Assembly (NCBI GenBank): GCA_029259935.1
Contig: JAJDEH010000379.1
Location: 1-56,270, forward strand
From: Planctomycetota bacterium
GTDB taxonomy: Bacteria; Planctomycetota; Planctomycetia; Pirellulales; Pirellulaceae
Length of the DNA: 56,270 bases
Direction: 5' to 3'
Under the pieces are notes generated by a model. It ran no database searches, had not been told where the DNA came from, and was given only the letters and a program-made list of their open reading frames with translations. This document shows, in pieces, positions 1 through 56,270 of the stretch; position 1 is the first letter of the stretch, and each line of letters begins with the position of its first letter. A program made the position numbers and the translations under genes.

Positions 1-56
1 CACCCCATCTTGCGTGGGATCGCAACGAGATCTGGCCACGGACCCAAGTATACCGT

Positions 57-72
57 CGCAACCTAGGTTGCG
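57..72. promoter_or_regulatory. Perfect 16-bp palindrome upstream of the pseudokinase gene
   Basis: CGCAACCT/AGGTTGCG is a perfect dyad with no spacer, centred about 68 bp before the ATG at 132. Its place and symmetry would suit a dimeric repressor site, but no second copy was seen in the window and no regulator is known for it. It could also be chance. Confidence 0.25.
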
Positions 73-131
73 GCAGATACGCCCCGGATTTCCTGGCTGC
101 CTGCTATCAACCAACGTGAAAGGTGAGTGCG

Positions 132-2693
132 ATGAGTCGTCATCCATCCTATGAGATATTCGAAGAACTCGGCCGAGGCGCGAACACGGTCGTGTATCGC
201 GCCTACGATTTGTCATTGGGCCGCGACGTGGCGGTCAAAGAACTGGATGAAACCTGTCGCACCGACGAGCGGCGAATGCAGCAATTCCTGCAAGAGGCTC
301 AGTTTTTGGCTCAATTCGAGCACGAGAACATCTCGCGAGTGTACACCGTCGAGCAAGAGCAGGGCTGGATCATCATGGAATTGATGCAGGGTACGTTGGC
401 CTCGTTAATCGCTGAAGGGGCGTGCGACGCCGATCTAGTCCGCAGCATCCTCCGCCAGATGCTCGGCGCGCTCGACTTTCTCCACGAAAAGGACAAGACA
501 CACGGCACGGTCCGCCCCACGAACTTGTTGATAAACGATCGCGGCCGCGTCAAGTTAAGCGATTTTGAACAATCCGATCCGCGGATCGAGTTGCGTGCGC
601 CGACCGGAAGTAAAAAGTACTTGGCGCCGGAACTGATCAAACCCGAGTTCGGACCTTTTGGGCCTTCGTTGGATCTGTACTGCCTCGGTTTTACCGCGCT
701 TGAATTATTGAAAGGACCTCGGTTCGATTCGTCCTTTCCGGGCACGGGCGAAGGAGCGATTGATGCCGACATGGCCTGGCTTCGCTGGCACAGTTCGGAC
801 GAAAAGTTCCCGCCGGCCAGCAAGCTGGTGCGAGATATTCCGGAAGATCTGGCGTATGTCATCGATCGGATGTTGGTGAAGCAGGTCAACGCTAGGCCTC
901 AGTCCGCCCGAGAGATCCTGAATGATCTCGACGATCGGCCTCTCGTCCTGGTTCCGATGGCCGACGCCGACGAAGAACCGGCCGACGGCGAAGCGCACAC
1001 GGGTGTCACGCAGGTCCGAGAAATCGCTCCCCTCGCAAAGAACCGCGTTGACTCCACGGAATCCGAGGCCGCCGCGGTGCCGCCACGCCCCCGTCCAGCA
1101 AATGCCAAGCCGAAACAGGCTGGCAATAAGAGGCCGTTCTCCAAAGACTGGTTCAACCATCATCTCGGCAAGCCGTATATTCTTGTTCCGCTGTGTGCGG
1201 TGATGCTGTTGGGGGCGGTTGTCGTGGGCCTCGGGCTCATGCCCGGGCGGTCAGCGACGACTGCTGATGTGGTCGTCGAGGTACCGGAAACACCCAAACC
1301 AGAGCCCAAGCCCGAACCGGAAGCACCGAAGCTTGTTTCCGTGCGGTTTGATGTCGAGCCCACCGCGGATAATCTGCTTGTCCTGGAAGACGAAGGCGAA
1401 TTGACACCGGATGAAGCAGGCCAATACCAACTCGAACCAGGTGCCCATCAACTGACGTTCCAGCAAGAAGGTTACGAGCCGCGCAGCGTCGAATTCACGA
1501 TCACGCCGAAGGAAAACCAATTTTCCGTCGAACTCACACCGATCGTCACTTATGTCGAAATGCAGATTGACGCAAAGCCCGCGGGCACCGTGGTCTTGAT
1601 TGATGATCAGCAGCAGCAGCAGACCGGGGAAGGCACCATCACATTTGACCACGTGCAAGGTGCACCGTTGACCGTCAGCGCCAGCAAGGAAGGCTTTGAG
1701 GAATTTCAGCAGAGCTACTCCGCGGATCAGCTTGCCACGGCGGACTACCGCATCGAAGTTGAACTGAACAAAATTCCGCCCCCGCTGCCGACGTCGTTGG
1801 TAGCCAAACCGGAAAGTGAGATCGATCCAGATCTAAACTTGCCGGCTCGCGTGTTCCTGGCAGACCTGCAAGATGTGGCTCCGCTGGAACTGGCGCTGGT
1901 CAAACCGGGCCAGTACCGCGTGGGCGTTTTCTCGGACGAGAAGTTTGCCTGGGAACTCGACGGTCGAGTCGTGACCATATCTCAGCCGTTCTACATCGCG
2001 CTGCACGAAACGACCAACACGCAATACAGCGCCTTTTACATGGAGCAGGGCGATGAGGTCGCGGGAACGAGCTGGCTCGACGCCGCCCAAACATACGCCA
2101 ATGAGCGCGGCCTGGACGCACTCGAGAACGAACTGCCCGTGGTCAATGTCTCGTTCGAGCAAGCCGAAGCCTTCGGCAAGTGGGCCGGCGGGCGCTTGCC
2201 ATCAGAAGAAGAGTGGGAAAGCGCTGCACGAGGACTCGACGATCAAGGATACCCTTTTCCTTGGACGGGAGGAGGTTCCGTCAGCGCGGAACGTTGCCAG
2301 ATTTTCCGAGGAGGGAATCCCAAGCCATTGCCGGTCGCACAGCTTGTCGAAGGAACATCGCCGATCGGCCTGACGGACCTCTTGGGGAACGTAGGGGAAT
2401 GGTGTCGCGTTGATGAGGATGGCGGAATTGTCAAAGGGTGCCGATTCACGACGGCTCGCACGGAGTACGTCCGAGTCACTTGGCGGGCAAAAAGCAAATC
2501 GGCCGGCGGATGGGATACCGGTTTTCGAATCATCGTCCCCGTCAACTTAGACGAGAAGCCAGCAACTCCGACCAAAGTCCCCAGTGTTCTGTCCGACATG
2601 GGCAATCTGGCCCTCGACTATTTCAAGAATCTCAGCCCGTCGCTGCTGCAGTTGAAAGGCAAGCCGACAAAAGACGCGGCTGCAGATCAATAG
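132..2693 (+). CDS. Predicted pseudokinase - TM - PEGA - FGE/sulfatase-modifying-fold protein
   Basis: A protein of 853 residues. A Ser/Thr kinase fold spans residues 10-270, then a disordered linker, one membrane helix (about 347-369), two PEGA-like beta domains (about 401-545) and a formylglycine-generating-enzyme (FGE, SUMF1) fold (about 574-806). The kinase keeps the glycine loop (GRGANTVVY) and the ATP lysine K36, but the catalytic HRD reads HGT (124-126), KPEN reads RPTN and DFG reads DFE, so the catalytic Asp is missing. In the FGE fold the two catalytic cysteines of true FGE align with Thr and Glu. Both halves therefore look non-catalytic, which suits a signalling scaffold with a cytoplasmic kinase-like head and an exported ligand-binding head. 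The ATG at 132 is chosen because AAAGG lies 8 nt upstream; an in-frame GTG at 123 is possible. The Tad pilin gene follows 450 bp downstream on the same strand. Confidence 0.85.
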   Translation: MSRHPSYEIFEELGRGANTVVYRAYDLSLGRDVAVKELDETCRTDERRMQQFLQEAQFLAQFEHENISRVYTVEQEQGWIIMELMQGTLASLIAEGACDADLVRSILRQMLGALDFLHEKDKTHGTVRPTNLLINDRGRVKLSDFEQSDPRIELRAPTGSKKYLAPELIKPEFGPFGPSLDLYCLGFTALELLKGPRFDSSFPGTGEGAIDADMAWLRWHSSDEKFPPASKLVRDIPEDLAYVIDRMLVKQVNARPQSAREILNDLDDRPLVLVPMADADEEPADGEAHTGVTQVREIAPLAKNRVDSTESEAAAVPPRPRPANAKPKQAGNKRPFSKDWFNHHLGKPYILVPLCAVMLLGAVVVGLGLMPGRSATTADVVVEVPETPKPEPKPEPEAPKLVSVRFDVEPTADNLLVLEDEGELTPDEAGQYQLEPGAHQLTFQQEGYEPRSVEFTITPKENQFSVELTPIVTYVEMQIDAKPAGTVVLIDDQQQQQTGEGTITFDHVQGAPLTVSASKEGFEEFQQSYSADQLATADYRIEVELNKIPPPLPTSLVAKPESEIDPDLNLPARVFLADLQDVAPLELALVKPGQYRVGVFSDEKFAWELDGRVVTISQPFYIALHETTNTQYSAFYMEQGDEVAGTSWLDAAQTYANERGLDALENELPVVNVSFEQAEAFGKWAGGRLPSEEEWESAARGLDDQGYPFPWTGGGSVSAERCQIFRGGNPKPLPVAQLVEGTSPIGLTDLLGNVGEWCRVDEDGGIVKGCRFTTARTEYVRVTWRAKSKSAGGWDTGFRIIVPVNLDEKPATPTKVPSVLSDMGNLALDYFKNLSPSLLQLKGKPTKDAAADQ

Positions 2694-2765
2694 TCAGCAA
2701 AACGGCGAGCGGTCGGCGTCAGCCGTCCGGTTGAACCTAGTGTTTTGTCAGGACTCAATTTTCGG

Positions 2766-2834
2766 GTGGCTGGGGTCGAGCAACGCGAGCCCCCAGGTTC
2801 GTGCTGGGGGCTCGCGTTGCTCGACCCCAGCCAC
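2766..2834. repeat. Long perfect inverted repeat, 31-bp arms and 7-nt loop
   Basis: The arms 2766-2796 and 2804-2834 are exact reverse complements (GTGGCTGGGGTCGAGCAACG at the outer end). The hairpin sits 72 nt after the kinase-like gene in a 450-bp gap (2694-3143) that holds no convincing gene. A second hairpin at 2922-2949 (11-bp stem with one G-U pair, 6-nt loop) lies between it and the pilin promoter. There is no U-tract after the long stem, so it is not a standard intrinsic terminator. It may be a dispersed intergenic repeat, and it would form a very stable RNA hairpin read from either strand. Confidence 0.8.
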
Positions 2835-3059
2835 ACGGTCAGCCACTCAGCCGAAAACCAAGCTGCGACGGGATACTAGACAAGATTTCGCCTTGCCATC
2901 ACGACGTCAGCGGCAGCGCCCGCCTTCCGGATCCTTGAATCCGGGAGGCTTCACGTCTTCACCTAGGCTCGCGCCGCGCATGCCCTCTTCAAGCCATCTT
3001 GGATGGCCTTCGCAACTTCTCCGGCGACGTTCGCCGCCAAGTCAAATGCGTTTTTTCAC

Positions 3060-3085
3060 CGTAACACCGTGCCCGGGCCTGCGTA
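3060..3085 (+). promoter_or_regulatory. ECF-type promoter of the pilin gene (CGTAAC-N16-CGTA)
   Basis: A -35-like CGTAAC at 3060-3065 and a -10-like CGTATGAGA starting at 3082 are separated by 16 nt. The same layout precedes the genes at 15709 and 17475. The format matches known ECF promoters (B. subtilis SigW and SigX use TGAAAC or TGTAAC with CGTA or CGAC). Transcription would start near 3092, giving a leader of about 50 nt. Which sigma factor uses it is unknown; the solo ECF gene at 14753 is the nearest candidate. Confidence 0.55.
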
Positions 3086-3143
3086 TGAGATGCAAACAGT
3101 CAAGTTACTTCCTCAACTCCCAGAATACACAAGGAGAAGCGTC

Positions 3144-3356
3144 ATGAATCTTTCCACCCTAACTAACGGCTTTCGCAGCCTGCACAACGACGAAGACGGT
3201 TTGGAAGCAGTTCAGGTTGTCATGATCGTCGCGATCGCGGCCCTGATTCTGATCGGTGCCATGCAGTTCGGCCAAGAAATCTTCACTTGGGCCAACCAAA
3301 AGTTTACGGACCTGCAGGGCGAGAAAATCACTGCCGGCGGAGGAGGCGGAGCGTAA
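3144..3356 (+). CDS. flp: Flp/Fap-like type IVb pilin
   Basis: A 70-residue protein whose hydrophobic segment (about residues 23-43, VQVVMIVAIAALILIGAMQF) follows a short charged N-terminus ending in EDGLEAVQVV, as in Flp-type pilins where CpaA cuts just before the helix and a Glu sits at position +5. The C-terminus is a short Gly tail. It would be the major subunit of the Tad pilus fibre, assembled at the inner membrane by CpaF/TadB/TadC. AAGGAG lies 8 nt before the ATG; longer upstream in-frame starts lack such a site. It is the first gene after an ECF-type promoter and is followed at once by a strong terminator, which fits a pilin made in large excess over its assembly machine. Confidence 0.85.
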   Translation: MNLSTLTNGFRSLHNDEDGLEAVQVVMIVAIAALILIGAMQFGQEIFTWANQKFTDLQGEKITAGGGGGA

Positions 3357-3371
3357 CGAAGCGACGCAACG

Positions 3372-3405
3372 AAAACCCGGCCTCGTTGACGAGGCCGGGT
3401 TTTTT
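3372..3405 (+). terminator. Strong intrinsic terminator between pilin and cpaA
   Basis: A 14-bp stem (AAAACCCGGCCTCG paired with its exact complement) closes a 4-nt TTGA loop and runs into six T. It starts 15 nt after the pilin stop. Partial read-through would give much more pilin mRNA than cpaA-tadC mRNA; alternatively the genes from 3494 onward have their own promoter. Confidence 0.93.
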
Positions 3406-3493
3406 AGTTTGCAACCATCTCCATTCCTAGGAAACACTCCGCCACGCTGCTCGTCGGAGACACCAACAAACGCTTTCATCAGGACCCAGAATC

Positions 3494-4189
3494 ATGAATG
3501 CACAAACGTACAACCTTCTCAAGACAAAGCTCAACTGGACACTGCCGGATTGGCTCACCAACCGTCGTACCGCTTGGGTGTTGGCACTGACCTTGCCGTT
3601 GCTGACGGCACCCCTGTGGCATATCACGGCCGGTGGCCTGCCCGGAGTGACGGGCACGTTCACCGGGCTCGTTCTGATCCTGTTACTAGTCACTTGCTCC
3701 ATCACGGACCTCACGCGCCACAAGATCTACAACTGGGCCACCTATTCGGCCGTCCTGTTGGCAGTTTGTGCCAATGCTTCCGCCGGAGCTAGGCCGGAAA
3801 TTTTTGGAACGATCGGCCTACAACAGTCCTTGTTGGGCGGGGCTGTCTGTTTTGTCCTGATGCTGGTCGCCTATCGACTGGCGCGAGGCGGCGCGGGGGA
3901 TCTCAAATTGGCGGTTGCCATTGGAGCCCTTCTCGGCATGCACGACGGCGTTCTGGCCGTGGCATGCAGCTACCTTGTCGGCGGTGCCTACATTTTGGCT
4001 TGGACCATCTGGGTGCGAGGACCGTTCACGCTGATCAAGGCGTTGCTCCGCAAACTGGGCTCGCTGGTGGTTCCCTTGTGGGTTGATGCTCCGTCGAAGG
4101 ATGAACACGCTCTGCTCGACAAACCGATTCCCTTGGCGGCGTTCTTCGCGATCGGAACCTGCCTCGTGATGTTGGAGGTGACGATCTGA
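3494..4189 (+). CDS. cpaA: Prepilin peptidase, CpaA/TadV family
   Basis: A 231-residue polytopic membrane aspartyl protease that cleaves (and in some families methylates) Flp prepilin and the TadE/F pseudopilins. The two catalytic aspartates of the GxGD family are visible: D72 in SITDLTRHKIYNW and D136 in GGAGDLKLA. Hydrophobic stretches fit about six membrane helices. There is no N-terminal methylase zinc domain, as usual for CpaA. Its stop overlaps the start of the next small gene (TGATG), so the two are translationally coupled. There is a long N-terminal cytoplasmic stretch before the first helix. Confidence 0.92.
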   Translation: MNAQTYNLLKTKLNWTLPDWLTNRRTAWVLALTLPLLTAPLWHITAGGLPGVTGTFTGLVLILLLVTCSITDLTRHKIYNWATYSAVLLAVCANASAGARPEIFGTIGLQQSLLGGAVCFVLMLVAYRLARGGAGDLKLAVAIGALLGMHDGVLAVACSYLVGGAYILAWTIWVRGPFTLIKALLRKLGSLVVPLWVDAPSKDEHALLDKPIPLAAFFAIGTCLVMLEVTI

Positions 4190-4365
4190 TGACACGCCGA
4201 ACAAGACGCCGTCAAAAAACCAGACGAGGCACGATGAGCCTCGAGGTCGTGATGTCCACGGCCGTGATGATGCCCCTTGCATTCGCTCTGTTTTTGCTGG
4301 GCCTTCAGATGTGCCGCTACGTGTACGAGATGATGGGGACGTTAATCGCCTGGCCGTTTTTGTAA
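4189..4365 (+). CDS. Small one-TM peptide of the Tad locus (58 aa, TadE-like N-terminus)
   Basis: An open frame of 58 codons starts in the TGATG overlap with cpaA and ends at TAA 4363-4365, 20 nt before the next gene. The N-terminus is very basic (MTRRTRRRQKTRRGT), followed by MSLEVVMSTAVMMPLAFALF, a hydrophobic helix of about 22 residues, and a short tail. The basic lead, the Glu (E19) just before the helix and the RRGTMSLE motif resemble TadE/TadF pseudopilin leaders (compare RRGTATFEFL in the protein starting at 7422). It may be a minor pseudopilin reduced to its helix, or a small assembly factor. It is easily missed by gene finders because of its length. Confidence 0.75.
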   Translation: MTRRTRRRQKTRRGTMSLEVVMSTAVMMPLAFALFLLGLQMCRYVYEMMGTLIAWPFL

Positions 4366-4385
4366 ATCCAAAAAGAGGAATATCC

Positions 4386-5141
4386 ATGAACATGTCACTC
4401 AATTTACCGCAATCCATCGAAGGCCTCTGGCTGGTTTGGATTGTCAGCGCCGCGATTTGCACGCTGCTGACGGTCAAGGCCATTCGCGGTCTTCGCTGGC
4501 GGCACATGCGAGACATGAACGCGGACGAAGCGGGGGCGGCCTACACACTGTCCTACGTCATGATCATTCCGCTTTACATGCTGTTGATGTGCCTGATGAT
4601 TGAAACGCCTTTGATCATGTCGGCCAAGCTGGGCACGGTGTATTCGGGCTACGCGTCGGCGCGCAGCGCGTCGGTCTGGTCCTCCGCGACGGAATGGAAA
4701 GAAGCGGAAAAGAAAGCGAAGCTTGCCGGCCTGAAGGCGTTCATTCCCTTTGCCAGCGGAACACAGCCCATCTACGCGGGTGGAGTTCCCAAGCCGGAAG
4801 AGCGGCGGATGCTGTTCACCTACGCCAAAGCTTACATGGTCGCCAACGGAACGGAAGGCCGTGTCGAATTGCCCTATTACCTGGGCAAGAAGGCGAGCTA
4901 CGCAAGCAAACACTTCAAAGTGGAGTTGAAAGAGCCCGAGTCTTGGGATTCGGACATTGTCGTGACGACGACATATGAATTTCCCTTTAACGTTCCGGGC
5001 ATCGGAAGGTTGCTGGGAAAGAAGCGGACCTTCGACGGCCGCTATGTGTATCCAATTACAACGCAGGTGACCCTGCAAAACGAAGCACCACAAAACGACG
5101 AACAAACATTGGGGATCGGCTATGGCACCTTCAAAAAATAA
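4386..5141 (+). CDS. TadE/TadG-like minor pseudopilin
   Basis: A 251-residue protein. A first hydrophobic segment (about residues 13-30) is followed by a basic stretch and a pilin-like helix (about 54-74) preceded by NADEAGAAYTLSYV, with the acidic residue near the helix start expected of pilin-class proteins. The remaining 175 residues are exported and look beta-rich; no enzyme motif is seen. AGAGGAA lies 6 nt before the chosen ATG, so an upstream in-frame start at 4311 inside the preceding gene is rejected. Its last 20 nt overlap the next gene. Role inferred from family resemblance and context: minor pilin or secretion-linked subunit of the Tad apparatus. Confidence 0.7.
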   Translation: MNMSLNLPQSIEGLWLVWIVSAAICTLLTVKAIRGLRWRHMRDMNADEAGAAYTLSYVMIIPLYMLLMCLMIETPLIMSAKLGTVYSGYASARSASVWSSATEWKEAEKKAKLAGLKAFIPFASGTQPIYAGGVPKPEERRMLFTYAKAYMVANGTEGRVELPYYLGKKASYASKHFKVELKEPESWDSDIVVTTTYEFPFNVPGIGRLLGKKRTFDGRYVYPITTQVTLQNEAPQNDEQTLGIGYGTFKK

Positions 5142-7389
5142 ATCGAACGCGAACAAATATCCCACCGCCCGCGGAAAGCTGCACGCTGAAGAGGACGGTA
5201 AAGTTACGCTGGTCACCTTGATCGCCATGCTGGCGTTGGTCGTCCTGTGCGGCTTCATCGGCAACGTCGGACACGCCGTCACGCAGAAGATGGAAGTTCA
5301 AAACGCCGCCGACGCGGCCGCGTTGGAGTCCGCTCAGTGGATGGCGCGCGGCATGAACGCGATCACGGCCACCAATCACATGATCGGGGAAGCTACCGCG
5401 ATCCTGGCGGTCATCGAGGCCATTGGCGGGCCGGAAGCGATCTATGGTGAGCCCTTCTATCCAAATCAAAGCAAGAGCCTCGACAAGGTAATCGAGAGTT
5501 TGCAGCCGACTGCGCCGATGAAAGGCCCGCCCAACTATGTGCCCCCGGGATTTGGGCCCGCCGACAAGAAAATCGTCGACCTGATCCTCAAATTTGTAAC
5601 TCCGAAGTCGGAGGAAAACCGCAAACACCGCGCCTTTGCCACGATCTACGATTCCAAGATCACGCTTAAAGGGCAGGTGATCAAGCTGCTGATGCTGAAG
5701 TCTTTTGCCAACATTGGATTCCTCGTACCGCCGCCTTGGGGATATCTCACCGCCATCCCGGCCTTGGCCACGCACCTCTACGGCACTGGGGAACTGATCC
5801 TCGTGGCCAAGGAGTGGATCATTTTGGAAGCCTTTGAACGGTTCCTGACCTTAGGCGCCACGAAGCGGGTGATCAAGGTATTCAATGAAGCGCTGGCCAA
5901 CAAACTGATTCCCATGCTTGCCAAGCACGGCGACTTTGTCGCGGGCAACCTGGGGGGCCGCGGCCGACCCGGTCAAAACACGGGCAACAATTCGGGAGAA
6001 GCCAAACGCAGCATTGTTAACCATGCCATTGATCGCACGATGATTAACTTTGGCGATCGCTACAACGTCAAAGCCTTCGTTTTTCCCGCTCCTAAAAACT
6101 TGCGGTTGCCCGTCGATCGCGAGCTGAAACCGTCGCTCAAGGCGGGAAAGAAGTTAAAGGCCTGGGGTAAGGACAACGCGTTGATCGACAGCCAGGGAGT
6201 TGGATTTATCCAGATGCTTGAGATGAAAGGGAAAATCAACGATGCAAAGAGAGAAATACAGCAGCGCAGAAACGAGATACAAACGGACGTAGTCGAGTTG
6301 ATTCAAGTCGAGGCCGACATCGACGTTCTGTTGAAGCGCAACGATCTGACGGCCAAGCAGCGTCAAGAATTGAACAAGGAAAAGGAAGCCATCGCCGAGT
6401 CGCGAAAGAGGTTCGAGGAAAAACTCAAAGTGCTTGACGAGAAAATGAAAGAAATTCGGAAGAAGGAGTCCGATCTCGCCAAACTTCAAGGCCAATTGGA
6501 CAAGCTCGATAAAAAGTCAGGCAACCTGACGACCCGGCACATTAACAAGAAGTTGGTCAAAAAACTGATTAACCAGGACGAGGAGCGACAAACGCAGTGG
6601 GTGCGGGCAACGTATCCCTACGTCGACGCATTCCGCGCCGGTTTGCTGTCGAACATGAAGAGCCAGCTCAAACGTTCCGAAGCGGCGAAACATTTCGAGA
6701 AGTGGACCAATCGCTTCACGATCATCAAGTCCTGGGAACTCCGCAGCGGTTATCGCTATCAGCAGAGCCAGGGATCCGAAGCATACTGGAGGCGAAGTCA
6801 AGACAACCGGTTAAGTATGTACGTGATGAAGGGTACCTATGGCAGCGCCGGTTCCCGGCCCAAGAAGGGCCACCAGACGTGGACCAAGGATACCAAAGCC
6901 GGTAAGCGCGAAGCCGAGAAGATCTTCACCGTGCTGGGTGTCGCTCATCGAGACTTCGAGCCGCACTTTTCACCCTTGGTATATCCCCAGGCGAACAAAC
7001 TGGGCATCACGACCTTTGCTCAGGCGATTTTTTACAACGCCAACACCCAGGAACCAGGCGAGGAGGGATCGAAGCCCGGCAAGAGCCAGCTCGACGTGGG
7101 ATGGGATACGTTGAACTGGTCGCCCGACACGCCCACGCCCGAGTGGGGAAGTAAGCCGAGTGAAGCGAAAGGCAGATGGCCCTGGCAAATGTTTTCAGCC
7201 GCCGAGTCATTGGAGTCGGCAGCGGTGCAACTGAACTGGCAAGCCAAGCTGATGCCGGTCCGCCAGAGCAGATTCAACGAGGCCACGGAGAACGTAGACC
7301 CGATCCATCTCGTCCTACATGGCAAGGCGCAAGCAAAACTGGTCGGAATTCGGGCGTTAGGTTTCTTTGACGATTTAGTCACACACTAA
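5122..7389 (+). CDS. tadG: TadG-like pilus assembly protein with central coiled coil
   Basis: A 755-residue protein. The N-terminal 80 residues match the TadG N-terminal pattern: EEDGKVTLVTLIAML, then a membrane helix (about 28-50), then QNAADAAALESAQWMARGMN, the AADAAAL signature of putative Flp assembly TadG proteins. Residues about 370-470 are a highly charged heptad-like coiled coil. The rest is exported, with no von Willebrand or enzyme domain that I can recognise. It overlaps the previous gene by 20 nt and is followed after 32 nt by a TadE-like gene. Probable role: a tip or secretion-competence component of the Tad pilus. Confidence 0.8.
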   Translation: MAPSKNKSNANKYPTARGKLHAEEDGKVTLVTLIAMLALVVLCGFIGNVGHAVTQKMEVQNAADAAALESAQWMARGMNAITATNHMIGEATAILAVIEAIGGPEAIYGEPFYPNQSKSLDKVIESLQPTAPMKGPPNYVPPGFGPADKKIVDLILKFVTPKSEENRKHRAFATIYDSKITLKGQVIKLLMLKSFANIGFLVPPPWGYLTAIPALATHLYGTGELILVAKEWIILEAFERFLTLGATKRVIKVFNEALANKLIPMLAKHGDFVAGNLGGRGRPGQNTGNNSGEAKRSIVNHAIDRTMINFGDRYNVKAFVFPAPKNLRLPVDRELKPSLKAGKKLKAWGKDNALIDSQGVGFIQMLEMKGKINDAKREIQQRRNEIQTDVVELIQVEADIDVLLKRNDLTAKQRQELNKEKEAIAESRKRFEEKLKVLDEKMKEIRKKESDLAKLQGQLDKLDKKSGNLTTRHINKKLVKKLINQDEERQTQWVRATYPYVDAFRAGLLSNMKSQLKRSEAAKHFEKWTNRFTIIKSWELRSGYRYQQSQGSEAYWRRSQDNRLSMYVMKGTYGSAGSRPKKGHQTWTKDTKAGKREAEKIFTVLGVAHRDFEPHFSPLVYPQANKLGITTFAQAIFYNANTQEPGEEGSKPGKSQLDVGWDTLNWSPDTPTPEWGSKPSEAKGRWPWQMFSAAESLESAAVQLNWQAKLMPVRQSRFNEATENVDPIHLVLHGKAQAKLVGIRALGFFDDLVTH

Positions 7390-7421
7390 CGGATCTGGCG
7401 ATCTTTCAATGGAGAAAAGCC

Positions 7422-8288
7422 ATGAATAAGAACAATCTACGACATAGCCGTTGTCATCGACGATCACGACAACGGCGCGGCACGGCGACGTTCGAATTTC
7501 TGATGTCCATGCCCTTGCTGTTCTCGATGATCATCTTGATCACTTGGATGGGGTTTTCGGTCGTTGGCCAGTCGGAAGTGACCGTTCAAGCGCGCTACGA
7601 CGCGTGGCAAAAACGGTTTGACGATCCGCCGGGAACTCCGCTCGTGTTTCTACAAGGAGATATCTTGGAAGAGGCCGAGTTGGTCGAGAAGGACATTATC
7701 TCCGGCGAGGCGGAAACCTCGTTTGAAATCAGCCCCCTCGTTGACGACATGGATTCGCCCGAGGCACGGATCCAGCTCATGGTGGGCACGTGGGATCATC
7801 GACAATTGCCGCTGGACGAATTGCCAAATTACAAAACTCATGGCCTGATGGCCGCCAGCGCCTTGCTGGGCGGATTTCAAAACCTCATCGTCCAAGCAGG
7901 AAATATTTGGGGGAACGTCGAAAATGCCGCCAGCGGCGTCGTTGGCTGGCAAGACGAATTGCTCGACTCGCTCGGCGAAGACATTGACAAAAAGAAAACC
8001 GAGGCGGAGGAGCACAAGGAAAAGAAGAAAAAAGAGATTAGCGATGAGATCGACGAAACAGACAAGCGAATCATTGCCCTCGAGGCGGAACTCACCGAAG
8101 TCAACCAGAGAATCAAGGACTTACTTTTGGACAGCGATCAACCGCAGCCAAACGAAGAAGGGGAACAACCCGAGTCCGAATCCGCCGAATTACGGATTCT
8201 GCTTGCGAAACGCAAACGTCTGAATACCGACATCGACGATGCCAGGAAACACCGCAACGAACTTCAAAGGCAACTCAATGAACTCTAG
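7422..8288 (+). CDS. tadE: TadE-like pseudopilin with C-terminal coiled coil
   Basis: A 288-residue protein with a basic leader (RHSRCHRRSRQRRGTATFEF) and a helix starting LMSMPLLFSMIILITWM, the TadE pattern with the conserved Glu inside TATFEFL. After about 170 residues of exported domain, the C-terminal third (about 185-288) is a Lys/Glu-rich coiled coil. A good ribosome site (GGAGAAAAG) precedes the ATG. The stop is followed after a single nucleotide by a 38-nt hairpin element that recurs after the ATPase gene. Confidence 0.8.
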   Translation: MNKNNLRHSRCHRRSRQRRGTATFEFLMSMPLLFSMIILITWMGFSVVGQSEVTVQARYDAWQKRFDDPPGTPLVFLQGDILEEAELVEKDIISGEAETSFEISPLVDDMDSPEARIQLMVGTWDHRQLPLDELPNYKTHGLMAASALLGGFQNLIVQAGNIWGNVENAASGVVGWQDELLDSLGEDIDKKKTEAEEHKEKKKKEISDEIDETDKRIIALEAELTEVNQRIKDLLLDSDQPQPNEEGEQPESESAELRILLAKRKRLNTDIDDARKHRNELQRQLNEL

Positions 8289-8289
8289 C

Positions 8290-8327
8290 GAGGCAGTGCC
8301 TCGGACCAATACGAGCTATCGCTCGGA
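8290..8327 (+). repeat. 38-nt double-hairpin element, copy 1
   Basis: The element holds GAGGCA-G-TGCCTC and CGAGC-TATC-GCTCG, two small hairpins in tandem. It begins one nucleotide after a stop codon. Copy 2 at 12023-12060 differs at 3 of 38 positions and starts at the same distance from its stop. The remaining gap to 8472 has nothing else recognisable. Confidence 0.85.
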
Positions 8328-8472
8328 CTTAGGGACTCGCTCCTTTGCCCGAAACTCCCTTTTTGGCGTCATTTTTGAACATCGTGAAATATTTGAGTCG
8401 TTACCCCTGCTATTGAATGGTAGCGCCATCGATTGGCGGTCCACATCACCAACATCCAGAAAGCCCAATCCA

Positions 8473-9417
8473 ATGCCTAAAAAATCGACCGAAAGGCTGA
8501 ACTCCGCGGACGTGACCGAGCCGACCGGTCGTGTGAAGCGGCGCTTCGTCATGGCGGTTCAGGTGGCCATGATTGGCTTGGTATTGTGGCTGGGCTTCTC
8601 GACATTTCGCTCAATGTCCACGTTGTTCGGCAAGACAAAGAAACTGACCGACGTACAGGAGGCCAACGTGAAATCCAATCAATCAAGTGTCGACGAAATC
8701 GCTGCCACCTTCATTCCACCTGCGGGCCATTGGACGGTCGAAGGGTTGGAGTGGGGACTAGGCCGTAGCGAAATGTCCGCGGAAGAAGTCGACGGCCGCA
8801 TGCGCGAGATCTTCGTGAGCGAAGCAGCCCATGCGGAAGATGCGGCGGCTCCATTGCCTTCCATCACCAGCGACTGGAGAAAACTGATCGACCAGGCCGG
8901 ACAGCTAGAACCGATCAAGCAGGGTGACAACACCATTTATCGAATTGAGCAGCCCGCGCTGAAAGCGCGGATCGTTGTTCGGCAGTCGGGCGACAGCGAA
9001 GAACTGATTGCGGGCGCGATCGCCTTTCCGGCGAGTGGCGACCGTTGGGAGTTGATCGACCTGGTGCCAAACGCGAGCCACGGCGAAGGCGATCCCGTGC
9101 CCCATTTGCTGCCGATGCCCATTGGCGCGCAGCGCAGCATGGCTCGCTGGTCACAAGACGGCGGGCTGTTGATGGAACTCATCAGCTTGAATGCGGATGG
9201 CCGCTTGCTCATGCAGATGTGGAAGAGTGCCGGATGGTCGGTGCATCCCTCTCGCATGGGAGATCCAGCCAACTTTAGCCTTCAGTGCCATCGCGGCGAC
9301 GATTCGATCTACGCCTGGTCCGACGATTCGATGGACGCGATCTCACAATTGATGCTGGTTCACACCAGCCCAACTAAAAACAAATCCGACGAGGAATCCC
9401 ATGAATTACATGACTAA
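8473..9417 (+). CDS. One-TM exported protein of the Tad locus, function unknown
   Basis: A 314-residue protein with a cytoplasmic N-terminus of about 25 residues, one membrane helix (about 27-47, VMAVQVAMIGLVLWLGF) and an exported domain of about 260 residues without recognised motifs. The ORF can be extended upstream to 8239, but that stretch overlaps the previous gene and runs through the 38-nt repeat, so the ATG at 8473 is preferred. It overlaps the next gene (CpaB-like) by 17 nt, which suggests coupled synthesis. From its place it could be a periplasmic linker or adaptor of the pilus machine; this is context only. Confidence 0.7.
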   Translation: MPKKSTERLNSADVTEPTGRVKRRFVMAVQVAMIGLVLWLGFSTFRSMSTLFGKTKKLTDVQEANVKSNQSSVDEIAATFIPPAGHWTVEGLEWGLGRSEMSAEEVDGRMREIFVSEAAHAEDAAAPLPSITSDWRKLIDQAGQLEPIKQGDNTIYRIEQPALKARIVVRQSGDSEELIAGAIAFPASGDRWELIDLVPNASHGEGDPVPHLLPMPIGAQRSMARWSQDGGLLMELISLNADGRLLMQMWKSAGWSVHPSRMGDPANFSLQCHRGDDSIYAWSDDSMDAISQLMLVHTSPTKNKSDEESHELHD

Positions 9418-10096
9418 ATTCGGCTTGTCCCTGGTACTCGGCTTGGCCGCCGCCGGTCTCAACTGGATGTGGCTGTCGTCCAAGAAGACGCCGCCTCTGT
9501 ATGTTGCGACAGTCTTTGACGTAACGCAAGGCGAAGAGCTTTCGGATGACAAACTGATGGCCGTGCCGGTTCCGGGCGACGTTCAGAATCTGCGGAACGT
9601 ACTGATTCCCTATGAGGACCGAGCCATCATCTTCGGCACTCCGGCGGTTCGCGACTACACGGTCGGCGATGTCGTTTTTCAACGCGATATCAAGGCCCCG
9701 CTTGAACCGGCTCAGTGGGATGTCATTGGTCCATTCCAGCTCATCAGTGTCGGCGAACAATTCAAGGAAAACTACGACGACGAAGATGGAGACTATTCGG
9801 CCACGCGCGGCAACAACATTACGATCGCGGTCGACAAGAACTTCGACGAAAGGACAAGCCAGTTGCTGGAAGTACTCGACGCGAACGGCAGCGAGAAAAG
9901 CAACAAGGATATCTTGAGAATCGTCGCTGTCCAAGTGGTTTCCAAAGGGGGCATAGACGGATCGACGGCAAAGGCTAAGTCGAACGTGGACGATGTGTTT
10001 CAAACCGTCTCGTTGTCGGGCATTCCCAATGTGCCACGCGTTTTGCTTGAAGGCGACTTGATCCGTTTCGTGATTCCCAAAGAGACCCTCTACTAA
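9401..10096 (+). CDS. cpaB: CpaB/RcpC-like SAF-domain protein
   Basis: A 231-residue protein with an N-terminal signal or anchor (FGLSLVLGLAAAGLNWMWL) and then a SAF-like segment (about 30-85) of the form VATVFDVTQGEELSDDKL with a later VGDVVFQRDI, typical of CpaB/RcpC/FlgA proteins. CpaB sits in the periplasm and helps the outer-membrane secretin in known Tad systems. There is no secretin gene in this locus, so its partner must be encoded elsewhere or differ. It is a little shorter than usual CpaB (about 260-300). GAGGAATCCC precedes the ATG. Confidence 0.75.
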   Translation: MNYMTKFGLSLVLGLAAAGLNWMWLSSKKTPPLYVATVFDVTQGEELSDDKLMAVPVPGDVQNLRNVLIPYEDRAIIFGTPAVRDYTVGDVVFQRDIKAPLEPAQWDVIGPFQLISVGEQFKENYDDEDGDYSATRGNNITIAVDKNFDERTSQLLEVLDANGSEKSNKDILRIVAVQVVSKGGIDGSTAKAKSNVDDVFQTVSLSGIPNVPRVLLEGDLIRFVIPKETLY

Positions 10097-10131
10097 CAAA
10101 CCGCTTACTAATAACCAGCGACGAGCAAGCC

Positions 10132-12021
<1,890 letters not shown>

Positions 12022-12022
12022 T

Positions 12023-12060
12023 GAGGCAGTGCCTCAGACCCTTACGAGCTATCGCTCGGA
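12023..12060 (+). repeat. 38-nt double-hairpin element, copy 2
   Basis: Same two-hairpin design as 8290-8327 with 3 mismatches, one of them in the linker start (A for G). It lies one nucleotide after the stop of the ATPase gene and 90 nt before tadB. No U-tract follows, so mRNA processing or stability is more likely than termination. Confidence 0.85.
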
Positions 12061-12149
12061 TTTCATGACCGGCTCCCGTTGGTCGCTGAAACTCGACTCA
12101 AATGCAGCCACATTCCTCAATCAAACAATCTAGCGTTAGAGGTTTTGCC

Positions 12150-12986
12150 ATGGATATCCTAAGTTGCATCCTTACCTTCGCCGCGGTCGCCTTGGCGTCG
12201 GTATCGATCGGAGGTGCGTGGGACAGCGTCACACGAAAGTACATTGCCGATCTAGCTCCCATGCTGGACGCGCTCTCGATGGATCGCGCCAAGCTGCCAG
12301 GGTATCTCCGGATCTGGGGCGCCATGCTGGTAGGAAGCTTTGTGCTTGTCGCGTTTATCTTGGTGATGCCCCCCCTTTCGATCGCCGCCGCCGGACTCGT
12401 TTATGTCGCTCCGCGGTTGATCCTGATGGCAATGATCGAACGACGCCGGCAATTACTGCGCGACCAAATGGTAGGAGCCTCGGTGGCGTTGGCGAACACG
12501 TGTCGAGCCGGTTTGTCGCTGGCACAGGGAATCGAAACGGTTGCCGCCGAAACACAAAATCCTTTGGCTTCCGAGTTTCGCAGGATCGTCAGTGAATACA
12601 AACACGGCCGGCCGCTGACCGAGGCCCTGACCCACGCCAAAGAACGGCTAGACGTGGACAGCTTCACGCTGTTTTCCGCCGCCGTTCTCGTTTGCGTCGA
12701 ACGGGGAGGAAAGATTACGGAAGCTCTGGAACGCATCAGCCACAGCCTGCAGGAAAACCAGCGCGTCGAACGAAAACTCGAATCGCAGACTGCGGGCGGC
12801 AAAAAGCTCGTATGGATCCTGACCGCGTTTCCGTTCTTCTTCCTGCTGGCGTTTTACTTTCTGCACCCGGAAGGAACGATTGCCGTTTTTCGTTCACTGA
12901 TCGGACAACTGATACTGCTGGTCATCATCGGATTGACTTGTTTCAGCCTGTGGTGGAGCAAAAAGATCTTGGACATTGAACTGTAA
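12150..12986 (+). CDS. tadB: TadB-like inner-membrane platform protein
   Basis: A 278-residue protein of the GspF/TadB class. Membrane helices lie near residues 1-20, 50-95 (two) and 225-275 (two). The central cytoplasmic part holds the family pattern: DQMVGASVALANTCRAG, LAQGIETVAAE and FSAAVLVCVERGGKI-EALERIS. It forms the membrane base on which the CpaF ATPase acts. The ATG at 12150 is preferred (AGAGG 7-11 nt upstream) over 12102, which would add 16 residues with no membrane function. The tadC gene follows after 33 nt. Confidence 0.88.
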   Translation: MDILSCILTFAAVALASVSIGGAWDSVTRKYIADLAPMLDALSMDRAKLPGYLRIWGAMLVGSFVLVAFILVMPPLSIAAAGLVYVAPRLILMAMIERRRQLLRDQMVGASVALANTCRAGLSLAQGIETVAAETQNPLASEFRRIVSEYKHGRPLTEALTHAKERLDVDSFTLFSAAVLVCVERGGKITEALERISHSLQENQRVERKLESQTAGGKKLVWILTAFPFFFLLAFYFLHPEGTIAVFRSLIGQLILLVIIGLTCFSLWWSKKILDIEL

Positions 12987-13019
12987 CAACATTGGCGCAA
13001 AGCGATTTGGGAGAACACG

Positions 13020-13940
13020 ATGTCAGAAATACTTGAACAATTTGGCCAGACCTTCGCATCCGTCGCGACGGTTGCGGCCGTGGCATCGTTCGTGTGGACG
13101 CTGGTGAGTGTTATTACGTATCCGAAAGCGAAACTGGACCTTGGCCAGGATTCCTTCGAGCACGAACGACGCACCGCGATTCGCAAGGCGAGTGTCATCT
13201 ATCGATGGCTGGAGCCACTGATTCACGAATTGGCACGGCTCTTTCGCCACAAGGGTGCCAAACTGGACGATTTGCAAAGGAACCTCGTCGTCTCCAAGGA
13301 AAAGCTGCCCTGGAAAGCCGAGGAGTTCCTGGCTACCAAATTCGTTGAAGGAACCTTGATCGGCCTGTCCATGTTCGGCATTGGATTTTGGCTTGGCTAT
13401 CACACACTGGCGACGCTATTGGCGGCTCCGACGATGTTGTTTTACTCGTCGTTGTATTCCAAAACGATGGCCGATCGGGCAAAAAAACGCATGCACAAGC
13501 TGCGGATTCGAATGCCGTTCGCCATTGACTTGATCGCGCTCATGATGGAAGCCGGCGGCGGATTTCAAGAGAGTTTGGAAACCGTTGTCGAAGAGAACCA
13601 GAGCCACCCGGTGGGGGACGAATTTGGCGAAGTCTTGCGTCAGATTGCTCTGGGACGCACCCGTGCCGAGGCGCTGCGCTCACTGCAGACGCGCATGGAT
13701 GACGACGACATTTCCGAGTTGGTCTTCGCCATTAACAAGGGCGAGGAATTAGGAACCCCGTTGAGCGCGATCTTGCGCGATCAAGCCGATCAGATTCGGA
13801 TCAAACGATCGCAATGGGGTGAAAAGGCGGCCGCCGAGGCTGAAGTTCAATTGGTCTTTCCAGGAATGGTCGTCATGATCGCGTGTTTGCTCGTGATCCT
13901 CGGCCCCATTCTGTTACCCGCATTATTGCCAGTCTTGTAA
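13020..13940 (+). CDS. tadC: TadC-like inner-membrane platform protein
   Basis: A 306-residue paralogue of TadB with the same GspF-like core: MPFAIDLIALMMEAGGGFQE, followed by RQIALGRTRAEALRSLQTRM and the ELVFAINKGEELGTPLSAIL repeat. Membrane helices lie near residues 10-35, 115-150 and 280-305. Together with TadB it forms the pilus assembly platform. Spacing of 33 nt upstream and 41 nt downstream suggests one transcript with both neighbours. Confidence 0.9.
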   Translation: MSEILEQFGQTFASVATVAAVASFVWTLVSVITYPKAKLDLGQDSFEHERRTAIRKASVIYRWLEPLIHELARLFRHKGAKLDDLQRNLVVSKEKLPWKAEEFLATKFVEGTLIGLSMFGIGFWLGYHTLATLLAAPTMLFYSSLYSKTMADRAKKRMHKLRIRMPFAIDLIALMMEAGGGFQESLETVVEENQSHPVGDEFGEVLRQIALGRTRAEALRSLQTRMDDDDISELVFAINKGEELGTPLSAILRDQADQIRIKRSQWGEKAAAEAEVQLVFPGMVVMIACLLVILGPILLPALLPVL

Positions 13941-13981
13941 GACGGAGCCGTGCTTCGTCCTTTGAAATAAGGAATTTTATC

Positions 13982-14740
13982 ATGTCAGCAACTATCACCG
14001 TTCAATCAGGAGTTTCGGCGGGCACGACGTACTGGATCGAGCGACCTGTTTTGCGAGTTGGCAGCGATCCGGATTCAGATCTCTGTCTGCTGTCGACGGA
14101 CGTCAATGCCCACGCGCTGACGATCGAGTATCGCAACGGGCGGTACCAGGTTCACAATCGATCGAGTGCATCAATTCAAATCGGACGACAGGCCGTCGCG
14201 GTCGGCAAGTCGGCGCATTGGCTGCCCGAGCATGCTTTGGGGCTGTCAGGCGGCACGGAACTCGTGTTGGACGTTGACGGAGACGGCGCGCCATGTCCGA
14301 AACCGACGGACAATTTCGATGCCGACGGCGAAAACGACGAAGTCATCCGCACGACGGACAAAGACGGCGGATCTCCCGAGGCGAAGGCAAAACGGTCGAA
14401 AAACGGCACTCAACTTGCCGTGATCGCAGTTTGTGTATTGGGAATGGGGTTCATGATGATTCCCCGTGACTCGACCGGGACCAAACAGCCGACAGCTCCC
14501 ATTTTTTCCCAGGTTGTGCGGGACGCCGTGAAGTCAGACACGACTTCTCCGCTGCTGGTTCAACGCTTGCAGTACGCGCAGGCGGCGCTGGTGAGGGGGA
14601 ACACGAGCACGGCCCGAAAAAGATTTCAGAAATTAAAGGACGATTTGGTGAAACAACGAGAGGAGTTTATTGGCTATGAGAGAGAGAACGAGTTAGCGGT
14701 TCTCAACTACGTGGAATATCAGCTCCTGCAATTGAAATAG
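13982..14740 (+). CDS. FHA-like domain membrane protein at the end of the Tad operon
   Basis: A 252-residue protein. The N-terminal 95 residues fit an FHA fold (VLRVGSDPDSDLCLL..VNAHAL..IQIGRQAVAVG), but the key Arg of the GR motif is Ser and the SxxH motif reads VNAH, so phosphothreonine binding is doubtful. An acidic linker (about 100-140), one membrane helix (about 142-158) and an exported helical tail of about 90 residues with a TPR-like feel follow. The start at 13982 has AAGGAA 8 nt upstream; longer in-frame starts overlap tadC. It may tie the FHA-TadA motor to the envelope. The sigma gene begins 12 nt after its stop. Confidence 0.72.
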   Translation: MSATITVQSGVSAGTTYWIERPVLRVGSDPDSDLCLLSTDVNAHALTIEYRNGRYQVHNRSSASIQIGRQAVAVGKSAHWLPEHALGLSGGTELVLDVDGDGAPCPKPTDNFDADGENDEVIRTTDKDGGSPEAKAKRSKNGTQLAVIAVCVLGMGFMMIPRDSTGTKQPTAPIFSQVVRDAVKSDTTSPLLVQRLQYAQAALVRGNTSTARKRFQKLKDDLVKQREEFIGYERENELAVLNYVEYQLLQLK

Positions 14741-14752
14741 AAAGGTAGACGC

Positions 14753-15499
14753 ATGGTCGATTCCGCCAAACTCAGCCAAATCGAAACCATCTGGGACGTC
14801 GTTCGCCAAGCCCACTGCGACGAATCCCAAATGGTCCGCTCCGCCCAAAATGTACTGCTTGACCGCTATGGAAACGCCGCTCACCGGTATTTACTGGGTG
14901 CACTGCGCGACAAGGACGCCGCGGACGAAGTGTATCAAGAGTTCGCCCTGCGGCTGGTACGCGGTGACTTTCACAGGGCAGCGCCCGAGCGCGGGCGGTT
15001 TCGCAGCTTTATCAAATCGATCCTCTACCGAATGGTCGTCGACTTCTACCGCAAGAGCAATCGCAATCCGATCTCTCACTCGATGGAACAATCGCTCGAA
15101 CCGGTCGCTCCTGGTGAATTGCTCGAACGGGAAAAGCAATTCGATGAAATCTGCCGGGATAAACTGCTGGCACAAACATGGGATGGGCTGATGGCCGTCG
15201 AGCGCAAAACCGGCAAGCCGATGTACACGACCCTGCGGCTGCGTGTCGATCAACCCGAGCTGCGTTCCCAAGATCTGGCGAAAGAGCTTTCCAAAAAACT
15301 CGAGCGTCGAATCAGCCCAACGAATGCCCGCATCATGCTGCACCGGGCACGCGCGAACTTCGCGGACTTGCTGCTGGAGAACGTATCCAATTCCTTGGCC
15401 GATCCTTCGTCTCACGACCTTGAAGAAGAACTCGCCGAATTGGAGTTACTCGACTACTGCCCTCGCGCGCTGGAGCGCGTTCGCGAAAACCGGAAATAG
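14753..15499 (+). CDS. ECF-type RNA polymerase sigma factor
   Basis: A 248-residue sigma-70 family protein. Region 2 is clear (DKDAADEVYQEFALRLVRGD, then RGRFRSFIKSILYRMVVDFY, the -10 recognising segment). Region 4 is less canonical (about 150-215, with RSQDLAKELSKKLERRISPT acting as the helix-turn-helix). The long spacer between them and the C-terminal Glu/Leu tail are like planctomycete ECF groups that work without a classical anti-sigma; no anti-sigma gene is adjacent. It starts 12 nt after the FHA protein gene and probably shares its transcript. ECF-type promoter sequences lie in front of the pilin gene and the next two secreted-protein genes, so these are its possible targets (inference). 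Confidence 0.88.
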   Translation: MVDSAKLSQIETIWDVVRQAHCDESQMVRSAQNVLLDRYGNAAHRYLLGALRDKDAADEVYQEFALRLVRGDFHRAAPERGRFRSFIKSILYRMVVDFYRKSNRNPISHSMEQSLEPVAPGELLEREKQFDEICRDKLLAQTWDGLMAVERKTGKPMYTTLRLRVDQPELRSQDLAKELSKKLERRISPTNARIMLHRARANFADLLLENVSNSLADPSSHDLEEELAELELLDYCPRALERVRENRK

Positions 15500-15614
15500 G
15501 CAGGCCGAGCGCGAGTGTAGAAAACCCTCGATTGACCGCGTGTTCCAACGGAAATCGGACGAGCACGCGGTTTCGTTTGCGCTCTAATAACGTCCCATTC
15601 CCGAAGTCTTTTGG

Positions 15615-15640
15615 TGTAACACGGCTGGCTTGGCCCCGTA
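15615..15640 (+). promoter_or_regulatory. ECF-type promoter (TGTAAC-N16-CGTA) of the secreted-protein gene
   Basis: TGTAAC at 15615-15620 and CGTATGAGA starting at 15637 are 16 nt apart, the same layout and the same nine-base downstream element as at 3060-3090. The ATG is 69 nt past the CGTA. Confidence 0.6.
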
Positions 15641-15708
15641 TGAGAATTGACAGAAGTCGTCTTGACGCCTTCAAAATAACAAGCCCCAGCAGCACAAGGA
15701 GACATCCA

Positions 15709-16716
15709 ATGAAACATGTCCTAGCAGTTCTGACCCTGGTTTCCGTATTGGGAATCAGTTATACGCCCGCGGAAGCGGGAAATGGCAATCGAGGCGGCGG
15801 CAGGTCCTGCGCCACGAACAACGGTGGAAGATACGGCGGGTCTAACTACGGTGGAAGATACAACGGGTCCATCAATGGCGGCGGCTACCGCCAAGCTACC
15901 CGCTGTGCGACACCGTCTCCGATTGGCTCTCGGCCATTCATCAGGCGAGCACCGGCACCCGTAGTGGCTCCCGTGGCTCCCAGGTCGCCCTTGGAAGAGG
16001 CCTTCACGGACGATGCGCCGCTTGATCACGATGTCTTTGTTCGCCATCCCGTGAGCAATCAGTTCATGAAGGTCAAGGAGTTCCAGACGGAAGTGGCCGC
16101 GCAAAAGTGCGTCGATAATCTCGGAACGCGCTACTGGGTCACTTATCAGGACGCCGCATCCAATGGCCTCAAGTTCCGGGCGGCACGTGACGCCAGTCGA
16201 GCGCAGGAAATTGCCGAGCAATTGCGCGGTGTTGGAAACACCGTGGCCAGCATCACTCCGGTGGTTGCCCGACTGAACGATGGCGCGGACGACGGCTTGC
16301 TGGCGGATCTGCCGGATGCACCGGCACCCGCACCGGCAGACGAACCGACGGTCGAGGACGAAGCGTCGCCGTCCGACTTGCCGCCCGGTTTGGAAGAGGA
16401 TCAAGTTGCCGAGACCAGTCCTCCCGCGAGTACTTCGTTCCTGGTTGGTTTGTGGCAAGCAGTGGCTCGCAAGGGCACCGGCGAGCTGACGACCATTGAT
16501 TTGAAGCTTGACGGTGATGGCTGGGCCACCTTGACCGTTCCCACGAAGGACGGCGAGCGAACCGCCGTCAAGCGACGCGTTGAGCTCAAGGATGGCCAAT
16601 TGGTACTGACTGAAGAAGGCTCCGCCGACTTGAACCTCGGCCGCTTAGCCAGCTTTGGCAAGGACCGCATCGTCCTGAATCGTCCCGATGGCGAAGTCAC
16701 GTTTGTTCGGCCGTAA
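15709..16716 (+). CDS. Secreted protein with Gly/Asn-rich N-terminus and C-terminal beta domain
   Basis: A 335-residue protein with a clear signal peptide (MKHVLAVLTLVSVLGISYTPAEA). Residues 22-60 are rich in Gly, Asn and Arg with GGRYGGSNYGGRYNGS-type repeats. A middle segment (about 100-190) is mixed, then a Pro/Ala/Asp-rich linker and a C-terminal domain (about 242-335, LVGLWQAVARKGTGE...) that looks like a lipocalin-like or stress-type beta domain found in planctomycete exported proteins. I cannot name the family. The ATG at 15709 has AAGGAG 8 nt upstream. An ECF-type promoter lies upstream and a terminator follows. Confidence 0.8.
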   Translation: MKHVLAVLTLVSVLGISYTPAEAGNGNRGGGRSCATNNGGRYGGSNYGGRYNGSINGGGYRQATRCATPSPIGSRPFIRRAPAPVVAPVAPRSPLEEAFTDDAPLDHDVFVRHPVSNQFMKVKEFQTEVAAQKCVDNLGTRYWVTYQDAASNGLKFRAARDASRAQEIAEQLRGVGNTVASITPVVARLNDGADDGLLADLPDAPAPAPADEPTVEDEASPSDLPPGLEEDQVAETSPPASTSFLVGLWQAVARKGTGELTTIDLKLDGDGWATLTVPTKDGERTAVKRRVELKDGQLVLTEEGSADLNLGRLASFGKDRIVLNRPDGEVTFVRP

Positions 16717-16740
16717 GCAGCCTGCCGAACTTCTGGGTCG

Positions 16741-16777
16741 AAGGGCCGCGGAGATTCTTCTTCGCGGCCTTTCTTTA
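16741..16777 (+). terminator. Intrinsic terminator after the secreted-protein gene
   Basis: AAGGGCCGCG pairs with CGCGGCCTTT across a 12-nt loop (one G-T pair) and is followed by TCTTTATTTCTT. It starts 24 nt after the stop. Confidence 0.75.
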
Positions 16778-16892
16778 TTTCTTGGTAAGGGCTGCGAGTC
16801 GGCTTCGGCGTTTGCAAGGAGGCGTTGGCCGCAATCAAAATGCACGCATCAGAACAAGTCGTCGACAACTAGGGAAACGATTCCCACTTGGT

Positions 16893-17116
16893 TTCCGTCG
16901 GGCTCGCCCCGGCGGGGACACAACTGCCAAGCTACCGTCGCACAGTCCTATGACGCTCTCCGCCGGGCTTGCTCCCGGCGGATGCAACGACTCCGCCAGG
17001 CCTTAGTCGCTCAAGTCGCGGCTTCCGCCGGGACAAGCCCGACGGAGAGCGGCGATTCGTGGCGGCGGCTGGTAGCTGATCAGTTGGCGCTCGCGCCGGG
17101 GCGAGCCCGGCGGAAG
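16893..17116. repeat. Cluster of four GC-rich hairpins (CCGCCGGG-type) in a gene-free gap
   Basis: The gap 16717-17474 holds no convincing gene. Within it a 24-26 nt hairpin of the type TTCCGCCGGGCTCGCCCCGG... recurs at 16893-16917 and 16957-16982 in one orientation and at 17023-17047 and 17092-17116 in the other. Each has CCGNCGGG paired with CCCGGCGG-like arms around a 4-6 nt loop. The two-forward, two-reverse arrangement resembles clustered REP-like intergenic elements. From 17120 to 17380 I see nothing more than AT-richer sequence. Confidence 0.75.
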
Positions 17117-17387
17117 CGAAGAGCGCTGCCGGAACACTCCGCTGGAACGAGTGCCGCGAAATTGACTCGACGGACTCTTCCGCTCGTACAGCTAGAAAGA
17201 CTCAGCAGAATCTCAACTAAATGCGCGCGAGAAACAACAAGTCACAACTAATAAACTGACGCTGCCAGTGGCCGCATCCAAATCACCGACCCTTCCAAAT
17301 TGCGCAAAAAAACAACCAATCCGCAACTAGTAGAACGAGTGGCATTCAAAACACGGCGTATCAAATTAGAGGCGAACAAATGAATCC

Positions 17388-17413
17388 AGTAACAGCAAGG
17401 GACGTTGATCGTA
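17388..17413 (+). promoter_or_regulatory. ECF-type promoter (AGTAAC-N16-CGTA) of the PDZ-protein gene
   Basis: AGTAAC at 17388-17393 and CGTAGTAGA starting at 17410 keep the 16-nt spacing of the two other copies. The leader to the ATG is about 55 nt, similar to the others. It is the weakest of the three in the downstream element (GTAGTA in place of GTATGA). Confidence 0.45.
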
Positions 17414-17474
17414 GTAGACATGTAGAGAGCAGCATCGCTCTTGCAGATCAACATCGACCCAAAAGGAGAAAACC

Positions 17475-17993
17475 ATGAGTACCACAAGTTTCAACGTCGC
17501 GGCAGGCTTATGTTTCGTGTTTTGCGTTTTAGCAACTCAAGCGGCCTCGGCCCAAAACCAACGGCTCACCACCAGCGAAGGCCTGCGTCCTCAAAAAAGG
17601 CAGTTGGGCATTCGTGCGACTTTCATTCGTCTGAACAACCAAGGCAGCCGTCCTTTTCTACGCAACCAGGGAATTCGACCCGACCGAAATGGCAATGGCA
17701 ATGGTTATGAGTATGGCGAGCGAGTTGATCGCGTCGAGCGCGGTTCGCCGGCCCAACGCGCTGGACTCGAGCGCGGCGACGTGATTGTCGCAACCTATCC
17801 CGCTCATCTGCGCAGCTTCCGGGAACACCCGATTCGCAATAAGGACAGCTTGCGAAGTGCCGTTCGTTTTTCGGGCGACCGGCTGAAGCTGATCGTGAAA
17901 AATGTCCGTACCGGACGTTACACTCCGCTGACCATCTACTTCAATCGTGGCAATGGCCAAGGAGGTTCGCGTCCGCTCTTCAGAAGCAAATAA
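17475..17993 (+). CDS. Secreted PDZ-domain protein
   Basis: A 172-residue protein with a signal peptide (cut near AASAQNQ, residue 26). Residues about 42-158 form a PDZ fold: LGIRATFI at the start of the domain, VDRVERGSPAQRAGLERGDV carrying the GSPAxxAGL signature, and KDSLRSAVRFSGDRLKLIVK as the final helix and strand. There is no protease domain, so it would act as a peptide-binding adaptor in the periplasm or outside the cell. AAAAGGAG lies 7 nt before the ATG. The gene stands alone, between an ECF-type promoter and an inverted repeat. Confidence 0.8.
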   Translation: MSTTSFNVAAGLCFVFCVLATQAASAQNQRLTTSEGLRPQKRQLGIRATFIRLNNQGSRPFLRNQGIRPDRNGNGNGYEYGERVDRVERGSPAQRAGLERGDVIVATYPAHLRSFREHPIRNKDSLRSAVRFSGDRLKLIVKNVRTGRYTPLTIYFNRGNGQGGSRPLFRSK

Positions 17994-18012
17994 CTGCATC
18001 GTCTTACCGGCA

Positions 18013-18081
18013 CACAAGCCCGCAGCGCAGGCGAGGAAATTGAATTCCTAAAAACGCCTCACTCGCGCTCTCGGGCTCGTG
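18013..18081. repeat. Imperfect inverted repeat downstream of the PDZ gene
   Basis: Left arm 18013-18037 (CACAAGCCCGCAGCGCAGGC...) and right arm 18059-18081 (reading CACGAGCCCGAGAGCGCGAG on the minus strand) are about 70% complementary. The right arm is followed by CCTTTTCTT, so it could end transcription, but the long loop and mismatches suggest a dispersed intergenic repeat. The rest of the gap to 18244 has no clear feature. Confidence 0.5.
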
Positions 18082-18244
18082 CCTTTTCTTGTCTCGCCAA
18101 TACAGCGCTCGCTGTTCAAATACTTCTCGGTTTTCACACGGTCGGTCTAAAGATGGGCTGCAAATCGTCGCGTCGGTTCCCGTGCAGTGAACCAGCGGAT
18201 CGGTTACGATGATCGCTCGAGTACAATCTTGAGAGTCATCTAAC

Positions 18245-21200
18245 ATGCCAAGCTCCGATGGCAGTTCGAAGCAACCTGATTCTTCGTCGTCTGACGAACA
18301 TAAACAGCAAACCGAGATTACGCCGGCATCATCATTGGACGACCCACGCAGGGAGGGTGCGAGTGGTACCGACGTTTTAGACGGGCAAGACGGTCAGGAT
18401 GCGGATTTTCCGCCCGCGTCAACTACTGAACCCCAACCTGGTTCCAAGCTGGGCGATTACCTCGTTAAACGCCGCTTGGGCGAAGGCGGAATGGGCGTGG
18501 TCTACGAAGCCGAGCACGTTGCGATGCGACGCCGTGTGGCCTTGAAGGTTCTGGCCGTGAGAAGCACCAGCGGCGACGACTCGCACATACAGCGATTTCA
18601 TCTTGAGGCAAGGTCGGCGGGCCGGCTGCATCATACGAATATCGTCCCCGTATTCGAAGTCGGTATCGACAACGGCCTGCATTACTATGCCATGCAGTTC
18701 ATTGAGGGACAAAGTTTGGATCGGGTTCTGGAGCAAGTGCGCCGAATGCAGCCGGCGGCGCACACCACTCCGGAATTCAAATTGTCCGACACATCGCAGT
18801 CCGACATCGATCCAGACGAAGTGCATAATTCCGTAGGCTGGAAACTGTATCTCGGAAAGTATGACAAGTCGAAGTTGATCCAAGATACGCCGTCTGACGA
18901 CAGCAAAAAGAAGGTCACGGCGGAAGAAAAACCGTCGGCCACGGTCCCGCTTGAATCGGTACGTGGCAACTTGCCGGAAGAGGAAGTCGCTCCGAGATCG
19001 GATGATGGAAACCGCGAGTCAGTTCCCGGTTCGGCAAATTCCAGCTCCAGTTCGACAGGCTCGCGCGTACGCAACAATTACTACGCTCGCATTGCGCGCA
19101 TCGGGCGGCAAGTCGCTGAAGCCCTTTCCTATGCGCACGGCCACGGCATTCTGCATCGGGACATCAAGCCAGGCAACATTCTGCTTGACAGGGAAGGCAT
19201 CGCGTGGGTCACGGACTTCGGACTCGCGAAAAGCGAAGACACGGATCTGACCAAGCCGGGAGACGTCGTCGGAACTTTTCGCTATATGGCACCCGAGCAA
19301 TTTAACGGACAGGCTGACGCCCGCACGGATGTCTACGCGCTGGGATTGACGATGTATGAACTGTGCACGCTGCGCACGGCGCATCACGAGTCAGACCGCG
19401 GCCGTCTGATCAACGACATTTTCAATGAAGATCCGCCCGGGCTTCGAACGATCGACCGCCGCATCCCGCAGGACCTGGAGACGATTGTCTTGAAGGCGAT
19501 CGACAAGCAGCCTCGAAATCGATACCAATCGGCACGACAACTGGCCACGGACCTCCGGTTGTTTTTGGAAGATCGGCCGATTCGTGCTCGGCGAACGTCG
19601 CTGGCCGAACGTGTTTGGCGCTGGTGCCGTCGAAACCCACTGCAAGCAGGCCTTACTGGATGTGTGGCGATTCTTTTGTTCGCGCTGCTGGTCGGCAGCT
19701 TGATGCACTCTTGGCAAGTCAGTCATGACGCAAAGCTCCTTTCGATAGAGAACAAGCGGGCACTGGAGGCCGAAGCCGACGCCCGGTCCGCCGAGAAGCA
19801 AGCTCGAGAAAAGGAAATGCTGGCGACCAAGCGGCTGTATCAACGGATTCGCACTCAGCTTCAACTCGCCCCGACGACTCAACGGCCGGGCCAGCAATTT
19901 GACGCCATCGAGTCGCTGCGCCAGGCCGTGGATTTGCTGCCTAAATTAAATCTGACGGACATCGAAATGCGGCAACAAAAGTCAGCGCTCAGGAATGATG
20001 CCGTCACCGTATTGACTCGGTTCGACCTGCAAGAGAGCAAGCTCCGCGGGATTCAGCGGCCATGGACGGATTCCATTGCTTTCAACAACACCCACGAATT
20101 GTATGCGCAGAGCGATGGGAAGGGTAACATCTTGGTGCGCCGCTTCTCGGACGACGAACTACTCGCGCGGCTTCCCGGACCGGATATGCGTTGCTGGAAC
20201 ATGGAGTTTAGTTCCGACAACCGATTGCTCGCCGCCAAATATCGTTCTCCGCGCCCCCGACTCTTCATTGTTTGGGATATTGCCGAGCAGCGAAAACTAT
20301 TTGAAGTCGAAGAGGAGGTTTCCTTTTCGCGGACGCCCTTCATCGCCGGAGGCCGACGCATTGTGCTCGGCTTCATGAATGGCGATGTGCGAATCTACGA
20401 CTTGCCTGATGGACAGCTTCACAAGCAATTCCAAACCGTGGGCGAAGTCGGCCTTGTTTGCTTTTCACCGTCGACCGGCCAGTTGGCCATCCTGAATCGT
20501 GGGCCCGATGGACTGGATGACCAAGACCCCAAACCCGATCATCTGACGATCTTCCGTCTCTCGGATGGAACTTCAAAAGAGACGGCGGTCGATGTTGAAA
20601 TTCGCCAGTTGTCGTGGAGCACGGACGGTTTGCTGGCCGGTGCCTGTGAGGACGGAACCCTCATGATTTGGGATTCTGCCGAGGAACTGGCCGAGCCGAG
20701 AGTCATTCCCATGCACCGGCTGCCCGCTCGGCAGTTGAGCTTCCTGCCTGGAACGCATATTCTCGCCACCGGATCCACCGAGGGTGTCGTTCGAATTGCA
20801 AACATCGACAGCGGGCAAGAGTTGGTCCGGATTGAAGGGGCGACGCTGCTGCAAACCGGATTCACGCAACGAGGCGATAAGATCGGGTTCTTAACCGACA
20901 CCAATCGATTTGGATTCTGGCAATTGCCCGGGCAGTTGCCTTGGCAGGTATTCAGAAGCAATGGCCCGTTTCAGCCCCGGTGGGATTTACAATACTGGCC
21001 ACCGGATGAAAGCCTCATGGTCGCGGCCACGGAAACGGGCGTCGAGTTTTGGGACACCGCCGCCAAGCGACGGGTCACGCTTGCCGCAATCGGGGCGACC
21101 AATACCGTGAGATTTAACCACGATGGATCAAGGCTGATGACAAGCGGTAAGGAGGGTGTACGCTTGTGGCCGGTGCAGTTGATCGATGGCAATCCACGGA

Positions 21201-21877
21201 AGGTCGAACTGGGTACTCCCGTGATAATTACGCCGACCGAAGCACACAAGGCGGCGATGAACCCCGCGGGATCGCGAATTGCCGTCGTGCAAAATTTCGG
21301 AAACCTGAGAGTTTTTGACGTCGACCGGCCGGGGAAACCGCTATCCAGTTCTAGGCACGACAGCCTGCGACATGTTGCAATGAGTCCGGACGGAAATCTG
21401 GTCGCAACAGCAACCTGGCAAGGCACCGGCGTGCGAGTCTGGGACCCGACGAGCGGCGAACTGATTCGCGATCTCGATCCCGAATCGGGCAGCGCGGCGC
21501 TGGCCTTCAGCCGTGACGGGCGCTGGCTGGCCGTCAGCAATGGCCACGAAAACAGCTTGTGGGAAGTCGCGTCTTGGAAGCGCGTGAGCCGAATCGACAA
21601 GACGGTCGCCGACGGATTTGCGGAGCCCATTGCCTTTTCGGCGGACGGCCGCTTACTGGCGTTCCCTTTCTCACGGAGAATTGTCGAGATCGTGGATCCA
21701 AAGTCACTTCAGCCGATTGTACGGCTTCGTGCCCAAAGGTTGGGAAGCCTGAACCTGGCGTGCGGCTTCAGCCCAAGCGGACAGCATTTTTCCCACGGCA
21801 ACGACGATGGCATTCACACCTGGGACATGGAACTGTTGCGCGAGCGACTCAAGGAATTCGGATTGGATTGGGAATAA
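18245..21877 (+). CDS. Membrane Ser/Thr protein kinase with WD40-like repeat sensor half
   Basis: A 1210-residue protein. The kinase domain (about 70-445) is complete: glycine loop LGEGGMGVVYEAE, K101 in VALKVL, HRDIKPGN with D306, DFG at D324, and APEQF. A Ser/Thr-rich insert of about 110 residues (about 165-275) lies between the hinge and helix E. A membrane helix follows (about 471-491), then a Lys/Glu/Arg-rich coiled coil (about 500-530) and, from about 600 to the end, beta-propeller (WD40-like) repeats with motifs such as LMIWDSAEEL, VRVWDPTSGEL and LAFSRDGRWLAVS. It should phosphorylate cytoplasmic proteins on Ser/Thr; the propeller would be exported. It stands alone on its transcript. 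It is a possible active kinase for the nearby FHA-like and pseudokinase proteins, but this is untested. Confidence 0.93.
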   Translation: MPSSDGSSKQPDSSSSDEHKQQTEITPASSLDDPRREGASGTDVLDGQDGQDADFPPASTTEPQPGSKLGDYLVKRRLGEGGMGVVYEAEHVAMRRRVALKVLAVRSTSGDDSHIQRFHLEARSAGRLHHTNIVPVFEVGIDNGLHYYAMQFIEGQSLDRVLEQVRRMQPAAHTTPEFKLSDTSQSDIDPDEVHNSVGWKLYLGKYDKSKLIQDTPSDDSKKKVTAEEKPSATVPLESVRGNLPEEEVAPRSDDGNRESVPGSANSSSSSTGSRVRNNYYARIARIGRQVAEALSYAHGHGILHRDIKPGNILLDREGIAWVTDFGLAKSEDTDLTKPGDVVGTFRYMAPEQFNGQADARTDVYALGLTMYELCTLRTAHHESDRGRLINDIFNEDPPGLRTIDRRIPQDLETIVLKAIDKQPRNRYQSARQLATDLRLFLEDRPIRARRTSLAERVWRWCRRNPLQAGLTGCVAILLFALLVGSLMHSWQVSHDAKLLSIENKRALEAEADARSAEKQAREKEMLATKRLYQRIRTQLQLAPTTQRPGQQFDAIESLRQAVDLLPKLNLTDIEMRQQKSALRNDAVTVLTRFDLQESKLRGIQRPWTDSIAFNNTHELYAQSDGKGNILVRRFSDDELLARLPGPDMRCWNMEFSSDNRLLAAKYRSPRPRLFIVWDIAEQRKLFEVEEEVSFSRTPFIAGGRRIVLGFMNGDVRIYDLPDGQLHKQFQTVGEVGLVCFSPSTGQLAILNRGPDGLDDQDPKPDHLTIFRLSDGTSKETAVDVEIRQLSWSTDGLLAGACEDGTLMIWDSAEELAEPRVIPMHRLPARQLSFLPGTHILATGSTEGVVRIANIDSGQELVRIEGATLLQTGFTQRGDKIGFLTDTNRFGFWQLPGQLPWQVFRSNGPFQPRWDLQYWPPDESLMVAATETGVEFWDTAAKRRVTLAAIGATNTVRFNHDGSRLMTSGKEGVRLWPVQLIDGNPRKVELGTPVIITPTEAHKAAMNPAGSRIAVVQNFGNLRVFDVDRPGKPLSSSRHDSLRHVAMSPDGNLVATATWQGTGVRVWDPTSGELIRDLDPESGSAALAFSRDGRWLAVSNGHENSLWEVASWKRVSRIDKTVADGFAEPIAFSADGRLLAFPFSRRIVEIVDPKSLQPIVRLRAQRLGSLNLACGFSPSGQHFSHGNDDGIHTWDMELLRERLKEFGLDWE

Positions 21878-21956
21878 ACATGGCCACTAGCAACGCGAAA
21901 CGATGCTCGCTTACCACTGATTCCCCTGGCAACTTTTACTACGGGGAGTGCCCTGG

Positions 21957-23636
21957 CTAATCGTTGTTGTTCGTGCTGTCCGAGGAATTGTCGTTGCTCG
22001 AATTGTCGCTGGTTGTACCGGTGTCATTCGATGCGTCCTTATCCGCAGCCAGCTTTGCCTTTTCTTTCTCGAACCATTCATGTTCCGGTCGTTCCAGAAT
22101 CTGCTGGATCACTTCATGAACTTTGGCGGCTTGCTCGCTCTGGCCTTCCTTGTCCGCGTGTTCCGCGATTTCTCGAGCTTGAGGGATCAGCTCCTGATAA
22201 AACCGCTCAGCCACTTCGTACATGCCGTGCCAGTGGGCGTAGTCCGGTGCCATCATGGATGCCCCGTGCCGCGCCCGGCGACCCTCATGGTGCCAAAGGT
22301 AGAACCAGGTCCATTCGATCTCTTCATCAAATTGCGCGGCCGTAATTAGTTTTTGCTCTTTCAAGACCGCCATGATCTTTTGGCCCGGCTTGGCGAACTT
22401 TTCGTTGTAATTGACGACAAACTCGTCGTACTGTTGGTAGAAGCCGTTCACATAGTTGGTCGTGTGGCAATGCAAGCAGACATCTTTCATGCGCTGTCGC
22501 TTATCTTGCCAACTGTCGGCGACTAGTTCCTTGCGTTTTTCGGGATCGGTCTCTTTGATGACCTTGCCGTCCTTGTCCGTATCCATTACGAGGCTGACGG
22601 GTGGACGATTCGTCCATGAGATCCGCTCGCCCGGATCATGCGTGACCTTCTTACCGTTTCGCGTGTGCGCCGACATATGACAAGTGGCGCAAGTCGGCGC
22701 TTGAGTGTAATCCTCGCCTAAAACCCAACTGTGGGCATCGAGGTTCATGTGATTCTTGAGATCCCGAAAGGCCACGCCGTGCTTCGACTCTTCGAAAATT
22801 TCCTTTTGCGGATGATCCGGTCCTAGGTGGCATTTGCCGCAGTTTTCGGGCTGGCGAGCCCGACGCGGCGAAAAGTCGTGGCGTGAATGGCAGGCGGAAC
22901 AAGATCCGAGCGAACCATCAAGATTGATGCGGCCGATCCCCGTATTGGGCCAACTAGAGGGATGCATCATGGGTTGTCCTTTGTCGCTCCTTTTCACGCG
23001 CGCCAACACGTCTCGATTCGTCGGCTTTCCGTCGGGGCCTGGTTGCAAGTCGTCGACCGTGATCATGCTGCCGTCGGTCGCTTCCAGGGCAACTTTGCTG
23101 CCGTGGCATTGTTTGCAACCGACATTGACGCTGGCCATGCCGTTCACCTTATCGATGTCCATTCCCGGAGTGGGTGAGTGCGGATTGAACGGTTCGCGAG
23201 AACCTTCCACGGTTTCCGCCAGAAAGTTGTCCAGCGACGCCAGAATGTTTCCACCCTTGGCATGGTGGCTGCGTTCAAATTCTTCATATTCCTGTTTGTG
23301 ACAACGCGAACAATCCGCCGGCGTGACCACGGTGGCAATAGTCTGGCCATAGTGGCTGAACGCGTCGGCGTCGTCTTCGTCTGCCTGGTGGCATTCGACA
23401 CAGCCGACGCCCTTGACGGCATGCGTGCTGCCCTTCCAGTGATCGATAATGCCAGGCGATAACGGTTGATGACATTCGACGCAAGCCTTCGAACTAGCGG
23501 GAGCCGAAACGTTTCGCACGGACAATCCGGCTTCTTCCGCTTTGCGGGCGACTTCCATCCACTGCACGAAAATCAGGGAAATCAGAAAGACGGCACACAG
23601 AATAGCGATGATGATTTGCTTGGTTTTCAGGTCCAT
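21957..23636 (-). CDS. Octaheme c-type cytochrome, hydroxylamine oxidoreductase (HAO) family
   Basis: A 559-residue protein with an N-terminal membrane anchor (about 8-25) and eight CxxCH haem sites: CVECH (twice), CSRCH, CKQCH, CSACH, CGKCH, CATCH and CLHCH. The segments WVLGEDYTQAPTCATCHMSA and APDYAHWHGMYEVAERFY are typical of HAO-like octahaem proteins. The family includes hydroxylamine and hydrazine oxidisers and nitrite or hydroxylamine reductases; whether the Tyr of PDYAHWHG forms the P460 crosslink cannot be told here. The C-terminus is a low-complexity Ser/Asn/Asp tail. It is the third gene after Rieske and cytochrome b, 30 nt downstream of the latter, so it is probably the electron partner of that complex. 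Confidence 0.88.
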   Translation of the reverse strand: MDLKTKQIIIAILCAVFLISLIFVQWMEVARKAEEAGLSVRNVSAPASSKACVECHQPLSPGIIDHWKGSTHAVKGVGCVECHQADEDDADAFSHYGQTIATVVTPADCSRCHKQEYEEFERSHHAKGGNILASLDNFLAETVEGSREPFNPHSPTPGMDIDKVNGMASVNVGCKQCHGSKVALEATDGSMITVDDLQPGPDGKPTNRDVLARVKRSDKGQPMMHPSSWPNTGIGRINLDGSLGSCSACHSRHDFSPRRARQPENCGKCHLGPDHPQKEIFEESKHGVAFRDLKNHMNLDAHSWVLGEDYTQAPTCATCHMSAHTRNGKKVTHDPGERISWTNRPPVSLVMDTDKDGKVIKETDPEKRKELVADSWQDKRQRMKDVCLHCHTTNYVNGFYQQYDEFVVNYNEKFAKPGQKIMAVLKEQKLITAAQFDEEIEWTWFYLWHHEGRRARHGASMMAPDYAHWHGMYEVAERFYQELIPQAREIAEHADKEGQSEQAAKVHEVIQQILERPEHEWFEKEKAKLAADKDASNDTGTTSDNSSNDNSSDSTNNND

Positions 23637-23666
23637 TGTTTATCCTTGACGCGGTTAAGCGACTTG

Positions 23667-24722
23667 TTAGTGAGCGACAACCGCCTCCCAAACCGTCAGT
23701 CCAACTAGTAAAAATGTAGCCACAATTCCAATGTAGACACTGATGTCTTCGTTCTTCGTCAAACGCCGCAGCAACGAGTCGATCCAAGGCCACAAGAACA
23801 TCGCGGCAACAATAAAGCCGCTGCTGATGACCGCGGTCGTCAGGGAAAACAGCTTCAGCCAACGAAATGAAACGTAGAAAAACCATTCCGGTTTGATCAC
23901 TTCGGGTGTGGTGAGCGGATCGGCTTTGGGGCCGAGATCGGCGGGAAATAGAGTCGCCAGGGCGCTGAGCAAGATCATGAGCGCCAAGCCGATCGCGATT
24001 TCGGTCAGCATGTGATCAGGAAAGAAATTGAAATGTCGCGGCTGTCCTTCTTGGTGGCCGTCATTTTCGTCGCGCAGTTCAACTACGCCATGCAGCCGGA
24101 TGAACGCGATATGCACGATCACCAACAAAGTTATGGTGACGGGCAGAATCGCCGCGTGCAGGATATAGAAGCGGGACAGTGTTCTTTCACCGATGACATC
24201 GCCCCCCAGCAACATCTCTTTCATTGGACCACCGACGATGGGCACGGCACCGGTAATGTTTCCCGCCACCGTCAGGCCCCAATAGCTGGGTTGCTCGAAC
24301 ACCAAGGTATAGCCGGTGAACCCTGTTAACAGTGTGCACATCAGCAGCGCCATGCCGATCATCCAGTTGAATTCACGAGGACGCCGATACGCGGCCGTGA
24401 AATACACACGGATTTGGTGCAGAATCACCGCCGCGATCATCATCGTCGCGGCCCATCTATGGATGCTGCGAATGTACCAGCCGAGCGTTGCTTCCTCGGT
24501 AATGTAACGTACCGATTCGTAGGCGGATGGGATCGCAGCCTCGTAATAGAACGCCAGAAGGATGCCGGTGACAATTTGCACCACAAACAAATAAGCGGGC
24601 GTCCCTCCAAGGCAAAACCACCAGCGCTTAAGGTGGTTAGGCACAGGCTCGTTCGTCAGTTCGCGCAGTTGATCGCCGCTGACGGGGACTCGTTCCTGAA
24701 ACCATTGGCTGAAGCGACTCAC
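23667..24722 (-). CDS. Cytochrome b of a Rieske/cytochrome b complex (b6-type with fused subunit IV part)
   Basis: A 351-residue polytopic protein with about eight helices. Haem ligand pairs are H88-x13-H102 and H189-x14-H204; the 14-residue spacing in the second pair is that of cytochrome b6 rather than mitochondrial cytochrome b. The Qo motif PEWF and DPLTTPE of subunit IV follow, so b6 and subunit IV are one chain. C37 in WWFCLGG lines up with the b6 cysteine that binds the extra haem ci. It oxidises quinol (probably menaquinol) and passes electrons to the Rieske protein. Its start overlaps the Rieske stop by 4 nt (ATGA). Confidence 0.93.
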   Translation of the reverse strand: MSRFSQWFQERVPVSGDQLRELTNEPVPNHLKRWWFCLGGTPAYLFVVQIVTGILLAFYYEAAIPSAYESVRYITEEATLGWYIRSIHRWAATMMIAAVILHQIRVYFTAAYRRPREFNWMIGMALLMCTLLTGFTGYTLVFEQPSYWGLTVAGNITGAVPIVGGPMKEMLLGGDVIGERTLSRFYILHAAILPVTITLLVIVHIAFIRLHGVVELRDENDGHQEGQPRHFNFFPDHMLTEIAIGLALMILLSALATLFPADLGPKADPLTTPEVIKPEWFFYVSFRWLKLFSLTTAVISSGFIVAAMFLWPWIDSLLRRLTKNEDISVYIGIVATFLLVGLTVWEAVVAH

Positions 24723-25315
24723 GCCAATCCCCCTTCACGATCGGTGGACGGGCCGTCAACGCCATCGCTGTCCGACGCGGGTGAGTTTTTTGCCACGGTA
24801 TCCGGACCACTGACAATCGATTCGAGCGGAACCTGAATGAACAACAAGCCGTTTTCAACTTTTAGTGGATATCGTTTTAGGTCTTGGTTCGCTTGAGCAG
24901 GCGGTCCCAGAATTGCTTTGCCAACGGCATCGAATGCACCATTGTGACAGGGGCAAAAGAACCGCTCGTTAAGCACCTCCCAATGAACCTGGCAACCGAG
25001 GTGCGGGCAGACGCTCGATAAGGCGATAAAATCTTCGGCGGAATCACCTTCAGTTTGCCGAGCAACAACAATCTTTGCACCCGTGGGCGCGGTGTAGTCA
25101 ATTGCCTTGCCCAATTTCAGATCGCCGACCGCGCTTAGATACTGCCAGCCAACCGCCGCGCCTTCGGCCGGATAAAGGAACCTGCCTGCGTGTACCCCAA
25201 AAGTGCCATAGGCGGCCGCCAAGCCAACGGTCATCACTGCCGAAGACGAGACCATCACGAAACCACGCCGACTGGAATCCGAATCCCCGTCAGCCTCTTG
25301 CCTCTCGGTACTCAT
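24719..25315 (-). CDS. Rieske iron-sulfur protein of the cytochrome b complex
   Basis: A 198-residue protein, with an alternative start 2 codons upstream at 25321. The N-terminus holds a Tat-like SRRGFVMVSS motif and one membrane helix (about 20-40). The [2Fe-2S] ligands are in CPHLGCQVHW and CPCHNGAFD, including the two disulfide-forming cysteines of true bc-type Rieske proteins. It carries electrons from quinol to a c-type cytochrome, here probably the octahaem protein. First gene of the three-gene operon; no clear Shine-Dalgarno site was seen. Confidence 0.92.
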   Translation of the reverse strand: MSTERQEADGDSDSSRRGFVMVSSSAVMTVGLAAAYGTFGVHAGRFLYPAEGAAVGWQYLSAVGDLKLGKAIDYTAPTGAKIVVARQTEGDSAEDFIALSSVCPHLGCQVHWEVLNERFFCPCHNGAFDAVGKAILGPPAQANQDLKRYPLKVENGLLFIQVPLESIVSGPDTVAKNSPASDSDGVDGPSTDREGGLA

Positions 25316-25585
25316 GGACATGCCGAAATTTGATGGAGGGTTGATTCAGAAATCGTTTTCGCACCTGCCGGCGTCGCCCAAGGTTTAGTGCAAGAATTGC
25401 TGTCTGATTGTGAAGAGAAGGGCACCTGTACCGAGCCGGGATAAGGCACTTGGGATTATCGATGACGGATGTTGGGTGTCAAGGCCCAAGAGAACAGGGA
25501 AGACCGCCACGATCTGGCCGGACTTTTCGCTTCCCGACTCGGGCCAATTTCCTCTTCCCTTCGTCGATTGCGAAAAGCAATTTGA

Positions 25586-26116
25586 TCGCCATACTTATTA
25601 AAAAAACGACCGCAACCAACCAGCCAACTCCCATGGGGAAACTCTGTCGCGGTCGAGCATAAGACCGACGACATCGTCAAAGCGGGCCAACCGATTGGCA
25701 CGATTGGTCGGCAGCACCCGCGGATCAACGGCGGTTACAAACCGCATTTGCATTTCGGAGTTCGCGACGGGCGCATTGCGGAAGAAGGAGCGACCCTCTT
25801 TCGTCTGATGTCCAATCGTGAGCAGGTCAGCGCGACGCTTACAGCGATCTCCGAGGATTGGGCCGAGCTAGACCTGCCGGCCCACGTTCCCGAGGGCCTT
25901 GCCGTCCGCATCGGTCCCCACAAAGTCACCCTCACCAAACATGAAGGCAAGCACCGCGTTCCGGCCCGCGTCCTGTGGACACTTCAGCGCCCTGATTTCC
26001 CTCTTGTTGGATATTCGCTATCCACCGAAGGTTGGAAAGACCCGGTTGCCTTTTTGAAAGAACATCGGGCTCACAGCCTGCCGGCCCCTTTTCTGCCAAT
26101 CAAGAAGCGACGTTAG
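25586..26116 (+). pseudogene. Relic of an M23-family (LytM-like) metallopeptidase
   Basis: A frame open from 25586 encodes WGNSVAVEHKTDDIVKAGQP, then IGTIG and NGGYKPHLHFGVRDGR, the C-terminal half of an M23 zinc peptidase (HxH of PHLHFG included), followed by about 110 residues of unknown tail. No usable ATG or GTG precedes it in frame, and the first metal site (HxxxD region) and the SLYAHL part are missing. In another frame at about 25490-25601, WPDFSLPDSGQFPLPFVDCE looks like a preceding piece, so a frameshift and deletion are likely. The gap 25316-25489 shows no gene. Confidence 0.55.
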
Positions 26117-26373
26117 ATGGCGATCGATGGCACCAGGCTTTTCGGTTGCATCATGATTGTGCGGACGGCCAGCCGTGCCATCTGGAGAAGAGAATTCTCA
26201 AGAGTTGGATGCGGCGAGTGGCTGCGGCCTATTTGGAACAGGGCAAGTGCCGTGTTGATCAGCATTACCCCCCAGCCGGCGCTGAGGGCTAGCCGGGATT
26301 TCTTTTCTTCCTTCAACGTTCGACATTCCGTGTTCGATATTCGATATTCCGGCGCGATTTCGACCCCCTCTAA

Positions 26374-26395
26374 CTCCCCCTTAAAAAAGGGGGAG
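26374..26395. repeat. CTCCCCCTT/AAGGGGGAG hairpin
   Basis: A perfect 9-bp stem with an AAAA loop within TAACTCCCCCTTAAAAAAGG. Such short hairpins recur in intergenic DNA of many bacteria. It lies in the 334-bp gap (26117-26450) between the M23 relic and the 3' end of the EIIA gene, where no gene is seen. The gap also holds GATGGCAC/GTGCCATC inverted ends at 26126 and 26182 and a TTCGATATTCGATATTCC stretch. Confidence 0.5.
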
Positions 26396-26450
26396 AACTG
26401 GATTCCCTTCTAAAAACCGGCCAGCCCTTGACGTTAGTCGAGGGGTAACG

Positions 26451-27158
26451 CTAGTTGAGATTCCGTTCCGCCTCGGTGATCAACTCGTGAATCCGTTGTG
26501 CGTTGTCGGCGTCGCGGAATGCGTCTATCAGGGCCGCGTCGCTGATTAGTCGGCTGAGGCGGGTGAGCGTACGCAGGTGGCCTCGGTCGTCGGTTGAGCA
26601 GATGAGGAAGAACACGTCGGTCAACATCCCGCGCGCGCCTCCGAACGGAATCCCGCCCGACGTGAGTCCCAAGGCGATTAACGGTTCGGCCAATATTCCG
26701 GCCATCGGACGTCGAGGGTGCAGCAACGCCACGCCGTTTTCCAACGCCGTCGGATGCAGTTGCTCGCGAGCGCGAACGGCTTCCGCCATTTGCTGCTCGT
26801 CCCACAGCAGACCCGTGCTCACGGCCAATTCGGCCATCGATGTAATGACCGAATTGCGGGTCCGCGCCGCCAGCGGAATCGCGATTGCTTCCACCGGCAT
26901 CAGGTCGCCAATGGCCACCGATTCTTCATCTTGCACCGATGACCGGTCCAAGACGGTTTCCACTTCGACAAGCTCTTCTTCGTCCGATACGCCGATCCGC
27001 TCTTCGAACCAATGGTGGATCTCGGCCTGAGAAAACCGCCAGCTTCCACCTACTTTTCGCCCGGGCAGCTTGTCGCGATCGGCCAGGCGCGAGACTTGCG
27101 CGGGAGTCAGGTGCAGGTAAGCAGCAAGTGCATCAACATCAAAATCTTCGTAAGACAT
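26451..27158 (-). CDS. Excisionase-type HTH fused to an EIIA-Ntr (PtsN-like) domain
   Basis: A 235-residue protein. Residues 6-52 are a MerR/excisionase-like helix-turn-helix (VDALAAYLHLTPAQVSRLAD, then KVGGSWRFSQAEIHHWF). After an acidic linker, residues about 85-232 are a PTS EIIA domain of the nitrogen/fructose type, with the phospho-accepting His in ENGVALLHPRRP and the FFLICSTDDRGHLRTLTRLS segment. In the nitrogen PTS, PtsN is phosphorylated by NPr and regulates other proteins; here it would act directly on DNA. No EI, HPr or EIIBC gene is near. The 292-bp region up to 27450 is the shared divergent upstream region with the acyltransferase gene. Confidence 0.85.
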   Translation of the reverse strand: MSYEDFDVDALAAYLHLTPAQVSRLADRDKLPGRKVGGSWRFSQAEIHHWFEERIGVSDEEELVEVETVLDRSSVQDEESVAIGDLMPVEAIAIPLAARTRNSVITSMAELAVSTGLLWDEQQMAEAVRAREQLHPTALENGVALLHPRRPMAGILAEPLIALGLTSGGIPFGGARGMLTDVFFLICSTDDRGHLRTLTRLSRLISDAALIDAFRDADNAQRIHELITEAERNLN

Positions 27159-27450
27159 ACGGACCGTTCACATTAGCTTAACCAGGGTGCCCAGTCTTTC
27201 CATTCTCGCTCAAAGTATCCGCCGGTGTCTACCTGGTGCTGAGGGAACGCTCAGTCACCTGTTGGCACTGCGGAGCAAGCCAGGCACGCCAACCGTGACG
27301 CGGATCGCCGAAGAGAACGCTTATCCGGCGAGCTTTCGCTATTTTCAGGGCGATGGGTTCTTGGAACAATGGCGATCCCACCATCATGGATGCCCGCGGA
27401 CCTGGTGGGTCCATCATGAAAATTCGCCCGACACGGAACAAGGAGGGAAA

Positions 27451-28410
27451 GTGATCCCGGCTGTAGTAACGGAGTACTGCGTCTATCTGATCATTCGCAT
27501 CGCGATTTGCGTCATCCAGGCGCTGCGCATCGAAACCTGTGAACGGCTCGCCGGCGCGTTGGCGATCTTGGCCAATGACATCTTGCGAGTTCGCCGCGAC
27601 GTGCTGGAAGAGAACTTGACGCACACGTTTCCCGGAATGTCGCGCCGCGAGCGGCGCGATCTGTCTCGCCGCATGTGGTGCCATCTGTTTTTGATGATTT
27701 GCGAAATCGCCCATGTGCCGCGCAAGATTCACGACACGAACTGGCGAAAGTACATTCGCTATCATCGTCCGCGCGAACTCGTGAGCCATTTTCTATCGCA
27801 AGATCCGTTGGTGGTCGTTTCGGGGCATTTTGGCAATTTTGAAATGGCATCCTATGGCTGCGGTTTGATGGGGTTTCCGACTTATGCGATTGCCCGCCCC
27901 TTGGACAATCGATTTTTGCACAAATTCATTAACCAGTTTCGCAGTTCCCGAGGCCAATTTATTCTGCCGACCGAGGGCAGCGCGGATGCCATTCAACGCG
28001 TACTCAATTCCGGGCGTATTCTGGCACTACTGGGTGATCAGCATGCCGGTCGCAAAGGGTGTTGGGTCGATTTTCTTGGCCGGCCGGCGTCCTGCCATAA
28101 AGCTTTGGCCATATTTACGCTTTCCGGCGGCGCTCCCATGATCGTGGGGTATGCAAAGCGGGCTGGGCGTCCTCTGCAGTTTGAAATCGGATTGCACGCC
28201 GTCGCGGATCCGAAGAATTTGGATCCATCGTTGCAGGGCGTCAAACAGCTCACTCAGTGGTATAATCACCGTCTTGAGGAACTGATTCGAGAAGTGCCCG
28301 ACCAATACTGGTGGATCCATCGCCGCTGGAAAGGCGAGCCACCACGGCGGCGCGGATCGAAGTCCACCGTTAGCCCTCAAACGGACAAGGCCACGAAGCA
28401 CGCGGCCTAG
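27451..28410 (+). CDS. Lysophospholipid/lipid A acyltransferase, LpxL/HtrB family
   Basis: A 319-residue protein. The family motif is VVSGHFGNFEMA (HxxxxxE; here H of GHFGNFE), followed by ARPLDNRFLHKFINQFRSSR and LLGDQHAGRKGCWVDFLGRP. It transfers an acyl chain onto lipid A or a related lipid at the inner membrane. An upstream in-frame GTG at 27187 would add 88 residues, but these lack family resemblance, while the GTG at 27451 has AGGAGGG 3 nt upstream, so it is taken as the start. Planctomycetes have lipid A genes, so a lipid A role is likely; an ornithine-lipid role is possible. Confidence 0.82.
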   Translation: MIPAVVTEYCVYLIIRIAICVIQALRIETCERLAGALAILANDILRVRRDVLEENLTHTFPGMSRRERRDLSRRMWCHLFLMICEIAHVPRKIHDTNWRKYIRYHRPRELVSHFLSQDPLVVVSGHFGNFEMASYGCGLMGFPTYAIARPLDNRFLHKFINQFRSSRGQFILPTEGSADAIQRVLNSGRILALLGDQHAGRKGCWVDFLGRPASCHKALAIFTLSGGAPMIVGYAKRAGRPLQFEIGLHAVADPKNLDPSLQGVKQLTQWYNHRLEELIREVPDQYWWIHRRWKGEPPRRRGSKSTVSPQTDKATKHAA

Positions 28411-28433
28411 CAGCCTGTTGAAAAACCAAATGT

Positions 28434-28547
28434 GTAGGCCGGATCAAGCGAAGCGCTGCTCCGGCAGTCCCCAGTTTTCCCTGAAATCGTGTATGCCGGA
28501 AACGTGGATGCCGGAACGTCGTCGCTTTGCTCCTCGGTCCGGCCTAC
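28434..28547. repeat. Inverted pair of REP-like elements (GTAGGCCGGA...TCCGGCA)
   Basis: Copy 1 (28434-28466, forward) and copy 2 (28509-28547, reverse) share the ends GTAGGCCGGA and (T/C)TCCGGCA around variable centres. Each can fold on its own and the two can pair with each other, like bacterial interspersed mosaic elements. A partial third unit (GGTCCAGCCTACTACTCG) follows to 28570. Confidence 0.6.
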
Positions 28548-28601
28548 TACTCGGTCCAGCCTACTACTCGTTTTGCAGCAGACTTCTAGGGCCGGCGCGT
28601 T

Positions 28602-28631
28602 AAGAAACTGCGTCTCAAGAAACTGCATCTC
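28602..28631 (+). repeat. Tandem 15-nt repeat in the leader of the Rieske ferredoxin gene
   Basis: AAGAAACTGCGTCTC is repeated once with one change (CATCTC) and then starts a third time as AAGGAATTG. The third, altered unit supplies the AAGGA ribosome site for the GTG at 28640. Confidence 0.7.
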
Positions 28632-28639
28632 AAGGAATT

Positions 28640-28960
28640 GTGCCCTTGTCCGACTGGATTCATCTTGCCGCCGCGGCGGACTGCCCCCCCGGTAGCGCTG
28701 TCGAACTTGTAGCGGGCGACCGCATGGTGGCCCTGTTCAATGTGGACGGCGAGTTCTATGCTTTGGACGGCGTTTGTCCGCATCAAGGCGGTCCGTTGGG
28801 ACAAGGGCAACTGCAAGGTTGTATCGTGACTTGTCCCTGGCACGGCTGGCAGTTTGATGTGCGGTCTGGTCAGCACCAGATCAATGCCTCGCTTGAGCAT
28901 CCGGCTTTTGAAGTCAAAGTCGAAAACGAAGAAGTCTACCTACGATTTGCCGCGGAATGA
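28640..28960 (+). CDS. Rieske-type [2Fe-2S] ferredoxin (NirD-like)
   Basis: A 106-residue soluble Rieske protein. The cluster ligands are CPHQGG and CPWHGWQFD, 17 residues apart, without the disulfide cysteines of bc-type Rieske proteins, so it belongs to the nitrite-reductase small-subunit/dioxygenase ferredoxin group. It has no signal peptide. It starts at GTG with AAGGA 3 nt upstream and overlaps the acetyltransferase start by 4 nt (ATGA). The redox partner is unknown. Confidence 0.88.
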   Translation: MPLSDWIHLAAAADCPPGSAVELVAGDRMVALFNVDGEFYALDGVCPHQGGPLGQGQLQGCIVTCPWHGWQFDVRSGQHQINASLEHPAFEVKVENEEVYLRFAAE

Positions 28961-29919
28961 TCCGCTATCGACCCTTTCTGAATAGCGATCCCCCTCTGAT
29001 CTCCGAGATCTGGCGAAGCAACCCGCCACAGCGAGGCATGGTTCAGTCGGTTTCTCCTGCGCAGTTGGAGCAGTTCATCTTTTCGAAGCCCTATTTCGAT
29101 CGGCACGGATTGATCCTGGCGTTCGAGGGTGAGCACCCGGTCGGGTTTGTGCATGCCGGATTCGGACCTAGTGACGACCGGTCGGCATTGAATACCGAAT
29201 TGGGTACGACCTGCATGTTGATGGTCAACGCGCGAGACGATCTGGCGGCTATTGCCGGCGAGCTGTTAAATCACGCCGAACAATACCTGATCGATCGGGG
29301 CGCGCGCGAAGTTTACGCCGGTGCTTCGACGTCGGGAGCGCCGTTCTATCTTGGGCTGTACGGAGGCAGCCAATTGTCCGGTGTGCTGGCATCGGATACC
29401 GCCAGCCTGGAGGCGTATGCCGCAGCCGGCTATGAAGAATCTGAAAGGCAAATCGTGTTTCAGCGAAGTCTGATCGGATTTCGGCCGCTCGTCGATCGCA
29501 CGCAAATGAAACTCCGCCGCCGCTTTCAGGTCGAAGAGTATCTTGACCCGCCCGCCGAAGATTGGTGGGAAGCCTGCACGTTTGGATCCACCAACCGTGT
29601 GCGTTTCTGGTTGGATCAACGCGGCAGCGGACGCATTTCCTGCGGGCAAGCGGCCCTCTGGGATGTCGAGCCGTTGGCCTCCAACTGGGGAGTCCGGGCG
29701 GCGGGTGTCGTGGAATTGAAAATCGACGAGTCCGAGCGCCGGCAAGGCCTCGGTACTTTCCTTTTAGGCGAATCATTGAGGCAGATGCAATCCAATGGCG
29801 CGGTCTTGGCGGAAGCCCATGTTCCGTCAACGAATGCGGCCGGCCTGGCGTTATTCAACAAGCTCGGTTTTGAACAGACCGACGAGTCGGTGGTGATGCG
29901 GAAGTCGATTTCTCGCTAG
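28957..29919 (+). CDS. GNAT-family N-acetyltransferase, two-domain
   Basis: A 320-residue protein with two GNAT-like halves. The C-terminal one has the acetyl-CoA loop RRQGLGTFLLGES and the AGLALFNKLGFEQ motif; the N-terminal half has VGFVHAGFG and AREVYAGAS pieces but no clean acetyl-CoA loop. It should transfer an acetyl group from acetyl-CoA to an amine; the substrate is unknown. Translationally coupled to the Rieske ferredoxin gene, an unusual pairing. The gap after it (29920-30137) holds two copies of TCCGCACTCTAC and no gene. Confidence 0.82.
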   Translation: MIRYRPFLNSDPPLISEIWRSNPPQRGMVQSVSPAQLEQFIFSKPYFDRHGLILAFEGEHPVGFVHAGFGPSDDRSALNTELGTTCMLMVNARDDLAAIAGELLNHAEQYLIDRGAREVYAGASTSGAPFYLGLYGGSQLSGVLASDTASLEAYAAAGYEESERQIVFQRSLIGFRPLVDRTQMKLRRRFQVEEYLDPPAEDWWEACTFGSTNRVRFWLDQRGSGRISCGQAALWDVEPLASNWGVRAAGVVELKIDESERRQGLGTFLLGESLRQMQSNGAVLAEAHVPSTNAAGLALFNKLGFEQTDESVVMRKSISR

Positions 29920-30137
29920 CATCCGTCAGATCCGCCTTCGAGCACTCATGCTAGCGACGCGTGTTTCTCCGCACTCTACACTCCCTCCGCACTCTACTCT
30001 CCATGGTGCGATCTCCTACAAGCTGGGTAGTGCCATCTCCTAAGGTAGTCCGTTTGGAGTGACCAAACCGTTCTCGCTTAAGTGGTACGACCGGCATAAC
30101 CGATACTGCTTGGTATGTGGCAGTTAGGCAGGAAAAA

Positions 30138-31310
30138 ATGATCCACCTCGAAATCAGCCAGGGCAAGCGCACGGCGGGGCCACGATTCCGACCGCCGCTT
30201 CCAATTCTCCTTTTCTTGGTGGGTCTGGCCATGACAGTGCAGACCGCGGCGGCCCAGTCCCGGTATCAACGAAACGAGAAGGCCGAGATTTGGTATCGAT
30301 CGCAACAGGTTCAGCAGCGCATCCAAGCTACTCCCTCACCGCCGGTGCGACCGCCCGTCGCTAGCCAAGAGCAACAGGTGGCGAAACGAGCGCTTGCCGA
30401 GGCGCAAGCCCGCGCGGATCGTGGCGACTTGGACGGTGCGATCGCGTTGGCGAAGTGGGCCGACGGGCTGGGTTACGATTGGTCGCGTGAGTTTCATTCG
30501 CCTCAGTTCTTGCTTCAGTTGTTCATGAAACGAAAGGCGGAACAGCAAGCCGCCGCCGCGCGGCCCGTGACCGATCCGCGAGCGAACAACCCCTCCTCCA
30601 ATTCAGTTCAGCCAAACCAGGCAAGCGGGACATTTGATTCAAGAACCGTCGCGGCATTCGAGGTTAACAGCGAGCGATTGAGAGCGCTTTCGGAAAAGGT
30701 GGACGTGCTGCTGTCCGATCGAAGTTCGGCGGGGGAAGCGGCCAACAACCAAGCGGTCGCGCTTGTCGACCGACAGCCTCCCGGACAGTTTCGTCCGATA
30801 CGAGTCGATGGCGGACTTGCGCCTGAGCGGGGCCGGCCAGCGATCGCAACCACGACTCCGACAGTGAGAGACGAACCGCAACCCGCGGACGCTCATCACG
30901 GGCTTACTTCCGCCACCAGTTTCGCCTTCGGGTTTATCTTCTGCATGCTGATTTTGGGTGTGGCCGGCTGGTACTTCGTGAAGCAGGCCAGGAACGGAAA
31001 TGGGACGCTCTTTCGCATCGAGCTTGTCAGTGACTCGCCAGTCGTCGCTGCCGCCGGAGTTGCTTCGAATGGCGGCACACCGGCACCGGCGCCGGCTTTA
31101 GAGAGCGATCGCCCGGCGAAACGGGGCGCGGTCGTCGACGGCCAAAATCAGGCGTTTCCTCTCATTCCGGTAGGCCCCACGTTCGACGAAAAGAGAAAGC
31201 AGGAAGCCGAGGCGAAACGCCTGAAGGAAGAGGCCATTCTAGAATGTGTGTTTGAACAGAACATGGAACTTCGACGAAAGCTCAATCATCCAGCCAGCGC
31301 GGCCGCTTAA
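30138..31310 (+). CDS. Membrane protein of unknown function upstream of the MamK-like actin gene
   Basis: A 390-residue protein with a signal or membrane segment (about 18-40, ILLFLVGLAMTVQTAAAQ). A helical repeat-like stretch (about 70-130, ALAEAQARADRGDLDGAIAL) resembles helical repeats of planctomycete surface or scaffold proteins. A linker and a second membrane helix follow (about 260-283, FAFGFIFCMLILGVAGWYF), and then a cytoplasmic tail rich in Lys and Glu. The ATG at 30138 is preferred to the upstream GTG at 30117. It lies 101 bp before the actin gene on the same strand; its cytoplasmic tail could anchor the filament (inference). Confidence 0.7.
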   Translation: MIHLEISQGKRTAGPRFRPPLPILLFLVGLAMTVQTAAAQSRYQRNEKAEIWYRSQQVQQRIQATPSPPVRPPVASQEQQVAKRALAEAQARADRGDLDGAIALAKWADGLGYDWSREFHSPQFLLQLFMKRKAEQQAAAARPVTDPRANNPSSNSVQPNQASGTFDSRTVAAFEVNSERLRALSEKVDVLLSDRSSAGEAANNQAVALVDRQPPGQFRPIRVDGGLAPERGRPAIATTTPTVRDEPQPADAHHGLTSATSFAFGFIFCMLILGVAGWYFVKQARNGNGTLFRIELVSDSPVVAAAGVASNGGTPAPAPALESDRPAKRGAVVDGQNQAFPLIPVGPTFDEKRKQEAEAKRLKEEAILECVFEQNMELRRKLNHPASAAA

Positions 31311-31411
31311 GGAGCCCTTCCGTGATGGAGGGTTTCCGGCGACTTGCCCGCGAAGCTTTGCATACTTGACCTACGAAAAGTCAGACCAACCAGCTTCTTA
31401 GGAGTACAGCG

Positions 31412-32476
31412 ATGGGCGAAAACGCAACACACATTGGCATGGACTTTGGCACCTTCAAGACCTCGGTCGTGTCATCGAACGGCCGTCGCGACGTGATCTA
31501 TACGGCAGTCGGTTGGCCCAAGGACCATGTGGCTCGGGCGATGCTTGGCCGCGACGTGGTCTTTGGCGAGGATGTCTTCGAACAGCGGCTGGCCCTGAAC
31601 GTGGTGCGACCGTTCGAGAAAGGCGCGCTGAAATACAGCAATCAAAGCGAGGCGGGAGTCTCGAACGAAGACGTGGAACGACGGAAGACCGCCGCCAAGT
31701 TGCTGGTCAAACACGCCGTATCACTAACGCACCCCAAGCCCGGAACACCAATCTACGGCGTGATTGGCGCGCCCTCGCGCGCCACCGTGAACGCCAAGCA
31801 AGTAATCATGGAGGCCGCGGCTGAGGTGTTCGACGCCGTACTGATTGTTCCCGAGCCGTTCACGGTCGCTTATGGCATGAATCGGTTGAGCGACACGCTG
31901 GTCGTGGACATCGGCGCCGGCACGATTGACTTGTGTCCGATGTATGGCAGCTATCCGACCGATGAAGATCAAGTTACGATCCCGTTGGGCGGAGATTTTA
32001 TCGATGCCAAATTCGTCGAACTGTTGCACGAATTGCATCCTGAAATACGACTCTCGGAGAGAATGACGCGGGAAATCAAAGAGAAACACGGCTTCGTTCA
32101 CGACGTGAATGAAAAAGCGATTGTGACTCTGCCGGTCGGCGGCAAGCCGCGTGAATATGATCTGACCGAGCCGTTGAAGGAAGCATGCAAGATGATCGTG
32201 CCGCCGATCATTGAAGGCATTCGCGAAGTGGTTTGCAAGTTTGATCCCGAGTTTCAACAGTCGCTACTCCAAAATATCCTGCTGGGCGGCGGCGGCAGCC
32301 AGTTGAAGGGACTCGATAACTTGATCGAAAAGGCGCTCGACGAATTCGGCGGTGGCAATGTGAAGAAAGTGTACGACAGTGTTTTCGCGGGTTCGGTGGG
32401 CGCACTCAAACTGGCCATGGGTACGCCCAACAATTACTGGGAATCGGTCAGTCAAAAGGAAACGGCAGCCGCCTGA
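31412..32476 (+). CDS. MamK/ParM-like bacterial actin
   Basis: A 354-residue actin/Hsp70-fold ATPase. The phosphate-1 loop [11 protein letters not shown], the phosphate-2 loop [12 protein letters not shown] and the adenosine motif [12 protein letters not shown] are all present, with PEPFTVAYG as the connecting region. The length and the pattern [19 protein letters not shown] fit the MamK-like group rather than MreB. It should form cytoplasmic filaments; in magnetotactic bacteria MamK aligns magnetosomes, but no mam genes are seen here. Good ribosome site (TAGGAG). Confidence 0.87.
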
Positions 32477-32615
32477 TCGAGAACCGCGCTAGAATCTGCC
32501 ACGCGGTTGCCCGCTTGATCGGCATCGCGTTGAGTGTCGATGCTGTTGCTGGAAAAACCAGAATTCCCAATGTTCAAAACGGGGAGTCTAGCCGTTTCTG
32601 TCATTTGAGCATTTG

Positions 32616-32661
32616 AAATTCGAGTTTGTTTCGGATTTCGAGATTCGGATTTCGGATTTGG
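32616..32661. repeat. Degenerate GGATTTCG-type short repeats
   Basis: ATTCGAG, TTTCGGATTTCGAGATTCGG and TTTCGGATTTGG form an AT-rich run of near-repeats in the 201-bp gap between two convergent genes. No gene is seen there. Confidence 0.35.
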
Positions 32662-32677
32662 TTGCGGCTATGCCGCG

Positions 32678-33715
32678 TTAGGGACTATGCGGCGAGATCC
32701 ACAGGAACGGCTTGCCCGCCTCGTCGACTCGCAGTTCGCTTGTGAGTCGCGGCCTGGCCTGGATCAAGAGTCGATCAATGATCTTCTTGTAATAGGTCCG
32801 CATCTCGGGCAATGAGACCTTGGTTTGGGTTGGGTCCACGCCGGCCCGCGCGAGGCCGTTGTGGTCGTAAAGGAACGGAATCTTCAAACGTTCCTCAATC
32901 GACGCCAACGCATCCGACAACGCAAAGTCGTCGATTTCAACTCGAAGGAACTCAAACAACAGTGGCAGTGTTTCGCCGGGCGACTTCTCGGGCGGCCATC
33001 CGATCGGCCAGACTTCCTTAGTGCGACGGGCGTCGGTGACGGCGAGAAACGTTTCTCCGCCGGAAGGCCGCGAAGGGACCAGGACCAGGCCCAGCGGGCG
33101 CAACACCGCCGCCAACGCCGTTCCACGACTCACACCGCGCAGTTCCTCGGCCACCAGTTCGTCACCCGTGAAGCTTTGACGAGCCATCGGGTCCATGACG
33201 ACGTTAAGTTTGATCGAGTCGATGATCTTCTTCGCCACATCGACCGACTTCTTCCCCTTGGTCGATTCGATAACCGGAATGGCCAACTGTTGGTGAACCG
33301 CGACAAGCTGCTTGCTGGTAAGACCGAATGCGCCGGTTCTGGCGAATAATCCTTCCGTGCCGTCGGCTCTTAGCTTGGCAATCCAAGCTTTGATCCCTGC
33401 CTTGTCGGACATCCGGAAAGTGCCTCCGGGCAGTCGCAGTTGATTGCGAGGAGACAAGATTCCCTTGACCAAATAGCGGGGCGCCGCCTCCGTTCCCACG
33501 TTTTCAATCATCCCCTTGTCACCCAACTTCGCCTGCCGAATGCGTAAGCTGTCGGCCCCCACCTCCTGCAAGGCTCGCAGCCACCGTTGCTTTCCGTCCA
33601 GTGGAAAACCGGGTTCGGTGTACAGTTCCAACTCGACATACGGAGCAGCTAGTGCCCGGGATGCGAGGCAACCCACCACGACCAAAAAGGTAACGCTAGT
33701 AAAGGAAGATCGCAT
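32678..33715 (-). CDS. Exported protein with STN/secretin-N0-like C-terminus, function unknown
   Basis: A 345-residue protein with a signal peptide (MRSSFTSVTFLVVVGCLASR, cut near ALAAPY). The last 90 residues (LSDALASIEERLKIPFLYDH..., VSLPEMRTYYKKIIDRLLIQ) have the alternating pattern of STN/N0 domains found at the front of secretins and TonB receptors. The middle part is not recognised. The start at 33715 has GAGGAA upstream; longer in-frame starts lack this. It is divergent from the secretin-N-like gene at 33983, which makes a functional pair possible. Confidence 0.7.
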   Translation of the reverse strand: MRSSFTSVTFLVVVGCLASRALAAPYVELELYTEPGFPLDGKQRWLRALQEVGADSLRIRQAKLGDKGMIENVGTEAAPRYLVKGILSPRNQLRLPGGTFRMSDKAGIKAWIAKLRADGTEGLFARTGAFGLTSKQLVAVHQQLAIPVIESTKGKKSVDVAKKIIDSIKLNVVMDPMARQSFTGDELVAEELRGVSRGTALAAVLRPLGLVLVPSRPSGGETFLAVTDARRTKEVWPIGWPPEKSPGETLPLLFEFLRVEIDDFALSDALASIEERLKIPFLYDHNGLARAGVDPTQTKVSLPEMRTYYKKIIDRLLIQARPRLTSELRVDEAGKPFLWISPHSP

Positions 33716-33982
33716 TTTTTCCTCACTGAACAATGAACCCCTTGCTGCGCAATATAGCATTTTGGCCCGGGCTACGTCTATTTTCTGAATCATGTTCGTT
33801 GCTAAAGATTTCAACGAATCGGCAAACACCGCGTCGCGGAAAATTGAACTCAACGGCTTTAACGATTGTATGAGCCGATTTTAACTATGGTCGCCAATCG
33901 TTGTGCCGATTAACATAGAGACCGTGGAATTTGCAGGTCCATATCTCATTTCTTTCTTGGTCTCTCCTCAGGGGACAATTTG

Positions 33983-36900
33983 ATGTTCGCGAATACCCTT
34001 TCTCGACGCGTGTTGGCTGCGTTGTGTTTTCTCGCCATGTTGAGCGGTGTTCCGGTTTGGGCGCAAGAACCGTCCGCCGCCCCGGCAGCGGACGAAGCCG
34101 CCAAAGCTTCGGAAGATGCCGCGACCGCCAACGAGGATCAAGAAGCACCTAAGGATGATGAAGCAGAGCTCGGTCAGCTTCGTTTTAATTTTCAATTCTC
34201 GGCTTGGAAGCCAGTACTGGAATGGTTCGCGGAGCAGGCGGACTTGTCACTCCAGATGGATGACCCACCCCCAGGCACGTTTAACTACACCGACAACACT
34301 CGTTCGTATTCGGTGCGGGAATCTTTAGACCTCATCAATGGCGTGCTGCAGTTTCGCGGATACACCTTGGTGCGCAACAAGCAAATGCTGCTCTTGATCA
34401 ACGTGGCGGATGACGGACTGCCGCAGAGCATTATCGAAACGGTCACGCCCGAGGCACTGGATGAACGTGGCAAATACGAACAGCTCAAATGCCTGTTCCC
34501 GTTGGGCGTGATGACCGCGGAACAAGCCGAGGCCGAAATTCGTCCGTTGGTGCCGGACCCCAATGGGATGAAAATTTTGCCGGCCTCGGGTCAGATCTTG
34601 ATCCAGGAAACGGGCGGCAATTTGCGAATGATTCGAGCGGTCATCAAGGCTGTTCAAGAATCGGCTGGCTCACGCAGCAACGCCGTGCAGATGCAAGAGT
34701 TGAACTTCACCACGCCTGAAGAAGTGATGGCTATCGCCAGACCGCTGTTGGGCATCGAAGAAGAAGAAATGAGTACCGAAGACGGCTCGTTGAACGTCGC
34801 CTATGAGCCGTTCGGACTACGCATCTTCTTTTCGGGTAAACCGGAGATGATTCAGCGTTTTCAACAGATCTTGGAAAAGATCGACGTCGACCCGAAGGTA
34901 AAGCCAGGCGAAGCACCGGAACCGCTGCAACTGATTACCCACAGCGTTCGCGGCGGGGATCCGCAAACCGTACTCGACGTGCTGCGAACACTCTTTGCCG
35001 GCCAGGACGGCGTTCGATTGGCCAAGGACGAAACGACGGGCAGCATCATCGCCATGGCCCGCACGTCGCAACATGCGACCATCAAGGCCACCATCGAACA
35101 GATGGAACGCGACGCCGTGGATTTCGAAGTCATTCAACTCAACCGTTACGACCCTCAGTCGATGGTTTTGATGCTGAACAAGTTGCTGGGTAAGGAAAAT
35201 GCGGAAGGGGCGGGGACGGGTCCTACGTTCGACGGCGACGCCACGGCAATGCAACTCGTCGTGCGAGGAAGCGCGGCGGAAATTGCGCAAATCAAACAAC
35301 TAGTCGATAAGATGGACCCCGCTTATGACCCCGAAGGCGACGGCGTGCGGCCCACTTCCGTACTCATTCCGCTGGCAGGTGGACAAGCCCGCGACATTCT
35401 CGACTTGGCCCAGTTGATGTGGCCCACCAGCGGTCGGGAAAACAAAATTCGCGAAGTGTTGCCGAAGGATTCGCGCCGCGGTTTGGAAGAACGAGAAACG
35501 CGTCCGCGTGATCCCGCGCCGGTTCGTCGCCGGCCAACCGACGAGCCCGTGGACCCAGAGCCCGCGACCGAACAGGGAACGACCCAACCGGATCCGAATC
35601 CCGAAAAAGAAGCCCGCCGGTCCGACCGGCGCCCTAGCTTTCAACTTGCCGGAAATCGCACGATTCGAGTCGATCGGAGCCAACAACCCAAGCGAAGATC
35701 GTCCGTGGTCTTTGTGGATCGTGCGGCCCGCGACAAGGCCCGGCGATCGGTTCGTCAGGCACCGCAGCCTGTTGGGCGACCTGTTGAAGCGTTGGCTGTT
35801 TTTCAGCCCGCTCCCGCCGAGCGAAAGGCGGTCGAAGAAAACAAGAACGCGAAAGACGGCAAAACGGGTGCCAATGTTCCGGCTGACAGCACGCCACCCA
35901 AGAAAGAGGTTGCCGGCGATCCCGAACCGAAAGAAACCGGCGAAACCGCTGATGGCGATTCGAAAGCCAGCGATACCGTCACTGGTGCCGAAATCGTCGT
36001 CAACGTGTTGCCGCAAGGTATTTTGATCACGTCCGATGATCTGGCCGCCCTAGACGAATACGAAGATTTGATTCGCAGCCTAATGTCGGGCAACGTCTTG
36101 CCGTCCAAGCCGACCATCTTCTACCTGAAAAACGCCAAGGCTCCGGAAGCGGCCGCCCTGCTGCAGCAAATCCTGGGTCTGAGTTCCGGCGGCGGTGGTG
36201 GAGGCGGCGGCGGTATCGGAGGCTTGGTCGGCGACATGGCGTCTAATCTTGTGGGCGGCGTTGGGGGCGACTTGCTCGGCGGGTTGCTGGGCGGAGGTGG
36301 CGGCGGCTCATCCTCGAGTTCACTTGAGACAACCGGAACGGTCAGAATCACGCCCGATGTGCGGCTGAACGCGGTCATCGTCCAGGCGAACGCCGCTGAT
36401 CTCGATTTGATCGAACAACTTTTGGACGTCGTCGATCAAGAGAGCCCGCCGCAAGAGCCTGACACGGCAGGCCGCACCTACATCATTCCGATCTACTACA
36501 TGGACGCCAATCAAATGGCCGGAACCGTGCGATCGGCCTTCCCGGAAAATATCGTGGGAGCCTCCGGCAGTTCACAGCAACGACAACCGAGCCCGCAGGA
36601 TCTCTTGCGGGCGTTCGCGGGACGCGGTCGAGGTGGTGGTGGAAATCAGCAAACGGCCGAGCCTCGAAAAATGACCCTGGGCGTCGACGCACGCAGCAAT
36701 TCGCTGGTGGTAACCGGGCCGGATCACCTTTACAAGAAAGTGCTCGACCTCGTCGATCAACTTGACGTCGATGGTTTGAACCCATCGGAAACGGTCAGTG
36801 TGATTACACTCAAGGGCAACCTTAACCCCGAAATGCTCAAAAACGCGCTGGGCTCGATTCTGGGCACCAATGTTCAGGCAAATACGAATTCTAGTTCGAC

Positions 36901-37144
36901 CCAACCGGGTGCCACGCCTCAACAACCGGGCGGTTCGGGGCAACAGCAGCAAGCAACTCAACAGGCGCTCGATGCAGCTCGGCGATTTGAGATGTTTCGC
37001 AGCCTACAACAGCGCGGAGGCGGCCAAGGCCGCGGCGCAAGCCCCTTTGGTCAAGGACGCGGGGGTCCCGGTGGATCGACGCAAGGTCGCGGCGGAAGCC
37101 CGTTTGGAAGGGCTCCCGGCGGTCGAAGCCGTGGCGGACGGTAG
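33983..37144 (+). CDS. Secretin_N-repeat protein without a pore domain
   Basis: A 1053-residue exported protein (signal peptide about 1-28, cut near VWAQ). An N0/STN-like domain (about 50-140) is followed by at least five secretin_N-like alpha/beta repeats (recognisable as ILIQETGGNLRMIRAVIKAV, LVVRGSAAEIAQIKQLVDKM, VIVQANAADLDLIEQLLDVV and LVVTGPDHLYKKVLDLVDQL), separated by disordered Pro/Arg/Glu-rich (about 500-660) and Gly-rich (about 730-780) linkers. No C-terminal secretin beta-barrel is seen; the chain ends in a Gln/Gly/Arg-rich tail. It could be a periplasmic scaffold derived from a secretin or need a separate pore. It might supply secretin-like function to the Tad system, but it is far from that locus. 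Confidence 0.75.
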   Translation: MFANTLSRRVLAALCFLAMLSGVPVWAQEPSAAPAADEAAKASEDAATANEDQEAPKDDEAELGQLRFNFQFSAWKPVLEWFAEQADLSLQMDDPPPGTFNYTDNTRSYSVRESLDLINGVLQFRGYTLVRNKQMLLLINVADDGLPQSIIETVTPEALDERGKYEQLKCLFPLGVMTAEQAEAEIRPLVPDPNGMKILPASGQILIQETGGNLRMIRAVIKAVQESAGSRSNAVQMQELNFTTPEEVMAIARPLLGIEEEEMSTEDGSLNVAYEPFGLRIFFSGKPEMIQRFQQILEKIDVDPKVKPGEAPEPLQLITHSVRGGDPQTVLDVLRTLFAGQDGVRLAKDETTGSIIAMARTSQHATIKATIEQMERDAVDFEVIQLNRYDPQSMVLMLNKLLGKENAEGAGTGPTFDGDATAMQLVVRGSAAEIAQIKQLVDKMDPAYDPEGDGVRPTSVLIPLAGGQARDILDLAQLMWPTSGRENKIREVLPKDSRRGLEERETRPRDPAPVRRRPTDEPVDPEPATEQGTTQPDPNPEKEARRSDRRPSFQLAGNRTIRVDRSQQPKRRSSVVFVDRAARDKARRSVRQAPQPVGRPVEALAVFQPAPAERKAVEENKNAKDGKTGANVPADSTPPKKEVAGDPEPKETGETADGDSKASDTVTGAEIVVNVLPQGILITSDDLAALDEYEDLIRSLMSGNVLPSKPTIFYLKNAKAPEAAALLQQILGLSSGGGGGGGGGIGGLVGDMASNLVGGVGGDLLGGLLGGGGGGSSSSSLETTGTVRITPDVRLNAVIVQANAADLDLIEQLLDVVDQESPPQEPDTAGRTYIIPIYYMDANQMAGTVRSAFPENIVGASGSSQQRQPSPQDLLRAFAGRGRGGGGNQQTAEPRKMTLGVDARSNSLVVTGPDHLYKKVLDLVDQLDVDGLNPSETVSVITLKGNLNPEMLKNALGSILGTNVQANTNSSSTQPGATPQQPGGSGQQQQATQQALDAARRFEMFRSLQQRGGGQGRGASPFGQGRGGPGGSTQGRGGSPFGRAPGGRSRGGR

Positions 37145-37204
37145 TTCGCTTGGTCCCGGCGGCATGGACGAGCCTCACGGAAAAGCAAAAGCCGGCGAAC
37201 ACCC

Positions 37205-38116
37205 TTATCCAGGGCCGATTCTCCGCGCGGTTCGCGCATTCAATCGCTTGACCGACTCTTCCCGCAAATCAAGTTTTTCGGACTGCAGCGATTCGTCCAG
37301 CGGCCCTTTGTCTTCGACAAACCGCAGCAGATTCGCGATCTTTCGTTTGGCTCCCGGTTCGCCCGGCGATTCCTCACCAATGGGGCTGCCCCATACGACC
37401 TGGGCTCGCTCTTTTGTGGACAGTTCATACGAAATCTGTTTGCTGCTGAGGGGCATGATCGCCAGAATTCGATAGAGGGCCGGTTTCCGCCATTGATCGC
37501 CCCAGGCCGCGGCGATCCGGGCTCCGTGGCATACTCGGTCGTCGTCCCATCGCGCACCGACCAAGCCATAGGGCCTAATGCTGGGAACGGAAACTCGCAA
37601 ATAGTTCCGCGCGTCGTTCGGCGAAAAATCGGCGGTCGGCAAGATCGTGCCTTCCGCGTCCACGGGAATCAGCCCGCGGCGGCCTTCGCTGAAAACTTCG
37701 ACCATGGCCACCGGTCGGCGATAGGCGAGCTGGATGCGGACTCGGCCGTGTGATTTGCGAACTTGTTCAACTTCGGCGACCCAAGAATGAACCGCGAACG
37801 CATCGGCGACGTCGGTAACCAAATTCTTGTCGCGCAGCGAAAGCGATCCCAGGCTGCCGTCGCGAAACACTTCGGCCTTGAGGTCGGTTTGAATCCACTT
37901 CGGCGTTGGTGTGATATCGACTTTGTCGACGGTCAATTCAAAGCGCGGATTCGCGGTCAGTCGGTCGCCAAACTGAGCCCATAAAGAGATCAGGCCGACC
38001 GCAAAACAAACCGCCAGCACGCCAATCGATACGGACGTTCTCTGCAGAAGCGCCAACAATGGTTGCACGGGCCCCGTCACTTTCGCCAGAGTACTGTCGT
38101 CGTCCACCCTTTTCAT
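37205..38116 (-). CDS. ftsQ: FtsQ-like cell-division protein
   Basis: A 303-residue protein with a short cytoplasmic N-terminus, one membrane helix (about 32-52, VSIGVLAVCFAVGLISLWAQ) and an exported part with a POTRA-like segment (FELTVDKVDITPTPKWIQTD, residues about 62-130) and a beta domain, the FtsQ/DivIB layout. The start at 38116 has AAGGAGG upstream. It lies 41 nt after murB, the order of the classic division and cell wall cluster (murC-murB-ddl-ftsQ). No ftsA or ftsZ follows here. Identification rests on layout and context more than on sharp motifs. Confidence 0.65.
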   Translation of the reverse strand: MKRVDDDSTLAKVTGPVQPLLALLQRTSVSIGVLAVCFAVGLISLWAQFGDRLTANPRFELTVDKVDITPTPKWIQTDLKAEVFRDGSLGSLSLRDKNLVTDVADAFAVHSWVAEVEQVRKSHGRVRIQLAYRRPVAMVEVFSEGRRGLIPVDAEGTILPTADFSPNDARNYLRVSVPSIRPYGLVGARWDDDRVCHGARIAAAWGDQWRKPALYRILAIMPLSSKQISYELSTKERAQVVWGSPIGEESPGEPGAKRKIANLLRFVEDKGPLDESLQSEKLDLREESVKRLNARTARRIGPG

Positions 38117-38157
38117 GACATCCTCCTTGATGTTTCCGTTTGAAAGTAACGCGGGGC

Positions 38158-39036
38158 CTACCAAACTTCCAATTGTGTTTGCAATTCCACGCCCAGTCGT
38201 TCGGCGACTTGTGTTTTGATGAGGTCGATCAAGCGTAGTAGGTCCGCCGAAGTGGCCTCCGGGCCCGCGACCAGAAAATTCGCGTCACGGTCGCTCACTT
38301 CCGCTCCACCGACACGAGTGCCTTTCAAATTCGCTTGTTCAATCAAATCCGTGGGGCGCATTCCACCACAGTCTTTAAAGATCGTGCCGCAGTTAGGGTT
38401 GCCCATCGGCTGGTGAGATCGTTTGACGATCCACGTCTTTTGCATTCGTTCGGTCAGCGACCGCGGGTCGTCTTCTTCCAGTTCAAATGCGGCCTTCAGG
38501 ATGGCCAATTCGTCCAGGCTGCTTTGGCGATAGGCGAAATGTAAATCCTCGGCGGTTCGCTCCAGGATCTCACCCGTTCGCGTCACGACGGTTGCCGCGC
38601 GCGTGCAATGCCCGATGTCTCCGCTTTGCGTGCCCGCGTTTCCGTGCAGCGCTCCGCCCACGGTTCCAGGAATGCCAACCAGGTGTTCCAATCCCGCCAG
38701 CCCCTCGCGGACCGCCGTGGAAACGGCATGGCCTAGCGTTGCACCGCCCCCGGCGGTTAGCCTCCGCCCCTTGACGGAAATGTCGCCGAACGCCGGCGCG
38801 GAAAGCCGGATCACGAGTCCCGAGACGCCTTCTTCTCGAACTAGCAAATTGGATCCGCCTCCCAACAATCGAATGGAACACTCCTGCTCGCGAAATCGCT
38901 TGATCAAGGCGGCCAATTCCTCGACGGTGGTCGGTTCAGCGAAGTATTCCGCCGGGCCGCCCAGCCGAAACCAGGTATAGCCGGCCAGCGGTTCGCTTTC
39001 GCGAATGATATGCTCGAAACCATCTGCCAAATTCAT
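38158..39036 (-). CDS. murB: UDP-N-acetylenolpyruvoylglucosamine reductase
   Basis: A 292-residue FAD enzyme that reduces UDP-GlcNAc-enolpyruvate to UDP-MurNAc with NADPH in peptidoglycan synthesis. The FAD-binding part shows YTWFRLGGPAEYF and LLGGGSNLLV, and GIPGTVGGALHGNAG is the pyrophosphate-binding signature. The acid/base residue, Ser in the GSxF motif of known MurB proteins, is Thr here (NCGTIFKD). The final Glu lies in the last residues (LQTQLEVW). The size and the short C-terminal domain fit the type II group. First gene of a murB-ftsQ pair. Confidence 0.93.
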   Translation of the reverse strand: MNLADGFEHIIRESEPLAGYTWFRLGGPAEYFAEPTTVEELAALIKRFREQECSIRLLGGGSNLLVREEGVSGLVIRLSAPAFGDISVKGRRLTAGGGATLGHAVSTAVREGLAGLEHLVGIPGTVGGALHGNAGTQSGDIGHCTRAATVVTRTGEILERTAEDLHFAYRQSSLDELAILKAAFELEEDDPRSLTERMQKTWIVKRSHQPMGNPNCGTIFKDCGGMRPTDLIEQANLKGTRVGGAEVSDRDANFLVAGPEATSADLLRLIDLIKTQVAERLGVELQTQLEVW

Positions 39037-39252
39037 TCAGCCAGTCCTTCGTCTATAGCCACTGTTTGTGTCTATCGGCATTTTGCCGACTGCCGCAATA
39101 TCCGTCTACCGACGTCAGCACATTAGCCCGTGCCCGCCCGACCCGAATATTCAGCACTAGCGGAGAATTATCCGCAATCGACATCAATTCGTCGTCAACG
39201 ACTCTCGCGATTTCGGCGGCAAAGTGCCACAATAAGTTCAGGTGCTGTTGCC

Positions 39253-42200
39253 ATGGGGGCGAAGCCGTTGCTTCCGACTAGCCCCACGGGTGGTGGGCAG
39301 GACCACGGAGACTGGCACTATTCTTCCAGTCAAGACGAGTCACGTCCCACAGGTCATCGAGTGTTTCAGGTCACCTTACCACCAGATCGAGTTCTCCGGG
39401 AAGACGGGAGCAAGGACGCTGGCTGGTGGCACGCCGTCGAGGATGACGACCGGATTGCCTGCGATCTATGCCCGCGCGACTGTCGGCTGAAACCGGGCGA
39501 CCGGGGGTTCTGCTTCGTTCGCGAAAATCGCGACGGCCAAATGATACTCAGCACTTACGGACGTAGTACCGGTTTTTGTATCGATCCCATCGAAAAGAAA
39601 CCGCTGAATCATTTTTATCCCGGCACCAGCGTGCTGTCATTCGGCACGGCGGGCTGTAACTTGGGATGCAAGTTCTGTCAAAACTGGGATATTTCCAAAT
39701 CGCGCGAGGTCGAGCGGCTGAGCGAACTGGCCACGCCCGAGGCGATCGCCCAAGCGGCCCAGAAAACGGGCTGCCACAGCGTGGCGTTTACTTACAACGA
39801 CCCCGTGATTTGGGCTGAATACGCCATCGACGTGGCGGCCGCTTGCCACGAGCTGAATATCAAGACCGTGGCGGTCACCGCGGGTTACATTACGGATGTC
39901 GCGAGAGCGCCTTTTTTCCAAACCATGGACGCCGCCAATGTGGACTTAAAGGCGTTCACCGAGGACTTCTACTACCGGCTGACGATGTCGCATCTCGAGC
40001 CCGTGCTTGAATCGCTGCGTTGGCTGAAACACGAAAGCGATGTCTGGTTCGAGATTACCAACTTGATCATCCCCCGATCCAACGACTCGACGGACGAACT
40101 TCAGCGCATGTGCGACTGGGTGTTGGAAAACGTGGGAGACGAAGTGCCGATTCATTTCACCGCCTTTCATCCCGATTTCCGCATGCAGGATGTGCCGCGC
40201 ACGCCTCACGAAACGTTGCTGGCCGCCCACGACATCGCCCGCCGCAAAGGAATCAAGTATGTTTACACGGGGAATGTTCACGACGTAGCCCATCAGAGTA
40301 CCTATTGTGGACATTGTGGCGAACTGCTCATCGAAAGGGACTGGCATCAGCTTGGCGCCTATCACCTGAACGGCAGTTGCTGCGGCCATTGTGGCGGCGA
40401 AATTGCTGGTCGGTTTGATGCGCAACCCGGCAGTTGGGGACGCCGGCGTTTGCCGGTCAATATCTCTCAGTATTCACAGCCAATTCAAATTCAGTCAACG
40501 AGTGCCAGTACTAACACCGCCAACATCAATACCATGAATACATCTTCCGCGGTGACACCGACCGAACAGATATCGCAAATTGGTTCTTCGCAACAAACCG
40601 TAATCCACCGCGCCGCTTGCGAGATGATGGCCGCCGAGATTGCCGGTCGAGCGCCGAGCCTTCCCGATCCGACGCTGGACGGCACCGCCCAAGTCGACGT
40701 GATGGGAGCCTTTGTCACGGCGAAACGAGAGGGCCGGTTGCGCGGCTGCTGCGGGGCCTTGGGGCAAATCCTTCCCTTGATCGATGCCCTGCAATCCGCC
40801 GCGGCGCGAACCGCAACCCAAGACGTGCGTTTGCCGCCGATTTCGCCCACTGAACTGGCGCACCTAGAAATTGGCGTCACACTGCTGCACTCGTTTGTTC
40901 CCGTGAAGGCTGTCGGCAAGCAGCGAATCGCAGCGGTGGAAATCGGCCGTCATGGCCTGCAGATCGAGCGGGGTGGTAACCGTGGTCTGCTGTTGCCAAG
41001 CGTGGCCACGGAAAATGGATGGGATGCGGAGGAATTCTTGCGACAAGTTTCCCGCAAGGCGGGACTGCCGGTAACGGCATGGGAAGATGAGCAGGCACGT
41101 TTGGTCACCTTCGAAGGCTTGTATTTTTCCGCTCCCTTCGATTCACACGTCTTGCAATCCGTAAACGGGGCTCCGGCGATTTTGCCCGCGAGCGAACTAG
41201 AACTTCTCCGCCAGCATGTGCGGACGAACATCATGGCACTCGTTCAAGGCGCGACGCCCAACTACTACATGAGTGGAGTTTCGGATGGTACGGTTGCCGG
41301 CATTGCCATTAGCATGGCATTGCCGAGCGCCGCCGAACCGTTATACGTCAGCCAAACTTCGATGCGGCCCGGCATTCCTCTGCAGTCGTCTTTGTTCACG
41401 CTGTGCGAAGCCGCCGCCGGACTGCTTCAGAAAAAAGTCACGGCAATCGGCAACTTATCCGAATTGCGGGTCGGTGTGACCGTCCTTCACGACCCGGCCA
41501 TGCATGGAACTGTCCAACATCCCGACTTGCGCGGGTTCGCCGCCGGCCAACGCGCGATGATGGTGGTCGACCGGGGCAAGACGGCGTGGTCTTTTTACCC
41601 CGACCAGCCGGCGGAAGAGTTGCTGAAACATGTCATTGATCAAACTAAGGTGTCGTCGCCGCAATCGGCGGGCGTTTTTAGTTTCGCGGTCACTTCCACC
41701 GACCCTTCGATTACCATCAGCAGCGTACCTCTACCGCTGGCCGGACAAGAGCTGCGTCCGGCCGCCGTGGCTGGCACTTTCTATCCGGCCGATCCTCAAG
41801 AACTTACCGGTCTCGTCGACGAATTGCTGCGGAATGACGAGCCGGTAACTCAAGAAGAGTGGCCCGCTGTAATGGTTCCACACGCCGGCTTGAAATATTC
41901 CGGTAGGATCGCGGCGGAAGTGCTGCGGCGCATTCGATTTCCAGACACGGTGATTGTGATTGGGCCCAAGCATACTCGTTACGGTGTGGAATGGTCGGTG
42001 GCTCCTCATGAAAAATGGAGCATCCCCGGTGCCACGGTCGCTTCCGATCCGGCGTTGGCGGCGGAATTGGCCGAGGCCATCCCGGGACTGCAGTTGGATG
42101 CCGCGGCGCACCACCAAGAACATGCCATCGAAGTCGAATTGCCGCTAATTCATCATTTGGCACCTCAAGCTCGCGTGGTGGGCATCGCCATCGGCGGCGG

Positions 42201-42561
42201 CGACTTGGAACGCTGCCGGCAGTTCGCAACGGGACTGGCCCAAGTCTTGCGCCGCCGAGATCCGCGGCCTTTGATCGTGATTTCCAGCGATATGAACCAC
42301 TTTGCGACCGACGCGGAAAACCGGCGTCTCGACGAAATGGCGCTGGGCGCTCTCGATCGATTGGATCCCGCCGAACTGTATCGGACGGTGACCGAAAATC
42401 AAATTAGTATGTGCGGCGTGTTGCCCGCGGTGATCACGTTGGAAACAATGCTTCAGTTGAACTCACTCAGCACCGCCCAGCGCGTCGCCTACGGCACCAG
42501 CGCGGATGTGACGGGCGAAAAGAGCCGAGTCGTTGGTTACGCAGGAATGCTCTTCGGTTAA
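39253..42561 (+). CDS. AmmeMemoRadiSam triple fusion: radical SAM - AMMECR1 (- AMMECR1-like) - MEMO
   Basis: A 1102-residue protein carrying all modules of the AmmeMemoRadiSam system. (1) Radical SAM enzyme (about 40-400): a front Cys cluster C70/C73/C77, the [4Fe-4S] motif C135xxxC139xxC142 in GTAGCNLGCKFCQNWD, and a C-terminal CGHCGE...CCGHCGG zinc-ribbon-like pair. (2) AMMECR1 domain (about 450-626) with the hallmark RGCCG (497-501). (3) Residues about 643-820 look like a second, degenerate AMMECR1 copy (LRVGVTVLH matches LEIGVTLLH of the first; RGCxG is lost). (4) MEMO domain (about 834-1102) with metal ligand candidates in VPHAGL, GPKHTR, SSDMNH and MCGVLP. The system's reaction is unknown. 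A 215-bp gap separates it from murB; the ATG at 39253 is chosen, but an in-frame GTG at 39130 cannot be excluded. Only 11 nt precede the secA-like gene. Confidence 0.92.
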   Translation: MGAKPLLPTSPTGGGQDHGDWHYSSSQDESRPTGHRVFQVTLPPDRVLREDGSKDAGWWHAVEDDDRIACDLCPRDCRLKPGDRGFCFVRENRDGQMILSTYGRSTGFCIDPIEKKPLNHFYPGTSVLSFGTAGCNLGCKFCQNWDISKSREVERLSELATPEAIAQAAQKTGCHSVAFTYNDPVIWAEYAIDVAAACHELNIKTVAVTAGYITDVARAPFFQTMDAANVDLKAFTEDFYYRLTMSHLEPVLESLRWLKHESDVWFEITNLIIPRSNDSTDELQRMCDWVLENVGDEVPIHFTAFHPDFRMQDVPRTPHETLLAAHDIARRKGIKYVYTGNVHDVAHQSTYCGHCGELLIERDWHQLGAYHLNGSCCGHCGGEIAGRFDAQPGSWGRRRLPVNISQYSQPIQIQSTSASTNTANINTMNTSSAVTPTEQISQIGSSQQTVIHRAACEMMAAEIAGRAPSLPDPTLDGTAQVDVMGAFVTAKREGRLRGCCGALGQILPLIDALQSAAARTATQDVRLPPISPTELAHLEIGVTLLHSFVPVKAVGKQRIAAVEIGRHGLQIERGGNRGLLLPSVATENGWDAEEFLRQVSRKAGLPVTAWEDEQARLVTFEGLYFSAPFDSHVLQSVNGAPAILPASELELLRQHVRTNIMALVQGATPNYYMSGVSDGTVAGIAISMALPSAAEPLYVSQTSMRPGIPLQSSLFTLCEAAAGLLQKKVTAIGNLSELRVGVTVLHDPAMHGTVQHPDLRGFAAGQRAMMVVDRGKTAWSFYPDQPAEELLKHVIDQTKVSSPQSAGVFSFAVTSTDPSITISSVPLPLAGQELRPAAVAGTFYPADPQELTGLVDELLRNDEPVTQEEWPAVMVPHAGLKYSGRIAAEVLRRIRFPDTVIVIGPKHTRYGVEWSVAPHEKWSIPGATVASDPALAAELAEAIPGLQLDAAAHHQEHAIEVELPLIHHLAPQARVVGIAIGGGDLERCRQFATGLAQVLRRRDPRPLIVISSDMNHFATDAENRRLDEMALGALDRLDPAELYRTVTENQISMCGVLPAVITLETMLQLNSLSTAQRVAYGTSADVTGEKSRVVGYAGMLFG

Positions 42562-42572
42562 ATCAGTTCAAA

Positions 42573-44660
42573 ATGCTAGGCACTCCCTCTAGTTCACGCC
42601 GGTTTGGCGGTTTGCGGAACGTCCTGTTTGGCGGCAGGGCGGGACGTCGGCTGGCGCGCTGGTCGCGGCAATTGGCGAAGATCGCATCGCACGAAAGCGA
42701 ATTCAAAGCGCTAAGCGATGACGATCTGCGAAAACATAGCTTGTCGCTGCGCTACGAAGCCAAAAGCGGAGTTCCCTTGGCCAAGCTGCTTGCGCCCGCC
42801 TTCGCGCTGGCCCGTGAGGCTGGTTGGCGGACGCTCAAGATGCGGCATTTCGACGTCCAGGCCATTGGCGGGATCTCGCTGTTCAACGAGTCGATCGCCG
42901 AAATGGCGACCGGTGAAGGAAAGACGCTGACCGCCACGTTGCCGCTGTACCTCTACGCCTTGGTGGGCAAGGGCGCGCACCTCGCCACGGTGAACGACTA
43001 CCTGGCCAAGCGGGACGCCGAATGGATGTCGCCCCTGTACGAAATGTTGGGCATGACCGTCGGCATCATCGAATCGGACACCACCCGCGAAGACCGCTGG
43101 AAAGCCTACTCGAGCGACATTACTTACGGCACCGGCAAAGAATTTGGTTTTGACTTCCTCCGAGATCAATTGCTGCTGCGCCAACTGGGCGATGAAGAAA
43201 AAGCGGGCATTCGCAAATCGGCGTCGACCGATATTTCCAAAGAGCCGATCGCGGGCGAGCCGTTTTTCGTGTTGATTGACGAAGCGGATAGCGTCCTCAT
43301 CGACGAGGCCCGCACGCCGTTGATCATCGGTGCCTTCGACGAAAGGCGACGCGAGCAACTGGCTGCCTGCTATCAATGGGCCGCCGTCGCGGTCGGCCAA
43401 TACAAAGAGGTCACGCATTACAAGTACGACCACGAGAAGAAGAAGGTCGAACTGAATGGCTCCGGCCGCGAACTGATGCGAACCATCCCCACGCCGAAGA
43501 TCATGAACGCGGTCGGGTTGCTGGAACTGTACGAATTCACGGAACGAGCCATCAAGGTCCAGCGTGACTTCCGGCTCGATCGGGAATATGTAGTCCGCGA
43601 TGGCGAAATCGTCATTGTCGACGAGTTCACCGGCCGCTTGGCGGAAGGCCGCAAGTGGCGCGACGGCATTCATCAGGCGATCGAAGCCAAGGAGAAGGTC
43701 GAGGTCACGGTCGGCACCGGGCAGGCCGCGCGGATCACGGTCCAGGATCTCTTCATGCGATACGAACACATGGCGGGCATGACCGGAACCGCGACGACCT
43801 CGGCCCGTGAGTTCAAGAAGGTTTATAAACACACGGTCGTTCCGATTCCCACCAATCGGCCGATTATCAGAAAGCGGCTGCCCGAGCGCGTGTTCGCCAA
43901 AAGCGACGACAAGTGGCTGGCCATCGTCCAGGAGGTCAAGGAGATCCACGAACAGGGCCGCCCCGTGCTGATCGGAACGAAGTCCATCGACCGTTCTCAA
44001 TATTTGTCGAAATTGCTTATCGAAGCTGGCATTCAAAAACACGCTGTTCTGAACGCCCATCAAGTGGCGGAAGAAGCCATGATTGTGGCTCAAGCGGGCC
44101 GTGTCGGCGCGGTTACGATCGCCACGAACATGGCCGGCCGCGGAACCGACATCATCCTCGGCGGTAACTCGGAAACGCTGGCGCTCATGGTTCTGCAACG
44201 ACAAGGCTATCAATCCCGTCTGCAGGTTCCCAGAGAGCTATGGGAAGAAACGGTCCAGCGGATTGAAGAGCATGAGAAGATGGAGCAACAAGGCGCTTCG
44301 GTTCGCGAAAATGGCGGCTTGCACGTCATCTGCAGCGAGCTGCACGATTCACTGCGCGTCGACAGGCAACTGATGGGCCGCAGCGGCCGCCAAGGCGATC
44401 CCGGTACCGTGCGTCAATATCTTGCGTTGGAAGACGATATTATTAGGAGTGGTTTTGGCCCCAAGCGGGCGAAACGTATTCGTGCGCGAAACGGCAAAGG
44501 CGAACTGGGGCAAACCACGGCCAAGCTGTTGCAAACGGCCCAACATCGGGTGGAACGAGAGCACTTGCGGCAGCGAATTTTGCTCAACTACCACGAGCAG
44601 CAACGTAAGAAGATGTTCACCGCCATGGGGCAAAATCCCTATCTGGACGTTCCGCAATAG
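42573..44660 (+). CDS. Short SecA paralogue (SecA2-like preprotein translocase ATPase)
   Basis: A 695-residue SecA-family motor. The motifs are intact: MATGEGKT (Walker A), the preprotein-binding domain, LIDEADSVLIDEARTPLII (Walker B and linker), AGMTGTA, TNMAGRGTDI and GRSGRQGDPG. After the helical scaffold start (LLNYHEQQRKKMF) it ends, so the usual helical wing end, C-terminal linker and zinc-binding tail are absent; ordinary SecA is about 800-1000 residues. This suggests an accessory SecA with another housekeeping SecA elsewhere. It starts 11 nt after the AmmeMemoRadiSam gene and probably shares its mRNA. An earlier in-frame start at 42411 lies inside that gene and is rejected. Confidence 0.88.
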   Translation: MLGTPSSSRRFGGLRNVLFGGRAGRRLARWSRQLAKIASHESEFKALSDDDLRKHSLSLRYEAKSGVPLAKLLAPAFALAREAGWRTLKMRHFDVQAIGGISLFNESIAEMATGEGKTLTATLPLYLYALVGKGAHLATVNDYLAKRDAEWMSPLYEMLGMTVGIIESDTTREDRWKAYSSDITYGTGKEFGFDFLRDQLLLRQLGDEEKAGIRKSASTDISKEPIAGEPFFVLIDEADSVLIDEARTPLIIGAFDERRREQLAACYQWAAVAVGQYKEVTHYKYDHEKKKVELNGSGRELMRTIPTPKIMNAVGLLELYEFTERAIKVQRDFRLDREYVVRDGEIVIVDEFTGRLAEGRKWRDGIHQAIEAKEKVEVTVGTGQAARITVQDLFMRYEHMAGMTGTATTSAREFKKVYKHTVVPIPTNRPIIRKRLPERVFAKSDDKWLAIVQEVKEIHEQGRPVLIGTKSIDRSQYLSKLLIEAGIQKHAVLNAHQVAEEAMIVAQAGRVGAVTIATNMAGRGTDIILGGNSETLALMVLQRQGYQSRLQVPRELWEETVQRIEEHEKMEQQGASVRENGGLHVICSELHDSLRVDRQLMGRSGRQGDPGTVRQYLALEDDIIRSGFGPKRAKRIRARNGKGELGQTTAKLLQTAQHRVEREHLRQRILLNYHEQQRKKMFTAMGQNPYLDVPQ

Positions 44661-44663
44661 TCG

Positions 44664-44682
44664 TTGATCGCTCCGCGATCAA
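44664..44682. terminator. Short hairpin between convergent genes
   Basis: TTGATCGC-TCC-GCGATCAA, an 8-bp stem with a 3-nt loop, starts 4 nt after the secA-like stop and 31 nt before the end of the opposing gene. There is no long T-run on either side, so termination activity is uncertain. Confidence 0.4.
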
Positions 44683-44713
44683 AACGCCTGGCTCGCCCAA
44701 CCGCGACGATCCG

Positions 44714-46186
44714 TTAGGCGGCCTTCATCGACCTCGAACGCTTGGCCATTTCGATCCATTTGGATACTTCCGCCAAGTCAGGGCGTTTGCCCGCGCGGAC
44801 GATGCGTTGCCCTTCGCTGGAGTCGACGTACTGATCGACGGCCGCAAACAACTCGCGCGGCTCGGTGCCGGCAATCCGGTCGGGGTCGTTCCATCCGCAA
44901 GCGACCATCAGCGCCGCGTCGTGTCCCCGAATCTCCGGGATGTGACAGACCAAACGGGCTTGATCCTGCCAAACGCGAATCACGGTGTCCGTGATATATC
45001 GTTGAGTAAGCTTCTCCGCGGCGGCTTGCGGATCGAGATCCAGCAGGTCGGCGACGGTCTTAACGCCAATCTTCGCCAGCCGCCGCGCGGTCTTGGCACC
45101 AATCGAAGGCGCGTCTACGACTTGGCTGTCGCTTCGTAAATGGAAACGCAGTTCGCTACCCTGGAATGTTGACTCCCCATCCGAACGAACGGCCGAATCC
45201 TCCAATCGCACGGTTTGCGGTTCGATGGAATCAGGCGGCGTGGAACTTGTCGCCGGTTCGGCGGTCGGTGCTTTCTCGGTTCGGACAACTTCGTTCGCAT
45301 GTAGATCACGAATCGTGCGGTCATCTTCCGACAGCGTCTGGTCCACCTTTCCGGTTTTCTTCAGTTCCCGGTAAGTGGCTTTGACCTTGGCGGCTTCGCG
45401 CGCGCTGGCCATCCTTTTGGTCACCCAATAGATTGGAATCTTGGTCGTCGCCAAAAATCCTTGCAGGCTGATGTCGGTTCGCGGCGCGACAGCCCGCGCC
45501 TCTTCGAATGCTCTCTCCAAGATGCGTGCAAATCCGATGGCGGCATGAGCCAGCAGGTGGGCGAGGATCTCGTGGCTGGTTCGATCCAAACCGGCGGCTG
45601 GATTCTTCACTCCGGCGTCGAAGTCATAGTGTTCGATGAGCGTTTCATAGTGCGGATTCGCGGCCTGGGCACCCTGAATCACCATTTGCTCAAGCCAATC
45701 CGGGCCCCGCGGCGCGGCGACCTCGGGAAGCGAAATGCTCTTATCGAGCAAATCCGTAATCAAGTCATACGACTTGGTAATACTCCACTCGGCGGCGCGG
45801 TGAATGTTGGACTCCGCTTGCGACTGGCCCGTATGAAACGGCTGAATAGGGTCCATGTAGTAGTGGCTTAGCACACCGGCCGCATGGATCGCCTCGGGCC
45901 AGTCTTCCTGACGCAGCGACTCGACCGTGCGATCGTACCATTGCCGCGCGGCTCGCGGCGCGCCGCCCCAGTTATCGTCACGCACATGCAGCACGTGATT
46001 GCGAAAATCCTTGAACTTCACGTCCGGAGCCTTGGCACCCTTGAGGTACAACTTGTGATACTTCAAAAAGAGATTTTGCCAGCGCCTCGCGCGGCGGCAA
46101 CGCAAATGGCAGAGGGCGTCCATTGCCAGCTTGTGATGCGTGTTGGTGCAAGCACAAGCAAAGATAACTCGAAACAGCAGGTTCAT
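44714..46186 (-). CDS. Zinc phospholipase C-like domain fused to DUF4332 helix-hairpin-helix domain
   Basis: A 491-residue protein. Residues about 10-215 resemble zinc-dependent phospholipase C/S1-P1 nucleases, with metal ligand candidates in TNTHHKLAMDAL, HAAGVLSHYYMDPIQPFHTG and NIHRAAEW. A linker is followed by a DUF4332-type domain (about 360-480, PSIGAKTARRLAKIGVKTVA...) with two helix-hairpin-helix units, usually nucleic-acid or protein binding. There is no signal peptide of standard type, although the first residues are hydrophobic (MNLLFRVIFACACT). Substrate unknown. The start at 46186 is chosen because the upstream extension has no domain. Confidence 0.7.
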   Translation of the reverse strand: MNLLFRVIFACACTNTHHKLAMDALCHLRCRRARRWQNLFLKYHKLYLKGAKAPDVKFKDFRNHVLHVRDDNWGGAPRAARQWYDRTVESLRQEDWPEAIHAAGVLSHYYMDPIQPFHTGQSQAESNIHRAAEWSITKSYDLITDLLDKSISLPEVAAPRGPDWLEQMVIQGAQAANPHYETLIEHYDFDAGVKNPAAGLDRTSHEILAHLLAHAAIGFARILERAFEEARAVAPRTDISLQGFLATTKIPIYWVTKRMASAREAAKVKATYRELKKTGKVDQTLSEDDRTIRDLHANEVVRTEKAPTAEPATSSTPPDSIEPQTVRLEDSAVRSDGESTFQGSELRFHLRSDSQVVDAPSIGAKTARRLAKIGVKTVADLLDLDPQAAAEKLTQRYITDTVIRVWQDQARLVCHIPEIRGHDAALMVACGWNDPDRIAGTEPRELFAAVDQYVDSSEGQRIVRAGKRPDLAEVSKWIEMAKRSRSMKAA

Positions 46187-46387
46187 GCGTTCTGGCCTCG
46201 CCCCGTGAGCATTTGGGCTACAATGACATTCCGTCGATAGTGACAAGCCCGCCTGTACTGCAAAGTTGCAATCACCGTCAATGGCGATCCGCGAATTGGG
46301 CCCAGTCGCGACGGTCCATTGGCCGGACAGCACTGCTAGCGGGACGTCGAAGATCGTCGTTGATGCCAATCAGGAAACACGCGATCC

Positions 46388-48073
46388 GTGCCCGACATGT
46401 CTGACGAAGAACAAACTCCTTGGGTCGCCGGTCTCACGCTCGGTCAGGTCCTGCTAGAAACGGCCCGCCGCCATCCAGACGCCGATGCGATGGTGTTCCC
46501 CAAGCTTGGCCTGCGGCTCGGTTGGCGCGACTTTCAACTGCAAGTCGACCAGGCGGCTCGCGCGCTGCTGGCCAGCGGGGTTCAGCCCGGCCAGCATGTG
46601 GCGCTATGGGCGACGAACCTGCCTGAGTGGGTCATCGTTCAGTTTGCCACCGCGAGGATTGGCGCCGTGCTGGTGACGGTCAATCCGTCGTATCGCCCGT
46701 TTGAGCTGAAATACACGTTGCGACAGAGCGATGCCGTGGCGCTCTTTCTGACGGACCATTTCAAGACATCCGATTACTTCCAGATGCTGAACGAAACTTG
46801 CCCCGAATTGAAATCGTGCGAACCGGGCGAGCTGGCCGCCGAAGAATTTCCCCGCCTGAAATCGGTCATCACGTTGCAGGGTGGCGGATTACCAGGAGCG
46901 ATGTCTTGGAAAGAATTCCTCGACAGGGCCGGCCGGCACGACGACGGCCAACTCGCGGAGATCGCCGAAACTCTCTCGGCAACCGACGCGATCAACATTC
47001 AGTACACATCCGGTACGACCGGATTTCCCAAAGCCGCCACGCTCAACCATCGGAACATTTTGCTGAACGCCTACTACGTCGGCCAGTGCCAGCAAATGAC
47101 CACGGCCGATCGCATCTGCATTCCGGTTCCGTTCTATCATTGCTTTGGCTGCGTGATGGGAACTCTATGCGCGTCGGTGTACGGCGCGGCCATGATCGTG
47201 CCTGGGGAATACTTCAATGCGATCGACACACTGGACGCCATCGAGCGTGAGCGGGCCACGGCTGTTTACGGCGTGCCGACGATGTTCATTGCCCAACTGG
47301 AAGATTCGACGTTTGCCGGCCGTGACCTTTCCAGTCTGCGCGGCGGAATCATGGCGGGCAGTCCCTGTCCTATCGAGATCATGCGGCGTGTGATCGACGA
47401 CATGGGAGCCCGCCAGATGACGATTGCCTATGGACAGACCGAGGCTTCGCCCGTGGTCACGCAAACGCGGGCCGAAGATCCGCTGCAACTGCGCGTGGAA
47501 ACGGTCGGACGCCCAATCCCGGGCGTCGAGGTCAAAATCGTCGATCCCGAAACCGGAAGGCCGCTCGCCGACAACGAACAAGGCGAACTTTGCTCGCGGG
47601 GCCACGTCGTGATGCTGGGCTATTACAACGATCCTCAGGCAACGGCCGCCGCGATCGATGCCGACGGCTGGCTGCACTCGGGCGACTTGGCCATTCGTTT
47701 GCCCAACGGTTGCTACCGCATTACCGGGCGCATCAAGGACATGGTCATTCGAGGCGGCGAAAACATCTATCCGCGCGAGATCGAAGAGTTTCTATTCACG
47801 CACCCCGACATCGAACAATCGGCGGTAGTCGGCGTGCCGGACGACAAGTTTGGCGAAGAGCTATGTGCTTGGATCAAGCTGAAGCCCGGTGCCAAAATCG
47901 CCGATGACGACGTACGTCAGTTCTGTCGGCAAAGCCTGGCGCACTTTAAGGTGCCGCGCTACATTCAATTCGTCGACAGCTTTCCGCAGACGGTCACCGG
48001 GAAGATCCAGAAGTTCAAGATTCGCGAAGCGATGATTGAACAGTATGGACTTCAGGAACCCGACACGGCCTAA
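46388..48073 (+). CDS. AMP-dependent acyl-CoA ligase (FadD-like)
   Basis: A 561-residue ANL-family enzyme that activates a carboxylic acid (probably a fatty acid) with ATP and CoA. The motifs are P-loop INIQYTSGTTGFPKAATLNH, MTIAYGQTEASPVVTQ (A5), WLHSGDLAIRLPNGCYRITG (A7-A8 hinge) and the catalytic Lys in TVTGKIQKFKIRE near the C-terminus. The gene starts at GTG 46388 or ATG 46397. It faces a convergent FKBP gene 14 bp beyond its end. The 201-bp divergent region before it has no clear promoter motif. Confidence 0.9.
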   Translation: MPDMSDEEQTPWVAGLTLGQVLLETARRHPDADAMVFPKLGLRLGWRDFQLQVDQAARALLASGVQPGQHVALWATNLPEWVIVQFATARIGAVLVTVNPSYRPFELKYTLRQSDAVALFLTDHFKTSDYFQMLNETCPELKSCEPGELAAEEFPRLKSVITLQGGGLPGAMSWKEFLDRAGRHDDGQLAEIAETLSATDAINIQYTSGTTGFPKAATLNHRNILLNAYYVGQCQQMTTADRICIPVPFYHCFGCVMGTLCASVYGAAMIVPGEYFNAIDTLDAIERERATAVYGVPTMFIAQLEDSTFAGRDLSSLRGGIMAGSPCPIEIMRRVIDDMGARQMTIAYGQTEASPVVTQTRAEDPLQLRVETVGRPIPGVEVKIVDPETGRPLADNEQGELCSRGHVVMLGYYNDPQATAAAIDADGWLHSGDLAIRLPNGCYRITGRIKDMVIRGGENIYPREIEEFLFTHPDIEQSAVVGVPDDKFGEELCAWIKLKPGAKIADDDVRQFCRQSLAHFKVPRYIQFVDSFPQTVTGKIQKFKIREAMIEQYGLQEPDTA

Positions 48074-48087
48074 TGACGCTCGCGCGG

Positions 48088-48561
48088 CTATTTGATTTCG
48101 ATCAACTCAACCAAAAAGTGCAGCGTGGCGTCGGGGGGAATAGCATTGCCGGCGCCTCTCGATCCGTAACCCAAGGTCGAGGGGATCTCCAGATGAATCA
48201 TCCCGCCTTCGCCGACCAATTGCATGCCCTCGGTCCAACCCTTGATGACACCGCTGAGAGGAAAGGAAATCGGCTTACCCCGTTTGTACGAACTGTCGAA
48301 TTCCTTGGTTTCCTTGCCTGCATCGTCGATCAGCCAGCCACGGTAGTGAACGGTTACCGTGTCGGAAGCCTTTGGTTTACGTCCATCCGATTTGCGTAGA
48401 ATCCGAAACTTCAATCCGGATTCGGTCTTGGCGAAAGCCATGGGTGCGTTGGGATCGGCCGGACCTGGCTTAACCTCCGCCCCGATCGTCCTACAACTGG
48501 TTGATATCGTCAAAGTCAACACTATTACTAACAAGACGAAAGAAGACAGGGGACTTTTCAT
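48088..48561 (-). CDS. FKBP-type peptidyl-prolyl cis-trans isomerase, exported
   Basis: A 157-residue protein with a signal peptide (MKSPLSSFVLLVIVLTLTIS, followed by TSCRTIGAE). The FKBP domain shows SDTVTVHYRGWLID, FDSSYKRGKPISFPLSGVIK-GWTEGMQLV and IPSTLGYGSRGAG, with the usual active-site aromatic and IPPDATLHFLVELI ending. It catalyses proline isomerisation in the cell envelope. The start at 48561 has GGAG upstream; an extension to 48600 is possible. The 340-bp gap to 48901 holds no gene that I can support. Confidence 0.9.
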   Translation of the reverse strand: MKSPLSSFVLLVIVLTLTISTSCRTIGAEVKPGPADPNAPMAFAKTESGLKFRILRKSDGRKPKASDTVTVHYRGWLIDDAGKETKEFDSSYKRGKPISFPLSGVIKGWTEGMQLVGEGGMIHLEIPSTLGYGSRGAGNAIPPDATLHFLVELIEIK

Positions 48562-48901
48562 GAGTATCTCCGGCTTTAAGTGGGGGAGCTTTTGCAGCAT
48601 TCTGATTTAACGAAGAGGGATGCTGCTGGTAGGTGTATTGAGTGGGGTATGCCTTATTTCGCAGTGTAACCCAAAGGCAGTTGGAGCAGAAGACGCTTCC
48701 TAGGCCAAGCCGCCCTCAATTGGCCGGAAAATAGGCGGTTTCGTGAAAACTGGCGATGGGAAACCGGGCCGCGAGCCGGCAAGCGGTGACAAGCTATCAC
48801 TTTGGGCGAAACTTTTCGTCCATGGTCAGCGTCACAGTAAAATGACTCGTCCCATACTGGCTGGCGGTAACACAAACTTCTATTCATGAATGGCGGAACG
48901 C

Positions 48902-50095
48902 ATGGTTACACAATTCAATCGACGGGATGCGATGAAGTCGATCGCCGGTGCCGCGGCCGGCGGCATTCTGGCCGGGCAACTTGCGGACCAGGCGGCAGGC
49001 GCGTGCTGCTACTTTTCCGCCAAGGATCGCGACGTGAATCAGCCCGCTCAGAAGGCGTTTATCAACTGGGAACCGGACAAGAAGCGGGAGTCGTTCACGG
49101 TTCAGCCCAAGTTCGAGGGCAACGCCGAGGACTTTGGCATGGTGATTCCCACACCGGCACAGCCCAAGCTCGATGAAATGCCTCGCGAGTTCTTTCGCAT
49201 GCTGGCCGTGTTTACGATTCTCGAGCCGATGCCGATCGACAAGTACAAGCTGCTAAGGCGTCGTACCCTGTTGGCGGCTCCGCGGTCCGCGGCGGCCGCG
49301 CCGAAAAAGAAGGTCGTGGTTTTGGAAGAAGGCGTCGTTGGATCGCTCGATTACAAGATCATCAAAGCCGAAGATGCCGGCGATCTGTACGAGTGGTTGG
49401 ACGAACACGATTACAAGTATTCCGGTGATAAGAAAACACTGGATCACTACGTCAGCAAGGATTGGTTCTTCACGGTCATGAAGATCGATTCCAAACAAAT
49501 GAAACGCCGCGCCGACGGTACTTATCTGGGCAACGTCACGCCCACCAGGTTTTCGTTCGCGTCGGATGAATTGATCTACCCGCTGCGAATTACCAAGATC
49601 AGTGTCAAGGAGTCGACCGAAGCGCTGTTCTATATTCAAGCGCCGGAAAAAATGGACTTGGCGAGTTTTAGTTATCAATTCACATGGCAGCCGATGTTGT
49701 CGCAAGCGATGAATTGGGCCGTCAAACTCACGGATGAAGAAAAGGAATGGTCCAAGCACATTCAATCGCTGTTGCCGGAGTATGTCCGCATCCTGGCGAA
49801 CATGCGCGGCGACGGAGTTCAGCCGACGACACTGGAATGGGCCAAGAAGATTACTGAAAAGGACTTGAAAGTCATTGACGGCGAAGAAAAATTCAATCGC
49901 AACGCCCCGCCGGATGAAGTCAAGAATTTGAAAACGCTACGGGGCCACGTCCAGAAGGACAAATTTATCACCAAGTTCCGCAAGGTATTTCACACGCGCG
50001 AGATGCAGGACGATCTGGCGATGGTCAAAGCGACCGCCGGCGGAAAACCGGACCCCACCGACTATTACCAGATCTTGCCAACTTCGCCTCCTTGA
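48902..50095 (+). CDS. DUF2330-family exported protein
   Basis: A 397-residue protein with a Tat-like N-terminus (FNRRDAMKSIAGAAAGG). The mature start ACCYFSAKDRDVNQPAQKAF and the PKFEGNAEDFGMVIPTP segment are characteristic of DUF2330. Function unknown. The ATG at 48902 is preferred; one at 48890 is 4 codons upstream and cannot be excluded. Its stop TGA overlaps an in-frame TTG of the di-heme oxidoreductase gene, which suggests coupled expression. Confidence 0.82.
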   Translation: MVTQFNRRDAMKSIAGAAAGGILAGQLADQAAGACCYFSAKDRDVNQPAQKAFINWEPDKKRESFTVQPKFEGNAEDFGMVIPTPAQPKLDEMPREFFRMLAVFTILEPMPIDKYKLLRRRTLLAAPRSAAAAPKKKVVVLEEGVVGSLDYKIIKAEDAGDLYEWLDEHDYKYSGDKKTLDHYVSKDWFFTVMKIDSKQMKRRADGTYLGNVTPTRFSFASDELIYPLRITKISVKESTEALFYIQAPEKMDLASFSYQFTWQPMLSQAMNWAVKLTDEEKEWSKHIQSLLPEYVRILANMRGDGVQPTTLEWAKKITEKDLKVIDGEEKFNRNAPPDEVKNLKTLRGHVQKDKFITKFRKVFHTREMQDDLAMVKATAGGKPDPTDYYQILPTSPP

Positions 50096-50103
50096 TTCAT
50101 CGC

Positions 50104-52065
50104 ATGTTGTACCATCTTTACTCGTCGACGAGCCTCCAGCGGGCTGGCTGGGGTGCGGCGTTGCTGTGTGTGGTCGCCGGGGTCGCTCCACTCACATTGT
50201 CGGCGCAGCAGAACTACCGGCCGGGAAATAGCCGCGACGATCCGATCCAGTTTCCGCGCGACCTGAGCGGCTATTCGGTGCGTGCTCCGCGCATTCGAAT
50301 CGTCCATACCGACGATCCGGCCCAAGCGGGCGGCTCGTTGTATCTGCAGCAGGTCGATCCATGGCTGGGATATCTGTGGGGACGCGAGCTGACTCAACGC
50401 GAATTCACCAAGCGCGAGGGAGTGTTCGGCGAGATCGGCAAGTCGGACGGGCTACTGTTGCCCGATGGTACGACGCACATGATGAGCCGCGATCATGTCA
50501 ACAGTTGCGCCAGTTGTCACAACACGCCCTACCGAGACGCCGGCGCGGGAATGACGATCGCCAAAAACGGAGGAACGGGCCGCAACACGCCGCACCTGTT
50601 CGGCGCGGGACTGATCGAAATGTTGGGCGGCGAACTGCGGTTGGCGGCTTTACGATTGGCGGACGACGACCGCAACGGCTGGATCGATCTGCTAGAAGCG
50701 AAGGACAAACGGCTGCTCTATCAAACGTTACCCGACGATCCATCGACGCCACTCGATTTCGGCCGCTTCGACGATCACAATCTCGATGGCCGGCCCGATC
50801 TAAATCAAGTCTTCTATATCGTGTACGTCGATGGCGACGGCAACAGGATTCCCTGGGCGGAAAGCCTGCGCGATGCCGGTGTCAAAGGCTATCGGCTGGA
50901 AGTGCAGGTCTTCGGCCATGGACGTCGGCGAGTTTCCAATCGGCGGCCCGTGTCCGGAACATTGCGTAGTTTCACCGCCGCCGCCTTTGATATTCATCAG
51001 GGACTGCAAGCCTACGATCCAACGACGCTCGGTGAATCTGGCAAGACGGGCGTGAGCAAAATGTCGAATGCCGGCTGCTTGCAATTTGTTACGGCTGCCG
51101 GTCGCGACCGAGGCCGCGTCCGAAACGATGCAGGCATCAGCCTGGATGACCCCGATCGCGACGGTGTTTGCCATGAGTTGACCGAAGGCGATTTGGATGT
51201 CGCGGAATGGTACTTGATGAATCACCCTCGGCCGGCGGTCGGCAGGCAGACGGATCGTACTCGGCGGGGCAAGAGGCTATTTCAAGCCATTGGATGCACC
51301 GAATGTCATGTCCGCGACTGGCATCTGCCGGCGGCGAACCTCCACGCCGGCGACTACACCCAGCGGCATCTTGGCGATCGCCGTTTTTTTGACGTCCAGG
51401 TCAGCTACGATTCCGGCGACCGCCGACTGGAAGGCAAGCTCGTCTCGCTGGCCGACGACCAAGACGGCCGCTGGCTTCCCCGGCGTGGTGCAACGGTAGT
51501 ATCGGACTTTTACTCCGACCTGCGATACCATGACATGGGCCCCAAGTTTCAGCAGGTACAATTCGACGGCACGGTCGTCAGGCACTTTCGGACCGCTCCA
51601 CTTTGGGGCGTTGGCACGACCGGTCCGTACGGCCACGACGGCGCGAGTCTCGATTTGGAATCGGTCATTCTGCGCCATGGCGGCCAGTCGCTGCGATCGC
51701 GCGAAGCGTTCGAATCCTTGGAAGAAGAAGATCGCGACACGGTTGTGGCGTTCTTACGCAGCTTGGTGCTCTACCAAACGGACTCGCTGCCGTGCGACAT
51801 CAACGACGACGGCCAAATCAGCGGCTCATTCGCGGTGGCGGGCAAGGATGTCGGTCTAGAAACCTTGCGGCCCGAGTGGCTGTTGCGCGTGCCCTGTCGA
51901 ATCGAAGGGGAAATGCAAAACGTACTCGGCCAGCGCATCAAGTCGTTTGCCATCACGAACGTTCGCGCCGCCTACGGGCTCGATCTGGAGTATTTGCGCG
52001 ACACCGACGAAGATAGCTGGCCGGATGTCGTGGGATCCGCGTCACGCCCACCCGGTGCGCGGTAA
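50104..52065 (+). CDS. Di-heme oxidoreductase/cytochrome c peroxidase-like (MauG/DUF1111-type)
   Basis: A 653-residue exported protein (signal peptide about 1-32, cut near LSAQQ). Two haem c sites are seen: C135-C138-H139 (CASCH) and a CTECH site at C398. The last third carries DMGP, FRTAPLWGVGTTGPYGHDGA and an HGG segment, typical of the di-haem oxidoreductase and MauG/CcpA superfamily, where the haems work on peroxide, thiols or protein side chains. A calcium-binding dockerin-like DINDDGQISG motif lies near the end. It follows a DUF2330 gene with a TTGA overlap at 50092, so TTG 50092 is an alternative start. Confidence 0.82.
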   Translation: MLYHLYSSTSLQRAGWGAALLCVVAGVAPLTLSAQQNYRPGNSRDDPIQFPRDLSGYSVRAPRIRIVHTDDPAQAGGSLYLQQVDPWLGYLWGRELTQREFTKREGVFGEIGKSDGLLLPDGTTHMMSRDHVNSCASCHNTPYRDAGAGMTIAKNGGTGRNTPHLFGAGLIEMLGGELRLAALRLADDDRNGWIDLLEAKDKRLLYQTLPDDPSTPLDFGRFDDHNLDGRPDLNQVFYIVYVDGDGNRIPWAESLRDAGVKGYRLEVQVFGHGRRRVSNRRPVSGTLRSFTAAAFDIHQGLQAYDPTTLGESGKTGVSKMSNAGCLQFVTAAGRDRGRVRNDAGISLDDPDRDGVCHELTEGDLDVAEWYLMNHPRPAVGRQTDRTRRGKRLFQAIGCTECHVRDWHLPAANLHAGDYTQRHLGDRRFFDVQVSYDSGDRRLEGKLVSLADDQDGRWLPRRGATVVSDFYSDLRYHDMGPKFQQVQFDGTVVRHFRTAPLWGVGTTGPYGHDGASLDLESVILRHGGQSLRSREAFESLEEEDRDTVVAFLRSLVLYQTDSLPCDINDDGQISGSFAVAGKDVGLETLRPEWLLRVPCRIEGEMQNVLGQRIKSFAITNVRAAYGLDLEYLRDTDEDSWPDVVGSASRPPGAR

Positions 52066-52097
52066 TTTCGTCGCCAGGCGCGTGGTATTCGAAACCG

Positions 52098-55049
52098 CTA
52101 GGCAGCCGGTTTTTTCTCTTTGGGGCGTCCGCGCGGATCTCGCGTCGAGCGGCCGGACCGCGAACGGCCATGCGATGGATGCTTCTTCTCGCACTCCGCC
52201 CACAACGCGGCCGATTGCTTTTCAGCCTGTTCGGCATCCGCGTGTTCGCCAAGCGCGTTCAGAGTTGCGGCAAGCTGGTGATATTGCCAGGCCAAGGCCC
52301 GCTTTCCCAACGTGATGTCGCGCATCTTGACGAACTTCTCCTGATTGAGAATTGCCGTCTCAATAGCCTCGCGGGCGTCGGGCAGCCGGCCGTCGTTTTT
52401 CAGCATATCAGACAGGGCCGAGTAGGATCTGGCCAGCAGCATGCGGTAAACGGGAACGGAGGGAAAATCGTTGGCCAGCGCGTCATAGATCCAAACAGCA
52501 TCTCGCTGCATTTGCTCAGCTTCGACTTTGCGGTCGGTTCTTTTCAGCAACATGCTATACGCTTGCTCGGCCATGGCTTGAGCTGCCCGATAGCGAGGAA
52601 TGGTTGGATATTGATGGGTCAAATCCGCCGACAAGTCGACCGAACGCCGTAGCGTCTTGTCTAGCTCATCCACATCCACGTTCTTGCGGTGCATCATGAT
52701 CGACATGGCCAGCGACTCGCTGAGTTCGCATTGATAGTCCGGCACGTCGGGATGATCGGCAACTAATTCTTCCAAAATCTTCGTCGCCTTGTCCCGAAGC
52801 TGAGGAGATCGCGGGTTGAGATTCTTGTAACCGTGCGCCAAGGCCAGACGGTATTCAGTATTTTTGGAATCGCTGGCGACCAACTCTTCCAGCAACTTCA
52901 CGGCCAGCCGCCGATAATTTTCGACCTCTTCGCGTGATCCAAGTTTCCAATACATGCGGCTTAGCAAGTTATAAGTGCGAGCCAGTTCAAAGCGGACCTG
53001 CGGCGTCGGCACATCCTTGGAAGCCGCGACCAGATGGTCCATGGCCTGGCGATGCGACTTTTCTGATTCATCGAGACGGCCAAGCATGAGGTAGACGCGG
53101 CCTAAATCGTTGAGCGTCGCCCCGGTTTCTAGTCGATATTGCGAATCGTCGGAAAAATCTTGGGACAGGCTCTGATAGATATCGACCGCTTCGCGGTAGG
53201 CTTCGACCGCTTCTTCGTACTGGCCGAGCCGATGATGTAGTTCGCCAATGCGGCGGTTCGCCTTGGCGGTGTCGTTTTGCAAATTGGGGTTGGCCTCGTT
53301 CCGCTCGGCAAACCGCCGATAGAATTCCAGGGCCTTTTGCAAGATCTCGACCGATCCCTTGGAGGCAACCAATTGAAACTCGGGAGCCTCATCTTCCTCG
53401 TCCAGCCGCGCCACGGTCGGATGAGCCATCCAGTTGGTGGCAAACTGGTCCAACATCTCGTTCATGGATTCCAAAGCCAACGACAGATTACCTTCGGCCC
53501 GCGTGTTCTCGGCGATCGCGCGTTCTTTTTCGAGTTCGGCCTGACGCCAATTCCAGGTCACCAGCCCAAACGCGCCCAGCATGACGAACAGCAACAGCGC
53601 GGTCATGCAGGCGATGGCCGGATTGCGCCGGCTCCAACGCCACAAACGCTCGACGGGATTGATTCGCCGGGCGCGAATCGGACGATTTTCAAGGAACCGA
53701 TGCAAATCACCCGCCAGGTCGTCCGCGGATTGGTAGCGATGCAGCGGGTCGCGGGCGAGGGCTTTGAGGATGATCGTTTCCAAATCGCGCGGAACACCCG
53801 GCTTTAGCTTGCTGGGCGGTGTGGCTTCGTGCTGCGTGACTTGTTGGATGAGTTTATGTTTGTCCTCTTCATCGAATGCCGGACACAACGTCACCAATTC
53901 GTATAACGTCAGGCCCAAGCTATAGACATCGCTCCGCGCGTCGCAGCGCCCGTTGAACTGTTCCGGGGCCATGTACCGCAACGTGCCGACGATATCTCCC
54001 GTTTGGCTCACATCGTCGTGGGCCAGTGCCTTTGCCAATCCAAAGTCGGTAACCCACACGACACCCCGCGCGTCGAGCAACAAATTGCCCGGTTTGATGT
54101 CGCGGTGAAAAATATTTTGCGAATGAGCGTATTGCAACGCGTCGGCAACTTGAGCGCCGATTCGCGCGACACTCTTCCAGTAGTCTCGATTTACTCGCAC
54201 CGGCGGATCGGCAACGCCTTCATTTTCAGGCGGCGGCTTGTTTTCCCGCTTTGTATCCAAGCGCGACGCATCCGTCATCATACCGGCGTGCGACTCGGGT
54301 GCATCGCGAAACGACGGGGCATCCGATGCGGGGCTCTGGCTGCCCGTCGTGTCGCTGCTGGCCTGCGTATCGTTGATTCGTTCGGAATCGCTTAATCGTC
54401 CAGAATCGCTGAACGTGATGTCCCCCGACAGGCGGTCGCTGAGCATGGCCCGCGCGGCATCGGTCGCCGAAAAATCCGCGTCCGATTCCTCACCGGGCTG
54501 GACGCCGTTGGCACTATCCGGGTTCTTCAGATGATCGACAATCGCATCAAGCCCGACGCCTCGAATCAACTGCATGACGAAGTAGTGCAGCCCGTCTTGC
54601 TCGCCGACGCCCAGAACCTGAACGATGTTGGAATGGTGCAAGCGGGCCACCGTGCGCGCCTCGCGGCGAAACCGCTGATACTGTTTTGAATTCGGCAGCA
54701 CTTGCGGCGGAAGCACCTTGACGGCCACCCGGCGGGATAGCGATTGCTGTTCCGCTTCGTACACGACTCCCATTCCACCGCGGCCAATCTCGCGAACGAT
54801 GCGATAGTCGCCCAGTCGCTCGGGCTGCGAAGACTGTATGTCGGCCAACTCGCCACTCGATGTCGCGGACTGCCGCTTGAGTTGCTCCATGGCCAGGATC
54901 GTGGGAAACAGCCGTTCGATCTCGGCGGCCAGATCCGGATAGGTGCTGGCGTACTCATCCACGGACGGATTGTCGCCCTGGCGATATCGGAGGACAAACT
55001 CGTCCGCCAAGACTTCCAGTGGATTTCGCTCAGTTTTGGCATCGATCAT
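52098..55049 (-). CDS. Membrane Ser/Thr protein kinase with TPR-like repeat half
   Basis: A 983-residue protein. An N-terminal planctomycete kinase extension (DEFVLRYRQGDNPSVDEYAS, about 10-60) is followed by a kinase domain (about 78-460): GRGGMGVVYEAE, VAVKVLPP, HRDIKPGN near 314, TDFGLAK and APEQF, so it should be active. A Ser/Asp-rich insert of about 120 residues (about 175-290) lies between the hinge and helix E, as in the kinase at 18245. A membrane helix (about 474-496) and a C-terminal half of TPR-like helical repeats (about 530-960) follow, e.g. NRRIGELHHRLGQYEEAVEA. The TPR part would be exported and bind proteins. It is divergent from the dehydrogenase gene; the 209-bp gap has no clear motif. 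Confidence 0.93.
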   Translation of the reverse strand: MIDAKTERNPLEVLADEFVLRYRQGDNPSVDEYASTYPDLAAEIERLFPTILAMEQLKRQSATSSGELADIQSSQPERLGDYRIVREIGRGGMGVVYEAEQQSLSRRVAVKVLPPQVLPNSKQYQRFRREARTVARLHHSNIVQVLGVGEQDGLHYFVMQLIRGVGLDAIVDHLKNPDSANGVQPGEESDADFSATDAARAMLSDRLSGDITFSDSGRLSDSERINDTQASSDTTGSQSPASDAPSFRDAPESHAGMMTDASRLDTKRENKPPPENEGVADPPVRVNRDYWKSVARIGAQVADALQYAHSQNIFHRDIKPGNLLLDARGVVWVTDFGLAKALAHDDVSQTGDIVGTLRYMAPEQFNGRCDARSDVYSLGLTLYELVTLCPAFDEEDKHKLIQQVTQHEATPPSKLKPGVPRDLETIILKALARDPLHRYQSADDLAGDLHRFLENRPIRARRINPVERLWRWSRRNPAIACMTALLLFVMLGAFGLVTWNWRQAELEKERAIAENTRAEGNLSLALESMNEMLDQFATNWMAHPTVARLDEEDEAPEFQLVASKGSVEILQKALEFYRRFAERNEANPNLQNDTAKANRRIGELHHRLGQYEEAVEAYREAVDIYQSLSQDFSDDSQYRLETGATLNDLGRVYLMLGRLDESEKSHRQAMDHLVAASKDVPTPQVRFELARTYNLLSRMYWKLGSREEVENYRRLAVKLLEELVASDSKNTEYRLALAHGYKNLNPRSPQLRDKATKILEELVADHPDVPDYQCELSESLAMSIMMHRKNVDVDELDKTLRRSVDLSADLTHQYPTIPRYRAAQAMAEQAYSMLLKRTDRKVEAEQMQRDAVWIYDALANDFPSVPVYRMLLARSYSALSDMLKNDGRLPDAREAIETAILNQEKFVKMRDITLGKRALAWQYHQLAATLNALGEHADAEQAEKQSAALWAECEKKHPSHGRSRSGRSTRDPRGRPKEKKPAA

Positions 55050-55258
55050 AAGGCTACCTCGTTCGCGGCTCGCCGCCCGTTTGAATGGATGGGCCCGCCG
55101 CCTCTTTCAATATAACGTTTAACAACGCAAAAACTCTCGCTGAGTACACATTCAACGGCCCGGAATCCCTGGTTTCCGGATGCCTCATCGGCCCCTGCCA
55201 GCGTTGCTTGTATACTGGCTCGCCCGGCCCGTCCGACCCGCAATTAAAGGAGATTCCG

Positions 55259-56215
55259 TTGCCCTCGCCCGCCGATCTACCACGAGTTATCGCCGACGGC
55301 CCCCTGGCCGAGGCAATTTTGAAGCTGCTGGAAGGTCATGTTGAACTGCTGCCGTGGGAGACCTTTGAAGGTGCCGACGATCAGCCAGTTGACGGAATCT
55401 ACACCTTCGGACATCTGGCAGTGAACGGCGAAATGCTCGATCGCGTTCCCGGCGTGCGGGTCATCAGCAACTACGGCGTGGGAGTCGATCACATCAAAGT
55501 TGGCGATGCGGCAGTGCGGGGGATTCCGGTTGGCAATACGCCCTCGGTGCTAAATGGAGCGACGGCGGACATGGCCTTCACGCTGCTGATGGCGGCGGGC
55601 AGGCGGCTTGTCGAAGGCGACCGCTATGCCCGCGGTCCCGAGTTCACACATTATGAACCCGCTTATATGCTGGGCCGTGAAGTTCACGGAACGACGCTGG
55701 GCATCATCGGCATGGGACGAATCGGCCAACAGATTGCTCGCCGGGGCCGCGCATTTGATATGACGATTCTGTATCACAACCGGCGACCCAACGAGCAGGC
55801 CGAACAGAAATTGGAAGCGCGTTACGCCGAACTGAACGACCTGCTGGCCGAATCAGATTACGTCGTCTTGAGCCTGCCGCTGAGTGACGAAACGCGCGGC
55901 ATGATCGGGCGCGAACAACTAAGCTTGATGAAGCCGACGGCCGTTCTGGTCAATGTCGCCCGCGGTCCCGTGGTGCAAACCGCGGCGCTCACCGAGGCGC
56001 TGGCCAATCGAACTATCTACGCCGCCGGTCTCGACGTCACCGACCCCGAACCGCTGCCGCGCGATCATCCGCTCCTCACATTGGACAACGTCACCATCGC
56101 GCCGCATCTCGGCAGTGCCACCGAACAGACCCGTCAAAAGATGGCCGAGATCTCGGTCGAGAATCTGTTACGCGGTTTAAGTGGCGAACCGTTGCTGCAC
56201 GAAGTCAAACCATAG
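55259..56215 (+). CDS. D-2-hydroxyacid dehydrogenase (SerA/GyaR family)
   Basis: A 318-residue NAD(P)-dependent oxidoreductase. The nucleotide-binding motif is LGIIGMGRIGQQIARR; the catalytic residues sit in VNVARGPVVQT (Arg), DVTDPEPLP (Glu) and IAPHLGSAT (His). The length is that of glyoxylate or phosphoglycerate dehydrogenases without an ACT domain; the substrate is open. The start is TTG at 55259 because AAAGGAGA lies 5 nt upstream; an in-frame ATG at 55085 would add 58 residues without family resemblance. A weak TATACT at 55211 could be a -10 box. Confidence 0.87.
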   Translation: MPSPADLPRVIADGPLAEAILKLLEGHVELLPWETFEGADDQPVDGIYTFGHLAVNGEMLDRVPGVRVISNYGVGVDHIKVGDAAVRGIPVGNTPSVLNGATADMAFTLLMAAGRRLVEGDRYARGPEFTHYEPAYMLGREVHGTTLGIIGMGRIGQQIARRGRAFDMTILYHNRRPNEQAEQKLEARYAELNDLLAESDYVVLSLPLSDETRGMIGREQLSLMKPTAVLVNVARGPVVQTAALTEALANRTIYAAGLDVTDPEPLPRDHPLLTLDNVTIAPHLGSATEQTRQKMAEISVENLLRGLSGEPLLHEVKP

Positions 56216-56233
56216 AGTGTTGGATGAGACCTT

Positions 56234-56258
56234 CCACAAGTGAGGGAAGAACTTGTGG
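56234..56258. repeat. Hairpin after the dehydrogenase gene
   Basis: CCACAAGT and ACTTGTGG form an 8-bp stem around a 9-nt loop, 18 nt after the stop. It lacks a T-run; it may be part of a longer structure beyond the window. Confidence 0.4.
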
Positions 56259-56270
56259 TGCGGGCGTCCC

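Follow-up and report, generated by a model that had tools for sequence, protein, structure and literature searches.

The AMMECR1, MEMO and radical SAM families of the AmmeMemoRadiSam system have, to our knowledge, no established joint reaction, and a planctomycete gene that appears to encode all three raises the question of whether one polypeptide really houses the whole system and what an apparent second, degenerate AMMECR1 copy contributes to it. Excerpts of published work describe AMMECR1 as ranging from bacteria and archaea to humans, with a change in its LRGCIG motif tied to a human developmental disorder (PMC5502304), and MEMO1 as tied to cancer, its molecular function being called unknown there (PMC11081632). 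The gene lies in a stretch of 56,270 nucleotides from a Planctomycetota bacterium, analysed as a whole and called the window below, and has the following features:

39253..42561, forward strand: whole fused gene, 1102 residues from ATG, with an alternative GTG start at 39130
39424..40464, forward strand: R, radical SAM domain (TIGR04337, 597.5 bits)
40591..41142, forward strand: A, AMMECR1 domain with intact signature (Pfam, NCBIfam)
40741..40755, forward strand: RGCCG motif, residues 497-501 of the window chain P0001 (translation)
41170..41748, forward strand: A', second AMMECR1-like domain without the signature, a probable pseudo-domain (hhalign, fold, lost residues, dN/dS, tree)
41755..42555, forward strand: B, MEMO domain (TIGR04336) with predicted iron ligands H877, H907 and C1054 (NCBIfam, Pfam, alignment)

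The frame at 39253-42561 (forward strand) runs through 1102 codons without a stop and can be extended upstream to the GTG at 39130; since residues 1-37 have a pLDDT below 50 in the predicted structure, the true start is uncertain. A search with NCBIfam and Pfam profiles yields, in this order, R, A, a segment without a Pfam match and B, the Pfam families found being PF04055, PF01871 and PF01875. All three families exceed their curated cut-offs: TIGR04337 scores 597.5 bits (cut-off 220) and is accompanied by C135xxxC139xxC142, TIGR04335 scores 125.1 bits (cut-off 99) with RGCCG at 497-501, and TIGR04336 scores 256.7 bits (cut-off 26) with a His-His-Cys metal set. An earlier note, made from the sequence alone, had read CxxxCxxC, RGCCG and MEMO ligand motifs (H877/H907/C1054 here) as the complete AmmeMemoRadiSam system in one chain; these motifs and scores, all in one frame, bear it out, and the hidden frameshift that it had considered is absent, no break being found in the window.

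R holds further cysteine sets near its N-terminus (C70, C73, C77, C87) and C-terminus (C352, C355, C377, C380), and the columns of all three sets are at least 95% conserved in 33 chains, as are R497, C499 and G501 of A. Weaker profile matches of R are to glycyl-radical activases (PFLA, E 1e-13). Among solved AMMECR1 structures, A matches 1vaj, 1zq7 and 1wsc in sequence; these archaeal proteins, deposited as being of unknown function, are also the fold relatives of A', which lacks their AMMECR1 signature. Residues H877, H907 and C1054 of B align with H49, H81 and C244 of human MEMO1 (7kq8), which is unfused, unlike the window chain; excerpts of the MEMO1 report state that these three residues bind iron and copper and that dioxygenase activity was not found by its authors (PMC11081632). 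The segment at residues 643-820 is AMMECR1-like both by profile-profile comparison with hhalign and by predicted fold, in agreement with its first description as a degenerate AMMECR1 copy; computation shows it to be an AMMECR1 homologue, and we do not class it as a functional AMMECR1. Prediction of the full chain gave a pTM of 0.61. Compared with the separate-gene system (TIGR04335/04336/04337), the window thus holds the same three families, all above curated cut-offs, but joined in a single chain that carries an additional AMMECR1-like domain. As a whole, including a role for A' and a mechanism, the best explanation is probably a single-chain AmmeMemoRadiSam system with the layout R-A-A'-B.

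This layout recurs widely. Among 40 protein relatives found with the middle region (P0002-P0041, domain order checked), 29 are R-A-A'-B and 11 lack R. We also examined 100 loci, namely the 80 top-ranking among no fewer than 588 loci from a genome-contig scan and 20 from a phylum sample. A' is present in 48 of them: 34 are R-A-A'-B (R being truncated at the contig end in L019, L022 and L027), L020 is a four-domain locus with a broken MEMO frame, 11 have R apart and two are cut by a contig end. That 40 relatives share the middle domain and 34 of 100 loci a four-domain ORF speaks against chance or assembly. The window chain is an ordinary member of the planctomycete R-A-A'-B chains (L001, L005, L026 and the 29 proteins above), with the same domain order, a similar size and a top MEMO identity of 66%, to L001. 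A' and B share an ORF in all 48 A'-bearing loci, as does A except in the two loci cut by a contig end; A-A'-B is the constant core of the planctomycete-type clade, and R can be a separate gene. Where R is apart, its ORF is visible within the locus (L028, L035, L055, L094), the split from A in L028 being perhaps a recent frameshift, or lies elsewhere in the genome, as found in all seven genomes searched (L032, L033, L047, L049, L051, L056, L060); three of these seven distant matches (G303, G304, G307) carry one stop codon in the read-through. Because R is separate in 11 of the 48 loci and the chain has two AMMECR1 folds, the fixed 1:1:1 stoichiometry earlier deduced from the fusion is unsupported.

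Neither L036, an R-A-B locus in which R runs off the contig, nor L029 (A-B) contains A', which is thus dispensable somewhere. P0162 has A-A' without MEMO and looks like a cut fragment; the search for stand-alone A' covered 7993 candidates sharing most words, at limited length. In one phylum, MEMO occurs in 177 of 294 sampled genomes and A' in at least 7, a lower bound since at most 10 first-look candidates were scored per genome, so that the fusion appears to be a minority form even within the phylum; in six of the seven, among them G002 (from L050, Rhodopirellula sp. JC639), A' lies within ORFs of 1058-1112 residues. Three further observations concern these relatives. P0033, excluded from one relative set, carries an intein (PF14528, PF14890) in its radical SAM domain, apparently just before the third cysteine of CxxxCxxC, R being detected as two pieces flanking it. 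L023 is a record named Rokuibacteriota with a typical planctomycete chain, reflecting mis-binning or transfer. Of ten genomes searched, two carry a separate AMMECR1 in addition to the fused one (G301:C1:432998-433510 and G309:C452:16173-16673, frames of 210 and 196 residues).

The MEMO tree was built from 99 rows, namely the window and 98 loci with MEMO matches above 215 residues, which excluded L020 and L041. Its 50 A-(A')-B rows fall into a single group (SH-aLRT 99 by a quick method) of records mostly named Planctomycetia, plus Phycisphaerae, Verrucomicrobiia, one Brocadiia (L022) and one Rokuibacteriota (L023). In the tree of A and A' domains, A' is one group (support 100) and the next set adds eight A domains of the same clade (98); this tree uses 170 columns, its domain is highly divergent and it is rooted at the midpoint, so long-branch attraction is possible. 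The grouping fits one tandem duplication within the clade, after which R became a separate gene in some members and A' was lost from others; the likely origin of A' is such a duplication, occurring once among the A domains of the A-(A')-B clade.

Other fusion orders exist. L074 and L076 (both in Bacteroidales) and L085 are B-A-R; such fusions resemble the window in joining the three families, but the order is reversed, A' was not detected in them and they fall elsewhere in the MEMO tree. Of 7999 candidates scored in a search for relatives of L076, the 120 listed comprise 70 B-A, 47 B-A-R, 2 A-R and 1 R-B-A. The earlier statement that the three families are usually separate genes was overstated, as it passed over the common B-A and the other triple fusions. 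A third arrangement is seen in P0098 (845 residues, R-B-A), the one exception among the three-part chains examined here, nearly all of which have A in the middle; it refutes the idea that A is always central. In L085 (G229:C11, 2566-4869), AMMECR1 matches profile positions 1-103 of 168 only, so R was seemingly joined onto a shortened A. In L081, L082 and L083, stop-to-stop frames of 894-927 residues end in MEMO, with about 630 preceding residues that have no profile match and, in L081 and L082, no Pfam match either.

How might the parts work together? The earlier note suggested that a substrate passes from radical SAM to MEMO. In a possible scheme, a PflA-like R would place either a radical or a modified, bound group at the AMMECR1 site, close to the invariant RGCxG residues Arg and Cys; A would then hand this radical or group to the His-His-Cys iron site of MEMO, which would finish the redox step. 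The position of A between R and B in most three-part chains makes it the likelier bridge, although the B-A-R order may merely copy operon order, and the R-B-A exception has lowered our estimate of A as a relay a little; we regard this chemistry as doubtful. A somewhat better-placed competitor, which we hold to be a real possibility though not the favoured one, casts R as a maturase of the PflA type that makes a one-time modification to a residue in A or B, no small molecule passing from R to B. The activase matches of R favour it, as does the separation of R in 11 of 48 A'-bearing loci with A-A'-B staying joined, a repeated separation that is also compatible with a pathway enzyme; against it, the argument is one of family resemblance, we know of no R-modified residue in A or B, and a maturase tethered to its sole target would have roughly one turnover per chain, a mildly unfavourable feature. 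The gene neighbourhood offers no pointer to a substrate, as no neighbour family recurs: only three of the 13 window neighbours have any homologue in the fetched loci, each in at most two, and no family is found in more than five of the 49 A'-bearing loci, window included. The SecA-like gene at 42570-44660 of the window (SecA_DEAD, PP_bind and P-loop domains), whose start possibly lies 9 bases past the fusion stop, has no homologue beside the relatives in these loci.

The role of A' can be approached through what it has lost and kept. In the 33 four-domain chains (the 34 R-A-A'-B loci minus L019, L022 and L027, plus L020 and the window), columns conserved at 95% or more number 130 in R, 26 in A, 43 in B and none in A'. 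The R, C and G of RGCxG and the H of HG are each kept in 0 of 42 A' copies, and the P of LLP in one, scored at those positions of A on which 93% or more of 46 A domains agree; hhalign confidence is low near RGCxG, so that single A' positions there may be off. The 42 copies are the window, 38 of 43 stretches and three divergent ones (L011, L012, L022, L058 and L061 were left out). For A' aligned from 41 sequences, the match to A domains from other groups reaches just 15.9%. Nevertheless, dN/dS of A' is 0.05-0.33 over eight pairs, exceeding that of A in seven yet well below 1 (the widest pair, dS 1.7, is close to saturation), and computation thus shows A' to be retained by purifying selection. 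Such values, together with the loss of conserved columns, suggest that A' is kept for its shape more than for AMMECR1 chemistry. We hold with good confidence that it is a pseudo-domain with a scaffold role, likely a non-catalytic partner that packs on A and positions A and B.

It is rather unlikely that A' has instead been repurposed, its AMMECR1 fold having gained a new site and serving to bind a ligand or to regulate. Purifying selection is consistent with this, and among 39 Planctomycetia-type copies Q711 is kept in all, G666 in 38 and D678, V681 and G752 in 37 each, with 16 columns at 80% or more; Gln711, Asp678, His751 and Arg767, conserved in Planctomycetia, give A' a residue signature of its own, which counts against a pure spacer, since a spacer needs none. 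However, A' has no column at 95% in the 33 chains, and even without the two deepest ones (L024, L025) it has 5, one of them invariant, compared with 29 such columns in A, 23 of them invariant. Considerably less probable, and best regarded as speculation, is a reading in which A and A' would form a pseudo-symmetric heterodimer that freezes an otherwise transient AMMECR1 pair. A' would then act as the pivot while the invariant Cys of A ferries the radical SAM product from R to the MEMO iron; if true, the fusion would reveal within one chain how AMMECR1 and MEMO cooperate in any organism that has both.

An unrelated fold merely resembling AMMECR1 in the middle segment is very improbable: no Pfam match up to E 10 was found in the window or in seven of eight relatives (the eighth had a single chance match, E 0.054), nor any to PF01871 at that limit in the window or all eight, the gathering score being missed throughout, but the hhalign and fold comparisons both indicate AMMECR1. 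An assembly, frameshift or gene-call artefact is barely conceivable, since frame breaks affect some relatives (L020 in MEMO, possibly L028 between R and A) and not the open frame of the window, and the layout is repeated in 34 loci of many assemblies, 29 of 40 proteins and 6 of 294 genomes of one phylum.

The radical SAM domain of "Memo-Ammecr1 systems" is mentioned in an excerpt of a paper that cites Burroughs 2019 for it (PMC7159879). The fusion layout has already been named automatically, several relatives being labelled AmmeMemoRadiSam by JGI or NCBI. The 2019 source is presumably the JBC paper on the PCAD-Memo superfamily, which reportedly makes links to base and isoprenoid modification and may describe some of these fusions. 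The added piece here is the A' pseudo-domain, of which the searched portions of the literature on AmmeMemoRadiSam, or on AMMECR1 with MEMO, MEMO1, radical SAM or planctomycetes, yielded no description. A natural single chain indicates which parts belong together and puts them into one construct that can be assayed anaerobically and studied structurally, an experimental handle more than a surprise in itself. Humans carry two of the three families, and such a protein would be convenient for establishing what the families do.
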